The position numbers were made by a program, and so were the translations under genes. Below are positions 1 through 48,708 of a stretch of 48,708 bases of DNA, piece by piece. The notes under the pieces were generated by a model. It was not told the DNA's origin. It did not search any database and saw nothing but the letters and a program-made list of their open reading frames with translations. The stretch's first letter is position 1. Every line of letters starts with the position of its first letter. The stretch is from a virus, in IMG/VR virus record IMGVR_UViG_3300027741_000102, positions 1 to 48,708 of that record. The stretch is one strand, 5' to 3'.

Positions 1-124
1 GTTCTTTTGCCATCCCGTTGAATTACCCGGTAGGTTTTACGGAAAAAACAGACATCGAAGTCCGGGCAAGCGCCACAACATCATCCAATGTAACGGCAAA
101 CTTCAGCATTGTTATCATCAAGAA
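1..124 (+). repeat. Direct repeat shared by the two ends of the window (copy 1)
   Basis: Bases 1-124 match 48235-48358 exactly by eye. The first mismatch is at base 125 (C here, T at 48359) and the next at 132 (A against G). Past these the two ends remain homologous at protein level but diverge strongly in DNA, which is not what a single clonal circular assembly would give. Confidence 0.9.
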
Positions 125-134
125 CCCTGACTAA
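1..134 (+). CDS. C-terminal fragment of a virion-associated protein (truncated by window start)
   Basis: The first 134 bases are the last 43 codons and TAA stop of a reading frame whose full-length counterpart lies at 47595-48368. The first 124 bases are identical to 48235-48358; the last codons differ only at two bases before the stop (TAA here, TGA there). The fragment has no start of its own. It is read here as the same gene met again at the other end of a circular genome, or as a partial duplicate. Function is unknown; the full copy looks like a small beta-rich structural protein. Confidence 0.75.
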   Translation, partial: SFAIPLNYPVGFTEKTDIEVRASATTSSNVTANFSIVIIKNPD

Positions 135-136
135 TC

Positions 137-511
137 ATGCCAAGCAAATCACCTTCTCAGCACAATCTGATGGAAGCGGTGGCTCACAACCCTAAGTTTG
201 CGAAGAAGGTTGGTATCCCGCAAACGGTGGGCAAAGAGTTTGTCTCTGCAGACAAGAAGATGAAGGATGGTGGTCCTAGTCTGGCTATTGGTCGCGGTGA
301 AAAACTGCCTGCAAGTCAAGGCGCTGGGCTTACGGCGAAGGGCCGGGAAAAGTACAATCGTGAGACGGGGTCGAATCTAAAGGCTCCGCAGCCGCAAGGC
401 GGTCCGAGGCGTGATTCATTCTGCGCTCGTATGGGTCCGGTTGCAGAGAAAAGTGAAAAAGGAAGTCGCGCACGGGCGTCAATGAGGCGTTGGAATTGCC
501 CGGGCTGGTGA
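137..511 (+). CDS. Small basic phage protein, DUF6321-like C-terminus
   Basis: A 124-residue Lys/Gly/Arg-rich protein starting 2 bases after the preceding stop. The C-terminal half has the pattern GLTAKGREKYNRETGSNLKAP, then a Ser-Phe-Cys-Ala-Arg-Met segment and a final Arg-Trp-Asn-Cys, which I recognise from the DUF6321 group of small phage proteins of unknown role. The N-terminal half has a KMKDGGPSLAIGRGEK segment resembling the Lys/Gly-Gly motif found in several virion genes here. A diverged and longer version starts at 48371; relative to it this copy lacks a block of about 45 residues before GGPSLA. It sits just after the head genes and before the adaptor, suggesting a minor virion protein, but that is inference. 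Confidence 0.7.
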   Translation: MPSKSPSQHNLMEAVAHNPKFAKKVGIPQTVGKEFVSADKKMKDGGPSLAIGRGEKLPASQGAGLTAKGREKYNRETGSNLKAPQPQGGPRRDSFCARMGPVAEKSEKGSRARASMRRWNCPGW

Positions 512-526
512 CTTGGAGATTAGCAA

Positions 527-1597
527 ATGGCTTACTCGGGTACGGTCGGAACCACGGTCATCAATGTTCAAAAGTTAATTGACCATGGTGCTCGTCGATG
601 TGGGAAGTTAGCAGAAGAGCTAACTTCAGAACAGCTGCTTTCTGCCCGAGAGTCGCTGTATTTCCTGCTGTCGCATCTGGGAAATCTAGGCATCAACTAC
701 TGGGCCATCAATAAGAAGGTTATTGGCCTCAAGGCGGACCAATATATCTATTCCCTGCCTCTGGGCACGATTGACGTTCTGAACGTCCTGTATCGCACCA
801 TGAACCGTCCTAGCGGGCAATATACGTCCTCTGCTGGTGGCGTGGTGGCTAACGTATATGACAGCAACGTCGATACGTATTGCCAACAAAATACAGCAAA
901 CGGAAACATCCAAGTCTTCTATGGGTTAAACAACCCGATATACGCTGGCTCAATCGGTTTCCTGCCGTATGTATCTTCGGGGACTGCGACGTGGTCAATC
1001 ATTTATGAATACTCGTCGGACGGCGTTACATGGAACACCCTGCTGGATTTGGGAAGCATTGAGGTTGTAAACAACGAGTGGGTTTGGCACGACATTGACC
1101 CCGGCCAGAATGTTCCGTACTACAGAATCCGAGCATACAACGGAACAACTCTCGCTCTGCGTGAGTGGTACATCGGAAACAATGCTCGCTTGATTCAGAT
1201 GTCTCGCTTGAACCGCGATGACTACTCCAATCTGCCGAATCAGAACTTTACGGCCAACCAGCCGTATCAGTTTTGGTTTGACCGCACGATTCCTCAGCCG
1301 TCAATGTATCTGTGGCCAGTCCCTAATGACCCGTTCATTCAGATGACGGTGTGGTACTCGCGGCAGATTATGGACGTTGGGGCTTTGACTGATGAACTAG
1401 AAATCCCGCAACGATGGTATGAGGCCGTGGTGATGATGCTGTCTCACCGCATGAGCCTTGAGTTGCCATCGGTTGCTATGGACCGTATTGGCTATCTGGA
1501 AAAGATGGCTGGTCAGTATCTGTATGAAGCAGAACAGGAAGAGCGCGACAAGTCGCCTATCTACCTGCGGCCCAATATCAGCGTTTATACGAAGTAA
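527..1597 (+). CDS. Head-tail adaptor-like virion protein with an inserted beta domain
   Basis: 356 residues. The N-terminus (about 10-95) is helical and then gives way to an IYSLP segment like the tubular/adaptor proteins that join portal to tail in podoviruses (T7 gp11-like logic). The C-terminal part (about 240-345) resumes the same pattern with PQPSMYLWPVP and a long helix carrying RWYEAVVMML. Between them, about residues 100-230 form a separate beta-rich block (WSIIYEYSSDGVTWNTLLDL) that resembles a galactose-binding or discoidin-like fold. It lies between the head genes and the tail fibres. The adaptor assignment is family-level recognition; the inserted domain is inferred. A second, shorter adaptor is encoded at 8687-9322. 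Confidence 0.6.
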   Translation: MAYSGTVGTTVINVQKLIDHGARRCGKLAEELTSEQLLSARESLYFLLSHLGNLGINYWAINKKVIGLKADQYIYSLPLGTIDVLNVLYRTMNRPSGQYTSSAGGVVANVYDSNVDTYCQQNTANGNIQVFYGLNNPIYAGSIGFLPYVSSGTATWSIIYEYSSDGVTWNTLLDLGSIEVVNNEWVWHDIDPGQNVPYYRIRAYNGTTLALREWYIGNNARLIQMSRLNRDDYSNLPNQNFTANQPYQFWFDRTIPQPSMYLWPVPNDPFIQMTVWYSRQIMDVGALTDELEIPQRWYEAVVMMLSHRMSLELPSVAMDRIGYLEKMAGQYLYEAEQEERDKSPIYLRPNISVYTK

Positions 1598-1599
1598 TC

Positions 1600-1941
1600 A
1601 TGCCTATCTTCCTTGACACCACTAACCTGTCTTCTGTTGCAATCGCAATCTGCGACCGTTGCAAAATGAAGCGCCCGTATGTGGATTTGTCGTCGGATAC
1701 AAACTTCCCGGGTTTGCAGGTATGCAGTGAAGGTTGTAAGGATGAGTTAGACCCATATCGCTTACCGGCAAGGCAAACTGAGCGCATTAATTTGCGCTTT
1801 CCTCGCCCTGATGTAAACGTGGCTGTAGACCCGAATAGCATTACAACCGGCGGTGACAATAACTATGTTGTTTCGCCGGAGCAAAATACACAGACGCCGG
1901 AAAATAACGGCAACCTTGACGATTTGACAGTGAGCACCTGA
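1600..1941 (+). CDS. Zinc-ribbon phage protein
   Basis: 113 residues, starting 3 bases after the adaptor stop. A probable zinc site is formed by CDRC at 18-21 and a second Cys pair in the sequence GLQVCSEGCKDELDP around 42-46. The remainder is polar and Pro/Asn-rich and looks disordered. Its stop overlaps the start of the tail-fibre gene (TGATG), so the two are translationally coupled. No function is assigned; the position suggests a small tail or connector component. Confidence 0.65.
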   Translation: MPIFLDTTNLSSVAIAICDRCKMKRPYVDLSSDTNFPGLQVCSEGCKDELDPYRLPARQTERINLRFPRPDVNVAVDPNSITTGGDNNYVVSPEQNTQTPENNGNLDDLTVST

Positions 1942-4310
1942 TGGCAAATGTCACTATTACCCAACTTCCAGCCGCAGGAACAATAACTGGAACGGAGCTT
2001 GTCCCCATTGTTCAGAATGGTGTGACTGTTCGCACCACTACTGGTGCTATCACATCAGGCCCAAGCCTCACCCAGACCTTTTTAACGCTTAACAATCAGC
2101 CTAGTCTGGCCAACAGTCGGTACTTTTCGGTTGGAAATGGCCTTGGATTGACCGATAACGGCGCCCAAAGCAGCCTTCTCTTGTCTTTAACGGGCGCTTC
2201 GGCCTCTCTTAACACCGCTGGCAACGGTTTTGCAGTCAAAACTGGCTTAACGACTGTCGTTAGCCGCACGTTAACAACCGCAAACAGTGGTTTGTCGGTC
2301 ACAAACGGCGACGGGGCCTCTGGAAACCCTGTTTTTAGCCTTACTGGCACACCTTTGTCGCTTGCAAACCTGTCTGGTGGCGGATTTGTGGTTGCTATTG
2401 ACCCCTCTACGCTGACTCAGCGGTCAATTACGGGGACATCTAATCAAATTTCGGTCGCTAATGGCACCGGCGTCTCCAATAACCCGACAATCAGCATTGC
2501 TGACAACGCAGTATTCCCCGGGAATCAGGGTGTTGTGGTGCCCAATGGCACGACAGTACAGAGAGCCGGTGTTCCGCTGAACGGAACCATTCGATATAAC
2601 ACCGATACGGCAAACATTGAGGGTTACGCCAACAATGCTTGGGGTGCAATCTCGGTAGGTGGTGGCGTTACGTCGGTAAACGTGACTGGTGGGACTACTG
2701 GCCTGACGACTTCTGGTGGCCCAATTACCGCATCAGGCACGATTGTGTTTGCCGGCACCCTAATCACCACAAATGGTGGTACCGGGCAGTCTTCGTATAC
2801 AGCTGGTGATATTGTTTACTACGCCTCGGGCACTGCACTCAGCAAACTTGCAATTGGGACTAATGGTCAGGTATTAACCTCAACAGGGACCGCCCCGCAG
2901 TGGACGACGCTGTCTTCGGTTAGCGTGACTACATTCTCGGCCGGGACTACTGGATTAACGCCAAACACCGCCACAGGGGGCGCTGTAACGCTCGCTGGCA
3001 CGCTCAATGTAGCGAATGGTGGTACAGGTGCCACAACGCTGACCGGATACGTCAAGGGTTCTGGTACAAGCGCGTTTACGGCCTCGGCAACCATACCAAA
3101 TACTGACATCACTGGTCTGGGCACGATATCAACGCAGGCCGCGAACAACGTAGCCATAACTGGTGGTGCAATTAATGGAACCACGGTGGGTGCCACGACT
3201 CCAGCAGCTGGTACGTTCACGTCGGTGACAATGACTACGGGGACAATCACTACTGCCCCGACGAGTGGCAATGACATCGTCAACAAGACATATGCGGACT
3301 CAATCGCAACGGGGATTAACTTCCACCAAGCCTGTCGATTGGCTACCGCTGCGGCCCTGCCTTCGTGTACATACAACAACGGCTCATCAGGTGTTGGTGC
3401 AACCCTTACAGCAACGGCGAATGGAGCACTGTCTGTAGACGCCACGCTTGTTGTTGTTGCTAACCGCATCCTTGTTAAGAATCAAGCCAATCAGGCATAT
3501 AACGGTGTGTATACGGTCACTCAAGTCGGTGATGGGTCAAACCCATTTATTCTGACTCGAGCTACTGATTACAACACCGCAGGCTCTGGTGTTAACCAGA
3601 TTGACGTCGGTGACTTCTTCCTAATTACCGCTGGGGCGACGCTAGCTAATACGTCGTGGGTTCAACAGACGCCGCTGCCCATCACCGTAGGCACTACGGC
3701 AATTGTGTTCTCGCAGTTTGGTTCGTCAGTTACATACACGGCAGGTACTGGCCTTTCTGAGTCCCCGGCGTATACGTTCAACATTGCCACTACTGGAGTG
3801 TCCTCGGGGAACTACGGTGGTGCGGCGACCGTTCCTGCGCTGTCTATTAACGCGCAGGGACAGATTACTTCAGCGACTAATACGTCGATTGCGATTGCCG
3901 CGTCACAGGTAACTTCAGGGCAACTAGCGATTGCACAGGGCGGTACTAACACAAACGCCACTCCGACGGCAGGGGCGGTTCCTTACGGTACTGGAACGGC
4001 TTATGCGTTCTCTGCCGCAGGGACATCAAGTCAAGTTCTGTTGTCTGGTGGTACGGGCTCGCCAACGTGGGCTAACCAGTCGTCCTTGTCTGTGGGCACC
4101 GCAACTAACGCGACAAATGCCACCAATGCTACGAATGCTACAAACACGGCAATCACTGACGATACATCTACCAACTCAACCATGTACCCAACATGGGTGA
4201 CCGCCAATACTGGGAATCTTCCGCAGAAGGTAACATCAACCAAACTTACGTTTAATCCGTCCACCGGAGTCTTGACTGTGACTGGTGGCATTTCAGGGGG
4301 GACATTCTGA
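1941..4310 (+). CDS. Repeat-rich tail fibre protein
   Basis: 789 residues, Thr/Gly/Ser/Ala-rich, with almost no charged residues. The N-terminus ITQLPAAGTITGTELVPIVQ is a recurring attachment-type start in phage fibres. The body is built from loose repeats with the motifs NGGTGQSSYT, VLTSTGTAPQWT and SAGTTGLTPNTATGGAVTLAG, the usual signature of trimeric beta-structured fibre shafts. A different, more polar domain at about 450-590 (VLVKNQANQAYNGVYTV) may be an inserted carbohydrate- or assembly-related module. It ends GGISGGTF, similar to the end of the protein at 9325-10566. It overlaps the next fibre gene by one base (TGATG). Role: host recognition or fibre stalk. Confidence 0.8.
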   Translation: MANVTITQLPAAGTITGTELVPIVQNGVTVRTTTGAITSGPSLTQTFLTLNNQPSLANSRYFSVGNGLGLTDNGAQSSLLLSLTGASASLNTAGNGFAVKTGLTTVVSRTLTTANSGLSVTNGDGASGNPVFSLTGTPLSLANLSGGGFVVAIDPSTLTQRSITGTSNQISVANGTGVSNNPTISIADNAVFPGNQGVVVPNGTTVQRAGVPLNGTIRYNTDTANIEGYANNAWGAISVGGGVTSVNVTGGTTGLTTSGGPITASGTIVFAGTLITTNGGTGQSSYTAGDIVYYASGTALSKLAIGTNGQVLTSTGTAPQWTTLSSVSVTTFSAGTTGLTPNTATGGAVTLAGTLNVANGGTGATTLTGYVKGSGTSAFTASATIPNTDITGLGTISTQAANNVAITGGAINGTTVGATTPAAGTFTSVTMTTGTITTAPTSGNDIVNKTYADSIATGINFHQACRLATAAALPSCTYNNGSSGVGATLTATANGALSVDATLVVVANRILVKNQANQAYNGVYTVTQVGDGSNPFILTRATDYNTAGSGVNQIDVGDFFLITAGATLANTSWVQQTPLPITVGTTAIVFSQFGSSVTYTAGTGLSESPAYTFNIATTGVSSGNYGGAATVPALSINAQGQITSATNTSIAIAASQVTSGQLAIAQGGTNTNATPTAGAVPYGTGTAYAFSAAGTSSQVLLSGGTGSPTWANQSSLSVGTATNATNATNATNATNTAITDDTSTNSTMYPTWVTANTGNLPQKVTSTKLTFNPSTGVLTVTGGISGGTF

Positions 4311-5797
4311 TGTCACAGGCAGGCTATACGCCCATTCAGCTGTATTACTCGACAACAGCATCCGCTGCACCCAGTTCAGGCAATCTTGCTAATGGGGAAC
4401 TGGCGATTAACATCACCGACGGCAAGTTATTTTATAAGGACAATGCCGGCGTAGTTCAGACGATTGCGACTAAAGCTGCTGTCACTAACGTCTCGTCTAT
4501 TAGCTTTGGTTCAACTGGCCTGACCCCTAACACCGCAACGACTGGCGCGGTGACGGTGGCCGGAACGCTTGCAATTGCAAATGGCGGCACTAATGCTACG
4601 GCAACCCCAACTGCTGGCGGTGTGAGCTATGGCACTGGTACTGCATACGCGTTCACTGCCGCCGGAAGTGCCGGACAAGTCCTTCAAAGCAATGGTTCAA
4701 GTGCGCCCACTTGGGCAAATGCGTCCTCTGGCTCGGTAACTTCTGTTGGTATGACAGTTCCCGCATTTTTGTCAGTGACTGGGTCTCCAATTACTACTAG
4801 TGGAACTTTAGCAGTAAGTTTATCTGGCTCGGCTCTGCCAGTTGCTAATGGTGGTACTGGTTCTACAACATTGACAAGTAATAATGTTTTGTTGGGCAAC
4901 GGAACATCTGCCCTGCAAGTTGTTGCGCCGGGCACCAACGGTAATGTGCTTACCTCTAACGGCACAACTTGGGTTAGTTCTGCACCAAGTGGTGGTGCTT
5001 TAGCCGCTAAAACTTGCACATTTAATTCGTCGGGTACTTGGACTAAGCCATCAGGCTATGGAACAACTGCACGAGTTTTTATTCAAGCGTGGGGTGGGGG
5101 TGGTTCAGGGGGTGCGACCGGCGCCTTCTCCAACGGGGCAGGCGGTGGTGGGGGTGGTGGCTATAATTATCGTTGGATTTCTATTGCGTGTTTATCCGCT
5201 ACTGAAACTGTAACAATCGGTGCCGGAGGGGCTGCAGTAACGGCTGCTACATGTGGTTGCCAAGGTGGAAATACAACTTTTGGCTCTCGTGTTTCTGCTT
5301 ATGGCGGTGGGGGTGGGCGTTCTGGCGGCACTTGTGTTGGTTGGGGTGGCGGCGGTGGAGGTCAACTAAGTTCTGGGGATAGTTTCGCGAATCCCGGCGG
5401 TCCCGTTGGTTTCCGTTCAATATCCACTGCAAGTGGTTGGGTACCTATTGAGGGGTCTGGGGCGCTTTATCTCAGCAGTTTCGCTAGTTGGAATTATCCT
5501 ATCGACGGTCTTTATAAAGGTGGTGGAGGAGGTGGTAGTTTGAATTGCGCAAGTGTAAAAGTGGGGGCTCGCTCTGTTTGGGGCGGAGGCGGCGGTGGTG
5601 GCGTAAGGTCTTGTAGCACAGGGGCTGGAGGCGTAAGTTCTTATGGTGGCAATGGCGGTGCTTCGGCTACAGGTTCGGGTTCTTTTGGAGGAACAGGAGT
5701 GCAACCCGGCGGAGGAGGCGGTGGGGCTACGAATAGCGCAACATCTGGTGCGGGCGGTGCCGGTAGGGTTGTTGTAACAGTTTATTCTGGAGTTTAA
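4310..5797 (+). CDS. Glycine-rich tail fibre / adhesin tip protein
   Basis: 495 residues. Residues 1-230 repeat the shaft motifs of the upstream fibre (GGTNATATPTAGGVSYGTGT, STTLTSNNVLLGNGTSAL). After a TFNSSGTWTKPSGYGTTARV segment the C-terminal half becomes very rich in glycine, with runs of five to seven Gly separated by short Tyr/Ser/Cys segments. This matches glycine-rich adhesin domains in which Gly strands stack as polyglycine helices around a receptor-binding tip. The end is GRVVVTVYSGV. It probably forms the receptor-contacting end of the tail fibre; the receptor is unknown. Confidence 0.75.
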   Translation: MSQAGYTPIQLYYSTTASAAPSSGNLANGELAINITDGKLFYKDNAGVVQTIATKAAVTNVSSISFGSTGLTPNTATTGAVTVAGTLAIANGGTNATATPTAGGVSYGTGTAYAFTAAGSAGQVLQSNGSSAPTWANASSGSVTSVGMTVPAFLSVTGSPITTSGTLAVSLSGSALPVANGGTGSTTLTSNNVLLGNGTSALQVVAPGTNGNVLTSNGTTWVSSAPSGGALAAKTCTFNSSGTWTKPSGYGTTARVFIQAWGGGGSGGATGAFSNGAGGGGGGGYNYRWISIACLSATETVTIGAGGAAVTAATCGCQGGNTTFGSRVSAYGGGGGRSGGTCVGWGGGGGGQLSSGDSFANPGGPVGFRSISTASGWVPIEGSGALYLSSFASWNYPIDGLYKGGGGGGSLNCASVKVGARSVWGGGGGGGVRSCSTGAGGVSSYGGNGGASATGSGSFGGTGVQPGGGGGGATNSATSGAGGAGRVVVTVYSGV

Positions 5798-5798
5798 T

Positions 5799-5990
5799 AT
5801 GCGATACGCACTTATTAATAATCAAAATATTATTGATAATATTATTTCGTGGGATGGTGAAACGGAATGGACACCACCAGAAAATATGACAGTTATCAAT
5901 GTTGATGGCGTTGATTGTGGCATTGGCTGGACTTACGATGGCACTGTGTTTACGCCCCCTGCCAAACTTGAACTGACTCAACCAACATAA
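5799..5990 (+). CDS. Small tail-fibre-associated protein
   Basis: 63 residues, starting 1 base after the glycine-rich fibre stop. The pattern NIIDNIISWDG, then GIGWTYDGTVFTPP is common in small proteins and domains that follow tail fibres, where they are thought to act in fibre assembly or as a terminal cap. The first 40 bases are unusually AT-rich. Assignment as fibre chaperone or accessory is inference from position and motif. Confidence 0.65.
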   Translation: MRYALINNQNIIDNIISWDGETEWTPPENMTVINVDGVDCGIGWTYDGTVFTPPAKLELTQPT

Positions 5991-5999
5991 AGGAAAGTC

Positions 6000-6665
6000 A
6001 TGTCCTCGGCAGAAGAAACCTCTAAACAAGATTTACTCAATGCAAGCATTTACTTTCCAACCATTATTTATCAAATTGATAAACCTGAATTTTTGGAATC
6101 AGTATCCAAGGTTGCGGAAGATGCTCTTGTAGAGGTTCGCAAAAAAGAACTCAATGAAATTTATCCAGTGCATATGACTGGTAATTTATTTGATAACCAA
6201 GAAATTTTGCCGTTTCAATATTATGTTGGCGGTACCGCAATGAATTTGCTTAATGAGCAAGGCTACAAACTTGACGGTTTTGAGACATATTTTTCTGAAA
6301 TGTTTTGCCAAGAACACTATAAACATTCAGCTATGGAACAACACGTTCATGGCGCAGGCTCACAGATAGTCGGGTTTTATTTTCTTGAAACGCCCGAGAA
6401 CTGCTCAAAAGTTGTGTTCCACGACCCCCGTGCGGGTAAGCCCATGATTTCTTGGAATGAAAAAGACATGTCCCAAGTAAGTTACGCAAGCAACGCCGTT
6501 AACTTTACGCCCAAGCCCGGTCTGTTAATGTTTACAAATGCTTGGTTGCCTCATAGTTTTAGCAGGCATGAATCTGATGAGCCGATTAAATTTATTCACT
6601 TTAATATTGGTTTGAGACCGTCTTTTCCGACGATGTGCCAAGCGCCTGCTGCGGAGATTGTATGA
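6000..6665 (+). CDS. 2OG-Fe(II) oxygenase-like protein
   Basis: 221 residues with a strong Shine-Dalgarno (AAAGGAAAG). The region 112-201 follows the phage/cyanophage 2OG-Fe(II) oxygenase group: EQHVHGAGS supplies His115 and His117, GFYFLETPENCSKVVFHDPR is the following core, GLLMFTNAWLPHSF supplies distal His185, and IKFIHFNI closes the fold. Where the family usually has an Arg that binds 2-oxoglutarate, I read Lys197, so activity or co-substrate use might be altered. Such enzymes hydroxylate protein or nucleic-acid targets; the substrate here is unknown. Placement directly after the fibre genes makes modification of a fibre or capsid protein a reasonable guess only. Confidence 0.7.
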   Translation: MSSAEETSKQDLLNASIYFPTIIYQIDKPEFLESVSKVAEDALVEVRKKELNEIYPVHMTGNLFDNQEILPFQYYVGGTAMNLLNEQGYKLDGFETYFSEMFCQEHYKHSAMEQHVHGAGSQIVGFYFLETPENCSKVVFHDPRAGKPMISWNEKDMSQVSYASNAVNFTPKPGLLMFTNAWLPHSFSRHESDEPIKFIHFNIGLRPSFPTMCQAPAAEIV

Positions 6666-6898
6666 ACAAGTACCGCATCCGATTCAATAAGAGTCGAGGT
6701 CAACCGGGACGTGGAACAATGGACCACGTGTGGCGTGTATTTGAAGGTGATAAAGAATATTTGGTCAAAAACTTCAAGCTAAACGTAGATTCGTTTAGTG
6801 AGAAAGAAGAAAATAGTGAAGATTGGAATGTCTGCTGCTATGGTGTTTTAAATCTGGACAGAGAGACATCTACTGCAATAATTAACAAACCGGAGTAA
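6662..6898 (+). CDS. Conserved small phage protein (KYRIRFN type)
   Basis: 78 residues from the ATG that overlaps the previous stop (ATGA); a longer in-frame start at 6635 would run deep into the oxygenase gene and is not preferred. The sequence MNKYRIRFNKSRG, then HVWRVFEGDKEYLVKNFKL and DRETSTAIINKPE resembles a short conserved protein of cyanophages and other tailed phages. No function is known to me. It has no membrane segment and looks like a compact alpha/beta protein. Confidence 0.7.
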   Translation: MNKYRIRFNKSRGQPGRGTMDHVWRVFEGDKEYLVKNFKLNVDSFSEKEENSEDWNVCCYGVLNLDRETSTAIINKPE

Positions 6899-6901
6899 AT
6901 C

Positions 6902-7075
6902 ATGTCAGAAAAGTGGGTTCAGAAGGCAATCTCTAAACCCGGCGCTTTGAAGAAGCAACTCGGTGTTCCTGCTGATAAGAAGATTCCTGCCAAGACCCTT
7001 AACAAGGCGGCGAAGGCTCCGGGTAAACTAGGGCAACGCGCTCGACTAGCGAAAACACTCCGAGGATTTGACTGA
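6902..7075 (+). CDS. Small basic conserved phage protein
   Basis: A 57-residue ORF: MSEKWVQKAISKPGALKKQL followed by a GVPADKKIPAKTLNKAAK stretch and GKLGQRARLAKTLRGF. The motif order KPGALKKQLGV, IPAKTL and GQRARLA recurs in small basic proteins near structural genes of many tailed phages. It starts 3 bases after the preceding stop and its TGA overlaps the next ATG (TGATG), as real coupled genes do. Lys/Arg richness suggests nucleic-acid contact or a minor head component; function unknown. Confidence 0.75.
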   Translation: MSEKWVQKAISKPGALKKQLGVPADKKIPAKTLNKAAKAPGKLGQRARLAKTLRGFD

Positions 7076-7392
7076 TGTCTCAAGAAACAGAAATGGCCTT
7101 GTTGACTCACAAGGTTGAATCTCTCCACGAAGACATGGGTGAGATGAAAGTCGTCATGCGAGATGTCGCGAACGCATTGACCAAACTTGCTCTGATTGAT
7201 GAGAGACAGGCCAATATGCTCGAGGCTCAAGAGAGAATTTTTAATCTGATTGAGCGCCTTGATAGCCGCGTGGATTCTTTAGAGAAAGAAGACGGCAAAC
7301 AGTCGATGGCCACCAACTGGGTCTACGCAGCTGTCTGGGGCGCTGCTGGGATTCTGGCTATGTATGTCGCCAAGATGATGGGTCTGGTGTGA
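7075..7392 (+). CDS. Coiled-coil protein with C-terminal membrane segment, putative holin
   Basis: 105 residues. Residues 5-75 form a charged heptad-like helix, followed by one hydrophobic segment NWVYAAVWGAAGILAMYVA near the C-terminus. This resembles XhlA/holin-associated proteins with one transmembrane helix and a coiled-coil domain. It overlaps the endolysin start by 4 bases, so its place in the lysis cassette supports a holin or holin-partner role. Toxicity or pore formation cannot be judged from sequence. Confidence 0.6.
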   Translation: MSQETEMALLTHKVESLHEDMGEMKVVMRDVANALTKLALIDERQANMLEAQERIFNLIERLDSRVDSLEKEDGKQSMATNWVYAAVWGAAGILAMYVAKMMGLV

Positions 7393-7841
7393 GGATTCAG
7401 GTTGCTGCCTTGAGTTTGTCTGCCGCTGCGCTGGTTGGAATTGCGGTGCATGAGGGCTATAGAGGCGAGGCGTATGAGCCGGTTAAAGGAGATGTGCCCA
7501 CGATTGGGTTTGGAACTACTGAAGGCGTTGAGATGGGAGACAAGACTACCCCCGAAAGGGCATTGGTCACTCTTCTTAGAGACGCGAACAAATTTGAGAA
7601 ATCAGTGAGGAAATGTGCGCCGGTTCCTATGTATCAATATGAATTTGATGCATATGTTTCGTTGACTTACAATATCGGCCAAGGTGCTTTTTGTAAAAGC
7701 GAAATAACCAAAAAGTTGAATGCCGGAGATTATTCTGGTGCTTGTGAAGGTATTTTGAGGTGGGACAAGTTCAATGGTCGCCCTTTACCGGGTTTAACAA
7801 AACGCAGGCAACAGGAATATAAAAAATGCTTGGGTTCTTGA
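7389..7841 (+). CDS. Signal-anchor endolysin, glycoside hydrolase family 24 lysozyme
   Basis: 150 residues from GTG, overlapping the previous stop (GTGA). It begins with a weakly hydrophobic Ala/Ser-rich segment (about 4-20) typical of SAR endolysins such as P21 R, then HEGYRGEAY with catalytic Glu22, and KGDVPTIGFGTT with likely Asp35 and Thr38. The body carries AYVSLTYNIGQGAFC and RWDKFNGRPLPGLTKRR, characteristic of phage GH24 lysozymes. It cleaves the peptidoglycan glycan strand. The SAR segment suggests Sec export with membrane tethering until depolarisation by the holin. Confidence 0.9.
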   Translation: MRIQVAALSLSAAALVGIAVHEGYRGEAYEPVKGDVPTIGFGTTEGVEMGDKTTPERALVTLLRDANKFEKSVRKCAPVPMYQYEFDAYVSLTYNIGQGAFCKSEITKKLNAGDYSGACEGILRWDKFNGRPLPGLTKRRQQEYKKCLGS

Positions 7842-8302
7842 TGAATCGTTGGGTGTTGGGTGGACTGGCCGGGCTTGTGATGCTCGGCCTTTCGTTTTTG
7901 AAAGGCTACAACGCCGGCAAAGATAGTGTTCAGCACAAGTGGGACGCCGAAAAGATTGTGATGGAAAGACAGCTTCAGGCTGAGGCTGAGAAGGCTCGAC
8001 AGATTGAGCGCGATATGCAGGCTCGGGTTAACAAGATTCAAAGGGAAAAAATCAATGCGAACCAAACTGCTACTTTTCGCTACAACGCTCTCATTGACAG
8101 CCTGCGCAAGCGCCCCGAAGCCCGTCAAGACCCAGTGCCCAACGATTCCGGAAGTAGTGTGGGATGTACGGGTGAGGGACTGGCAAGGGGAGATGCAGAA
8201 TTTCTTGCTGGGTACGCTGCCGACGCAGCAAGGCTTCAAGCTGCCTACGACGCCTGCCGACAAGCCTACGAGGTGATTCATGAGCAGCGCAGTCAAGAGT
8301 GA
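7826..8302 (+). CDS. Inner-membrane spanin (Rz-like)
   Basis: 158 residues. Hydrophobic N-terminus (about 6-25) followed by a long charged coiled coil (AEKIVMERQLQAEAEKARQ) as in i-spanins. Start 7826 has a plausible ACAGGA site; ATG 7841, which overlaps the endolysin TGA, is an alternative. The C-terminal part is Ala-rich with two Cys. An outer-membrane partner gene is nested wholly inside in another frame (8055-8276). The pair would link inner and outer membranes for the last step of lysis, implying a Gram-negative host. Confidence 0.8.
   Translation: MLGFLMNRWVLGGLAGLVMLGLSFLKGYNAGKDSVQHKWDAEKIVMERQLQAEAEKARQIERDMQARVNKIQREKINANQTATFRYNALIDSLRKRPEARQDPVPNDSGSSVGCTGEGLARGDAEFLAGYAADAARLQAAYDACRQAYEVIHEQRSQE
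8055..8276 (+). CDS. Outer-membrane spanin lipoprotein (Rz1-like), nested in Rz
   Basis: 73 residues from the ATG at 8055, with AGGGAAAAA upstream. MRTKLLLFATTLSLTAC is a clear lipoprotein signal peptide with lipobox LTAC and lipidated Cys17. The mature part is short and Pro-rich (CASAPKPVKTQCPTIPEVVW), as in Rz1 proteins. The gene lies entirely within the Rz-like gene in a different frame, the classic nested architecture of lambda-type spanins. It should reside in the inner leaflet of the outer membrane and bind Rz in the periplasm. Confidence 0.85.
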   Translation: MRTKLLLFATTLSLTACASAPKPVKTQCPTIPEVVWDVRVRDWQGEMQNFLLGTLPTQQGFKLPTTPADKPTR

Positions 8303-8687
8303 CCCGAGCAAATGGAAGCGCATCGTTGCTTCCGTTAAGGCTTCTGGAAAAGGCGGCTCTCCGGGGGAATGGAGCGCCCGCAAATCTCAACTAGCCACCC
8401 AGAAGTACAAGTCCTCTGGCGGCGGTTATAAAGGCCCTAAGAAGGCCGATAACAGCCTGTCTCAGTGGTCTAAACAGGATTGGGGCACCAAGTCAGGAAA
8501 GCCGTCTACGCAAGGCTCTGAGGCCACTGGTGAGCGGTATCTGCCGAAGAAAGCAATTCAGTCTTTGTCGTCTGCTGAGTACGCGGCGACCACTCAAGCT
8601 AAACGCGAGGGAAAGGCTCAGGGCAAGCAGTTTGTATCTCAACCTGAGAAGATAGCCAAGAAGACTGCCAAATATAGGAGCTGGTGA
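8280..8687 (+). CDS. DUF5872-like phage protein
   Basis: 135 residues, basic. The order WKRIVASVKASGKGGSPGEW, SARKSQLA, QWSKQDWGTKSGK and GERYLPKKAIQSLSS, EYAATT matches the DUF5872 family as I remember it, a short protein found in phages and large DNA viruses with no known function. It overlaps the end of the Rz-like gene by 23 bases and its stop overlaps the next start region. A role in the virion or in nucleic-acid binding would fit its charge, but this is not shown. Confidence 0.75.
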   Translation: MSSAVKSDPSKWKRIVASVKASGKGGSPGEWSARKSQLATQKYKSSGGGYKGPKKADNSLSQWSKQDWGTKSGKPSTQGSEATGERYLPKKAIQSLSSAEYAATTQAKREGKAQGKQFVSQPEKIAKKTAKYRSW

Positions 8688-9322
8688 TGACCGTAGCGGC
8701 TGTTATGACCTACGATTCTTTGGTCGCAGACATTTCTTCATATCTAGAGCGCACTGATACTGCAACTCTAGAAAAGATTCCGACCTTCATTATGTTGGCG
8801 GAACAAGTTATTGCTAGCCAAATCAAGTTCCTTGGCAACATGACTGTTCAAGAGAGCACGATGGTTTCGACTGAGGCAATCATTAACAAGCCTGCCCGGT
8901 GGCACAAGACTGTATCAATGAACGTAACCGTTGCTGGGGTTCGTCAACCTGTCTTGTTGCGCAAGTATGAATACCTTCGGGAGTATTGGCCGGATGCGTC
9001 TCAAACCGGGGTTCCCCAGTTTTATGCGGATTATGACTACTCGCATTGGCTGGTAGCGCCGACCCCTGATGATGACTACACGTTTGAGGTGTTGTACTAC
9101 GAGCGGATTCAACCGCTGGATTCTTCTAACCAGACTAACTGGTTCACCATTTATGCCCCACAGGCATTGTTGTATGGCTCTTTGTTGCAGGCGATGCCGT
9201 TCCTCAAAAACGATGAACGCACCCCGATGTGGCAACAGCAATACGACCTGATTATGCAAACGCTGAAAGCCGAAGATGTTCAGCGTACTGGGGACCGTCA
9301 AGCCATTGCTGTGGATACCTAA
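8687..9322 (+). CDS. Head-tail adaptor protein, SU10/phiEco32-like
   Basis: 211 residues from ATG 8687 (AGGAG 6 bases upstream; overlaps the previous TGA). YDSLVADISSYLERTDTATL, then IPTFIMLAEQVIASQIK and the later LRKYEYLREYWPDASQTGVP, YDYSHWLVAPTPDDDYTFEV segments match the adaptor family of phages such as SU10: N-terminal helices that dock on the portal, a beta sandwich in the middle and C-terminal helices. It is followed at once by another structural gene and the nozzle gene, consistent with a portal-adaptor-nozzle stack. Confidence 0.8.
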   Translation: MTVAAVMTYDSLVADISSYLERTDTATLEKIPTFIMLAEQVIASQIKFLGNMTVQESTMVSTEAIINKPARWHKTVSMNVTVAGVRQPVLLRKYEYLREYWPDASQTGVPQFYADYDYSHWLVAPTPDDDYTFEVLYYERIQPLDSSNQTNWFTIYAPQALLYGSLLQAMPFLKNDERTPMWQQQYDLIMQTLKAEDVQRTGDRQAIAVDT

Positions 9323-9324
9323 TC

Positions 9325-10566
9325 ATGAGCTATAACAGTCCTTTCACCGGAACCGTCATCCAGCCTACGGACGTTTCTTACCGTGCTATTACGCTGACGG
9401 CTAACACTCAACTGCAGTGGCCTATCAATGGCAATGCGACCGATGACTATGCGGCTCGCATCATGCAGGTCAACGCGACAGCTGCGAACCTTGCTTTGTG
9501 GATGCCGCCTGCCAATCAGACTTCGGTCGGTAACGATGCGTTGATTCGCAACGTCGGTTCAAATTCATTCACGGTTAAAAATTATGCGGGCACGAACACA
9601 ATCATCACGATTGCCCCGGGCGAGACTAAGTACATCTACATCACGGCCAACCCTAATGAGCAGGGAACATGGGGAAACATCGCCTTTGGTGTTGGCTCTT
9701 CGAGTGCGGATTCGGCAACTCTGGCGGGGTATGGTCTTCTCGCTGTTACGACCACGCTCAACCAGTCGCACCCGGTAACGACGTTTTCCTCTAACTCTAC
9801 GGCTGATGCAACGTATCGTGCGCAGACCTATGTCTGGACTGGTGGCGCCGGCACTGTAACTTTGAGTAGCGCATCGACCTTAGGAAACAACTGGTTCTTC
9901 TTGTTGCGTAACGGCGGTACTGGTGCGTTGACTGTTGCGACTTCGGGTGGGCAGTTAATTGATGGCTCAGGGTCTATCGTTCTGCAGCCCTCTGACTCCG
10001 CAATCATCGTCTGTAGCGGTACTGCGTTCTATACGGTTGGTCTAGGGAAATCGACGCAGTTCAACTTTACCCAATTGACCAAAGCGGTGACCTCTGGGTC
10101 GTATACGCTGACCGCGACTGAAGCCTCAAACGTCATTCAAAAGTACACAGGCACTTTGTCTGGCAACGTCACGATTACCGTTCCCCAAACGGTTCAGGTC
10201 TATTACATCATCAATGAAACCGTTGGCGGTGTTGGCAACTACACCGTAACTCTTACAACCGGTTTAGGAAACACGGCAACAATTACTGCCGGCAATCAGG
10301 CAACCTTGATTTGCGACTCAGTTAACTTGTTAAATGCCAACACAATTCTGGCTGGTATTTCTACGGTCAGTTTGGCCAACGGTAGTGTTGGCTCACCCTC
10401 TTTGAGGTTTGCAAGCGAATCATCGACTGGTGTTTATCGTGCCACCAGTGGTCAGTTCAACATCGCCATTCTGGGCGCGAATATGTTCACGTTGTCTGCC
10501 ACTGGTCTGACAGTTCCGGGCACTGGCACCTTTACTGGCGGCATTGCGGGTGGCGTGTTCCCATGA
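9325..10566 (+). CDS. Beta-rich virion structural protein, fibre-like
   Basis: 413 residues from ATG 9325, 2 bases after the adaptor stop; the longer upstream start (9229) would overlap the adaptor and is rejected. The protein is Thr/Asn/Gly-rich with few charges, typical of surface beta structures. Its end, GVYRATSGQFNIAILG, then LSATGLTVPGTGTFTGG and a GVFP terminus, resembles the closing segment of the fibre at 1941-4310. It is likely a tail-attached fibre or decoration near the nozzle. It overlaps the nozzle gene by 4 bases (ATGA). Confidence 0.65.
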   Translation: MSYNSPFTGTVIQPTDVSYRAITLTANTQLQWPINGNATDDYAARIMQVNATAANLALWMPPANQTSVGNDALIRNVGSNSFTVKNYAGTNTIITIAPGETKYIYITANPNEQGTWGNIAFGVGSSSADSATLAGYGLLAVTTTLNQSHPVTTFSSNSTADATYRAQTYVWTGGAGTVTLSSASTLGNNWFFLLRNGGTGALTVATSGGQLIDGSGSIVLQPSDSAIIVCSGTAFYTVGLGKSTQFNFTQLTKAVTSGSYTLTATEASNVIQKYTGTLSGNVTITVPQTVQVYYIINETVGGVGNYTVTLTTGLGNTATITAGNQATLICDSVNLLNANTILAGISTVSLANGSVGSPSLRFASESSTGVYRATSGQFNIAILGANMFTLSATGLTVPGTGTFTGGIAGGVFP

Positions 10567-12650
10567 CCAAAAAGGTTTTTTCTCTTGATACTCAGCCCGG
10601 TATTCAGCGGGACGGGACTGACTTCGACAAGAACTACCACACTGATGGCCGATGGGTCAGGTTCCAGCGTGGGCGCCCCAGAAAGATTGGTGGGTTTAGG
10701 GCTATCACGACCGAGACTGATGGTATCTCGCGTGGCATCTTTGTGAACTCAGAGGATGGCACGAATACCATCTACAACGGCTACAACAATGGCCTTCAAG
10801 TTTTAACCATTGACAACAATGGTGTTGGCTCGGGCGTTAACAATGTTGTATTCGGCGGCCAAATCTTAACCCTGAACACTTTGGTTGGTGGCTCTTCATA
10901 TACCAACGGTACGTATACGAACGTCACTTTAACTGGCGGTTCTGGAAGCGGAGCTAAGGCAACCGTTGTTGTCTCTGGCAACGCAGTCACTTCGGTAACG
11001 ATTACTGCGGGTGGTGTGTATTACTTGGTCGGAAATACTTTGAGTGCTGCCGCCTCGAGTATCGGTGGGACTGGGGCTGGATTTAGCATCAAGGTTGCAA
11101 CCATCAACAATGACTTTATACAGAGCGATTTGAATCTCTGGCAGTTTGATGCTGAGTTTGATGTTACTGGTGGCACGACTCTTTTGTTGGCTCACCCCGG
11201 ACAGAACCTTGCCCAGATTGATGCGACCACAGACACCGCTGTTCAGGCTCTTCCTGTAAACAGTCTTATTTCTACCCCTTTGAGAGATATCAACGGCCCC
11301 AGCCCGACTGGAGCTTTGGTTGAAGTCTCAGGTGGTGTGTGTGTCCTTCACCCGTATGTGTTCGTCTACGGTAACAACGGGCTTATCAAGAACTCTGCTG
11401 GCGGTGACCCGTTTGACTGGAACTCTCCAGACGCCAACGAAGTTAACGTGGCATCCAACAAGATTGTTAAGGGCCTTCCTGTTCGCGGTGGTTCTAACTC
11501 GCCGTCAGGATTGTTCTGGTCTCTTGATTCATTGATTCGCGTCTCTCTGGCTCCACAGACCCTCGGGGTGCCGGGTACGCCTAATTTTGCGCCTACTAAT
11601 TACTGGCGCTACGACATCATTACTACGCAGTCTTCAATCCTGTCGTCTCAGTCTGTGATTGAGTATGACGGAATTTATTACTGGTGCGGTGTTGATAGAT
11701 TCCTGTTATACAACGGTGTTGTCAAAGAGATTCCGAATCAGTTCAACCAAAACTACTTCTTTGACAATCTGAATTACGACCAGCGTCAAAAAGTATGGGC
11801 GACGAAGGTTCCTCGATACGGTGAGATTTGGTGGTTCTATCCTTCTGGTACTTCGGAGGAATGCAACAACGCCATCATCTACAACATCCGTGAAGGTTGT
11901 TGGTATGACGCTGGATTTGCAGATGGGGCGACAAGAAGCGCCGGGTACTTCTCGCAAGTTTTTCGGTTCCCAATTAATTCTGGAACTGACTTATCGACTC
12001 AAGAAGCTATCTTCACTGCGTCTATTACAACTGTAAATCTAAACGCAAACATTCAGATGGCTGCAACCAACCAGATTGGTTATGGCCAGCTTGTTGTGGC
12101 GACAGGAATACCCTCAGGAACGTATGTGGTTGCTATAGCGCCATCCGCGACCCCGGGGAATATCACGGTGACACTTAGTGCTGCCGCGACCGCCTCGGCC
12201 ACTGTGACGGCTTCGTTTGAAACCATGCCGAATAAAACCACTCTGTGGCAGCACGAGGTTGGTACCGACAAGATTGTCGGACAGGGTGTCCTTGCCATTG
12301 AGAGTTTCTTTACGACCTCTGACTTGGGTTGGATATCTGGCGGTCCTTATAACTCTCCGGCCCCAACTCAAGGTGGCGTTGGGGACAATTATTGGTTGCA
12401 CATCGAGCGGATAGAGCCTGACTTTGTGATGTCAGGTGAAATGTATTGTCAGGTGATTGGTCGTCCGTATGCTCAAGCAGAATCAGAGTTTTCTGCGCCG
12501 TTTTATTTTGACGACAACACCAATAAGATTGATATGCGTGAGCAGCGTCGTGAACTTCGTTTGAAGTTTGTAAGCAACGTAGTTGGTGGTACTTACCAGA
12601 CGGGTAAAATCCTTCTGAACGCCAACGTGGGCGACGTGCGGGGTTACTAA
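10563..12650 (+). CDS. Tail nozzle / hub protein (P22 gp10, T7 gp12-like)
   Basis: 695 residues. The N-terminus FSLDTQPGIQRDGT, then DGRWVRFQRGRPRKIGGF is the hallmark opening of podovirus nozzle beta-propeller proteins. The C-terminal half has matching propeller elements (NYWRYDIITTQSS, YDGIYYWCGVDRFLLYNG, IIYNIREGCWYDAGF). Two Gly/Ser/Thr-rich blocks interrupt the fold: about residues 95-180 (GGSSYTNGTYTNVTLTGGSG) and about 480-545 (GYGQLVVATGIPSGTYV). These look like inserted surface beta domains. The protein would form the distal tail tube through which DNA exits. Confidence 0.75.
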   Translation: MTKKVFSLDTQPGIQRDGTDFDKNYHTDGRWVRFQRGRPRKIGGFRAITTETDGISRGIFVNSEDGTNTIYNGYNNGLQVLTIDNNGVGSGVNNVVFGGQILTLNTLVGGSSYTNGTYTNVTLTGGSGSGAKATVVVSGNAVTSVTITAGGVYYLVGNTLSAAASSIGGTGAGFSIKVATINNDFIQSDLNLWQFDAEFDVTGGTTLLLAHPGQNLAQIDATTDTAVQALPVNSLISTPLRDINGPSPTGALVEVSGGVCVLHPYVFVYGNNGLIKNSAGGDPFDWNSPDANEVNVASNKIVKGLPVRGGSNSPSGLFWSLDSLIRVSLAPQTLGVPGTPNFAPTNYWRYDIITTQSSILSSQSVIEYDGIYYWCGVDRFLLYNGVVKEIPNQFNQNYFFDNLNYDQRQKVWATKVPRYGEIWWFYPSGTSEECNNAIIYNIREGCWYDAGFADGATRSAGYFSQVFRFPINSGTDLSTQEAIFTASITTVNLNANIQMAATNQIGYGQLVVATGIPSGTYVVAIAPSATPGNITVTLSAAATASATVTASFETMPNKTTLWQHEVGTDKIVGQGVLAIESFFTTSDLGWISGGPYNSPAPTQGGVGDNYWLHIERIEPDFVMSGEMYCQVIGRPYAQAESEFSAPFYFDDNTNKIDMREQRRELRLKFVSNVVGGTYQTGKILLNANVGDVRGY

Positions 12651-12651
12651 G

Positions 12652-12912
12652 ATGGCCTCTCCAGCTCTCGTTTATGACCCGCGATATCACACATTTGAGT
12701 CTTGGGCTTGTCTGATGTGTGAGCTATACGCAGCTCAACAACTAGAAATCCCTTCCGGTGAAGAAAACTGGAAAGGTTGGGCGGCAGGGTTAAAAGCCAT
12801 TGAAGTATTTAACAATGAAGCAGTGCCGGGGCCTTACATTTATGAGGACTGGCATGATTGGGCGGCGGCTGTAGTCAACGCAGTTAACGCGCCATCTTTT
12901 GGAGCAAGCTAA
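12652..12912 (+). CDS. Small conserved virion-region protein
   Basis: 86 residues, starting 1 base after the nozzle stop. It is rich in Trp and aromatic residues: YHTFESWACLMCELYAAQQL, then ENWKGWAAGLKAIEVF and WHDWAAAVVNAVNAPSFG. The WxxWA spacing gives an alpha-helical protein of a type commonly found between nozzle and internal virion protein genes in podovirus-like genomes. It has no signal peptide. Function unknown; a small plug or connector is possible. Confidence 0.6.
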   Translation: MASPALVYDPRYHTFESWACLMCELYAAQQLEIPSGEENWKGWAAGLKAIEVFNNEAVPGPYIYEDWHDWAAAVVNAVNAPSFGAS

Positions 12913-12914
12913 TA

Positions 12915-15900
12915 ATGGGCATTTTTGACCGCTACATTCCGCAAACCCAAGGAAACTACACGGCGCCATTTGGAATGGGCTACGTTGCCGCCCCTCCTGC
13001 GCCATATGTGCCTATTTCAGCACCAACTCCTGTCCAAATGCCTTATCTGGCTCCAGAAATACCCTATTTGGTTCCGGAAAACATAAACATCATTAACGCG
13101 CCACCCCCTGCGCCGTTTGGTGGGCTGTCTGTTACGCAGGCGCCTTTCGCCCCCACATCTTATGCTTATCCTGATGCCGGCACGTCTTCTTCGTTCGCGC
13201 CTCCTGTTGGAATTACCTCAATAGATGATGTTTCTTATGGCCCGTCTTGGGCAAATTTAAACATTACCAACGCGCCATCTCCAACGCCGTTTGGTGGGCT
13301 GTCTGTTACGCAAGACCCGCAAATGCGTAACCCGCAGCAGACTCTAGAAGATAAGAGACAGCCTTCAGTTGATGATACTGGGTATTTGCCTGCTGGACAT
13401 CCTTGGTTTAGCACGCCTGAAGGGCAGGCTTTTTTAGCTAAAAATCCTAGTCTGGCGTATCAAGCGCAACCATCTACTGTAGGTGGATTGTCTGCCGCCG
13501 CGCCTGTCACCCCCGCGTCTGCTTATGGCCCCTATGTTCCGGGAGCAAAGCCGCCTGTATATGACCCAAGTGCGCCGTCAATTAACGTATCTAATTACGT
13601 TGCTCCGCCGACTGGTCTTGATAGATACGCCACACCGGGTTCGCCTTTAAACATCAACCTTCCAGAAGCAACCACTACTGTTTCTGGAGCGCAAATCTTT
13701 GGTCCTACCGCAACTGTGGTGGGTGACACCATGTACACGTCAGATGGTCGGGTTATCACCAATCCGATTGTGTCTGACTATCAACAGTATGGCCTGACTG
13801 CTCCTCAAGGAACTCCTACTGTATCGCCTAAAGCTAACGCCTCTATATTTGGCCAACCAACCACTGGGGTTAGAAGTGAAAGTCTGTATACGGGAGCAGC
13901 AGCCCCAGTTGGCAATGATGTAGTTAGCCAAATTTATGGACAAAATGCGCAACAAACAACTAATCCATACGCGGCATTTAATACCGGGCAAGACATTACT
14001 CAGCCCTATGTCACTGCATCTGGTGACCTGATTCTTCCGGGTGGCCGAATTGTTCGTGACCCAACCGCCGCGGATTTTGACCAATACGGGATTTCTCTTA
14101 ATAAAGAATTTTCTCGCAGTTCTTATACACCTGAAGAAAAAGCAAAATATAACCAAATGGTTGCTGATGCGTCTACCGCAGCAGATAAGGCTTATCAAGA
14201 CGCAATTACAAAGGGTGCTGACAAAGCAACCGCGACCCAAATTTCTCAAGCCGTTAAGAATCAAGCATTGAGGGCTGCGGATACCTTCTTAGGCAAAAAC
14301 GCATACACAACAGAAGAACAAGGTGCCTACAACCAGATTATTAAAACTGGTAACAGTGCCGCTGACATTCTTTATCAATCGGCTATTGCAAACGGTATTG
14401 ATAAGAAGACTGCCCAAGGAATGGCGGACTCTGTTCGCAATGACTATCAACAGCAGGCCAATGACTATCGAGGCTCTGCATACCTTCCGGGCGACCAAGT
14501 ATACAAAAACTTCTATACCAAAACTGCAGAAGAGTTTTTGGGAGATATGCCCGAAGACCAACGATTTTGGAAAGTTAACGCTCAACAGGTTTTTAATAGC
14601 CTTCCGCCAGAAGAACAAAAAAAGACAAGCATTAAAACAATTCAATCAAACATTGATACGCTAAGAAATAGTACTAATCCTGCTGATGTTGCTAAAGTTA
14701 ATATTCCATTAACTCCAGAACTTGTTCAGGAATTGGCAAATTCTGGGGTTTACAACCTTGGCACCAAACTTGTCGGGGTTAACTACGACTCTCTTGCAAA
14801 AGACGACCCAACCCACCTAAAGGCTATTAACGAGGCCACCAATAAGTTCAACCTTGGTCTTAACCTCATAAACGACTGGGGTCTATTCCAAGGCTCCAAA
14901 AACGGCAAGACTTCTACTGGCGTCTCTGTGCAGATGGCCTCTGCTATCGCACAAGGTCTGGCTGATGGAATTGTTGCACCCGAAGACATCAAGTCCATGA
15001 TGCCCGACCTTAGTGATAAGGGCGTTAAAGAGTGGACTGAGTTTGCCAACGACATGGCTAAACTGCGTGGTGACAAAGACATCACGACTGCAGACCTGCG
15101 AGAGATTGCCAAGGGCGGTTCAGCGCCTAAATTGGCCCCCGGAACAGATGACACCTACATTGTCACCACAAGCGGTGGCAAGAAGGGCGGTCAGTACGTC
15201 ATTCTTAAGAAGACCGGCGAAGACAGTTACCGCATTGCTGGTGGTACGTCTTCATTCACTCCGACCGGCGGAAATTTCTGGAGCAAGTACTTTCCAGTGA
15301 TTGCCGGTATTGGTCTAGCCCTTATTCCGGGTATGCAGGGCTTTGCAACTCAAGTTGGCACTGCCTTGGGCGCCGGTACAGCATATGCCCCGGTTGTTGG
15401 TGGAGCAGTTCTTGGCGCTGGTAAAAGCGCTTTGTTTGGCGGAGACCCGCTTATTGGTGCAATTAGTGGTGGGGTTGGTGGATATGCAGGCAATGTATTA
15501 GGTGACGTTGATATCGCTGGCTTGCCCCTAAAACCGGGCGTGGTTGGTGGATTGGCCTCTATGGCTAGCAATGCCGCTGGAAACGCTTTGGCTGGCAACC
15601 CAATACTGCCGGGCCTTCAAAGTGGATTGATGAATCTGGGCGTTAATTTAATTTCCCCAGAAATTGCAGGCACCATTAAAAACGCACTCCCAGCGGGCAC
15701 ACCAAATGTTTTGGCCAATTCGCTTGCTGGCGGTTTGACAAGCGCTGGTATTTCTTCATTGGCGGGTTTTGACCCAGTTGTAAGTGGCGTTATGGGTGCT
15801 ACCGGCCCTCTGATAAACTATGGCGTGCAACAGACTGGATTAACTGGACTTCCTGCAAATATGGTTACGGGCGCATTGTCGGGAGCGGCTCAAACTGCCC

Positions 15901-16028
15901 TACGTAATCAAGACCCGCGTTTTGGCGCAGCCGCAGGTGTTTTGGCCCCAGCATTCAGTTACGGATTTGATGCGTTAGGTCGATATGTTGGACTTGACAA
16001 ACTTGGCCGTCCTGTAACTCGGTCATAA
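12915..16028 (+). CDS. Large internal virion / ejection protein
   Basis: 1037 residues. Residues 1-390 are Pro/Tyr/Ala-rich and look disordered, with a duplicated APxPFGGLSVTQ segment; the underlying DNA has a 28-base exact repeat (13111-13138 and 13285-13312). Residues about 400-535 contain two copies of a 60-residue helical unit (EEKAKYNQMVADASTAADKA against EEQGAYNQIIKTGNSAADIL). A polar helical region follows. Residues about 790-1030 are Gly/Ala-rich with glycine-zipper-like stretches (GTALGAGTAYAPVVGGAVLG) suited to membrane insertion. This layout fits proteins ejected with DNA into the host envelope in podoviruses. Confidence 0.6.
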   Translation: MGIFDRYIPQTQGNYTAPFGMGYVAAPPAPYVPISAPTPVQMPYLAPEIPYLVPENINIINAPPPAPFGGLSVTQAPFAPTSYAYPDAGTSSSFAPPVGITSIDDVSYGPSWANLNITNAPSPTPFGGLSVTQDPQMRNPQQTLEDKRQPSVDDTGYLPAGHPWFSTPEGQAFLAKNPSLAYQAQPSTVGGLSAAAPVTPASAYGPYVPGAKPPVYDPSAPSINVSNYVAPPTGLDRYATPGSPLNINLPEATTTVSGAQIFGPTATVVGDTMYTSDGRVITNPIVSDYQQYGLTAPQGTPTVSPKANASIFGQPTTGVRSESLYTGAAAPVGNDVVSQIYGQNAQQTTNPYAAFNTGQDITQPYVTASGDLILPGGRIVRDPTAADFDQYGISLNKEFSRSSYTPEEKAKYNQMVADASTAADKAYQDAITKGADKATATQISQAVKNQALRAADTFLGKNAYTTEEQGAYNQIIKTGNSAADILYQSAIANGIDKKTAQGMADSVRNDYQQQANDYRGSAYLPGDQVYKNFYTKTAEEFLGDMPEDQRFWKVNAQQVFNSLPPEEQKKTSIKTIQSNIDTLRNSTNPADVAKVNIPLTPELVQELANSGVYNLGTKLVGVNYDSLAKDDPTHLKAINEATNKFNLGLNLINDWGLFQGSKNGKTSTGVSVQMASAIAQGLADGIVAPEDIKSMMPDLSDKGVKEWTEFANDMAKLRGDKDITTADLREIAKGGSAPKLAPGTDDTYIVTTSGGKKGGQYVILKKTGEDSYRIAGGTSSFTPTGGNFWSKYFPVIAGIGLALIPGMQGFATQVGTALGAGTAYAPVVGGAVLGAGKSALFGGDPLIGAISGGVGGYAGNVLGDVDIAGLPLKPGVVGGLASMASNAAGNALAGNPILPGLQSGLMNLGVNLISPEIAGTIKNALPAGTPNVLANSLAGGLTSAGISSLAGFDPVVSGVMGATGPLINYGVQQTGLTGLPANMVTGALSGAAQTALRNQDPRFGAAAGVLAPAFSYGFDALGRYVGLDKLGRPVTRS

Positions 16029-16038
16029 GGGAAAGAAA

Positions 16039-17253
16039 ATGGATGACTTTGATTTGTCAGGCATTAGTTTTGATTTTGAAGACTTCGGCAATTTTTTTGG
16101 CGGAGACATTGGTCCATTGACAGTTCCAATCATTGGCGCCGATTCTTTTGATGTTGGCAATATTGCTAACTTGAAAGATGTTTTGAGCAACACAAACTTT
16201 TTGGCAGATTTGTGGAGTCCAAGCAATTTGCGTGATTTTAGCGGTATTGTAGATAACACGTCAGATATTTTTAATATTAATGACTTGGCTGATTTGTGGG
16301 ACCCAAGGAACCTTCGGGATAGCCTTGGCAATGTAGACAATACTTCTGAAATTTTTACTAATAATGACTTGCTTGATTTATGGGACCCAAGAAATCTTCG
16401 GGATGATACTGGAAAAGTAGACAATACTTCTGAAATTTTTACTAATAATGACTTGTTTGATTTATGGGACCCAAGAAATCTCAGGGATGATACTGGAAAA
16501 GTAGATAATACTTCTACGGTTTTTACTAAAAATGACTTGCTTGATTTATGGGACCCAAGGAATCTTCGGGATGATGCTGGCAAGGTAGATAATACTTCTG
16601 AACCTTGGGTTGACCCCAAAGTTACTCCCACGCCCCCGCCAACTAGAGCGCCTACGCCTACGCCTGCGCCAACTAGAGCCCCAGCCCCATCTCCGGGCGG
16701 AACAAGTGTAGGCGGAGTTCTTGGCGGTCTTGCGGCTGCGGCTTTGTTGGGTAAAGTGTTGGGCTTGTTTGATAGCAGTTCTAGCGACAAGTACGCTGGA
16801 ATTAAGATGCCTAAGCTATCTGACATTCCTAAGCCCGATACCCCGCAGATTGCTCCGGTTCGAGTAGTTCCTATTCCTGTTTCGTCCGTGTCTCAAGAAA
16901 ACAAAGACCTTCTGGCGAAAAGGCTCGGCTCTACTCCTCTCGCGCATGGTGGTCTGGCGCGTCTGGCCACTCCGCTATTCGCCCACGGTGGTCGTTTAGA
17001 TTTCCGCCATGGCGCTCCTGTAAGAGGGGCTGGTACTGGTCAGTCGGATGATATCCCTGCGCTTCTCAGCGATGGCGAGTACGTGATTGATGCTGACACC
17101 GTCGCGGCTCTAGGTGATGGCTCTAATAAAGCTGGCGCAGAAGCTCTTGATAAGTTCCGAGAGCAGATTCGTAAACACAAACGAAGTGCGCCACATGACA
17201 AAATCCCGCCTAAGGCTAAATCGCCGCTGGCTTATTTGAAAGAGGTGAAGTGA
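16039..17253 (+). CDS. Internal virion protein with five 28-residue tandem repeats
   Basis: 404 residues. Residues about 57-196 consist of five in-phase repeats of 28 residues with the core DLWDPRNLRDDTGKVDNTS. A Pro/Thr/Arg linker (about 195-222) and a Gly/Ala hydrophobic segment (GGVLGGLAAAALLGKVLGLF) follow. The C-terminus carries GAGTGQSDDIPALLSDGEYV, then a basic helix; this GTGxSDxIPALLSxGEYV motif recurs in phage internal and tail proteins. Function unknown. The neighbours on both sides are presumed ejection proteins. Confidence 0.65.
   Translation: MDDFDLSGISFDFEDFGNFFGGDIGPLTVPIIGADSFDVGNIANLKDVLSNTNFLADLWSPSNLRDFSGIVDNTSDIFNINDLADLWDPRNLRDSLGNVDNTSEIFTNNDLLDLWDPRNLRDDTGKVDNTSEIFTNNDLFDLWDPRNLRDDTGKVDNTSTVFTKNDLLDLWDPRNLRDDAGKVDNTSEPWVDPKVTPTPPPTRAPTPTPAPTRAPAPSPGGTSVGGVLGGLAAAALLGKVLGLFDSSSSDKYAGIKMPKLSDIPKPDTPQIAPVRVVPIPVSSVSQENKDLLAKRLGSTPLAHGGLARLATPLFAHGGRLDFRHGAPVRGAGTGQSDDIPALLSDGEYVIDADTVAALGDGSNKAGAEALDKFREQIRKHKRSAPHDKIPPKAKSPLAYLKEVK
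16207..16626 (+). repeat. Five tandem 84-bp repeats inside a coding region
   Basis: The codons for Asp-Leu-Trp recur at 16207, 16291, 16375, 16459 and 16543, an exact 84-base spacing that preserves the reading frame. Units three to five are nearly identical in DNA, units one and two are diverged, so the array has probably grown by recent duplication at its downstream end. There are no spacers, so this is not a CRISPR array. Confidence 0.9.
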
Positions 17254-18242
17254 TGGATTGGACACAAGGTGTTGCGCCGCCATCGACAACGATGACGACT
17301 GAGAAGTCTACGCAGACTCCTCAGTTTTATACCGACTACCTACAGAACATCGCCAACTTTGGTCAACAAGGCGTGACTGGTGGTGGCGTTGCTGGTTTGT
17401 CGCCTCTTCAACAACAAGCATTTGATGTCGCCCCCAGCACGGCTTTTGCCGGCTCCGCTACGACTGGCATGGGTTCAGACTTTCTGAATACTGCTGGGCA
17501 AAGCGTTGCCCCCTCGATGGTGCAGCAGTATCTGAATCCCTACACTCAGAATGTTGTGGATGAGATGGCTCGCCTACAGCAGCGGAACATTCAGGAGAGT
17601 GTTCTGCCGGGCCTTCGTGCGGCCACTGCGGGTGTGGGTGGATTTGGAAGTCAGCGTGCCATGCAGGCCACCGGCAACATCATGCGTGATTTGCAGGCCG
17701 ATTTACTTGGCCGACAAGCCCAAGCCCTTCAGTCTGGATATGGTCAAGCCCTCGGTGCGGCGCAGACAGATTTGAGTCGTATGCTTCAAGCCGGTCAAGC
17801 TGCTGGTCAACTTGGAACTGCACAACAAAATATTGCACAAGGCGGTCTAAATACCTTGATGAGTCAAGGCAAAGCACAACAAGCACAAACCCAAGCTGAA
17901 CTTGACTACCCAATGGCTCAAGCCGCTAAGTACGCTGGCTTGTTGGCTCCGTATGCTGGCTCCATTCCGACGACTCAAACCACCCAAGAGACTGGTGTTC
18001 GTCCGGGCGTTACATTTGGTCCCAGCCCGCTGGCTACTCTCGGTGGTGTTCTTACTGGCCTCGGTGCGTTCTTGTATGGCCCGGGTGGTTCAGCTGCTGC
18101 AACTCAACAAGCTGGTGGAACGCAAACTGGCCTGTTGCCATCAGTTTTGCAAGGCATTTTGGGTAGTAGCACGTATGACAGTATTTTTGGCTCTAACGTC
18201 AACAATGCGCCAATTATTGAGAAGTCTCAACCGGCTGCATAA
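17253..18242 (+). CDS. Gln/Ala-rich internal virion protein
   Basis: 329 residues from ATG 17253 (GAGGTGAAG upstream; GTG 17250 is an alternative and the previous TGA overlaps). The opening TTEKSTQTPQFYTDYLQNIA and LSPLQQQAFD, then NPYTQNVVDEMARLQQRNIQ, GVGGFGSQRAMQ and long Gln/Ala helices are typical of a family of phage proteins sited among ejection proteins. The C-terminal third has a Gly/Ala/Leu hydrophobic segment (LATLGGVLTGLGAFLYGPGG). A role as an internal virion or DNA-ejection protein is inferred from position and composition. Confidence 0.6.
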   Translation: MDWTQGVAPPSTTMTTEKSTQTPQFYTDYLQNIANFGQQGVTGGGVAGLSPLQQQAFDVAPSTAFAGSATTGMGSDFLNTAGQSVAPSMVQQYLNPYTQNVVDEMARLQQRNIQESVLPGLRAATAGVGGFGSQRAMQATGNIMRDLQADLLGRQAQALQSGYGQALGAAQTDLSRMLQAGQAAGQLGTAQQNIAQGGLNTLMSQGKAQQAQTQAELDYPMAQAAKYAGLLAPYAGSIPTTQTTQETGVRPGVTFGPSPLATLGGVLTGLGAFLYGPGGSAAATQQAGGTQTGLLPSVLQGILGSSTYDSIFGSNVNNAPIIEKSQPAA

Positions 18243-18257
18243 TAAAGGTTAAATTTT

Positions 18258-19982
18258 ATGGACGAACAAGATAGCCAACTTGACCCGTTTGCCAAGTCAA
18301 TAGAGGAAGAACAGGCGGCGCAAAAGGCGCTGCTTTCTCGGTATCAACAACTGCAAAATACTTTGCAGCAACGTACCAATCTTCCGTTTGACCCCACCCT
18401 GATGAAGATTTCTCAGGCTTTGTTGTCGCCGACAAAGTCGGGTTCGTTTGGTGAGTCTCTTGGTATGGGTGTTCAGGCTCTCGTCGAAGGCTCTGAACAA
18501 GAACAAGTGCGCCAGCAAAATATGGCCAAGATGCAAGCAGAACTAGAAGAGAAAGTTCTCGGTATCAAACAAAAGGGTTCTCAGCTTCAAGCCATCCGTC
18601 AACTTGCTGGATATGGTGGTGCTCCCGCTGGGGCAGTCGCCGGGACAGGCGCTCCCGCTGGCGCTCCTGCAGGGGCCGCCCCGGGTGCCGCATCGTCATT
18701 TGAGTCTTCGCTTCAAAACTTTGGCATTCAAGTGGCCGAGGGTGACCCTGAGTATTTGAAGTCTGACCAACAATTGGTTCAAGAATTGTGGACATCTGGA
18801 ATTCGTGACCCGCAAAAAATGCGCGAAGAGATTCGCAAATATAAGAAAGACCGTTTTGACCCTAAAGAGGGGAGCATCTTTGACCGTGGCACCGGCAAAA
18901 TAATTCTTATCCCGACCGGCAAGACTGTAGATGGGCTGACCATTTACAACCCAGATGGAAGTTATATGGGTTCTTTTGATGGTGTTGACTCTGGAATGGC
19001 GGCTAGATTGAATTCGTTCCGTCCCGGCTCGCAGGGATATAACGAACTGGCTGCAATAATTACCGGAACCAAACGCCAGCAACCTTCAGCACCGAGCGCA
19101 CCCACTGAAGGTGCAGAGCCGACTCCTAGTGAGGCTGTGCCTAGCGCAGAACCCCCGAAGGCCGCAGAACCAGAGACAGGCGCGGGTCAACGCACGGCGC
19201 CCACCGCGTCTGAAAGGGCTGCAACTAAAGAGGCTCTACAAGAGGAAGCAAGAACTACCGCTAAGGGCGCTGGAGAGCTAACAAACAAGTGGCGCTCTGC
19301 TGCTGAAGTTTCTGGCACGCTTATGTCCACCGGTGAGTCTATGGTTAGGCTCATTAATACCAATCCAGATGCATTCCGCATCATGAGCAAGCCCGGGGTT
19401 GGGCAGTCAGTTGCTCGTGCCATTAGCGAAGGTCTTTCGGCATCGGTTGGCGGTGGTTCGCTATCTATCAATTTGCCGGTAAAAAAGCTGCTTGAAGCAG
19501 GCTTGACGCAAAAAGAATTGGATACCTTGTCTTTGTTTGCCAATCAGTTGGCAACAATGAAACAAGCAAACCGAGAAATGTCTCGGATTCCGGGTGAAGG
19601 CACTACGTCTGACCTAGAAACCAGACTGGCCAATGAAATGATTTCGGTTGAAAACGCCTCTCCCGAGGCAACCAAAATGATTACTACGGCCACGATGATG
19701 CGTGCTCGTTATGCTGACCAACGGTTTGATTTGCTTACACAATTAAAGAGTCGCGGTTTGACAACCGACCAAGCCTTGGCCAGTCAAGAAATGAAGGACC
19801 TAAAGTCTGGATACAGAGAGGCTCTTACCGCTCTGGCGCAGCAAAATGCAAACTTGTTGAAGCCTACTAAAACTATTAGAGGCACAATCAAGAGTCCAGA
19901 AAGCAGTGAAAGTGATGTTCCGCCGGGATACATTCGTGACCCGAAAACCAAAAAGATTCGCAGAAAACTTGAGGGCGAGTGA
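18258..19982 (+). CDS. Helical internal virion protein
   Basis: 574 residues. N-terminus (1-115) is a Gln/Glu-rich helix with LPFDPTLMKISQALLSPTKS and FGESLGMGVQALVEG, a pattern shared by internal virion proteins of environmental podoviruses. A flexible Ala/Pro/Gly linker (about 120-150), a compact middle domain (about 150-270) and a second Pro/Glu/Ala linker (about 275-315) follow. The rest is helical to a basic C-terminus (PPGYIRDPKTKKIRRKLEGE). No catalytic motif seen. The next gene, a peptidoglycan hydrolase, starts 1 base after its stop. Confidence 0.6.
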   Translation: MDEQDSQLDPFAKSIEEEQAAQKALLSRYQQLQNTLQQRTNLPFDPTLMKISQALLSPTKSGSFGESLGMGVQALVEGSEQEQVRQQNMAKMQAELEEKVLGIKQKGSQLQAIRQLAGYGGAPAGAVAGTGAPAGAPAGAAPGAASSFESSLQNFGIQVAEGDPEYLKSDQQLVQELWTSGIRDPQKMREEIRKYKKDRFDPKEGSIFDRGTGKIILIPTGKTVDGLTIYNPDGSYMGSFDGVDSGMAARLNSFRPGSQGYNELAAIITGTKRQQPSAPSAPTEGAEPTPSEAVPSAEPPKAAEPETGAGQRTAPTASERAATKEALQEEARTTAKGAGELTNKWRSAAEVSGTLMSTGESMVRLINTNPDAFRIMSKPGVGQSVARAISEGLSASVGGGSLSINLPVKKLLEAGLTQKELDTLSLFANQLATMKQANREMSRIPGEGTTSDLETRLANEMISVENASPEATKMITTATMMRARYADQRFDLLTQLKSRGLTTDQALASQEMKDLKSGYREALTALAQQNANLLKPTKTIRGTIKSPESSESDVPPGYIRDPKTKKIRRKLEGE

Positions 19983-19983
19983 T

Positions 19984-21696
19984 ATGGATGCCAAGAGACA
20001 GTTTATTGAGGAATACGCCCCAATTGCCGAAGATGTCGGCGAGAAGATTGGTGTGTCTGCTGACATTCTGCTGTCCCAGTGGGGTCTTGAAACAAGGTGG
20101 GGCACTAGCATTGTTGGTGAACACAACCTTGGAAACATCAAAGACTTTGCTGGTGGGGGTAAGGAAGCTAAGGGTGAGAAGTATTTGAACTTTGAAGACC
20201 CCGAGGCTTTTGGGGATTATTACGCGCACATGATTAAGCGCAACTTCCCCGGTGCTCTTAATGCAAAGTCCGACCTCAATCAATTTGTTGAAGGTTTGCA
20301 GTCTGGGGAAAAGGGCCCATACGCAGAAGACGAAAACTATGGAGAGTCTTTGTCTGGCGTTCTTGCCACCACTCAATCTATTTATGAAGCTCCTAAGCAA
20401 GGAAAAAAAGAAGAAGAAGAAAAACCTTTTCTTGACCGAGTAAAAGATATTGCCAACAAGTACGGCGAAGAGGTTGCTTCAACGGCAGGGCTTGGTGCCG
20501 CAAAAGGTGTTGCTGAAAAGATTTTCTTGGAACCTAAAGCCCCAGTAGAGATTTCGGAAAAAGATGTATTCAGGGCAGAGCAAAGAGTAAGGGAAGCAGA
20601 AAGCAAACTTAATTCTGTCAGAGACTCCGCTCTTTTGAGGGGGGAGGCTCAATCGCCAGCCGATTTGCAGCAATCGATTGTTTCTGCTAACAATGAATTA
20701 AATGATGCTGCAGAGGAATTGAGACAGGCTCGCGCAGCGTCAAGGCAGGCCGCTGGTATGCAGCCGCCGACGATTGAGTCAATCACAGACCGCCTTGCTA
20801 AAGCAGAGGCTGCGGAGGCTGCCGCCCGTCAACCAAAACTGTCGGGCGCTCAAAACTACGCAATAGGTTCATGGGGACGAACTGGCGCCCCCGAGCCTTT
20901 GCCTGCCTCTTTGATTTCGCAAATTGAAAGTATGTCTGGCAAAACCGAAAGGGGTGCCAATACTTTGATGCGTCTTGAAGAAGAGCGCCGGGCTGCTGGG
21001 CGTCGAATTGACCCAAACATAAAACTTTATAGTTCTGAAGGTATTGCGGTTCCTGCTGAAGTTGGTGCGGAACGTCTTGCAGCAATTGAAGCGGCTCAAC
21101 AAGCTGAGAGAGAGTCGTCTGTTTTGGGAAGACAAACCGCTGCGTTTGCAGAACGTGAAGCAGAAGCGCAAAGAATTTTGCAAGCTCAACAAGAAGCAGC
21201 TGCTCAGGTACGAGCTGCTCGAGAGCGCCGTTCGGCGGCAGAGTTGGCCGCTCGAGAAATGAGAGCGCAGGCAGCAGAGTCGGCTCGCTTGGCCGGGAAA
21301 CTTTCCACTCGAGAGCAAAATTATGCGGATGCTGTTGCCGAGGCAGAGAGACTTGCAAAAGAACGTCGTGGCCCACTGTCACGCTTTCTTACCGGCGCTG
21401 GATATAAAGCATCTAAGGCGCCGATTATATTGGGCGCTTTAGGCGGTCTAGGAACTGGACTATCTTTTGCTGATGCTGTTGAGCGTTACAAACAAGGTGA
21501 CAGAACAGGTGCTGTGTTGTCAGCCCTTGAGGGTGGGTTTTCAGCAGCATCTATGGTTCCGGCTTTTAACCCAGCGACTGCTGCTGTTCGGGGAATCGGA
21601 ACGGTTGGCGGCCTGTCTTTGGCTCCCATAATTTTGCTGCGAGATTATTTGAGAAGCCGCCCCGCTCCGCCAGAGGAAATCTCTGCAACCCGTTAA
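19984..21696 (+). CDS. Virion-associated peptidoglycan hydrolase with long helical tail
   Basis: 570 residues from ATG 19984; the upstream start at 19906 lies within the previous gene and is rejected. Residues 5-125 resemble FlgJ-type glucosaminidase/lysozyme domains: GVSADILLSQWGLETRWGTS with likely catalytic Glu in LETRWG, EHNLGNIKDF, and FEDPEAFGDYYAHMIKRNFP. Then come a Lys/Glu-rich linker, a long Ala/Glu/Arg coiled coil (about 190-460) and a Gly/Ala-rich hydrophobic C-terminal region (about 475-560). It would open the cell wall locally during DNA entry. The stop TAA overlaps the stop of the convergent gene (shared TTAA). Confidence 0.75.
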   Translation: MDAKRQFIEEYAPIAEDVGEKIGVSADILLSQWGLETRWGTSIVGEHNLGNIKDFAGGGKEAKGEKYLNFEDPEAFGDYYAHMIKRNFPGALNAKSDLNQFVEGLQSGEKGPYAEDENYGESLSGVLATTQSIYEAPKQGKKEEEEKPFLDRVKDIANKYGEEVASTAGLGAAKGVAEKIFLEPKAPVEISEKDVFRAEQRVREAESKLNSVRDSALLRGEAQSPADLQQSIVSANNELNDAAEELRQARAASRQAAGMQPPTIESITDRLAKAEAAEAAARQPKLSGAQNYAIGSWGRTGAPEPLPASLISQIESMSGKTERGANTLMRLEEERRAAGRRIDPNIKLYSSEGIAVPAEVGAERLAAIEAAQQAERESSVLGRQTAAFAEREAEAQRILQAQQEAAAQVRAARERRSAAELAAREMRAQAAESARLAGKLSTREQNYADAVAEAERLAKERRGPLSRFLTGAGYKASKAPIILGALGGLGTGLSFADAVERYKQGDRTGAVLSALEGGFSAASMVPAFNPATAAVRGIGTVGGLSLAPIILLRDYLRSRPAPPEEISATR

Positions 21697-21920
21697 GCAG
21701 TACCGCCGGCAGGCATCAACATGAGGGCATGAACATTCATAAGAATGTCGTGCCCTTCTTGTTTTCCTTTTTTGTAGCCATTCTCATAAGCCATGCTTAG
21801 AAGTTTGGCAACTTCGGTAGTATCATAAATACAGCCGTCATCAAAATCTTCAGCGACTTCCATGACATATGGAATGTCAATGTCGCTGTCATCGCCTGTT
21901 AGAAAACAACTATATCTCAT
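21693..21920 (-). CDS. Small acidic hypothetical protein
   Basis: 75 residues from the ATG at 21920 (a TTG at 21941 would add 7 residues). Acidic N-terminal half (TGDDSDIDIPYVMEVAEDFD) and a C-terminal helix with KLLSMAYENGYKKGKQEGHD. It is the last gene of the leftward operon; its TAA overlaps the TAA of the rightward hydrolase gene, leaving no room for a separate terminator between the two convergent transcripts. Function not recognised. Confidence 0.6.
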   Translation of the reverse strand: MRYSCFLTGDDSDIDIPYVMEVAEDFDDGCIYDTTEVAKLLSMAYENGYKKGKQEGHDILMNVHALMLMPAGGTA

Positions 21921-22140
21921 GGTTTTCTTTTTGCTCCGCAAGAACCTTAGCCACTTCTTTGTTCAGAGTACTAACAAAATCAACGCAGAACTCTCGCTCT
22001 GCACGACGGGCTTGAATGCTAGCAACAGCAGCAATCTTTTTGCCAAACTCTAGGACATCTACTTCGTCTGCATATAGTCCCTCGGGGTCTTTGTTTTCGC
22101 AATACAGAAAAATTTGACGGATGTCTTCATCAGTAATCAT
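21910..22140 (-). CDS. Small helical hypothetical protein
   Basis: 76 residues: MITDEDIRQIFLYCENKDPE, then VDVLEFGKKIAAVASIQARR and a Glu/Lys-rich helix. The format (ITDEDIRQIF ... LEFGKKIAAVA) resembles short phage early proteins of unknown function. It overlaps the downstream gene start by 11 bases and follows the nuclease gene by 7 bases, so it belongs to the leftward operon. Confidence 0.6.
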   Translation of the reverse strand: MITDEDIRQIFLYCENKDPEGLYADEVDVLEFGKKIAAVASIQARRAEREFCVDFVSTLNKEVAKVLAEQKENHEI

Positions 22141-22147
22141 AGGTTCC

Positions 22148-22909
22148 TCAAGAGTGTGAGTTTTTCAGTTGCCAGTACGAAAGCAGGTGGGTGAACATTT
22201 CCCACCCTGTCTGCAAGTCTTCCTCGGGCCATTCCTTAACGACTGCCAGCCCGGGCACAGACCTTGAGACAAAGACGTTTGCACACCGCGCAGTAGGCAT
22301 ACCAAGACCTACCCGATAGGCAGCCAGCTGCATTAGGTGTTCGTCATACGCTCCGATGTTGTCAGCATCAGTGAACTCTTTTGTTTTGATGTCCACAACG
22401 ATATCTGGGGCGTGCATATCGACTTTTCCACCGAACCCTAGTTCATGCGCAAAGGCTCGTTCGCATACCCAAGTCTGTTCCCCGAAGACGTTCTTCACAG
22501 CGTCTCTGCAGGCTTCAACATACTTGTCATGGCCACCACTATGGGACCGTCCTTCATAAGAACATTGAATAGATTCGTGAATAGCTGTGCCGGCATCTGC
22601 CGCTGCTCGACCCTGCTCTTTTGAGTCGTCAAGAATCCGGCTGATGTACTCATCTTCAGACTCTGAATCCCTCTTCGGAAGGGTAAGAGCCGCCATCAAG
22701 ACCTGACGCTGCATCCACGCGTTTAGAGCGGGTTTGGAGGCCACATTAAGGATGGTGGTCACCGAGGGTACAAGATTCAGTTTTCGCGCGTCACGGAGCG
22801 TTGTAGGGCGTTGTAGACCCTTTGCTGACTCGACGGTATACATCGGCTCACCATCGCGGGTATACCAGTGCGTAGACTCAGCTGCGCGGGCTGATGCGAT
22901 AAGGCTCAT
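22148..22909 (-). CDS. PD-(D/E)XK exonuclease, RecB/Cas4-like
   Basis: 253 residues from ATG 22909; the longer start at 22960 would overlap the upstream gene by 47 bases. Nuclease signature: AGTAIHESIQ with His111, ERAFAHELGFGGKVD with Glu150 and Asp164, then DIVVDIKTK with Asp173 and Lys175, and the helix QLAAYR with Gln194 and Tyr198. This is the H-E-D-xK-Q/Y order of RecB-family and Cas4-like nucleases. With an SSB-like protein in the same operon it likely acts in recombination or DNA end processing. No Cas genes are present. Confidence 0.8.
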   Translation of the reverse strand: MSLIASARAAESTHWYTRDGEPMYTVESAKGLQRPTTLRDARKLNLVPSVTTILNVASKPALNAWMQRQVLMAALTLPKRDSESEDEYISRILDDSKEQGRAAADAGTAIHESIQCSYEGRSHSGGHDKYVEACRDAVKNVFGEQTWVCERAFAHELGFGGKVDMHAPDIVVDIKTKEFTDADNIGAYDEHLMQLAAYRVGLGMPTARCANVFVSRSVPGLAVVKEWPEEDLQTGWEMFTHLLSYWQLKNSHS

Positions 22910-22913
22910 AGAA

Positions 22914-23123
22914 TTATTCCCAATTTTTGTGCTCTTCCCTGAGTCGATTGACCGCTTCAATCAAAGCGGCAATGTCATCGTTATCCATGAAGACGGTGTC
23001 ATCACCTTGGGTGAGCCTAAACCCAAGACCATCCACCCCATAGTCTGCGGTTATGGTTATGTCTGCAGGTGGGAAGTTTTCGTCACGAACAATGACAAAA
23101 GAATTTGATATCAATCTGCTCAT
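22914..23123 (-). CDS. Small hypothetical protein of the early leftward operon
   Basis: 69 residues, ATG at 23123, overlapping the end of the MazG-like gene by 4 bases. MSRLISNSFVIVRDENFPPA followed by GLGFRLTQGDDTVFMDNDDI and AALIEAVNRLREEH: a small beta sheet plus an amphipathic C-terminal helix. It is similar in layout to short early phage proteins with an I-x-A-L-I-x-A-V-x-x-L helix. Function not recognised. Confidence 0.6.
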   Translation of the reverse strand: MSRLISNSFVIVRDENFPPADITITADYGVDGLGFRLTQGDDTVFMDNDDIAALIEAVNRLREEHKNWE

Positions 23124-23440
23124 TTTTCTTCCTTTATAAACACGCCACCTTCAATCATGTGGCCCTTACGGTCCTTGATTTCGTGCCACGCAGAATCTAG
23201 ACACTTGGGTACGGTGAGACCGTAGAAGTGACAGTAGATGATGAGGCAGACAGCTACATCGCCTACAGCATCCTCAATGTCGTCGAGTCTTCCCTTTGCT
23301 TCGCCATCGGCGAGTTCCCCGGCCTCTGAGAACATCTTGAGTAGTTGTGCGCGGGGGTTGGAGTTTTGGACAATGCCACGGTCCAGTGCCCACTGGATGA
23401 CGTTGCTCTGTAGAGACTCAAAAGATTGAGTGGCTGTCAT
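23120..23440 (-). CDS. MazG-like nucleotide pyrophosphohydrolase
   Basis: 106 residues. QLLKMFSEAGELADGEAKGR followed by DDIEDAVGDVAVCLIIYC gives the acidic metal-binding pattern SExxE ... ExxD of all-alpha NTP pyrophosphatases. The length fits the single-domain phage versions. These enzymes hydrolyse (d)NTPs or alarmone-related nucleotides and are common in phages, where they may keep the host nucleotide pool or ppGpp favourable. Start ATG overlaps the TGA of a 24-residue ORF upstream (ATGA). Confidence 0.85.
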   Translation of the reverse strand: MTATQSFESLQSNVIQWALDRGIVQNSNPRAQLLKMFSEAGELADGEAKGRLDDIEDAVGDVAVCLIIYCHFYGLTVPKCLDSAWHEIKDRKGHMIEGGVFIKEEK

Positions 23441-23511
23441 TTTTTCTTTTCCTGTTCCTTTTTGCGCTTTTCAATGGCCTTTTTAAGAGCCTCTTCAAAA
23501 GTACCGCTCAT
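23437..23511 (-). CDS. 24-residue Lys/Glu-rich microprotein
   Basis: A very short ORF: MSGTFEEALKKAIEKRKKEQ plus EKKK. It is preceded by a strong ribosome binding site (AAAGGAGA, 5 bases before the ATG) and its TGA overlaps the MazG-like ATG. Both signs are as good as for any gene in the operon. It would form a single charged helix. It may be a real microprotein or a translational leader that couples MazG synthesis; the two cannot be separated from sequence. Confidence 0.5.
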   Translation of the reverse strand: MSGTFEEALKKAIEKRKKEQEKKK

Positions 23512-23527
23512 GGTGTCTCCTTTGGTG

Positions 23528-23713
23528 TCACGGCTTTTTGTACGTCCTGTCCGCGCAGGGTCCGCATAGCCATCGCTTAGTGTTCTTTGTTGGCTTCCAC
23601 ATTCCGCCCTTCTCAATGCGGACATACTTCCGGCAGCTAGAACAGAATCTTTCACCAGTTGAGTTCTCATGAGCACTTTTAGCAACTCCGAGGGTTGAGG
23701 TAGGCGAGGTCAT
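23528..23713 (-). CDS. Small zinc-finger protein
   Basis: 61 residues with FCSSCRKYVR and WLCGPCADRT, a CxxC ... CxxC treble-clef or ribbon spaced by about 24 residues. The sequence between contains a basic GGMWKPTKNTKRW patch. Similar short Cys4 proteins are frequent in phage early regions. It overlaps the next upstream gene by 4 bases. Nucleic-acid binding is plausible. Confidence 0.65.
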   Translation of the reverse strand: MTSPTSTLGVAKSAHENSTGERFCSSCRKYVRIEKGGMWKPTKNTKRWLCGPCADRTYKKP

Positions 23714-23874
23714 TTATCTGACCATTCTTGTAGTTTTGCCTTCATCTCTTTTTTCACGTGCTCCTTAATCAGCTCTGCTAGACGATTGAGTTTGTCCACC
23801 CACTGAGAACCGTAGTGCTGTGGGTCCAGACAATCTGCTTCGTGTGCTAGTCGTATCAGTTCTTGTCTTGTCAT
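23710..23874 (-). CDS. Small conserved early protein (MTRQELIRLAHEA type)
   Basis: 54 residues from ATG 23874 (overlaps the upstream TGA, ATGA). MTRQELIRLAHEADCLDPQH followed by WVDKLNRLAELIKEHVKKEM. This start, with the charged TRxELIRLAxEA helix and a later LxRLAELI helix, is a common format of short phage proteins. Entirely helical; function unknown. Confidence 0.65.
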   Translation of the reverse strand: MTRQELIRLAHEADCLDPQHYGSQWVDKLNRLAELIKEHVKKEMKAKLQEWSDK

Positions 23875-24065
23875 GCAGTCTCTCCGCTTAAACATTTCAT
23901 GGCCTGAATCGTTGATTCCAGCTTCCGAATCTTGCGGTTCTTTTCGTTCAGCAAGGCTTCGTAGTGGTGAGTGATGTCAGCAATCTGTCTCTGATATTCA
24001 ACGTCAGTTGTCATCATCTGAATCAGTTGCTGGGAAATGTTGAGTTGGCGTTGCATGAAGTCCAT
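23871..24065 (-). CDS. Small coiled-coil protein
   Basis: 64 residues with a continuous charged helix: QLIQMMTTDVEYQRQIADIT, then HYEALLNEKNRKIRKLESTI. ATG at 24065 with AAAGGAGAT upstream. A small hairpin (CCCAG/CTGGG, 24081-24094) lies between the upstream SSB-like stop and this ribosome binding site. Function unknown; the coiled coil suggests it dimerises or pairs with another early protein. Confidence 0.6.
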   Translation of the reverse strand: MDFMQRQLNISQQLIQMMTTDVEYQRQIADITHHYEALLNEKNRKIRKLESTIQAMKCLSGETA

Positions 24066-24096
24066 TTTTTTATCTCCTTTCCCAGCGCACTGGGTG

Positions 24097-24762
24097 TTAA
24101 AAAGGCAGGTCGTCGTCTAAGTCTTCGTAAGTCTTTTTCTCTGGGGCTGGGCGTGAATCTTTAACGGGGACTGGCGCGTAAGACATCCGCGAACTCCACT
24201 CCGGCGCCTTTTCAATCTTCGCCTTGAGACCGTCAGAGAAGGTTTCCCAGATGGTCATATCTGGGTTGTCAAGCACAAACATCTGCGTGATGTTGTAAGC
24301 CTCCGGTAGGCCCTGCTTCTTGATGTTCGGGGGCACCGGATTGATGGTGTTGATGTTGGTGTATTCCTTACCGTTGTTTCCTGTAGAGCGAGAAACAGAA
24401 ATCATTGCCCAGTGACCCAAGACGTTCCCAAGCTCAAACCCCTTGAGTTCTTCAGGCGTGAAGTCACGACCGCGCCAAGCAATCAAGTCTTTGCGCAGGG
24501 TGGCGTTTTCGGAAAGGCTTACGGTGTAGTTCTTCGAGATGGTCATCGGCTCGCCCTTTGTAGTTAACAGGGGATTGCCGTTGTCATCCTCAGAGTGAAC
24601 CTCCCACTGCATCATCAACTTAGGAAGATGCTTGGTCACACCCATGTACTCAGACTGCTGGGTGCCGAGGTCAATAATTCGGTAGCACCGGGCCAAATGC
24701 ATACCCGGAGGAACGGGAGTAAAACTACCTTTGCTGCCCGCTTGAATTACAAAAGACATCAT
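24097..24762 (-). CDS. Single-stranded DNA-binding-like protein with SSB-type acidic tail
   Basis: 221 residues. The body (FTPVPPGMHLARCYRIIDLG, KHLPKLMMQWEV, GNVLGHWAMISVSRS) resembles a phage group of OB-fold-like early proteins that accompany recombination nucleases. The C-terminus YEDLDDDLPF closely copies the acidic tail with terminal Pro-Phe by which bacterial SSB recruits replication and repair enzymes. It probably coats ssDNA and recruits host proteins through the same tail. ATG 24762 or 24759 are both possible. Confidence 0.7.
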   Translation of the reverse strand: MMSFVIQAGSKGSFTPVPPGMHLARCYRIIDLGTQQSEYMGVTKHLPKLMMQWEVHSEDDNGNPLLTTKGEPMTISKNYTVSLSENATLRKDLIAWRGRDFTPEELKGFELGNVLGHWAMISVSRSTGNNGKEYTNINTINPVPPNIKKQGLPEAYNITQMFVLDNPDMTIWETFSDGLKAKIEKAPEWSSRMSYAPVPVKDSRPAPEKKTYEDLDDDLPF

Positions 24763-24917
24763 TCGCTCCTTTTTCCAAGACCACAGGCGTAGCGCATAAG
24801 CGTTACGTCTTCACTGGTCGCGCTGTTACGTTCAATTCGATTCAACGCTTCTTCCATCATCTTCTGAAGCTCAAGCTCGGCCTGATGCCAAGCCTCATAC
24901 TGGTCGTCTCTTTCCAT
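24759..24917 (-). CDS. Small acidic protein, first gene of the leftward operon
   Basis: 52 residues from ATG 24917, with GGGAGA 5 bases upstream. MERDDQYEAWHQAELELQKM followed by NRIERNSATSEDVTLMRYAC. Helical and acidic, without an HTH. It lies directly behind the leftward promoter and overlaps the SSB-like start by 4 bases. It could be a short regulator or a leader gene; not recognised. Confidence 0.6.
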   Translation of the reverse strand: MERDDQYEAWHQAELELQKMMEEALNRIERNSATSEDVTLMRYACGLGKRSE

Positions 24918-24941
24918 CGCTGTCTCCCTGAATGGGAACCC

Positions 24942-25006
24942 CACCTTACATCATTTGTTGGCGACTTACAACCCCCTTGTAACGATAAATTCAATCATGT
25001 AAGGTG
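24942..25006. promoter_or_regulatory. Mirror-symmetric divergent early promoter / operator
   Basis: Two inverted repeats are nested: CACCTTACAT (24942-24951) with ATGTAAGGTG (24997-25006), and TTACAA (24966-24971) with TTGTAA (24977-24982) separated by CCCCC. Read outward, each strand carries TTGTAA, exactly 17 bases, TAAGGT, i.e. a matched pair of -35/-10-like elements facing away from each other and driving the genes at 24917 (leftward) and 25023 (rightward). The same sequences could be the operator for the adjacent YdaS-like protein. The -10 match to consensus is weak, so the promoter reading is a model. Confidence 0.6.
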
Positions 25007-25022
25007 TATGAAAGGAGGACGT

Positions 25023-25235
25023 ATGAACCTGAAACAGTATTTTTTTGATAAGCCCCGTGGGTCAAAGGCTGCTATGGCGGCCAGTATTTGTGTCTCGCGG
25101 ACGTGGATGGCTTTGTTGATTGCTGGAAGCCGCCGCCCTAGCCCGGAGCTGGCGATAGCCATTGACCGGTATACCAACGGGGAAGTCTCTCGCCGGGATT
25201 TGCGCCCCGACATCTTTGGAGAAAATGATGCCTGA
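25023..25235 (+). CDS. YdaS-like Cro-type HTH regulator
   Basis: 70 residues from ATG 25023, with an ideal AAAGGAGG. SKAAMAASICVSRTWMALLI then RPSPELAIAIDRYTNGEVSR and RDLRPDIFG match YdaS-type Cro-like DNA-binding proteins: a short helix-turn-helix followed by the AIxIDRYTxGxVxRxxLRPDIF signature. It is the first rightward early gene and sits on the symmetric control region, which it probably represses. No partner repressor of CI type is seen, so a full lysogeny switch is not supported. Confidence 0.85.
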   Translation: MNLKQYFFDKPRGSKAAMAASICVSRTWMALLIAGSRRPSPELAIAIDRYTNGEVSRRDLRPDIFGENDA

Positions 25236-25506
25236 GTGCCTTGGCTCGCATTTGTGTGAACACGCGCCGTCGATGGTTACCCTCGAAGACGGATTTGTAG
25301 TGTGTAGCAGCTGTCCTGAATGGCGCAAAGAATGCGAAGCCAAGCGCCTGCTGACGTACCCGGTGGTGGCTCGTGCGGAGGCTTTCCGCGAGCGCGAGAA
25401 GATTCGTGGCGCTGAGGCCACTCACGACTTAAAGGGTATGGTTGAAAAACTGAGGGCGAAGCAAGCAGAACTCCGCCGGAAGAAGGCAGAGCAATGGTTA
25501 CGATAA
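25228..25506 (+). CDS. Small Cys-containing protein, DUF7696-like
   Basis: 92 residues; ATG 25228 is preferred because GGAG lies 6 bases upstream (ATG 25225 is only 3 bases away). CLGSHLCEHAPS, then VVCSSCPEWRKECEAKRLL and a long charged helix with AFREREKIRGAEATHDLKGM. The CxxC plus ExRxxCEAK segment and following KxRG helix recall the DUF7696 group near RusA genes in phages and prophages. Overlaps neighbouring genes on both sides, so expression is coupled. Function unknown. Confidence 0.6.
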   Translation: MPECLGSHLCEHAPSMVTLEDGFVVCSSCPEWRKECEAKRLLTYPVVARAEAFREREKIRGAEATHDLKGMVEKLRAKQAELRRKKAEQWLR

Positions 25507-25853
25507 TTCTGCCGTGGCCGCCTAGCATTAACACGTACTGGCGTTCATTCCGAGGCAGGGTTGTTCTGTCGAAGAAGGGCGTTGACTATCGCAAGGCCGT
25601 CTGCGAACAGATTGCTGAACAGGCTGTTGGCAAGTTCGGCAGTGAAAAGATTGAGATGTCGATTGAGGCGTTTCGTCCGGACAATCGGAAGAGGGACTTA
25701 GACAATATCCTCAAGAGCGTACTGGATTCGCTGGCTCATGCCGGCGTGTATGACGACGACTCCCAGATTCACAAACTGACTGTGTTCTGGGGGCCTCACG
25801 TTGGTGGTTACGCGAAAGTGAGGATTTCATGCTTATCTGGTTCAACCTTTTAG
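25494..25853 (+). CDS. rusA: RusA-family Holliday junction resolvase
   Basis: 119 residues. ILPWPPSINTYWRSFRGRVV is the typical RusA opening, RPDNRKRDLDNILKSVLDSL provides the metal-binding Asp68 and Asp70 with Lys74, and HAGVYDDDSQIHKL the final acidic cluster. Length equals that of the lambdoid enzymes. It would resolve four-way or branched DNA before packaging. Overlaps the upstream gene by 13 bases and the next small gene by 25. Confidence 0.92.
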   Translation: MVTIILPWPPSINTYWRSFRGRVVLSKKGVDYRKAVCEQIAEQAVGKFGSEKIEMSIEAFRPDNRKRDLDNILKSVLDSLAHAGVYDDDSQIHKLTVFWGPHVGGYAKVRISCLSGSTF

Positions 25854-25987
25854 TTCTGTTCAACGGTCAAGTCTTTTGGTTAGGTGCATACGAAACGCAG
25901 GAAGAGTGTCAGATTCATCAAAAAGAGTTTGAGGCGGCTAACCCCGGAGTGGCGTGGTGCCCCTTTGTAAAAGTGGAGAAGACATGA
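25829..25987 (+). CDS. Small protein with hydrophobic N-terminus
   Basis: 52 residues: MLIWFNLLVLFNGQVFWLGA, YETQEECQIHQKEFEAANPG, VAWCPFVKVEKT. A short hydrophobic start precedes a TQEECQ helix and a second Cys, a format seen in small phage proteins that may be periplasmic with one disulfide. It overlaps rusA by 25 bases and its TGA overlaps the next ATG, which supports it being real. Confidence 0.6.
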   Translation: MLIWFNLLVLFNGQVFWLGAYETQEECQIHQKEFEAANPGVAWCPFVKVEKT

Positions 25988-26307
25988 AAATTGACCCGCA
26001 CAAGGCGGTGGACTTTATCCTTGAAAACGCGAAAGACTTTGCTGCGGCGAAGGCTCAAAGAATCTACCTCGAGGAGTTCCGCAAGTCGAAGAAGGCTCTT
26101 TTGATGAAGGAGTCTTTTGAGGAGACGGTCGGAGCACAAGAACGTGAAGCCTACGCTCACGTAGAGTACAGAGAACTACTGAAGGGCCTGAAAGAGGCCA
26201 TTGAAATCGAGGAGAAACTCCGGTGGGACTTAATCGCAGCCCAAGCAAGAATCGATGTCTGGCGAAGTCAAGAAGCCTCAAATCGGTCCGAAGGAAGAGT
26301 CCTGTAA
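25984..26307 (+). CDS. Conserved helical early protein
   Basis: 107 residues from ATG 25984 (ATGA overlap). KAQRIYLEEFRKSKKALLMK, then AQEREAYAHVEYRELLKGLK and EEKLRWDLIAAQARIDVWRS is a well-conserved pattern in early regions of proteobacterial phages and prophages. Highly charged and fully helical. Its function is not known to me; proximity to RusA and an HNH-type nuclease suggests a recombination role. Confidence 0.75.
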   Translation: MKIDPHKAVDFILENAKDFAAAKAQRIYLEEFRKSKKALLMKESFEETVGAQEREAYAHVEYRELLKGLKEAIEIEEKLRWDLIAAQARIDVWRSQEASNRSEGRVL

Positions 26308-26333
26308 AAATCATCCCGGTATCCGAAGAGTCG

Positions 26334-26561
26334 ATGTGCATCTCCGAGGTCTATCTGGGTGTTCTGAAACGCGGTGACTTTCCGGTTAAAAAAGTTTTGA
26401 TGAAGACCATCACAGGTCAAGTCGAGAGGGAAGTCTACAAACTTCATATTTGGGATAAGAAGCCTGTTGGGGTGTTTGCTGACACCATCACAGGGTCCCT
26501 CTTCAACTGGCAGGGCAAGTGTCTGTCCTCAACGCAACGTCGAATCGTGCGGTGGCTATGA
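26334..26561 (+). CDS. Small conserved early protein
   Basis: 75 residues from ATG 26334; upstream in-frame start codons lie inside the preceding gene. VLKRGDFPVKKVLMKTITGQ, then EVYKLHIWDKKPVGVFADTI and GKCLSSTQRRIVRWL. It reads as a small beta-rich domain ending in an Arg-rich helix. Start choice is uncertain because no strong ribosome binding site is visible. The stop overlaps the next ATG (ATGA). Function unknown. Confidence 0.55.
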   Translation: MCISEVYLGVLKRGDFPVKKVLMKTITGQVEREVYKLHIWDKKPVGVFADTITGSLFNWQGKCLSSTQRRIVRWL

Positions 26562-26848
26562 ACTATCGGAACAGGAAGTTACTTGACGCCGCTAGAGACC
26601 AGCCCTGTATGCACTGTGGGATTCAGGACGGTACTGTGGTGGCTGCGCACTCTAATTGGAGTCGCCATGGCAAGGGGATGTCTATCAAGGCCCATGACTG
26701 CTTCATAGCCTTCTTGTGTAGTAGTTGTCATCACGAGATTGACCAAGGCTCCAAACTCTCAAGGGTCGAGCGTCAACAGCTTTGGCAGGATGCCTTTGAG
26801 AAGACCTTGCTACATTTGTGGCAAACCGAACGGCTGACAATCAAATGA
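26558..26848 (+). CDS. YbcO / DUF1364-like nuclease (HNH-type)
   Basis: 96 residues from ATG 26558. RKLLDAARDQPCMHCGIQDG, VVAAHSNWSRHGKGMSIKAH, then FLCSSCHHEIDQG and WQDAFEKTLLHLWQTERL follow the YbcO family (DUF1364): two CxxC zinc-binding pairs, an AHxN core with His, and SSCHHEID. YbcO is a phage/prophage ssDNA endonuclease located with recombination genes, as here with rusA. Overlaps neighbours by ATGA at both ends. Confidence 0.8.
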   Translation: MNYRNRKLLDAARDQPCMHCGIQDGTVVAAHSNWSRHGKGMSIKAHDCFIAFLCSSCHHEIDQGSKLSRVERQQLWQDAFEKTLLHLWQTERLTIK

Positions 26849-27222
26849 GAATTTCCGCCGTGATGAGAAACCCAAAAGCCGCCCACATTGACTTCACGCC
26901 TTTCGTGGGAATGATTGAGTCAAACCCTAAGTTCCTGCCTAGCAATTTAGATATGGTTATGGAGCGTTTTGGGAGCTTTCTGGTGGCTGAATGGAAGCGC
27001 CCGGGGGAGACTATCAAGATAGGCCAGCAACGCCTCCTAGAGGCTCTAGCGAAGGTTCCTGACTTCACTGTACTCATCATCACTGGCAACACGGATGATG
27101 GCTTGAATGTGGCTGCTGTTCACCGGGTCATGCCAGACGGAAGTTTAAAGTTTGTCTGTGACTCACCGGATGAACTGCTGGTCCGTATGCAGGACTGGTA
27201 CGAAAAAGTAAGCGGGCCGTAG
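26845..27222 (+). CDS. PD-(D/E)XK-like nuclease-fold protein
   Basis: 125 residues from ATG 26845 (ATGA overlap). LPSNLDMVMERFGSFLVAEW followed by KRPGETIKIGQQRLLEAL gives the PD-(D/E)XK order: Asp in SNLDMV, the E-x-K of AEWKRP, and the GQQRLLEAL helix, as in small VRR-NUC-like and phage endonucleases. The remainder (VLIITGNTDDGLNVAAVHRV) completes the alpha/beta core. It forms a recombination cassette with RusA and the YbcO-like nuclease. The stop codon lies inside the terminator stem. Confidence 0.65.
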   Translation: MRISAVMRNPKAAHIDFTPFVGMIESNPKFLPSNLDMVMERFGSFLVAEWKRPGETIKIGQQRLLEALAKVPDFTVLIITGNTDDGLNVAAVHRVMPDGSLKFVCDSPDELLVRMQDWYEKVSGP

Positions 27223-27234
27223 CCCGCTATTTTT
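27211..27234. terminator. Bidirectional rho-independent terminator
   Basis: Perfect 7-bp stem AGCGGGC (27211-27217) / GCCCGCT (27222-27228) with loop CGTA, followed rightward by ATTTTT. On the other strand the same stem is followed by TACTTTTT. It therefore ends both the rightward early operon and the leftward acidic gene at 27234-27434. Confidence 0.85.
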
Positions 27235-27434
27235 CAAGCTGCTTCTTGTTCGTCTTCGTCGTCGTCAAAGTCTTCTTCATCATCAAGAACGTCGTCTTCA
27301 TCAATTTCGACGGCGTGCCACGATTCGGTGGTCTCGTCAGCATCGCGGTCAACCGCATCCTTGATAGCGTCAGAGGCGCTGTCTGCTTCAACCCAGTACT
27401 CGAAGCGGACGATGTTGGTGATATTCCAAAGCAT
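27234..27434 (-). CDS. Acidic small protein (NITNI..FEYWVEADSAxDA type)
   Basis: 66 residues from ATG 27434 with GGGAGA upstream. MLWNITNIVRFEYWVEADSA then a helix and a long run of Asp/Glu at the C-terminus. The opening is a ferredoxin-like beta-alpha unit seen in small phage proteins (WVEADSAxxA). The acidic tail could mimic DNA. It is an isolated leftward gene facing the rightward early operon, with which it shares a bidirectional terminator. Its own promoter must lie in 27435-27540. Confidence 0.75.
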   Translation of the reverse strand: MLWNITNIVRFEYWVEADSASDAIKDAVDRDADETTESWHAVEIDEDDVLDDEEDFDDDEDEQEAA

Positions 27435-27511
27435 AAAAGTCTCCCAGTTAGCGCGGATGCGCTTGTAAAGATTAAGGTCATTCTATGACTACAGCACTAC
27501 AAAAAAAGTTG

Positions 27512-27540
27512 TTGACGAGTCCAAAATGATACGTTATGGT
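27512..27540 (+). promoter_or_regulatory. Sigma70-type promoter upstream of candidate ncRNA
   Basis: TTGACG (27512-27517), spacer of exactly 17 bases, TATGGT (27535-27540). This is among the best consensus matches in the window. Expected transcript start is near 27547, immediately before the complementary segments described for the ncRNA and about 370 bases before the next start codon. Confidence 0.7.
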
Positions 27541-27546
27541 TCAGCC

Positions 27547-27900
27547 TGTCTGGGGTGGCACCTAGACACCGCGTTTAGGAAGACCCCAGTCTATTGATAG
27601 GGGCTTGTGTGGCACTGCAACACGTACCTAAACGCCGTGTTCTAGTGTTGCCCAAGCCAAGGGCCAAGCCTCTATCAGTACACTGGGGTTTTGCTTTTGG
27701 AAGACCGCTAGGCTTGTCGGCGAGATACGGCAGGGGTCTAGGGATACGCGCACTGTGGGGTTAGATTTGAGATGCGCGGGAGGTGGCGAAGCCAGAGCCT
27801 CTAATCGAACGTCTGGCGGGTGCTGTTGGCTCCGGCGTGGGTAGACAGTTGAAGGCACTTAGGGATTAGGCTAGGTGCGTTCCACCAGCATGGGTAGATA
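27547..27900 (+). ncRNA. Candidate structured noncoding RNA (unknown family)
   Basis: No credible gene lies in 27547-27919. Complementary segments found by eye: (a) 27562-27579 with 27627-27645, 17 of 18 pairs with one bulge; (b) 27580-27607 with 27665-27692, 27 of 28 pairs including three G.U; (c) CTGGGGT 27550-27556 with ACCCCAG 27583-27589, which competes with b; (d) CGCGCA 27747-27752 with TGCGCG 27773-27778; (e) GAGGTGGC/GCCA..CCTC 27780-27801 around a GAA loop; (f) 27808-27814 with 27843-27850; (g) GCACTTAG 27855-27862 with CTAGGTGC 27871-27878; (h) the same CTAGGTGC with GCACCTAG 27558-27565. Helices a and b interleave with no linker, so they cannot both form fully. I do not recognise tmRNA, RNase P RNA, a group I/II intron or a riboswitch. 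Confidence 0.5.
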
Positions 27901-27919
27901 TTACTAAGGATTAATAATA

Positions 27920-28093
27920 ATGAAGAAGTTTACTGAGTACCGTGCTCATGACTACCGGGTTCCTCGGTCGATGAAAGAGGCTTATGGTCGAGACGTTCCT
28001 CTGTTCATTGAAGAGAAACCTGTGTTTGATAAGACTGACGTTATCGTTTCTATTCTTTTGATGGGGATTGCAGCGTGCGCCTACATTGTTTGA
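27920..28093 (+). CDS. Small membrane protein downstream of the candidate ncRNA
   Basis: 57 residues: MKKFTEYRAHDYRVPRSMKE, AYGRDVPLFIEEKPVFDKTD, then a hydrophobic C-terminal segment VIVSILLMGIAACAYIV. Ribosome binding site TAAGGA lies 9 bases before the ATG. The YRVPRSMKEAYG motif is familiar from small phage proteins; the C-terminal tail would anchor it in the inner membrane. It is the first gene after the 370-base untranslated region, so the region may be its leader. Confidence 0.65.
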   Translation: MKKFTEYRAHDYRVPRSMKEAYGRDVPLFIEEKPVFDKTDVIVSILLMGIAACAYIV

Positions 28094-28227
28094 ATGTTTG
28101 GGAAGACAACCATTGTGTCCGGGGTGACCGAAAGTTCTGGTTGAACTTTGAGAAGACTGCCGGCTGGTACTCATTCACGATTCTGGGTTTCTGTTTTATT
28201 CTTTTGAAGAAACCCGAGAAGGATTGA
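28075..28227 (+). CDS. Possible small membrane-associated protein
   Basis: 50 residues from GTG 28075, overlapping the previous gene by 19 bases. RLHCLNVWEDNHCVRGDRKF, WLNFEKTAGWYSFTILGFCF, ILLKKPEKD: an aromatic/hydrophobic segment followed by a basic end. The reading frame overlaps the 3-prime end of the convergent metallophosphoesterase gene by 32 bases. Composition looks protein-like, but the GTG start and size make it uncertain. Confidence 0.4.
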   Translation: MRLHCLNVWEDNHCVRGDRKFWLNFEKTAGWYSFTILGFCFILLKKPEKD

Positions 28228-29359
28228 CGATTGTTCTAGCGTACTCTCCGAAGTCACGGTGATACGTAATACATTGAGCGTCACGTTGAGACCTGTATCC
28301 GGCGTTGTGTGCCCAGAGGTCTGATGGTTGTAAGACTCGATGGGTTTCGACTGATACACCCGGTAGGTCTTTGAGAGTCTTGTGGTGGATGTGTCCTAGA
28401 TGTGCATACCTGTGTGTACATTCACCCCACATCGCAGGCTTGTCGGCTGCCATGATTCCTAGCATCTGTTCTGTTTTAACTGTGTCCCCGTGGGTGGCGG
28501 CAATCATTACTTTGCCGAACTGTTTGAAATAGAACTTGTTGGCTGATGTCTCAACGTAGACTCGAGGTTCGTTTTCGTAAGCGACCTGTAGCCACAGCGA
28601 AAGGTCGATTGCGGAATAGTCGTCATGATTTCCGATGATGTTCCAGACACTGACTTTTTCATGTTTATGCAGAGACATCCGAATCATCTCTCGCAGTATC
28701 CTGAAACCTACTTTTCTAACCTTCTGGTAACGTCCATCGACGTCAAGGTGGTGCCCGCTTCTAAGTGTTCTATTCTGACCATCGTCGGAGTGGAAGTAAT
28801 CACCGAGATTGAGGATGATGGCCTCTGATGCAGCTGGTGACCTTTCAACCAAATCGTCATGCGCCCGGAGGAAAATTGATTCTGCCTTCTGAAGGTCGTG
28901 GTCTTCACCGACTTCCTCGTGCCATGTACGCTGACCGATGTGTGGGTCGCCATAGATGTAGACTGACAGCAGTGACTGGTCGCAGGCTTCAGTTGGTAAG
29001 TGCGTTGGTGTGACTCTGATGATGTCTTCTTTGAATGCTTCGAGAAACGCTTGTTTGATATCTTCCGAGTTCTGATGGTCTTCTCTAGTCTTTACCCACT
29101 GGCCGCGTACTTTTCCATCCTCGGAGTAGTAGGTCGATACGCCTTTCACGACGTAGCCCGGTGGAATCCCATGAATCAAATCATGCTCTGGACTCATCCC
29201 ACGTCGTGCAGCCCGGAGTCTAACTCTCTGAAGACCGCGCTCAATTGCTCGAGTCGATATCCCAAGGGCTTGAGCCGCCTTAGATTGAGTGCCGTGCTCT
29301 TCAATCGCATCCAGCATCTCATGCTCTCGCACGGTCGCAAATTCACGTAAGTGGTTCAT
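28196..29359 (-). CDS. HTH plus metallophosphoesterase protein
   Basis: 387 residues. N-terminus EEHGTQSKAAQALGISTRAI is a helix-turn-helix (about 19-42). A calcineurin-like phosphoesterase domain follows with the ordered metal motifs GDPHIGQ, NLGDYFHS, GNHDDY, THGD and GHIHHK. Phage proteins of this build resemble Mre11/SbcD-type nucleases or phosphodiesterases with a DNA-binding head. The gene is alone on the minus strand between rightward units, overlapping a small convergent ORF at its end and divergent from 29430-29597. The substrate is unknown. Confidence 0.8.
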   Translation of the reverse strand: MNHLREFATVREHEMLDAIEEHGTQSKAAQALGISTRAIERGLQRVRLRAARRGMSPEHDLIHGIPPGYVVKGVSTYYSEDGKVRGQWVKTREDHQNSEDIKQAFLEAFKEDIIRVTPTHLPTEACDQSLLSVYIYGDPHIGQRTWHEEVGEDHDLQKAESIFLRAHDDLVERSPAASEAIILNLGDYFHSDDGQNRTLRSGHHLDVDGRYQKVRKVGFRILREMIRMSLHKHEKVSVWNIIGNHDDYSAIDLSLWLQVAYENEPRVYVETSANKFYFKQFGKVMIAATHGDTVKTEQMLGIMAADKPAMWGECTHRYAHLGHIHHKTLKDLPGVSVETHRVLQPSDLWAHNAGYRSQRDAQCITYHRDFGEYARTIVNPSRVSSKE

Positions 29360-29429
29360 CTGTCACCCCAAAGCCAAAGTAAACACATACTTAACTGCAA
29401 TTATTGCCAACATACTACAAGGGTAAAAA

Positions 29430-29597
29430 ATGGAACAAGATTGGAGCGCATATCTCATCAAGGCTGAGACTCTCATCCGTCGAGCCACCGAAGATTTGAA
29501 CGCCAAGAATTGGAAGCGTGCCGACGAAGAGCTGGCCGACATCGTCCACAACGCCCGCATGGCCCGTTTCTGGCTAGCCAACTCCAACAAGTTGTAA
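29430..29597 (+). CDS. Small helical protein
   Basis: 55 residues: MEQDWSAYLIKAETLIRRAT, EDLNAKNWKRADEELADIVH, NARMARFWLANSNKL. A two-helix amphipathic protein with regular spacing, common in phage accessory regions. Its TAA lies within the first half-site of promoter element R1. Function unknown. Confidence 0.65.
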   Translation: MEQDWSAYLIKAETLIRRATEDLNAKNWKRADEELADIVHNARMARFWLANSNKL

Positions 29598-29660
29598 CAA
29601 AAGATTCAACTACACAGGGATTGTGTGTGAGATAGTTACATCACGGCGATGTGCCGGACA
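29593..29660 (+). promoter_or_regulatory. Promoter element R1 (extended -10, internal palindrome)
   Basis: From 29593 this element matches 32773 onward with only five differences in about 55 bases. Shared parts: TGTAAC (29593-29598) and GTTACA (29635-29640) as outer inverted repeat; palindrome ACACA-GGGAT-TGTGT (29612-29626); TGAGATAGT (29628-29636), an extended -10; then ACGG and CCGGACAG. There is no -35 match, so an activator at the palindrome is likely. It precedes 29678-30245. Confidence 0.6.
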
Positions 29661-29677
29661 GAGAAAAGGATAGACAG

Positions 29678-29962
29678 ATGGACCGCACTCTTACTCAAGT
29701 TGACGAGCTTGGTGTTCTGCTAGCTCAAATCAAGGACCTCGAGGCTCAAGCTGAAGCCATCAAGGACCAGCTCAAGGATGTTGCTAGCGCCGGTGGCCCC
29801 ACCGTGTTCGAGGGCAACTTTTTCAAGTCCACCTACGTTGAGGCTAACCGCTCGACAGTGGACTGGAAGACTCTGGCCTCAGAGTTCAACATCCCTGCTG
29901 ATGCGATTGCTCGTCACACCAAGACGACTGCAGTGTTCTCAATCAAGACCACCAGCCGCTGA
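29678..29962 (+). CDS. Conserved coiled-coil phage protein
   Basis: 94 residues from ATG 29678 (AAAGGA 9 bases upstream). QIKDLEAQAEAIKDQLKDVA is a coiled coil, followed by FEGNFFKSTYVEANRSTVDW and the closing KTLASEFNIP, TKTTAVFSIK. This helix-plus-beta format is widespread among short phage proteins of T7-like and other podoviruses. First gene behind element R1. Function not known to me. Confidence 0.75.
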   Translation: MDRTLTQVDELGVLLAQIKDLEAQAEAIKDQLKDVASAGGPTVFEGNFFKSTYVEANRSTVDWKTLASEFNIPADAIARHTKTTAVFSIKTTSR

Positions 29963-29972
29963 GGGGGATGAC

Positions 29973-30245
29973 ATGACTACTACCCGCTGGTTTGCTGAAG
30001 AGCAGTTTGACAACAGAGAGTCGCTTGGCATCGTTCTGTTTGACCAATACCGTCAGCCGATTGCCAATTTCTCTGGGATTGGCTACCCCGACTTTGCCAA
30101 CGCCAAGCTGTGCGCTGCTGCACCCGACCTGCTGGCGGCTTGCATCGAGGCAACTGCAATCTTCGACAACTACCCACAGACGCAAGAGCTGGTCGGCACT
30201 TATCAAGTGCTGATGTCCGCCATTGCCAAGGCAACTACAAACTAA
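29973..30245 (+). CDS. Conserved small phage protein (AAAPDLLAA type)
   Basis: 90 residues from ATG 29973 with GAGGGGG upstream. FDQYRQPIANFSGIGYPDFA, then NAKLCAAAPDLLAACIEATA. The (A)NAxLCAAAPDLLAAC motif recurs in many small phage proteins, where a beta hairpin is followed by this helix. Ends just before a UUCG hairpin. Function unknown. Confidence 0.75.
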   Translation: MTTTRWFAEEQFDNRESLGIVLFDQYRQPIANFSGIGYPDFANAKLCAAAPDLLAACIEATAIFDNYPQTQELVGTYQVLMSAIAKATTN

Positions 30246-30249
30246 CACC

Positions 30250-30268
30250 GGGGGCTTCGGCCCCCTTT
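30250..30268 (+). terminator. UUCG-loop hairpin between genes
   Basis: GGGGGC (30250-30255), TTCG, GCCCCC (30260-30265), then TTT. The stem is very stable but the T-run is short, so it may be a weak terminator or a 3-prime end protector. One of seven UNCG-loop hairpins in this window. Confidence 0.6.
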
Positions 30269-30278
30269 GGAGAGCGAA

Positions 30279-30485
30279 ATGGAATTCAAAGGACAAAAGA
30301 TTAAGTACGACAGCATCCGCCTCAACGGCATCCTGAACTGGTCAAACGGTCAGCTGGCTGATGCATTCATCGTCTACGCCGAGTATGAGAACGGTACCCT
30401 ACTCACCGAGGATGAACTCGATGAGCTAGGCCAGACCAGCGAGGCCGATGAGGCCATCTACGAAATCCAACTTAGCAAGAGATAA
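30279..30485 (+). CDS. Small acidic hypothetical protein
   Basis: 68 residues from ATG 30279 (GGAGAGCG upstream). KIKYDSIRLNGILNWSNGQL then AFIVYAEYENGTLLTEDELD and a closing acidic helix. It resembles a small DNA-mimic-like or accessory protein, but I do not recognise a family. The gap to the next gene is 4 bases, so they share a transcript. Confidence 0.6.
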   Translation: MEFKGQKIKYDSIRLNGILNWSNGQLADAFIVYAEYENGTLLTEDELDELGQTSEADEAIYEIQLSKR

Positions 30486-30489
30486 AAAA

Positions 30490-30675
30490 ATGACTTATGC
30501 CGAGACCGACATCGTTTACTGCTACTGGCTGAAGACCGTCCAGTTCGTGCCGCACTACGTCAAGGAAGGTGTTTACGTTGCGCCCGGCGGAATTTACCGC
30601 ACTGAAGAGTGGCTGCGCGAAAACAACGCTAAAAGGGCTATAGACCAGCTCTGGCCGCGACACTGGATGAAGTAA
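30490..30675 (+). CDS. Small aromatic-rich hypothetical protein
   Basis: 61 residues from ATG 30490. TDIVYCYWLKTVQFVPHYVK, EGVYVAPGGIYRTEEWLREN, then KRAIDQLWPRHWMK. Many Tyr/Trp residues in a mixed alpha/beta arrangement. The gene ends 5 bases before a strong terminator. Function not recognised. Confidence 0.6.
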   Translation: MTYAETDIVYCYWLKTVQFVPHYVKEGVYVAPGGIYRTEEWLRENNAKRAIDQLWPRHWMK

Positions 30676-30680
30676 CCCAC

Positions 30681-30708
30681 AGGCCCTTCGGGGCCTTAAT
30701 TTTTTTTC
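30681..30708 (+). terminator. Rho-independent terminator with UUCG loop
   Basis: AGGCCC (30681-30686), TTCG, GGGCCT (30691-30696), then TAATTTTTTTT. Perfect 6-bp stem with a long T-run; the strongest terminator in the accessory region. It ends the R1-driven unit directly before the promoter at 30718. Confidence 0.9.
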
Positions 30709-30717
30709 ATCTAAGTG

Positions 30718-30746
30718 TTGACATCGAGGATTGTGTAACTTAGGAT
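30718..30746 (+). promoter_or_regulatory. Sigma70-type promoter (R3)
   Basis: TTGACA (30718-30723), 17 bases, TAGGAT (30741-30746). Within and after it lie GGATTGTGT, ACGG and CCGGACAG in the same order as in elements R1 and R2, so it seems to be a relative with a consensus -35 instead of the palindrome. It precedes 30785-32684. Confidence 0.75.
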
Positions 30747-30784
30747 TACCTAACGGTCACTTGAGACCGGACAGCGAGGACGAA

Positions 30785-30979
30785 ATGAACTACCACGAAG
30801 CACTCTGGATTGTTGACGAATACCTTTATGGCGAAGAGGACCACGGCTGTACGAACGCGCTCAAGTACCTGAGCGAGCACCGTGACTTCGACAAGCTTCC
30901 CAAGGACGTTAAGCGTTTTGCCCACGAGCGTTATCACGAGGGCTACTTTGAAATCGACTTCATTCACGGACCGTACTGA
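30785..30979 (+). CDS. Small acidic hypothetical protein
   Basis: 64 residues from ATG 30785 with GCGAGGACG upstream. MNYHEALWIVDEYLYGEEDH, then ALKYLSEHRDFDKLPKDVKR and an aromatic end EGYFEIDFIHGPY. Helical in the first two thirds. First gene behind the consensus promoter at 30718. Function not recognised. Confidence 0.65.
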   Translation: MNYHEALWIVDEYLYGEEDHGCTNALKYLSEHRDFDKLPKDVKRFAHERYHEGYFEIDFIHGPY

Positions 30980-30989
30980 GGAGACTGAA

Positions 30990-31250
30990 ATGCTTGCCTA
31001 CTGCGACTACATTGCACACCTCTGCCGCACTGCTCTGCAGAACCACGATGCCCAGAGCCTTATCTATGCCGCCGGCCCTGTGAGGCTGGACCTCGATGAT
31101 GGCGGCGCCCTGAACAGCACTACAAAGCACTTCACAGTGACTGACATTAACGGAAAGCGTTATACGGTCACGGTCGAAGAGGTTGTCGAAGCGCCGGAAC
31201 TTGTCCCGGGTGTAAACGAAGCACTGAACTTACTAACCATCCGGGGGTGA
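30990..31250 (+). CDS. Small hypothetical protein
   Basis: 86 residues from ATG 30990 (GAGGAGA upstream). A Cys-containing helix (LAYCDYIAHLCRTALQNHDA) is followed by a beta-rich part (HFTVTDINGKRYTVTVEEVV) and a closing NEALNLLTIRG helix. It sits in a transcript leading to the DNA methyltransferase. Function not recognised. Confidence 0.6.
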   Translation: MLAYCDYIAHLCRTALQNHDAQSLIYAAGPVRLDLDDGGALNSTTKHFTVTDINGKRYTVTVEEVVEAPELVPGVNEALNLLTIRG

Positions 31251-31254
31251 TAAA

Positions 31255-31383
31255 ATGGCAGCACTGTTTTCAATTTGGCTAGCAGCCCAAAGTTGTACTG
31301 TGCAGGACTACTGGTTCCCCAAGGGAACTCTTAAATGTATGACCTGCTGCGACGACGGGAAGTGTTGGACGATTTGCCAATGA
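31255..31383 (+). CDS. 42-residue Cys-rich small protein
   Basis: MAALFSIWLAAQSCTVQDYW, FPKGTLKCMTCCDDGKCWTI, CQ. It has six Cys in the last 29 residues and a hydrophobic start that could be a short signal or membrane segment. It begins 4 bases after the previous stop (GGGGGTGA upstream) and its TGA overlaps the methyltransferase ATG, which argues for translation. It might be exported with disulfides or bind metal. Confidence 0.5.
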   Translation: MAALFSIWLAAQSCTVQDYWFPKGTLKCMTCCDDGKCWTICQ

Positions 31384-32684
31384 AATACCTTTCTGTTTGC
31401 AGCGGAATTGAGGCCGCCTCTGTGGCTTGGCACCCGCTGGGCTGGACGCCTGTAGGTTTCGCCGAAATAGAGTCATTCCCAAGCGCCGTTCTGGCGCACC
31501 ATTATCCTAATGTTCCTAACCTAGGGGACATGACTAAATTCAAGGATTGGAATGTTGAAGACATTGACTTGCTCGTCGGCGGAACGCCTTGCCAAGCCTT
31601 CTCTGTTGCTGGACTTCGGGGAGGACTTTCAGATTCCAGAGGAAACCTCACCCTCACCTTCGTCGAAATGGCAGACCACTTCGACCCTAACTGGATTGTC
31701 TGGGAAAACGTGCCGGGCGTCCTCTCAAGCCAAGACAACGCCTTCGGATGTTTTCTGGCAGGCCTTGTCGGAGCAAGTGAGCCCCTCGTTCCAGACGGCC
31801 GATGGGACAACTCAGGTTTGGTCTCTGGGCCGAAGCGCACAGCTGCATGGCGCATTCTTGATGCTCAATACTTCGGAGTGGCCCAACGACGCAGACGTGT
31901 CTTTGTGTGCGCTGTCCGAGGTTCTAGAAACTGGGCCGCTGCCAGAGCGATTTTTTCTGTCGGCGAAAGCGTGTACTGGGATTCTGCGCCGCGCCGAGAA
32001 ACGCGGCAAAGCATTGCCCCCACAGTTAGCAGCGGCGCTCCTTTCAGTCGCACAGGAAACGAAAGAGTAGAGGCTCAAGCATTAGTCTCCCACGCCTTCA
32101 AGGTGTGCCAAGGCTGCGAGGGTGGAGGCAAAGGCTATCTGGGTAGCGATGAGCTGGCGCTCACCATCTCAACGCACCAAGACCAGCACATCGCGCAGCC
32201 CATCACGTTTGGCGCACAGATGTCTACGCCGCAGACCGATGTCAATCTGGTACAGACGTTGCAGGCCAAGAACCCGATGGCCGTCGCGCAGCCGGTGGCG
32301 TTTGATGGCTACAGTCAAACTGTATCTAACATCTGCCAAACTATTAGGGCAAGCAAGTCTGATGGAGACCATGTCGGTATGGTGCTGCAGCCGGTGGCGT
32401 TCGCGCAAAACCAACGTGACGAAGTGCGGACAATGGAAATTGCGGGTGCGTTAGCTGCGGAACCCGGCGCGAAACAGCAGACGTATTTGCACCAAGCTAT
32501 GCAAGTGCGCCGCCTCACGCCGACTGAGTGCGAACGGTTGCAAGGCTTCCCCGGCGGTTACACGAACATCCCGTGGCGCAACAAGCCAGAGGCACCAGAT
32601 GGCCCGCGATACAAGGCGTTAGGCAATTCAATGGCCGTACCAGTCATGCATTGGATTGGTAAACGAATCAACAACTTGATATAA
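31380..32684 (+). CDS. C5-cytosine DNA methyltransferase
   Basis: 434 residues from ATG 31380. YLSVCSGIEAASVAW (motif I, SAM binding), VGGTPCQAFSVAG (motif IV, catalytic Cys71), VWENVPGV (motif VI, Glu109), AQRRRRVFVCA (motif VIII), and at the end RRLTPTECERLQGFP and KALGNSMAVPV (motifs IX-X). The region about 190-370 between VIII and IX is the target-recognition domain; it contains repeated QPVAF and QTIRASKSDGDH segments. No partner restriction enzyme is present, so it is solitary and likely protects phage DNA from host restriction. Confidence 0.9.
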   Translation: MKYLSVCSGIEAASVAWHPLGWTPVGFAEIESFPSAVLAHHYPNVPNLGDMTKFKDWNVEDIDLLVGGTPCQAFSVAGLRGGLSDSRGNLTLTFVEMADHFDPNWIVWENVPGVLSSQDNAFGCFLAGLVGASEPLVPDGRWDNSGLVSGPKRTAAWRILDAQYFGVAQRRRRVFVCAVRGSRNWAAARAIFSVGESVYWDSAPRRETRQSIAPTVSSGAPFSRTGNERVEAQALVSHAFKVCQGCEGGGKGYLGSDELALTISTHQDQHIAQPITFGAQMSTPQTDVNLVQTLQAKNPMAVAQPVAFDGYSQTVSNICQTIRASKSDGDHVGMVLQPVAFAQNQRDEVRTMEIAGALAAEPGAKQQTYLHQAMQVRRLTPTECERLQGFPGGYTNIPWRNKPEAPDGPRYKALGNSMAVPVMHWIGKRINNLI

Positions 32685-32690
32685 TTAAAG

Positions 32691-32764
32691 AGCAGGGTAG
32701 TGAAGAGGTACCACGCCGGCTTCATGCGCCGGAAACCCGGGTTCAAATCCCGGCCCTGCAACCA
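32691..32764 (+). tRNA. tRNA with CAU anticodon (Met/Ile2/initiator-like)
   Basis: 74 nt including an encoded CCA. Acceptor AGCAGGG (32691-32697) pairs with CCCTGCA except at position 1:72, which is A:A. Anticodon stem CCGGC/GCCGG with loop TTCATGC, anticodon CAT at 32723-32725; T arm CCGGG-TTCAAAT-CCCGG; discriminator A then CCA. The 1:72 mismatch and the 3-prime end resemble bacterial initiator tRNA, but the anticodon stem lacks three G:C pairs in initiator order and the D-stem 11:24 pair is elongator-like. Position 37 is G. It follows the methyltransferase by 6 bases on the same strand. Confidence 0.9.
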
Positions 32765-32772
32765 ATCACTTG

Positions 32773-32840
32773 TGTAACAAAAGATTCACGCATACAGGGA
32801 TTGTATGTGAGATAGTTACATCACGGCAAACGAGCCGGAT
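32773..32840 (+). promoter_or_regulatory. Promoter element R2 (paralogue of R1)
   Basis: Starts 9 bases after the tRNA. TGTAAC (32773-32778) and GTTACA (32815-32820) bound the element; inner palindrome CATACA-GGGAT-TGTATG (32791-32807); TGAGATAGT extended -10 identical to R1; then ACGG and CCGGATAG. Two of the five differences from R1 are on opposite arms of the palindrome and preserve pairing. It precedes the genes at 32862-34253. Confidence 0.6.
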
Positions 32841-32861
32841 AGCGAACTAAGGAGAATCAAA

Positions 32862-33143
32862 ATGAAAGCATTCAAGCATTTGGTTAAATCTGCCCTGAAG
32901 TGTGGACACAATGTTTCGGTGTGGGACGGCGAAGCATGGGCAGAACGCAGAAGCACAAACCAAAAAGCAATTTTTGCCGCCATTGAGTCCGTTGAAGAAG
33001 CTCAAATTAGGGTTCGCGACAAGGATGGCAACCTTCTGGGTTGGGCATTGATTGTACCGTTTGGGTTGGAAGATGACGAAACTGTTGTTGATGCTAGTGG
33101 ATTGGCTTTTTGGGTTCCACACTCAATTGAATTTGGTAATTAA
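32862..33143 (+). CDS. Conserved small phage protein
   Basis: 93 residues with AAGGAGAATC upstream. KHLVKSALKCGHNVSVWDGE, AWAERRSTNQKAIFAAIESV, then EEAQIRVRDKDGNLLGWALI. This order (helix, SVxDGEEW, RST, AIxxAxESVEEA, VxDxxGNxxGWALxIP) is familiar from accessory regions of podoviruses and Burkholderia phages. Alpha/beta fold; function unknown. First gene behind R2. Confidence 0.75.
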   Translation: MKAFKHLVKSALKCGHNVSVWDGEAWAERRSTNQKAIFAAIESVEEAQIRVRDKDGNLLGWALIVPFGLEDDETVVDASGLAFWVPHSIEFGN

Positions 33144-33155
33144 TAAAAATTACAC

Positions 33156-33171
33156 GGGGGCTACGGCCCCC
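33156..33171 (+). terminator. UACG-loop hairpin between genes
   Basis: GGGGGC (33156-33161), TACG, GCCCCC (33166-33171), followed by TAACAGC with no T-run. It is similar to the UUCG hairpins nearby (same tail TAACAGC as at 33428), so it more likely stabilises or separates transcripts than terminates fully. Confidence 0.5.
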
Positions 33172-33204
33172 TAACAGCAAAACCAAAAGCGAAGGATAAA
33201 CATC

Positions 33205-33420
33205 ATGGCATTCAAAGGCACCAGCGGCGGATTTACCTTCGAGCAAAAGATGGCTCGTATGTACTGGGACCAATATAAGGACGGTCGAACCCTAGTCCTG
33301 CGTAGCGATACCCTCGGCTATCCCGCAGGCAAAACACTGACCGACCTGCAGTACAAGCGTGGAGTCATCTACGATTACGCCGGCCGAGAGATTCGACCAA
33401 TTCACATCGACGCCATCTAA
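33205..33420 (+). CDS. Small hypothetical protein
   Basis: 71 residues from ATG 33205. GTSGGFTFEQKMARMYWDQY, KDGRTLVLRSDTLGYPAGKT, then LQYKRGVIYDYAGREIRPIH. A short helix followed by beta strands. It lies between two UNCG hairpins in the R2-driven unit. Function not recognised. Confidence 0.65.
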   Translation: MAFKGTSGGFTFEQKMARMYWDQYKDGRTLVLRSDTLGYPAGKTLTDLQYKRGVIYDYAGREIRPIHIDAI

Positions 33421-33427
33421 ATCAATC

Positions 33428-33443
33428 GGGGACTTCGGTCCCC
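33428..33443 (+). terminator. UUCG-loop hairpin between genes
   Basis: GGGGAC (33428-33433), TTCG, GTCCCC (33438-33443), then TAACAGC. No T-run. Near-identical in sequence to the hairpin at 34259. Confidence 0.5.
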
Positions 33444-33464
33444 TAACAGCGAAAGGAAAGCGAA

Positions 33465-34253
33465 ATGGAACAGCTCTTCACCCGCCAAGGCGAACTTTAC
33501 GAACAAGCGCCTTCGTTCAACAAGGCCGGCAAAGCCATTTACACGCGCTACATTCAATGCGACCGCTGCTGTGTTGTAAACGGAAAACGTCTTTGGGTCC
33601 GCTGGATTGAGAATGGCGCACCGCGTAGCAATATCGGGTTCGATTGTTGGACTTGCGGCAACACCGGCATCAAAAGCTCCCGTAAGGAACGCCTGTACAC
33701 CGCCGAAGAGCTGGCAAAGGTCATAAAGACCGCCGAGACCGCTAAAGCCCGCAAAGAACAAGCATATGCTGAACGCAAGAGAAAAAACGATGAGAAAAGA
33801 GCAGAGCAGTTCATTGCCTACTACCTCAAGAACTCAGAGTTCATCGATTCCCTGAAAGGGCTGTGCAGCGGTGACGAATCCAACTTCTGGGACCGTATGT
33901 GCTCAGAGTTCATGTACACCATGAAAGAACCCACAGACAAAGTCTTGGATATGGTTGCCAAAGAAGTTGCGAAGCGTGCCGCCAACACCCAAAGCCAATA
34001 CATCGGCAACATCGGGGATGCAGTTACCCTGACAGTCACCATCGAGCAGGTCATCGTTTTGTTCAGTGAACTGTACGGGAACAACTATCTGAACATCTGC
34101 CGTGATAAGAACAACAACGTCGTGGTCTACAAAGGCAAGACCGACATCGGAGACCCGGGCGAAACCATTACCATCAAAGCTTCAGTCAAAGAGCACCAGC
34201 TCTACGACGGAGTTCAGCAGACAGTTATCCAGAGACCTAAACTAATCAATTAA
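33465..34253 (+). CDS. Zinc-ribbon plus OB-like domain phage protein
   Basis: 262 residues with AAAGGAAAGCG upstream. Residues 30-65 contain a zinc ribbon (QCDRCCVVNG and FDCWTCGNTG). A Lys/Glu-rich helix follows (about 75-115). The C-terminal part (about 175-255), SQYIGNIGDAVTLTVTIEQV, ICRDKNNNVVVYKGK and TIKASVKEHQLYDGVQQTVI, reads like a single-strand-binding OB fold found in several phage and plasmid proteins. It is the last gene before the packaging module and might bind ssDNA or RNA. Confidence 0.6.
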   Translation: MEQLFTRQGELYEQAPSFNKAGKAIYTRYIQCDRCCVVNGKRLWVRWIENGAPRSNIGFDCWTCGNTGIKSSRKERLYTAEELAKVIKTAETAKARKEQAYAERKRKNDEKRAEQFIAYYLKNSEFIDSLKGLCSGDESNFWDRMCSEFMYTMKEPTDKVLDMVAKEVAKRAANTQSQYIGNIGDAVTLTVTIEQVIVLFSELYGNNYLNICRDKNNNVVVYKGKTDIGDPGETITIKASVKEHQLYDGVQQTVIQRPKLIN

Positions 34254-34258
34254 ATCAC

Positions 34259-34281
34259 GGGGACTTCGGTCCCCTTGTTGT
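34259..34281 (+). terminator. UUCG-loop terminator before the packaging module
   Basis: GGGGAC (34259-34264), TTCG, GTCCCC (34269-34274), then TTGTTGTTT. The T-rich tail makes it a likely rho-independent terminator for the R2-driven unit. Confidence 0.65.
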
Positions 34282-34301
34282 TTACTAAACAGTGATACAA
34301 T
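34272..34301 (+). promoter_or_regulatory. Possible promoter for the packaging/head operon
   Basis: TACAAT (34296-34301) is a good -10 match; TTGTTG lies 15 bases, and CTTGTT 16 bases, upstream, overlapping the T-rich tail of the preceding hairpin. Spacing is short, so this is a weak call. The first gene, terminase small subunit, starts at 34331. Confidence 0.35.
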
Positions 34302-34330
34302 TGGTTTATCTCAACTAACGAGGTAGCCAA

Positions 34331-34840
34331 ATGGAAAAGCCTCCGCGCAAGAAACCCGGGCCGCCAAAAGGCACAGGCGGACGCCCATCTAAATACACAC
34401 CAGAACTAGCAACAGAGATAACACAGCGCCTCTCTGAAGGAGAACCTCTACGCCAAATCTGTAGAGATGACCATATGCCTGAGTGGCGCACTATTTATGA
34501 TTGGATGTATCGCAACGAAGAATTATCCACAGCCATCGCGAAAGCCAGAGAATTAGGGCAAGAGGCAATCGCCGAAGATATTCTCAACGAGATTAACGCT
34601 GACCCTGAGCGCATATTGTCTGAGGGCGGTGGTCGAATCGATGCTGGATACGTGCAACTGATTCGTGCCCGGGCAGATATCAAACTGAAGCTGCTGGCCA
34701 AGTGGAACCCGAAGCGTTACGGTGACCGCATTGCTCTTGCCGGTGATTCTGAAGCGCCTGTCGTTGTACAGAATCAAAACTCGGAAGAGGTCCGTGAAAC
34801 TCTCAAAATATTGGAGATGAAAATCCGTGGAACAGAATGA
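34331..34840 (+). CDS. Terminase small subunit
   Basis: 169 residues. Basic Pro/Gly-rich start (KKPGPPKGTGGRPSKYTPEL) followed by an HTH (LSEGEPLRQICRDDHMPEWR, TIYDWMYRN), helices with AIAKARELGQEAIAEDIL, and a C-terminal part with DAGYVQLIRARADIKLKLLA and WNPKRYGDR. This is the usual arrangement of phage small terminase subunits that recognise packaging DNA. It precedes the large subunit, separated only by a 60-residue overlapping gene. Confidence 0.85.
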   Translation: MEKPPRKKPGPPKGTGGRPSKYTPELATEITQRLSEGEPLRQICRDDHMPEWRTIYDWMYRNEELSTAIAKARELGQEAIAEDILNEINADPERILSEGGGRIDAGYVQLIRARADIKLKLLAKWNPKRYGDRIALAGDSEAPVVVQNQNSEEVRETLKILEMKIRGTE

Positions 34841-35009
34841 ACTGCCCGTGAAGAAAATCACTTTGGAATTCACCGCGCCTGAAGTGAATATGGTGCTCTC
34901 TGCTCTGAGCGCACTACCGACTGGTCACGGTGTCTGGCCGCTGGCTATGCGAATCAAGCAAGAGGCAGAAAAACAGCTGCCGCCAGAAATCAGTGCTGGA
35001 ACTAGCTGA
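34827..35009 (+). CDS. Small conserved protein between terminase subunits
   Basis: 60 residues from GTG 34827, overlapping the small terminase end by 14 bases and the large terminase start by 17. KKITLEFTAPEVNMVLSALS, ALPTGHGVWPLAMRIKQEAE. The format L-x-x-P-E-V-N-x-V-L-x-A-L-x-x-L-P followed by an IxQEAE helix recurs in short proteins of many podoviruses and cyanophages. Function unknown; it may assist packaging because of its position. Confidence 0.7.
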   Translation: MEQNELPVKKITLEFTAPEVNMVLSALSALPTGHGVWPLAMRIKQEAEKQLPPEISAGTS

Positions 35010-36372
35010 CAAGATTCAATCGCTGTCACCGCACGAACAAGTAGCGGTGGCGGCGAGAATCAAATGGCTGGCTACTGCTCACAAGTACCAAGTCCCTCCT
35101 CCCCTCGAGGTGGACTACACAGTGTGGATGATGCTTGCCGGGCGGGGAGCGGGGAAGACTCGCTCTGCTGCCGAAGCCCTCTGGTGGTGGGCATGGACTC
35201 ATCCTGAATCCCGGTGTCTAGTGCTGGCCCCTACGTCTAATGACGTGAAGTTCACCTGCTTCGAGGGACAGTCAGGGCTATTGTCTGTAGTCCCGCAAGC
35301 CCTGATATCCGACTACAACAAGCAGGACCATCAGATAAAGCTCGTTAACGGGTCAATCATCAGAGGCATCTCTGGCGACTCGTATGAGCGTCTACGCGGC
35401 CCACAGTGGCACTTCGCTTGGTGCGACGAATTAGCAGCCTTTCAATACCTCAGAGACGCGTGGGACATGATGATGTTTGGTCTGCGTCTTGGGGAACAAC
35501 CCCGGGTCATTGTTACTACAACGCCGAAGCCTAAAGACCTAATCCTCGAACTGGTCGATAGAGAAGACTGCATCGTCGATAGAGCAACGACGTATGAAAA
35601 CATCAACAACCTAGCGCCGTCGTTCGCACAGCAGCTAGAGCAGTATCGTGGTACCAAGCTCTTTGAGCAGGAAGTCTTGGGTGAGATTGTTGACCTCGAG
35701 GACGGCAAGGTTGTCAGCCGGAATATGTTCCGCCTGTGGCCCGCTGAGAAGCCTTTCCCGAAGTTCGAGTTCATCGTCCAGTCTTACGATTGCGCCTTCA
35801 GCGAGAAGACCTACAACGACCCAACAGCCTGTACGACGTGGGGAGTCTTCAAGCCGATGGATGGCCCGATGTCTGTCCTGCTGATTGACTGCTGGGCTGA
35901 ACACCTATCGTTCCCTGACTTGAAGCCTCGGGTGATTGATGAGTTCAGGGTGTCATATGGCGAAGGTAAAGATGCGAAAAAGCCTGACCTGATTCTGGTT
36001 GAGGATAAGGCTGCTGGCATTTCACTGATTCAGGAACTGCAACGCGCTCACTTGCCGGTGCGCTCTTATAATCCGGGGCGAGCGGATAAAATGCAGAGAT
36101 TGCAAATTGCCGCAGCGATATTTGCAGCCAAGCGTGTCTGGTTACCTGAGTCGTCTGTCAAGAAGGGTTTTGTCAGAGACTGGTGTGAGGGCTTCCTCAG
36201 CCAGATATGTTCATTCCCCGATTCAGAGCACGACGATTATGTAGACAGTGCAACGCAGGCCGTTAGATTGTTGAAGGATATGGGTTTCCTAGACATCGAC
36301 CCAGAGCCTCGTTACGATGATGATGACTTCATCGACATAAAACCCAAGAGGATGAATCCCTATGCCGAGTAA
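34993..36372 (+). CDS. Terminase large subunit
   Basis: 459 residues from GTG 34993; an upstream GTG (34930) in the same frame is possible. ATPase: Walker A GRGAGKT (50-56), Walker B around WHFAWCDELAA, and coupling motif VIVTTTPKP. Nuclease domain: VQSYDCAF, LILVEDKAAG and EHDDYVDSATQ give the three acidic clusters of the RNase H-like headful or cos nuclease. It drives DNA translocation into the procapsid and cuts concatemers. Overlaps the next gene by 11 bases. Confidence 0.92.
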   Translation: MLELADKIQSLSPHEQVAVAARIKWLATAHKYQVPPPLEVDYTVWMMLAGRGAGKTRSAAEALWWWAWTHPESRCLVLAPTSNDVKFTCFEGQSGLLSVVPQALISDYNKQDHQIKLVNGSIIRGISGDSYERLRGPQWHFAWCDELAAFQYLRDAWDMMMFGLRLGEQPRVIVTTTPKPKDLILELVDREDCIVDRATTYENINNLAPSFAQQLEQYRGTKLFEQEVLGEIVDLEDGKVVSRNMFRLWPAEKPFPKFEFIVQSYDCAFSEKTYNDPTACTTWGVFKPMDGPMSVLLIDCWAEHLSFPDLKPRVIDEFRVSYGEGKDAKKPDLILVEDKAAGISLIQELQRAHLPVRSYNPGRADKMQRLQIAAAIFAAKRVWLPESSVKKGFVRDWCEGFLSQICSFPDSEHDDYVDSATQAVRLLKDMGFLDIDPEPRYDDDDFIDIKPKRMNPYAE

Positions 36373-38611
36373 AGAGCAGTTACTAAATGAATATCTGCTT
36401 TCCGCAATGGATACCGGCAAAGTGGAAATGAAATCACCTCGAGCGGGTAAGGGCGGGGAAGCTCTAGTGACAGCCGCTGAAAACGTCTTACCGTTTGTCG
36501 GTGCCGCTAAGTCTGCCTTTGAGGGTGACTACAGAAATGCGATGATTCAAGCCGGCCTAGACGTAGCCCTGCCGCCCGCTGTAAAGGGCGCTGCTGCACT
36601 GGGCGGTAAGTTCCTAGCGCCCGCACTGATGGGTGCCATCAAGGCTTACCACGGCAGCCCGCACAAGTTCGACAAGTTTGATATGTCAAAGATTGGTAGT
36701 GGCGAAGGCGCACAGGTTTATGGACATGGTCTGTACTTTGCGGAGAACCCGAATGTTGCGAAAGGCTATCAAGTTCAATTAACAAGAGCTGACAGAATTG
36801 GCCCAACAAAAGCTGGCATGGCTATGGTTGGAGAAATTCCAGCAAAAAACATTTCTCAAGATGTTTGGGAGGTTGCTGACGTTCTTGCCTCAAGAAATAT
36901 AAGTATTGATGAATACATAAATGACTTGCAAAAAAAGATAAAAAATGCAAAAAACGAAACAAGAAAAACGATTTCTCAAGAACTTATTGACCAAGCAAAC
37001 AAAGTTAAATCTGAGCTAAAAGGTAAATCTATTCGTTGGGAAGAGCCCGGCAGTTTCTACGAAACAAACCTTCGCTGGCCTGACGCAGCGAGAGAGGCTG
37101 CTGACCCGCTTAGCCCGCATCACTTCTTGGATTACGACAAGCCGCTGAGTGAACAAAGCGATTATGTAAAGTCTATGTTGTCTGTTGACAAGCGGGCCAA
37201 AGATAAACTGTACGGTAGTGGCGCTGAATACTATCGTGGTTTAACTGGTCGTTATGCTCAAGATGCTCCAATTCATTTTTCTGCAGAACAGGCAGAAGAG
37301 AAGTTTGGAATGCCGCTTGCTTCGCAACAATTAAAGGCACTTGGCATTCCCGGCATCCGTTACCTAGATGCTGGCTCACGCTCTAACTTTAGAGTGCAAA
37401 CTTCATATAAAGGTGAGCCATATGGTGAGCCTGTTTCATTTATGACTGAGCAGCAAGCATTAAATTACGCCAAAGAACAACAAGAAAAAGGATTTGGTGT
37501 TGACGTTATGCCGGGCACATCTAACTACGTCCTGTTCTCTGATGAGCTTGCAGACATCCTCAAGCGCAATGACGAGCAGTTGAAGGCTAAAGGTGGTGAA
37601 GTCCACATGGCAGATGGTGGTCCCCCTCAAACCCAAGAAAAATCTAAGTCATTGTCAGAAATCATTGATGAACTGCCAGCAAAAACAGCGGACAAGCTCG
37701 TTGAACTTGCTTTACAGGCATATGGCGGTTTAAGAGATAGAGGCTCTTTGCCCGCCAATCAGAAAGTTTTTTTAGATACGTTTGTTGATAAGAATAAAGC
37801 CCCCATTACTGAAAAAATGTTTAGCGAGCCTGAGTTGCGTGCATTGAACGCAATGATTTCAAGCAAGGGTGGAAGCAAGGGAAGCATCCAATATGATGAC
37901 TACGGTTCTTTTATGAACACAAGTCAAGTCAGCGGCAACAAGGGGGTTTTAGAGGCCGGCAAAAATCCTTACGAGTCTCTTCGCACGACCCTTGGCCAAT
38001 TCAATTACAGATTGGACCCCACCACTAAGAAATACGTTGTGGAAGACACCTATGACTTTAATAGGCTGCAAAAGCCGCCGGCGTCTGGCGGGAAGACATT
38101 AGAAGAAGTGTTTAAGATGTCTGATTACATTGCGCAGCCCGAGGTGTTCAATCCGATTGAATTGAATCCATATATGGCTTTGCGTCTTTACGCCGGCAGA
38201 AATATGCCTGAGGGACAAGGTAGGCCAGTAAGCATAAACGTGCCCAAGAAGAAGGGCGGCAAGGTTGAAGCCAACGCATTTCCGTATGGCCTGCGTCATG
38301 ACTCTGAGCTGCCGAAGGGTAAGGGATACTTCGGCCCAATGACAACTTCGTCTGGTGACGTTATGACCGAGTACTCATCGTCTGATGATGCTGGGGACTA
38401 CCCGCTAGTTGTTCCTACTTTGACCGCGGATGAGATTAGAACTCTCCTATCAAACGGCGAACTCACAGAGCAAATGCTGGATAAAGCCCAAGGCTGGGCA
38501 GATGCTAGACGCAAGATGGGCAAGAGTCCGTTTGCTGGCAGCGATGAACTTCGGTTGCCGGTTCCTAAGAAAGCGGGCGGCTCCACTACTAAATCAGTAA
38601 AGAAGAGGTAA
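36362..38611 (+). CDS. Virion-region protein with ADP-ribosyltransferase-like (ART-PolyVal) domain
   Basis: 749 residues. Residues 30-93 are Gly/Ala-rich and weakly hydrophobic. From 94 an ART-like fold follows: KAYHGSPHKFDKFDMSKIGS (His of the H-Y-E class), YGHGLYFAENPNVAKGYQ (Tyr), and the closing GIPGIRYLDAGSR plus TSNYVLFSDELADIL. An AT-rich insertion (about 175-220) interrupts it. The C-terminal third has the Lys/Gly-Gly motif KAKGGEVHMADGG and a PLVVPTLTADEIRTLLSNGE element seen in other phage virion proteins. It lies between terminase and portal, so it may be packaged and injected to modify a host target. Confidence 0.7.
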   Translation: MPSKEQLLNEYLLSAMDTGKVEMKSPRAGKGGEALVTAAENVLPFVGAAKSAFEGDYRNAMIQAGLDVALPPAVKGAAALGGKFLAPALMGAIKAYHGSPHKFDKFDMSKIGSGEGAQVYGHGLYFAENPNVAKGYQVQLTRADRIGPTKAGMAMVGEIPAKNISQDVWEVADVLASRNISIDEYINDLQKKIKNAKNETRKTISQELIDQANKVKSELKGKSIRWEEPGSFYETNLRWPDAAREAADPLSPHHFLDYDKPLSEQSDYVKSMLSVDKRAKDKLYGSGAEYYRGLTGRYAQDAPIHFSAEQAEEKFGMPLASQQLKALGIPGIRYLDAGSRSNFRVQTSYKGEPYGEPVSFMTEQQALNYAKEQQEKGFGVDVMPGTSNYVLFSDELADILKRNDEQLKAKGGEVHMADGGPPQTQEKSKSLSEIIDELPAKTADKLVELALQAYGGLRDRGSLPANQKVFLDTFVDKNKAPITEKMFSEPELRALNAMISSKGGSKGSIQYDDYGSFMNTSQVSGNKGVLEAGKNPYESLRTTLGQFNYRLDPTTKKYVVEDTYDFNRLQKPPASGGKTLEEVFKMSDYIAQPEVFNPIELNPYMALRLYAGRNMPEGQGRPVSINVPKKKGGKVEANAFPYGLRHDSELPKGKGYFGPMTTSSGDVMTEYSSSDDAGDYPLVVPTLTADEIRTLLSNGELTEQMLDKAQGWADARRKMGKSPFAGSDELRLPVPKKAGGSTTKSVKKR

Positions 38612-38614
38612 CGA

Positions 38615-41125
38615 ATGGCTGAAGAGTTTCCTATCGACCCGAATTATGGTCGTTTCGTTGATGGCATTAAGCCTACTGAAGACGGTGGTGCTGAGGTCGA
38701 GCTTCCTGATGACATGAGCGACATTGAGGAGCTGCCTGATGGTTCCGCTGTAGTCAGTCTTGATGATGAGTTCAAGGGTCCTAATGAGTCGGAAGACTTC
38801 TATGAGAACCTTGCCGAAGTATTCAGCCCAATGGAGCTGGACACTATCGCCATGCGTTACATCGAGCTTATTGACAAGGACAAGGAAGCCCGCAAGCAAC
38901 GCGACAAGCAATACGAAGAGGGATTGAAGCGTACTGGTATGGGCAACGACGCCCCCGGTGGTGCCACCTTCACTGGCGCGTCTAAGGTCGTTCACCCTGT
39001 CATGGCAGAGGCTTGTGTTGACTTCGCTGCCCGCGCATCAAAAGAACTGTTTCCGCCTGATGGTCCTACCCGAACGAAGATTCTGGGTGAGGTGACCGAC
39101 GAGAAGGTTGAGGTTGCAGAGCGCAAGCGTGACTACATCAACTGGCAGCTGACCGAACAGATTGAAGAGTTCAAGGACGAACTCGACCAGATGCTGACCC
39201 AACTACCTCTCGGTGGTAGTCAGTACATGAAGCTCTGGTACGACGACAAGAAGAAGCGCCCGTGCGCAGAGTTCATTCCTATCGACAACATGATTCTGCC
39301 GTTCGCGGCTACCAACTTCTACACCGCACAGCGTGCAACGGAGATGCAAGACATCACCGAGTGGGAGATGGAACAGCGTATTGGCGCTGGCCTGTATCGC
39401 GACATCAACATGATTCGCGCCACCATGGAGCCGGAAGAGACTGGCCCGATGAAGGCCAACAACAAGATTGAAGGCCGCAAGTACGAAGACAGCGTTGACG
39501 GTCTGCGCCGCGTATACCACGTATACACATACCTGTCGTTCGATGAGGACAACTACACGAAGGGCGAGTCCGCTCCTTACATCCTCATGATTGATGAACT
39601 CGAGAGTGAGGTCATCGGTTTGTATCGCAACTGGGAAGACGGCGATGAGACCATGACCAAGCTGGACTGGCACGTAGAGTTCAAATTCATCCCGTGGCGG
39701 GGTGCATATGCCATCGGCCTGCCGCACCTCATAGGCGGCCTCTCAGCGGCTCTGACGGGTGCTTTGCGTGCCCTGATGGACTCGGCCCACATTAATAACG
39801 CAGCGACCATGCTGAAGCTAAAGGGGGCGAAGGTCTCTGGTCAATCTCAACAGGTTGAGGTTACTCAAATCGCCGAAATTGAAGCAGCCCCGGGCGTTGA
39901 TGACATCCGTAAGGTTGCGATGCCGATGCCGTTCAATCCGCCGTCGCCTGTTCTCTATCAACTGTTGGGTTGGCTGACTGACGCTGCTAAGGGTGTAGTC
40001 ACAACCTCGGAAGAGAAGATTGCCGATGCGACCAGCCAGATGCCTGTGGGTACGGCGCAAGCCCTGATTGAACAGGGCGCTGCGGTGTTCTCAAGCATTC
40101 ACGGTCGCCTGCATGAATCGCAGCGTCGTCTGCTATCTATCCTTGGGCGCATCAACCGCTGGTATTTAGACGAACAGAAGAAAGGCGATGTCGTTGCTGA
40201 ACTGCCGATTAAGCGCGAAGACTTCAAGCGCAACACCGACGTTGTTCCTGTCTCTGACCCGCACATCTTCTCTGAGACCCAGCGCATGGCGCAGTCTCAA
40301 GCGGTTCTCCAGTTGGCTCAACAGTTTCCGATGTTGATTGACCAACGGGTTGCGGTAGCACGGATTCTCAAACAGCTGAAGGTTCCGAACGTCAATGAGT
40401 TGATGCCTAACTCTGGCAAGGCTCAAGAGCGCAACGCTGCAGAAGAGAACGCCGCCATGACTCTGGGGCAGTCTGCCTTTGCGTATCCGCGTCAGGACCA
40501 TCTGGCGCACATCATGACTCACCTGAACTACGCGATGGACCCCAACCTAGGTGCCAGCCGTTTGATTGCCCCGCGCTTCATTCCGCAGGCTCTTGAACAC
40601 ATCAAGCAGCATCTGTTGCTCTGGTACACACAGCAGATGAATGACTACGCCACCCCGGATACCCCGGGAGCAAAACTTGGCAAGTATGAAGAGTCGAGGT
40701 TTGCCAAGCAGATTGACCGCGTCATGGCTCTGGCGTCTGAGCACGTCAAGCAAGACTCTCAGCAGACTCTGGCGCAGATTACTGCTGCTGTTGGCCAACT
40801 GGGCGAATACATGAAGCAGTTTCAGCAACAACCGCCGATGGACCCTGAAGCTCAAGCAGTCCTGCAGGCATCGATGGCTGAAACGCAACGTAGAGCGCAG
40901 CGTGACCAAGCAGAGCTGGCACTACAAGCACAACGTCTGCAAGCCGAACAGGCTGGCAAGACTATGGACCGTCAGATTGAAGTGGCTATGAACGCCGAAA
41001 ACAATCTGACTAAGGAGCGCATGAAAGCCGCAGATTTGACTATTGACGAGGCCAAATTGCGCAAAGAGCAGTATGAGACTGCTATGACGTTGAACAACGC
41101 TATCCAGCGTGACCTAGGAGGTTGA
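38615..41125 (+). CDS. Portal protein
   Basis: 836 residues, long like podovirus portals of the P22/phiEco32 type. After an acidic N-terminus come ASKVVHPVMAEACVDFAARA, SKELFPPDGPTRTKIL, LPLGGSQYMKLWYDDKKKRP, PIDNMILPF and FIPWRGAYAIGLPHLIGGLS, then LLGWLTDAAKGVVTTSEEKI. The C-terminus (about 680-830) is a long Gln/Glu/Arg helix forming the barrel. It makes the dodecameric ring through which DNA enters and leaves. Follows the ART-like gene by 3 bases. Confidence 0.88.
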   Translation: MAEEFPIDPNYGRFVDGIKPTEDGGAEVELPDDMSDIEELPDGSAVVSLDDEFKGPNESEDFYENLAEVFSPMELDTIAMRYIELIDKDKEARKQRDKQYEEGLKRTGMGNDAPGGATFTGASKVVHPVMAEACVDFAARASKELFPPDGPTRTKILGEVTDEKVEVAERKRDYINWQLTEQIEEFKDELDQMLTQLPLGGSQYMKLWYDDKKKRPCAEFIPIDNMILPFAATNFYTAQRATEMQDITEWEMEQRIGAGLYRDINMIRATMEPEETGPMKANNKIEGRKYEDSVDGLRRVYHVYTYLSFDEDNYTKGESAPYILMIDELESEVIGLYRNWEDGDETMTKLDWHVEFKFIPWRGAYAIGLPHLIGGLSAALTGALRALMDSAHINNAATMLKLKGAKVSGQSQQVEVTQIAEIEAAPGVDDIRKVAMPMPFNPPSPVLYQLLGWLTDAAKGVVTTSEEKIADATSQMPVGTAQALIEQGAAVFSSIHGRLHESQRRLLSILGRINRWYLDEQKKGDVVAELPIKREDFKRNTDVVPVSDPHIFSETQRMAQSQAVLQLAQQFPMLIDQRVAVARILKQLKVPNVNELMPNSGKAQERNAAEENAAMTLGQSAFAYPRQDHLAHIMTHLNYAMDPNLGASRLIAPRFIPQALEHIKQHLLLWYTQQMNDYATPDTPGAKLGKYEESRFAKQIDRVMALASEHVKQDSQQTLAQITAAVGQLGEYMKQFQQQPPMDPEAQAVLQASMAETQRRAQRDQAELALQAQRLQAEQAGKTMDRQIEVAMNAENNLTKERMKAADLTIDEAKLRKEQYETAMTLNNAIQRDLGG

Positions 41126-41126
41126 A

Positions 41127-41303
41127 ATGGCAACTGATGTTAAGCAAGAGCAAAGCGAAGAAGTAAAGCAACATCACCGGATGGCCGCCGGTGCTTGGAT
41201 TGAAGGTGATTCGCTCCAAGAACGTGGTTCGGCCACCATGCCCGAGGCTAACTCGGACCATGGCAATTTTGGCAACAAGGGCGTTGACAAAGACAACGCA
41301 TGA
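41127..41303 (+). CDS. 58-residue conserved small protein after portal
   Basis: MATDVKQEQSEEVKQHHRMA, AGAWIEGDSLQERGSATMPE, ANSDHGNFGNKGVDKDNA. It starts 1 base after the portal stop with an ideal AGGAGGT and its TGA overlaps the next ATG (ATGA). Polar, probably disordered at both ends. Small genes in this slot are common; function unknown. Confidence 0.65.
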   Translation: MATDVKQEQSEEVKQHHRMAAGAWIEGDSLQERGSATMPEANSDHGNFGNKGVDKDNA

Positions 41304-41485
41304 AGTCGCTGTCTGACCTCATAAGTGCTGTAAAAGCGCGTCAGAACGAGATAGCCGTCAGTCTTGCGCGGGGAACTGCGGGAGACTTTGCGGCCTATCA
41401 ACGTCTGGTGGGGGAACACGCGGGGTTGCAAGCAACCCTGAACATTATTGACAACCTGTTAAGGGAAGACGATGAATATGAATGA
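41300..41485 (+). CDS. Small helical protein in head module
   Basis: 61 residues: MKSLSDLISAVKARQNEIAV, SLARGTAGDFAAYQRLVGEH, AGLQATLNIIDNLLREDDEY. Three amphipathic helices; the YQRLVGEHxGLxxTLxIIDNLL pattern is widespread in small head-module proteins of podoviruses. Overlaps neighbours on both sides. Function unknown. Confidence 0.7.
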   Translation: MKSLSDLISAVKARQNEIAVSLARGTAGDFAAYQRLVGEHAGLQATLNIIDNLLREDDEYE

Positions 41486-41900
41486 GCCGGTAGCGTGTAA
41501 TGACGCTGATTTGCGGGATGCATTTCCTGCTGTAGACCCCGGTGCGAAGCCTCTTGGAGCGCGAGTTCTAGTACAACTGCGCCGAACCAAAGACAAAGCT
41601 ACGAGTGCCGGGATTATTTTGGTTCACGAAACCAAAGAAACCGAGAAGTGGAACAACATGGTGGCCAAGGTTATTGAGATTGGTCCCCTTGCGTTCCGCA
41701 AGCGCGACGATATGGAGCTGTGGCCTGAGGGGTCATGGTGTGCCGTTGGTGATTACATTCGGGTTCCGAAGTGGGGTGGTGACCGCTGGGAGGTTGAAGT
41801 GCCCGGCGAGGAAGAGCCTGCCCTGTTTATGGTCCTCAATGACCACGAAGTCATTGCCAAAATCACCGGCAATCCGTTGACTGTGAGGGCATTCGTATGA
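41472..41900 (+). CDS. GroES-like co-chaperonin (Cpn10 family)
   Basis: 142 residues from ATG 41472 (ATG 41478 also possible). KPLGARVLVQLRRTKDKATS followed by AGIILVHETKETEKWNNMVA, KVIEIGP and GSWCAVGDYIRVPKWGGDRW correspond to the Cpn10 beta barrel: the N-terminal strand, a mobile loop ending in SAGIIL, the roof strand VAKVIEIGP and the GDYIRVP strand. It ends with FMVLNDHEVIAKITG. Phage GroES versions (T4 gp31, RB49 CocO) reprogram host GroEL to fold capsid protein. Placement between portal and scaffold/capsid genes supports that role. Confidence 0.8.
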   Translation: MNMNEPVACNDADLRDAFPAVDPGAKPLGARVLVQLRRTKDKATSAGIILVHETKETEKWNNMVAKVIEIGPLAFRKRDDMELWPEGSWCAVGDYIRVPKWGGDRWEVEVPGEEEPALFMVLNDHEVIAKITGNPLTVRAFV

Positions 41901-42883
41901 GCGACAACAAAGAAGAGCTAAAAGACATTGATGTCATTGAGGAAAAAGATGGTTCTGCGACCATTGATTTGCCGGAAGGCATGGAAAATCCTCAGTCAGA
42001 CGATGAAAAAGACGAAATTGGGGCTGCTGGCTCTGATAGTCAGGACGATTCTTCGGATAATGAAGACTATCCCGACGACAGTGAGGCTGTAAGGGCACAA
42101 AAACGGGCCAAACGTAAGGCTCGTCGCGAGTATGCCAAGCAGGTTCACTCTGCCGAACGCACTGAATTGCAGTTTTTGCGTCGTCAAGTTTCTGAAATGG
42201 CCGAGAAAATGGCCGTTCAGGAGCGTAAATCGCTTGCGTCTGATTTTGCCCGTTTAGATAAGGCAATTGATGACCAGCGTTCGCGTATTAACTTCGCAAA
42301 ACACAAAATTGCCGAAGCAACCAATTCTCAAGACGGTGAATTGCTGACTTCTGCGCAAGAAATGTGGTTTGAATCGCGCCGAAATCTAGAAATGCTTGAG
42401 GCTGCGAAGAAAAGGGCGGTCCAACAACCTCAAGGCCCGGCTCAAACCGCCGCAGACCCTGTATTGCAGCGTCATGCCAGTGAGTGGATGTCTAGAAACT
42501 CTTGGTATAACCCCGCCGACAATAATCCGGACGTAAAAGTTGCTTTAACTATTGACCAAGCTCTTGCTGAAGAGGGCTGGGACCCTCGTACAGCTGATTA
42601 TTGGGATGAATTAGATAATCGCTTGCAGCGTTATCTGCCCCATCGTTATACTGAACAGGCAGGAGGAAAATCTGCTCAACGCCGACCGAGGAATGTTGTG
42701 ACGGGTTCAGGAAGAGAAAGTATGTCGAATAGTGGTAGCGGCGGGCGTAACACGTTTACGTTGTCGCCCGAGCAAGTTCGCGCCATGAAAGACGCAGGCT
42801 TTTGGGATGACCCGGACAAGCGAGCGAAGATGATTCGACGCTACGCGCAAGAAGCACGACAAAACAACGGTTACAGGAGTTAA
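41897..42883 (+). CDS. Putative scaffolding protein
   Basis: 328 residues. The N-terminal 65 residues are extremely acidic; a basic helix (KRAKRKARREYAKQ) and a long coiled coil (about 75-180) follow; then a compact C-terminal part with SEWMSRNSWYNPADNNPDVK, QALAEEGWDPRTADYWDELD and FTLSPEQVRAMKDAGFWDDP. This acidic-helical build directly upstream of capsid genes is typical for scaffolds. It would guide procapsid assembly and be released. Overlaps the co-chaperonin gene by 4 bases. Confidence 0.7.
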   Translation: MSDNKEELKDIDVIEEKDGSATIDLPEGMENPQSDDEKDEIGAAGSDSQDDSSDNEDYPDDSEAVRAQKRAKRKARREYAKQVHSAERTELQFLRRQVSEMAEKMAVQERKSLASDFARLDKAIDDQRSRINFAKHKIAEATNSQDGELLTSAQEMWFESRRNLEMLEAAKKRAVQQPQGPAQTAADPVLQRHASEWMSRNSWYNPADNNPDVKVALTIDQALAEEGWDPRTADYWDELDNRLQRYLPHRYTEQAGGKSAQRRPRNVVTGSGRESMSNSGSGGRNTFTLSPEQVRAMKDAGFWDDPDKRAKMIRRYAQEARQNNGYRS

Positions 42884-42885
42884 GA

Positions 42886-43419
42886 ATGGATTCTCGCCTC
42901 AAGAAGTCTCTCTCTGCTGGTGGCCGCGAATCGCGAGCTAGTCTTGACTATGCGCGTGCCGCTCCGGAGGAACAGTCTGCTTTGTCTGACGAACGTCGCA
43001 AGATGTGGAAGGATGAGTGGACACAAAGTGCGCTGCCCAATGCTCCGGATATCCCGGGGTGGCACCTATGTTGGCTTTCTACTACCAATAGTTACGACAG
43101 TATTGATAAACGGATTCGACTTGGCTACGTGCCCGTGAAAGCGGATGAGTTGCCGGGTATGGACAATCACCGTGTAAAAGCTGGCGAACATATTGGGTTT
43201 ATCGCGTGTAACGAAATGCTGCTGTACAAGATTCCGATGGACATCTATCAGGAAGTAATGGCGCATTTCCACCATGACGCTCCTCAGGAGGAGGCGAACA
43301 AGATTCGCGTCCAAGCAGAGCGAGTTCAAGGGCGTGATAGTTCGGGACGTGGTCTCGGACAGGTCGAAGGCGAAGGTCTGGGCGAAATTGATAAACCGTT
43401 GCCGGCACCAGTTTTCTAG
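42886..43419 (+). CDS. Head-module protein of unknown function
   Basis: 177 residues. LPNAPDIPGWHLCWLSTTNS, YDSIDKRIRLGYVPVKADEL, then HIGFIACNEMLLYKIPMDIY. The segment GWHLCWLSTTNSxDSIDKRIRLGY is distinctive and recurs next to capsid genes in environmental podovirus-like genomes. The C-terminus is Gly/Glu-rich and probably flexible. It starts 2 bases after the scaffold stop. It might be a capsid or assembly accessory protein. Confidence 0.65.
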   Translation: MDSRLKKSLSAGGRESRASLDYARAAPEEQSALSDERRKMWKDEWTQSALPNAPDIPGWHLCWLSTTNSYDSIDKRIRLGYVPVKADELPGMDNHRVKAGEHIGFIACNEMLLYKIPMDIYQEVMAHFHHDAPQEEANKIRVQAERVQGRDSSGRGLGQVEGEGLGEIDKPLPAPVF

Positions 43420-43449
43420 CCGGTAATAATCCAAATAAGGAGCAAGATT

Positions 43450-44046
43450 ATGTCTGCAACTTCCGCTCCGTTTGGCCTGCGCCCTGCGTTCCACCCGAGT
43501 GGTTTGGACCGCGCTCAAGCGTTGGCTGGCGGCATCGCGTCGGCTTATAACACCGACATCCTGAAGGGCCAACCGGTTAAGTATGACACCGCTGGCACCA
43601 TCGTCGTGGCCTCTGGCTCGGAAGCTTTCGTCGGCGCATTTGCCGGCGTTGAGTGGACCGATACCACTGGTCGTCGTCGCGTCTCTAACTACTGGCCGGC
43701 TAACACTGCCTACCAAGCTGGTTCGTGCGTGGCTTATTTCTACAACGACCCGAACATCGTCTATGAAATCCAGACCGATGGCTCGGTTGCCCAGTCGTCG
43801 ATTGGTGACGAAGCAAACATCACCAACTCAACTGCTGGTTCGACCACCACGGGTCTGTCGCAAGCAACTCTGTCGTCCACCCTTGCTGGTGCCAACAGTG
43901 TCGCTGCGATGCGCATCGTTGATATTGCTCCGTACCCGGACAATGCTTGGGGTGACGCTTACGTTATCGTTCGCGCCACGGTTGCTCAATTCCAATTCGG
44001 CCAAGTTCGCGTCTCCGGCGCTAACTACACGCCGGTTGCCGTCTAA
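43450..44046 (+). CDS. Putative capsid decoration/stabilising protein
   Basis: 198 residues with AAGGAGCAAG upstream. SAPFGLRPAFHPSGLDRAQA, GGIASAYNTDILKGQPVKYD, then VGAFAGVEWTDTTGRRRVSN and ATVAQFQFGQVRVSG. Beta-rich with few charges and codon use like the major capsid gene (many C-ending codons), which suggests high expression. Position directly upstream of the capsid gene fits a decoration or cement protein; there is no decisive motif. Confidence 0.6.
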   Translation: MSATSAPFGLRPAFHPSGLDRAQALAGGIASAYNTDILKGQPVKYDTAGTIVVASGSEAFVGAFAGVEWTDTTGRRRVSNYWPANTAYQAGSCVAYFYNDPNIVYEIQTDGSVAQSSIGDEANITNSTAGSTTTGLSQATLSSTLAGANSVAAMRIVDIAPYPDNAWGDAYVIVRATVAQFQFGQVRVSGANYTPVAV

Positions 44047-44059
44047 GGAGGGCTAAAAA

Positions 44060-44974
44060 ATGGCAGCCCCGATGCGCAGTACAGACTTTCGTAGCATTGT
44101 CGAACCCATTCTTAATGAGTGCTTCGACGGTGTCTACGACCAACGTACCGACGAATGGTCGCGTGTTTTCCGCGAACAAGAAGGTATTCCCCGCAACTAC
44201 CACGAAGAGCCGGTTCTGTACGGCTTTGGCGCGGCACCGCAACTGCCTGATGGCACGCCGGTTTCGTACCAACAAGGTGGTGTGCTGTTCCTCAAGCGTT
44301 ACGTTTACAACGTTTATGGTCTGGCCTTCGCGCTGACCAAGGTGCTTGTTGAAGACGGCGACCACATCCGTATCGGTCAGGTCTATGCACGCCACTTGGC
44401 TCAATCGCTGATTGAAACCAAGGAAACCCTGTGCGCCAACGTGTTGAACCGCGCGTTCAACTCGGCATATCCGGGTGGTGACGGCGTGGCTCTGAACTCG
44501 GCTTCGCACCCGATTGTTAACGGTACCGTCAGCAACCTGCTGACCACCGCCGCTAACCTGTCGCAAACCTCGCTTGAGCAAATGCTCATCCAGATTCGTC
44601 AGGCTGTGGACAACAACGGTAAGAAGATTCGTCTGGTTCCGCGTCAACTGGTTGTGGCCCCGGGCAACATCTTCCAAGCAGAAGTTCTGCTGAAGAGCGT
44701 TCTCCGTTCGGGCAACGCCAACAACGACATCAACCCCATCAAGTCGATTGGTCTGCTTGATGAAGGTGCTGCCGTTCTGTCGCGTTTGACCTCGGCCACC
44801 GCTTGGTGGGTCCAGACCGATGCTCCGGAAGGCATGAAGCTTCTGATGCGTCGTAAGCTGGAAAAGACCATGGAAGGTGACTTTGAAACCGACACCATGC
44901 GCTACAAGGCAACTGAGCGTTATGACACCGGCTTCACTGACTGGCGTGCCATGTACGGCACCCCGGGTGTGTAA
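44060..44974 (+). CDS. Major capsid protein (HK97-fold)
   Basis: 304 residues with AAGGAGGGC upstream. MRSTDFRSIVEPILNECFDG at the N-terminus (N-arm), YEEPVLYGF-like EEPVLYGFGAAPQLP, then GQVYARHLAQSLIETKETLC, the long helix SLEQMLIQIRQAVDNNGKKI, RLVPRQLVVAPGNIFQAEVL and the end YKATERYDTGFTDWRAMYGT. These are features of compact HK97-like major capsid proteins. Codon use is strongly biased. It would form the icosahedral shell; about the right length without a delta domain. Confidence 0.85.
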   Translation: MAAPMRSTDFRSIVEPILNECFDGVYDQRTDEWSRVFREQEGIPRNYHEEPVLYGFGAAPQLPDGTPVSYQQGGVLFLKRYVYNVYGLAFALTKVLVEDGDHIRIGQVYARHLAQSLIETKETLCANVLNRAFNSAYPGGDGVALNSASHPIVNGTVSNLLTTAANLSQTSLEQMLIQIRQAVDNNGKKIRLVPRQLVVAPGNIFQAEVLLKSVLRSGNANNDINPIKSIGLLDEGAAVLSRLTSATAWWVQTDAPEGMKLLMRRKLEKTMEGDFETDTMRYKATERYDTGFTDWRAMYGTPGV

Positions 44975-44986
44975 GTAGCAAAGACG

Positions 44987-45015
44987 GGGGGCTTCGGCCC
45001 CCTGTTTCCCTTTAA
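44987..45015 (+). terminator. UUCG-loop terminator after major capsid gene
   Basis: GGGGGC (44987-44992), TTCG, GCCCCC (44997-45002), then TGTTTCCCTTTAATT. A partial terminator would let capsid message exceed that of downstream genes. Confidence 0.65.
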
Positions 45016-45042
45016 TTCGTCAAGCTTTTCAAGGAGAAGACG

Positions 45043-46290
45043 ATGCCTCAATTTTCTGATGACCTATTTCTAGGCCCCGCCCAAACCTACATAGGTACGG
45101 GTCTGCGCAATTACTCCACCACCGCAATTGGCGGCACTGGTGGCTCATCCTCTTCAACCTTGACAATCACTTCTGTGGGCTTTGGTGCTCCAATCGTGGT
45201 TGGTATGTTTGTTGATGGAACAAGTGTTACTGATGGCACCTACATCACTGCCTTTGGCACTGGTACTGGTGGCGCTGGCACTTACACGCTGAACCAAGCA
45301 ATTAACATTGCAAACGGTACTGCGTTGACTTTGCATGACTTGGAGCCTTTCGATAATCCCGCCCCAATGAGCCTTGGTGTTGGCCCCTTGGGTCGCATCT
45401 ATGTGTGGGACATGGTTCCTCAAGCCGCCGCGGCAAACAACATCGCCGCGTCACAAACTCCTGCCGCCGCTGGTGCTTTGACGCTGACTGCTGGCACTTC
45501 TGTGAAGTCAGTCACTACCGCCGGTGGTGTTTCTGCTTTGGCTCTTGATATGCCTCGCGGCGTCAGCGTGACAACTGCAACTGCCGCTGCCTCAACTTTG
45601 TCTAGTGTTGTTATTGCTGGCACTGGTGGTCAAATCACCTTCACCTCGCAAGCAGGTTTGGTAACTGGTCAGCGCCTGACTATCTCTGGCACTTTGGGTG
45701 GCACAGGCACTATCACTGGTTACACCAACCCAACAACCTACATCCTGACCGCTGTAACAGCAACCTCTGCGACCCTGACCACTACAGCAGGCGCGGCAGT
45801 TGTTACCACCGCAGGTACACCGACCGGATTGACCTACACCTTGGGCGTGGCTCCTGTGACTGTTACCGTGTCTGGTTTTGACGTTTACGGTCAAGCGATG
45901 AGCGAAGCAATCACTTCCAGCGCCGCTGTAAGCACTGCTGTGAATGGTTTGAAAGCCTTCTACCTCATCACTTCTGTGAGCGTGAGTGGCGCTACTGGTA
46001 CTGCTCTGACTGTTGGCACAACCAACGTGTTGGGTATTCCGGTTCGCGTAGCCAACGTGGCTTATGTGGCAAGCGTCAAGAGTAACAACACACTGGCGGA
46101 TGACGCTGGGACGTTTGTCGCCGCTGACACTGCAACTGCTACGACCACCACTGGTGATGTTCGCGGTACATACACCCCTGCTACTGCGTCGAATGGCATT
46201 ATTCGTACAGTGATGAGCATCCTGCTGCCGGCAATTGCAGTTGGTCCGAATGCTACCCGCGTTGGCGCCCTCGGCGTCACCCAAGCCTAA
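45043..46290 (+). CDS. Thr/Ala/Gly-rich virion structural protein
   Basis: 415 residues with AAGGAGAAG upstream. Starts PQFSDDLFLGPAQTYIGTG, then Ser/Thr/Gly/Val-rich beta repeats (SSTLTITSVGFGAPIVVGMF; GTGTGGAGTYTLNQAINIAN; TFTSQAGLVTGQRLTISGTL). The domain with VxxGMFVxGxxVxxGTYI and a Gly-Gly-Ala-Gly-Thr-Tyr turn is a common mobile beta domain of phage structural proteins. The C-terminal part, TVSGFDVYGQAMSEAITSSA, resembles a decoration-protein fold. Likely a head or capsid-surface protein. Confidence 0.65.
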   Translation: MPQFSDDLFLGPAQTYIGTGLRNYSTTAIGGTGGSSSSTLTITSVGFGAPIVVGMFVDGTSVTDGTYITAFGTGTGGAGTYTLNQAINIANGTALTLHDLEPFDNPAPMSLGVGPLGRIYVWDMVPQAAAANNIAASQTPAAAGALTLTAGTSVKSVTTAGGVSALALDMPRGVSVTTATAAASTLSSVVIAGTGGQITFTSQAGLVTGQRLTISGTLGGTGTITGYTNPTTYILTAVTATSATLTTTAGAAVVTTAGTPTGLTYTLGVAPVTVTVSGFDVYGQAMSEAITSSAAVSTAVNGLKAFYLITSVSVSGATGTALTVGTTNVLGIPVRVANVAYVASVKSNNTLADDAGTFVAADTATATTTTGDVRGTYTPATASNGIIRTVMSILLPAIAVGPNATRVGALGVTQA

Positions 46291-46302
46291 TAGGAGGCAG
46301 TA

Positions 46303-47553
46303 ATGGGACAGTTCAAACCGATGGTCAAGATGATGACCACTGAGCCGACCGTTGAGTTGAAGCTCAAGAAGGGTGGTCATGCCACGATGCCGAAGGCCAA
46401 GGATGGCCATAAGGCTGGCAAGAAGATGATGGACGGTGGTGTTCTGGGCGCTTTGGCTCGTACCCCTGCTCTGATTGGTCGTCCTGCTGTCAATGCTGTT
46501 GTCCGCGCTCCGGGCAAGCCGTCGATGGGTGCCCGCCGCAAGGCAATGATGATGGGCCTCAAGGAAGGCGGTGAGACCAGCAAAGAGCACATGGCAGAAA
46601 TGCGCATGATGAAGAAGACCGAGAAAGAGCTGAAGCAGCACGAGTCGATGCCGGCCTCGAAGGCTCACAAGGGTCTGAAGAAGGGCGGTGCTTGTGCCCC
46701 AAAAATGAAGGCTGGCGGCGATTGTTACGCTACTGGCGGCGTTGCCATGGGCCAAGGCGGCTACAAGAAGGGCGGCAAGGTCAAGATGGCCGAAGGCGGT
46801 CTCTCAAAGAGCGGCATCATCAACACCGAAGGTCAAGGCGGTGAGTATCGCAATACCAAGATGCACACTGCTGAGTACACCGGCAAGACCAGCGGCAAGA
46901 CCGGCGAAGTCAAGAAGGGCAACGCCGGTGGTTATAAGAAGGGCGGCCGTTGCTACGCCAAGGGTGGTGGTGTTGAGGGTAATGTCTCGACCACTCCTCC
47001 GGGCAAGACCAACACCAAGACTGGTGGCGTCAAGCTAGGCAATGCAGGCGGTTACAAAAAGGGTGGCCGCACCAAGAAGATGGCTGATGGTGGCCCGACG
47101 GACCGTGAGCGTGAACTTGCTACGGAACTTATGGGTCCGGGGTATATGAGCGATGAAGAACGTCGTCATTTTGAAAACCTCATGAAAGGGCGCAATCTGC
47201 CCGGGCCTTCGATGATGGAAGACTTCATGAAAGGTCGTGAGCCGCGCAAGCTGCCCGGTGGTCCGATGAAGGGTGGCGTTACGGAAGTTGAGCGCCAAAT
47301 CATTCGCAAGGCTTCGCCGAACCGCAAAGAAGTCATTGGCTACAAGAAGGGCGGTTCCTCAAAAAAAGCTGTTGACGGTGGGATGATGGGCAATCCTTCC
47401 GTCAAAGGCGGCGCCCAAAAGTACGCTACTGGAGGCTCGGTGAATGATTCGGGTCGTCCGGAGAAAATGCCGCAAGGTAGCAAGCGGCCTCCGACGCCTG
47501 TGTCAATTAACCAGTTGTCTGGCACCTATAAAAAGGGTGGTCGCGTTAAGTAA
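46303..47553 (+). CDS. Lys/Gly-repeat protein of the head module
   Basis: 416 residues, strongly basic, with TAGGAGGCAG upstream. At least five repeats follow the pattern (G)GYKKGGxxKxMA(D/E)GG: GGYKKGGKVKMAEGG, GGYKKGGRCYAKGG, GGYKKGGRTKKMADGG, IGYKKGGSSKKAVDGG and a terminal TYKKGGRVK. Low complexity, probably disordered, with Met-rich N-terminal helices. The same motif occurs in proteins at 36362, 137 and 48371. It may bind DNA or interact with another virion protein through the repeats; there is no proven role. Confidence 0.65.
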   Translation: MGQFKPMVKMMTTEPTVELKLKKGGHATMPKAKDGHKAGKKMMDGGVLGALARTPALIGRPAVNAVVRAPGKPSMGARRKAMMMGLKEGGETSKEHMAEMRMMKKTEKELKQHESMPASKAHKGLKKGGACAPKMKAGGDCYATGGVAMGQGGYKKGGKVKMAEGGLSKSGIINTEGQGGEYRNTKMHTAEYTGKTSGKTGEVKKGNAGGYKKGGRCYAKGGGVEGNVSTTPPGKTNTKTGGVKLGNAGGYKKGGRTKKMADGGPTDRERELATELMGPGYMSDEERRHFENLMKGRNLPGPSMMEDFMKGREPRKLPGGPMKGGVTEVERQIIRKASPNRKEVIGYKKGGSSKKAVDGGMMGNPSVKGGAQKYATGGSVNDSGRPEKMPQGSKRPPTPVSINQLSGTYKKGGRVK

Positions 47554-47558
47554 TGGGT

Positions 47559-47583
47559 GAGGGGCTTCGGCCCCTCCCTCTTT
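47559..47583 (+). terminator. UUCG-loop hairpin after the Lys/Gly-repeat gene
   Basis: GAGGGGC (47559-47565), TTCG, GCCCCTC (47570-47576), then CCTCTTT. Seven-bp perfect stem with a short T-run, so a weak terminator or transcript stabiliser. The next ribosome binding site (AGGAG) follows directly. Confidence 0.6.
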
Positions 47584-47594
47584 AGGAGATTTAG

Positions 47595-48368
47595 ATGGGA
47601 ACTTACTCTTCCGCCACTCGTCAGGGCGCTTATGAACCGTTTGATTTGCAAGTAAGCCGTGGACAAGTTGACGGGCACACACCGGTATTTGTGTCTGGTT
47701 TTAATGCAACTGTTGGCACTTCATATGAAACTGTATGGAGTGAGAGTACGGTTTATGCGTACCCAGCAAGCGCGGTTGCAATAAAAGTTTCGAGTTCAGA
47801 CACAAACGATACTGCGGCTGGAACTGGTGCAAGAACTGTCACTGTTTACGGTCTTGATGGCAGTTACAACCAAATCAATGAAACAGTTTCATTGAATGGC
47901 CAGACCGCTGTTACTACTACTGCTACTTTTTTGCGTGTATTGCATTTAATGGTCAATACAGCGGGTTCTGGCGGTGCGGCGGCTGGGAATATTTACGCGG
48001 GGGTTGGGGCGGTAACGACAGGAAAACCTGCTACTGTATATGGTGTTTATACCGCTGATGGCGGCGCAACGGCTTGTATTTACACCGTTCCTGCTGGATA
48101 TACGGGTTACATTTTTGATTTTCTCTGTTCTTCCGGTGTTACTACCGCTAATGCATATACAAACATTGGTTTGTACAGTAGGCCGTTGGGCGGGGTTTTT
48201 GACAACACAATTCAAGGCAGATGCGCAAACGGCGGTTCTTTTGCCATCCCGTTGAATTACCCGGTAGGTTTTACGGAAAAAACAGACATCGAAGTCCGGG
48301 CAAGCGCCACAACATCATCCAATGTAACGGCAAACTTCAGCATTGTTATCATCAAGAATCCTGACTGA
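47595..48368 (+). CDS. Virion structural protein (full-length copy of window-start fragment)
   Basis: 257 residues with TTAGGAGAT upstream. SRGQVDGHTPVFVSGFNATV, VWSESTVYAYPASAVAIKVS, then GTGARTVTVYGLDGSYNQIN and ETVSLNGQTAVTTTATFLRV. Beta-rich with Thr/Gly/Ala; the RTVTVYGLDxxYNxxxETVxLNG pattern is a known structural module of phage head or tail decoration proteins. Its final 42 codons are repeated at 1-134. It is followed by a short spacer of 2 bases and the DUF6321-like gene, at both ends of the window. Confidence 0.7.
   Translation: MGTYSSATRQGAYEPFDLQVSRGQVDGHTPVFVSGFNATVGTSYETVWSESTVYAYPASAVAIKVSSSDTNDTAAGTGARTVTVYGLDGSYNQINETVSLNGQTAVTTTATFLRVLHLMVNTAGSGGAAAGNIYAGVGAVTTGKPATVYGVYTADGGATACIYTVPAGYTGYIFDFLCSSGVTTANAYTNIGLYSRPLGGVFDNTIQGRCANGGSFAIPLNYPVGFTEKTDIEVRASATTSSNVTANFSIVIIKNPD
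48235..48358 (+). repeat. Direct repeat shared by the two ends of the window (copy 2)
   Basis: Identical to bases 1-124 (offset 48,234). Beyond it the gene continues as at the window start but with substitutions, mostly synonymous-looking, and an insertion of about 45 codons in the following gene. Confidence 0.9.
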
Positions 48369-48370
48369 TC

Positions 48371-48708
48371 ATGCCAAGCAAATCACCTTCCCAACACCGT
48401 TTGATGGCGGCAGTCGCACATAACCCTGCGTTTGCCAAAAAAGTTGGCATCCCTACAAAAGTTGGCAAAGAATTTAACGAGGCTGACAAGGGCAAAAAAT
48501 TTAAAGGAGGCGGCTTGTATGACAATATCAATGCCAAGCAAGAAAGAATAGCTGAAGGTTCTGGTGAGCGCATGCGTAAGCCGGGAAGCAAAGGCGCTCC
48601 AACTGCTGCTGATTTTAAAGAATCGGCCAAAACGGCCAAAATGAAAGAAGGCGGCCCAAGCCTAGCAGTTGGACGCGGAGAAAAGCTGTCTGTGGAAAAG
48701 GGTGCTGG
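48371..48708 (+). CDS. Small basic phage protein, DUF6321-like (truncated by window end)
   Basis: 112 codons of an open frame cut by the window end. MPSKSPSQHRLMAAVAHNPA, FAKKVGIPTKVGKEFNEADK is clearly homologous to the protein at 137-511; then KFKGGGLYDNINAKQERIAE and a stretch to TAKMKEGG are an insertion of about 45 residues absent there, and GGPSLAVGRGEKL resumes the alignment. DNA identity is much lower than in the preceding 124 bases. It is a strain variant or paralogue of the first gene; the C-terminal DUF6321-like part is beyond the window. Confidence 0.75.
   Translation, partial: MPSKSPSQHRLMAAVAHNPAFAKKVGIPTKVGKEFNEADKGKKFKGGGLYDNINAKQERIAEGSGERMRKPGSKGAPTAADFKESAKTAKMKEGGPSLAVGRGEKLSVEKGA

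Follow-up and report, generated by a model that had tools for sequence, protein, structure and literature searches.

A GroES-like co-chaperonin gene in a phage head-gene cluster and its pairing with one capsid lineage

The Cpn10 gene and its neighbourhood

The window, by which we mean the whole stretch of 48,708 nucleotides analysed, is a 48.7 kb linear contig that is possibly incomplete. Its head-gene cluster starts with the small (34331, Sf6-type) and large (34930) terminase subunits, followed by a 749-aa polyvalent-type protein (36362) and by the portal protein of 836 aa (38615–41125, + strand; PHROG 1216, 3e-20). After the portal come, in this order, ORFs of 58 and 61 aa, a Cpn10/GroES co-chaperonin gene (41472–41900, + strand; 142 aa, 15.9 kDa), ORFs of 328, 177 and 198 aa, and the gene of the major capsid protein (MCP; 44060–44974, + strand; 304 aa, 33.8 kDa), which matches Pfam PF25209 (2.6e-12) and PHROG 4523 and 371. 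Among 82 loci selected for the presence of Cpn10, 81 have a portal match, 80 have the 328-aa protein (in the same slot) and 71 have the MCP, the misses being mostly due to contig ends. An earlier note on this DNA had described the 142-residue ORF and its SAGIIL motif, which indeed occupies residues 45–50, and had assigned the genome to a small podovirus. The latter label is not sustained, considering that the contig may be incomplete and that annotated relatives carrying the same module measure 40–65 kb and are labelled podo-, sipho- or myovirus.

The Cpn10 gene is the third in a run of four overlapping ORFs on the + strand, namely the 58-aa ORF (41127–41303, defined from sequence and translation), the 61-aa ORF (41300–41485, present in 80 of the 82 loci), Cpn10 itself and the 328-aa ORF (41897–42883). 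Two overlaps consist of ATGA, one joining the two small ORFs (41300–41303) and the other shared by the Cpn10 stop and the ATG of the 328-aa ORF (41897–41900); the third, between the 61-aa ORF and the Cpn10 start, spans 14 nt. These short overlaps make translational coupling plausible. Co-translation with the scaffold had been proposed earlier, but this neighbour carries no scaffold annotation. It is an acidic protein of PHROG 28737 (unknown function), a putative scaffold by position and composition. The dN/dS of the Cpn10 gene against close relatives is 0.08–0.12, which indicates purifying selection.

Other features of the window were recorded on the way. The 749-aa protein between terminase and portal (36362–38611) gives a sub-threshold match (26.1 vs 31.2 bits) to ART-PolyVal, the ADP-ribosyltransferase domain of polyvalent proteins, and contains the segment YHGSPHKFDKF...GHGLYFAEN. 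A C-5 cytosine DNA methylase (PF00145, 1.8e-42) is encoded at 31335–32684, with a tRNA-Met gene just downstream (32691–32764), and the 495-aa protein at 4310–5797 matches the Pfam glycine-rich domain PF21722 (29.5 bits vs 24.3).

Family, fold and loops of the phage protein

The HMM search suggested in the earlier note places the protein in the Pfam family Cpn10 (PF00166) with 29.6 bits, above the gathering cut-off of 21.1 (E = 7.2e-7), and PHROG 3188, "co-chaperonin GroES", is matched with an E-value of 1.2e-9. All 53 homologues of a diverse alignment match Cpn10 and no other Pfam family. The NCBIfam GroES models are matched far below their cut-offs only (24 vs 120 bits), as expected of a divergent phage member. 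With the single sequence, phmmer finds weak matches in the PDB (best E 0.0045, Cpn20), while the profile of the 53-member alignment matches solved GroES chains of bacterial, mitochondrial and chloroplast origin at 1e-11 to 1e-12. The AlphaFold2 model (mean pLDDT 78.6, pTM 0.76) retrieves from the PDB, using Foldseek, Cpn10 entries only at E ≤ 0.001, T4 gp31 being next (E 0.018). Its VIA-align Z-scores reach 8.3 for GroES and 6.6–7.1 for gp31, whereas the next unrelated fold scores 3.6; the nearest viral structure models are GroES proteins of uncultured phages. The ORF is thus a genuine Cpn10/GroES and chance is excluded. HMMs, structure and synteny together bear out the claim that a GroES-like co-chaperonin lies beside the capsid genes. 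Fold, strand order, mobile-loop tip and roof-loop position are those of bacterial GroES/Cpn10 (PF00166), from which the protein differs by a low identity (~15–27% in structural alignments), by longer loops, and by an N-terminal extension of ~24 residues and a C-terminal tail of ~10 beyond GroES.

Loop lengths were read from an alignment of the window protein and E. coli GroES on the family profile, against which the E. coli reference sequence scored as expected. The mobile-loop region (41592–41651, + strand) comprises residues ~41–60, with the tip A46-G-I-I-L50. By this alignment, in which loop boundaries are uncertain, it exceeds the corresponding part of E. coli GroES by ~5 residues, ~1 of them before the tip and ~4 after it. 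The tip motif [AGS]G[IVL]x[LKR] is kept in nearly all relatives, the AGIIL of the window being one glycine short of the usual GGI[VI]L. The lowest AlphaFold2 confidence (pLDDT <50) falls on residues 41–50, at the mobile-loop position, and this loop is disordered in free GroES. Conserved tip and low model confidence together point to a flexible mobile loop carrying a hydrophobic tripeptide for GroEL. Cpn10 support and a mobile loop were the two points on which the earlier note had let its assignment depend; HMMs and fold agree on Cpn10, and the loop is predicted to be present. The conservation of the tip across the family also bears on the idea that the Cpn10 fold now serves in the virion or in head assembly and no longer works with GroEL. 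Such a reuse would suit the position among head genes and the terminal extensions, but the tip would be superfluous in a purely structural role, and we consider this explanation highly improbable.

The roof-loop region (41682–41750, + strand; residues 71–93) aligns with the GroES roof hairpin. The interval G71–G93 is 23 residues long throughout the 44 close relatives, against 20 in most of the distantly related phage proteins and 19 in E. coli GroES. The segment KRDDMELWPEGSW (residues 77–89), which had been singled out as an extra loop, lies inside this interval, and therefore represents a slightly longer roof loop (~4 residues more than in E. coli GroES) in its ordinary position. The hairpin that follows, at residues 103–123 (41778–41840, + strand), exceeds that of E. 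coli GroES by a few residues and counts 20–25 residues in the window clade vs 15 in relatives; its longer beta-hairpin turn, VPGEEEP, is found in this clade only.

The same segment had been taken to enlarge the GroEL cage as T4 gp31 does. Like gp31, the window protein is a phage-encoded lid expected to work with host GroEL, and gp31 is among its structural matches. Moreover, the mobile loop of gp31 is 22 residues long vs 16 in GroES (PMC6318259), and a longer mobile-loop region, as the alignment suggests, would be the sole gp31-like trait of the window protein. On the other hand, gp31 is devoid of roof loops and serves gp23, a client of ~56 kDa (PMC6318259), whereas the window protein keeps its roof loop, slightly lengthened, and its own MCP is well below that mass; identity between the two co-chaperonins is just 14–16%. 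With the roof loop kept and an MCP of 33.8 kDa, the chamber-size argument has no basis and the analogy with gp31 is unsupported. In addition, relatives that keep the gene have neither the 3 extra roof residues nor the hairpin insertion. A lid of the gp31 type, whose longer loops enlarge the GroEL chamber for a client too big for GroES, is accordingly quite unlikely.

Association with the capsid lineage

Phage GroES genes of this kind are already described. GroES belongs to the 13 genes that form the core of HTVC023P-type pelagiphages (PMC9599517). It is also encoded by CRP-901-type phages, whose structural genes, unlike their replication genes, are shared with HTVC023P (PMC10149686). Reports of GroES in myo- and podoviruses preceded its description in a siphovirus (PMC4294664). 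Relatives of the window protein are indeed annotated as co-chaperonin GroES. Those of HTVC023P-type pelagiphages, of the Caulobacter phages RW/KcrB, of Roseobacter CRP-901 and of DSL-LC04 belong to the same family and occupy the same slot between portal and MCP. They are 25–60% identical to the window protein, whose clade has a roof loop longer by 3 residues and a C-terminal hairpin longer by 5 to 10. The combination, in Roseobacter CRP-901, of an HTVC023P structural module with another replication module indicates that the GroES gene travels with the capsid genes.

The MCP of the window matches 19 phage records, and Cpn10 is present in all of them, as determined by HMM in 13 and by tblastn in six (GB2A, RW, RLK, Pag-Yong1, Pra-JY27 and CRP-902). 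Two scans of IMG/VR were then made with distant MCPs of the lineage. Loci in which the sequence upstream of the MCP reached at least 3.5 kb were kept and searched for Cpn10 with an HMM trained on the phage relatives together with E. coli GroES (E ≤ 1e-3). Cpn10 was found in 75/75 of these MCP-selected loci among the matches listed, which come from best-first lists and are not independent. It always lies on the strand of the MCP (+) and ends 1.8–3.2 kb upstream of it. Conversely, tblastn with the CRP-901 GroES matches 20 of 50,697 phage records, mostly those already known to carry this MCP, a number that underestimates all phage Cpn10s because gp31-like proteins are too divergent for tblastn. 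The statement that co-chaperonins are rare thus holds for phages in general and fails for this lineage, in which GroES is a published core gene and occurs in every MCP-bearing record tested. That this capsid lineage comes without exception with a co-chaperonin of its own, in many different hosts, is the mildly new element here; in the literature searched (open-licence papers only) we did not find a general rule of this kind stated.

This distribution also weighs on the view that the phage protein is a general take-over lid, supplying more co-chaperonin capacity to every phage and host protein and having no particular link to the capsid. T4 gp31 can substitute for GroES with all host clients (PMC6318259), so that such a role is conceivable; yet the gene keeps to a single capsid lineage, it sits within the head cluster, and few other phages give a tblastn match with the phage GroES. 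We regard a general take-over as somewhat unlikely.

In the most distant MCP relatives (vir526 and MW202601) Cpn10 lies outside the portal–MCP interval. The annotation of vir526 shows no Cpn10 between portal and MCP, and this virus was therefore expected to serve as a Cpn10-free natural control; it was rejected as such, its Cpn10 being located upstream of the terminase. This record (BK063670) is assigned to Methanomicrobiales, and its Cpn10 gene maps at 2827–3183. Most archaea have group II chaperonins and no GroES, so that either the partner of this Cpn10 is in doubt or the host assignment is wrong. Cpn10 is lacking in two remote MCP matches, which mark the edge of the association: one is a fragment of 10.8 kb, the other a Helicobacter prophage whose match covers 39% of the query. 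As a separate observation, the records of Acinetobacter phage MD-2021a and Listeria phage LM 4-11-1/4-14-1 match GroES by tblastn and may represent bacterial DNA filed as phage; if so, phage chaperonin counts are inflated.

Proposed role as a lid for host GroEL

No Cpn60/GroEL gene was found in the 32 sequences searched (the window, 13 named records and 18 contigs), and HTVC023P-type and related phages share this feature. If the phage GroES acts as a lid, it must therefore use the GroEL of the host. Very probably it is a dedicated lid for this GroEL, folding the proteins of its own lineage and, among these, probably the capsid protein. Most likely it would form a seven-membered ring, whose IIL-tipped mobile loops would dock on host GroEL and close the folding chamber. 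It may replace or supplement host GroES late in infection, allowing phage structural proteins to fold efficiently under the lid. The MCP, encoded in the same gene cluster, would be the most plausible client, and any protein of the head cluster could be one. This model is based on the Cpn10 family and fold, the conserved tip, the strong purifying selection, the fixed place in the head cluster, the constant presence with the capsid lineage and the lack of a GroEL gene in the record and its relatives.

To our knowledge, phage GroES proteins without GroEL are known, and the need for one is clear only in T4, with its large client. In the loci tested the present lineage is never found without its own GroES, which can be read as dependence of its capsid protein on a dedicated lid, although a protein of this size would fit the normal chamber. 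We propose tentatively, as a possibility short of an even chance, that this capsid lineage, spread across Caulobacter, SAR11, Roseobacter, cyanobacteria and Alcaligenes, needs a lid of its own for which host GroES is no substitute. In every sample tested, cultured Caulobacter phages included, GroES is inseparable from the 33.8 kDa capsid protein, and its occurrence in these cultured phages makes the question of phage lid versus host GroES testable in a tractable host.
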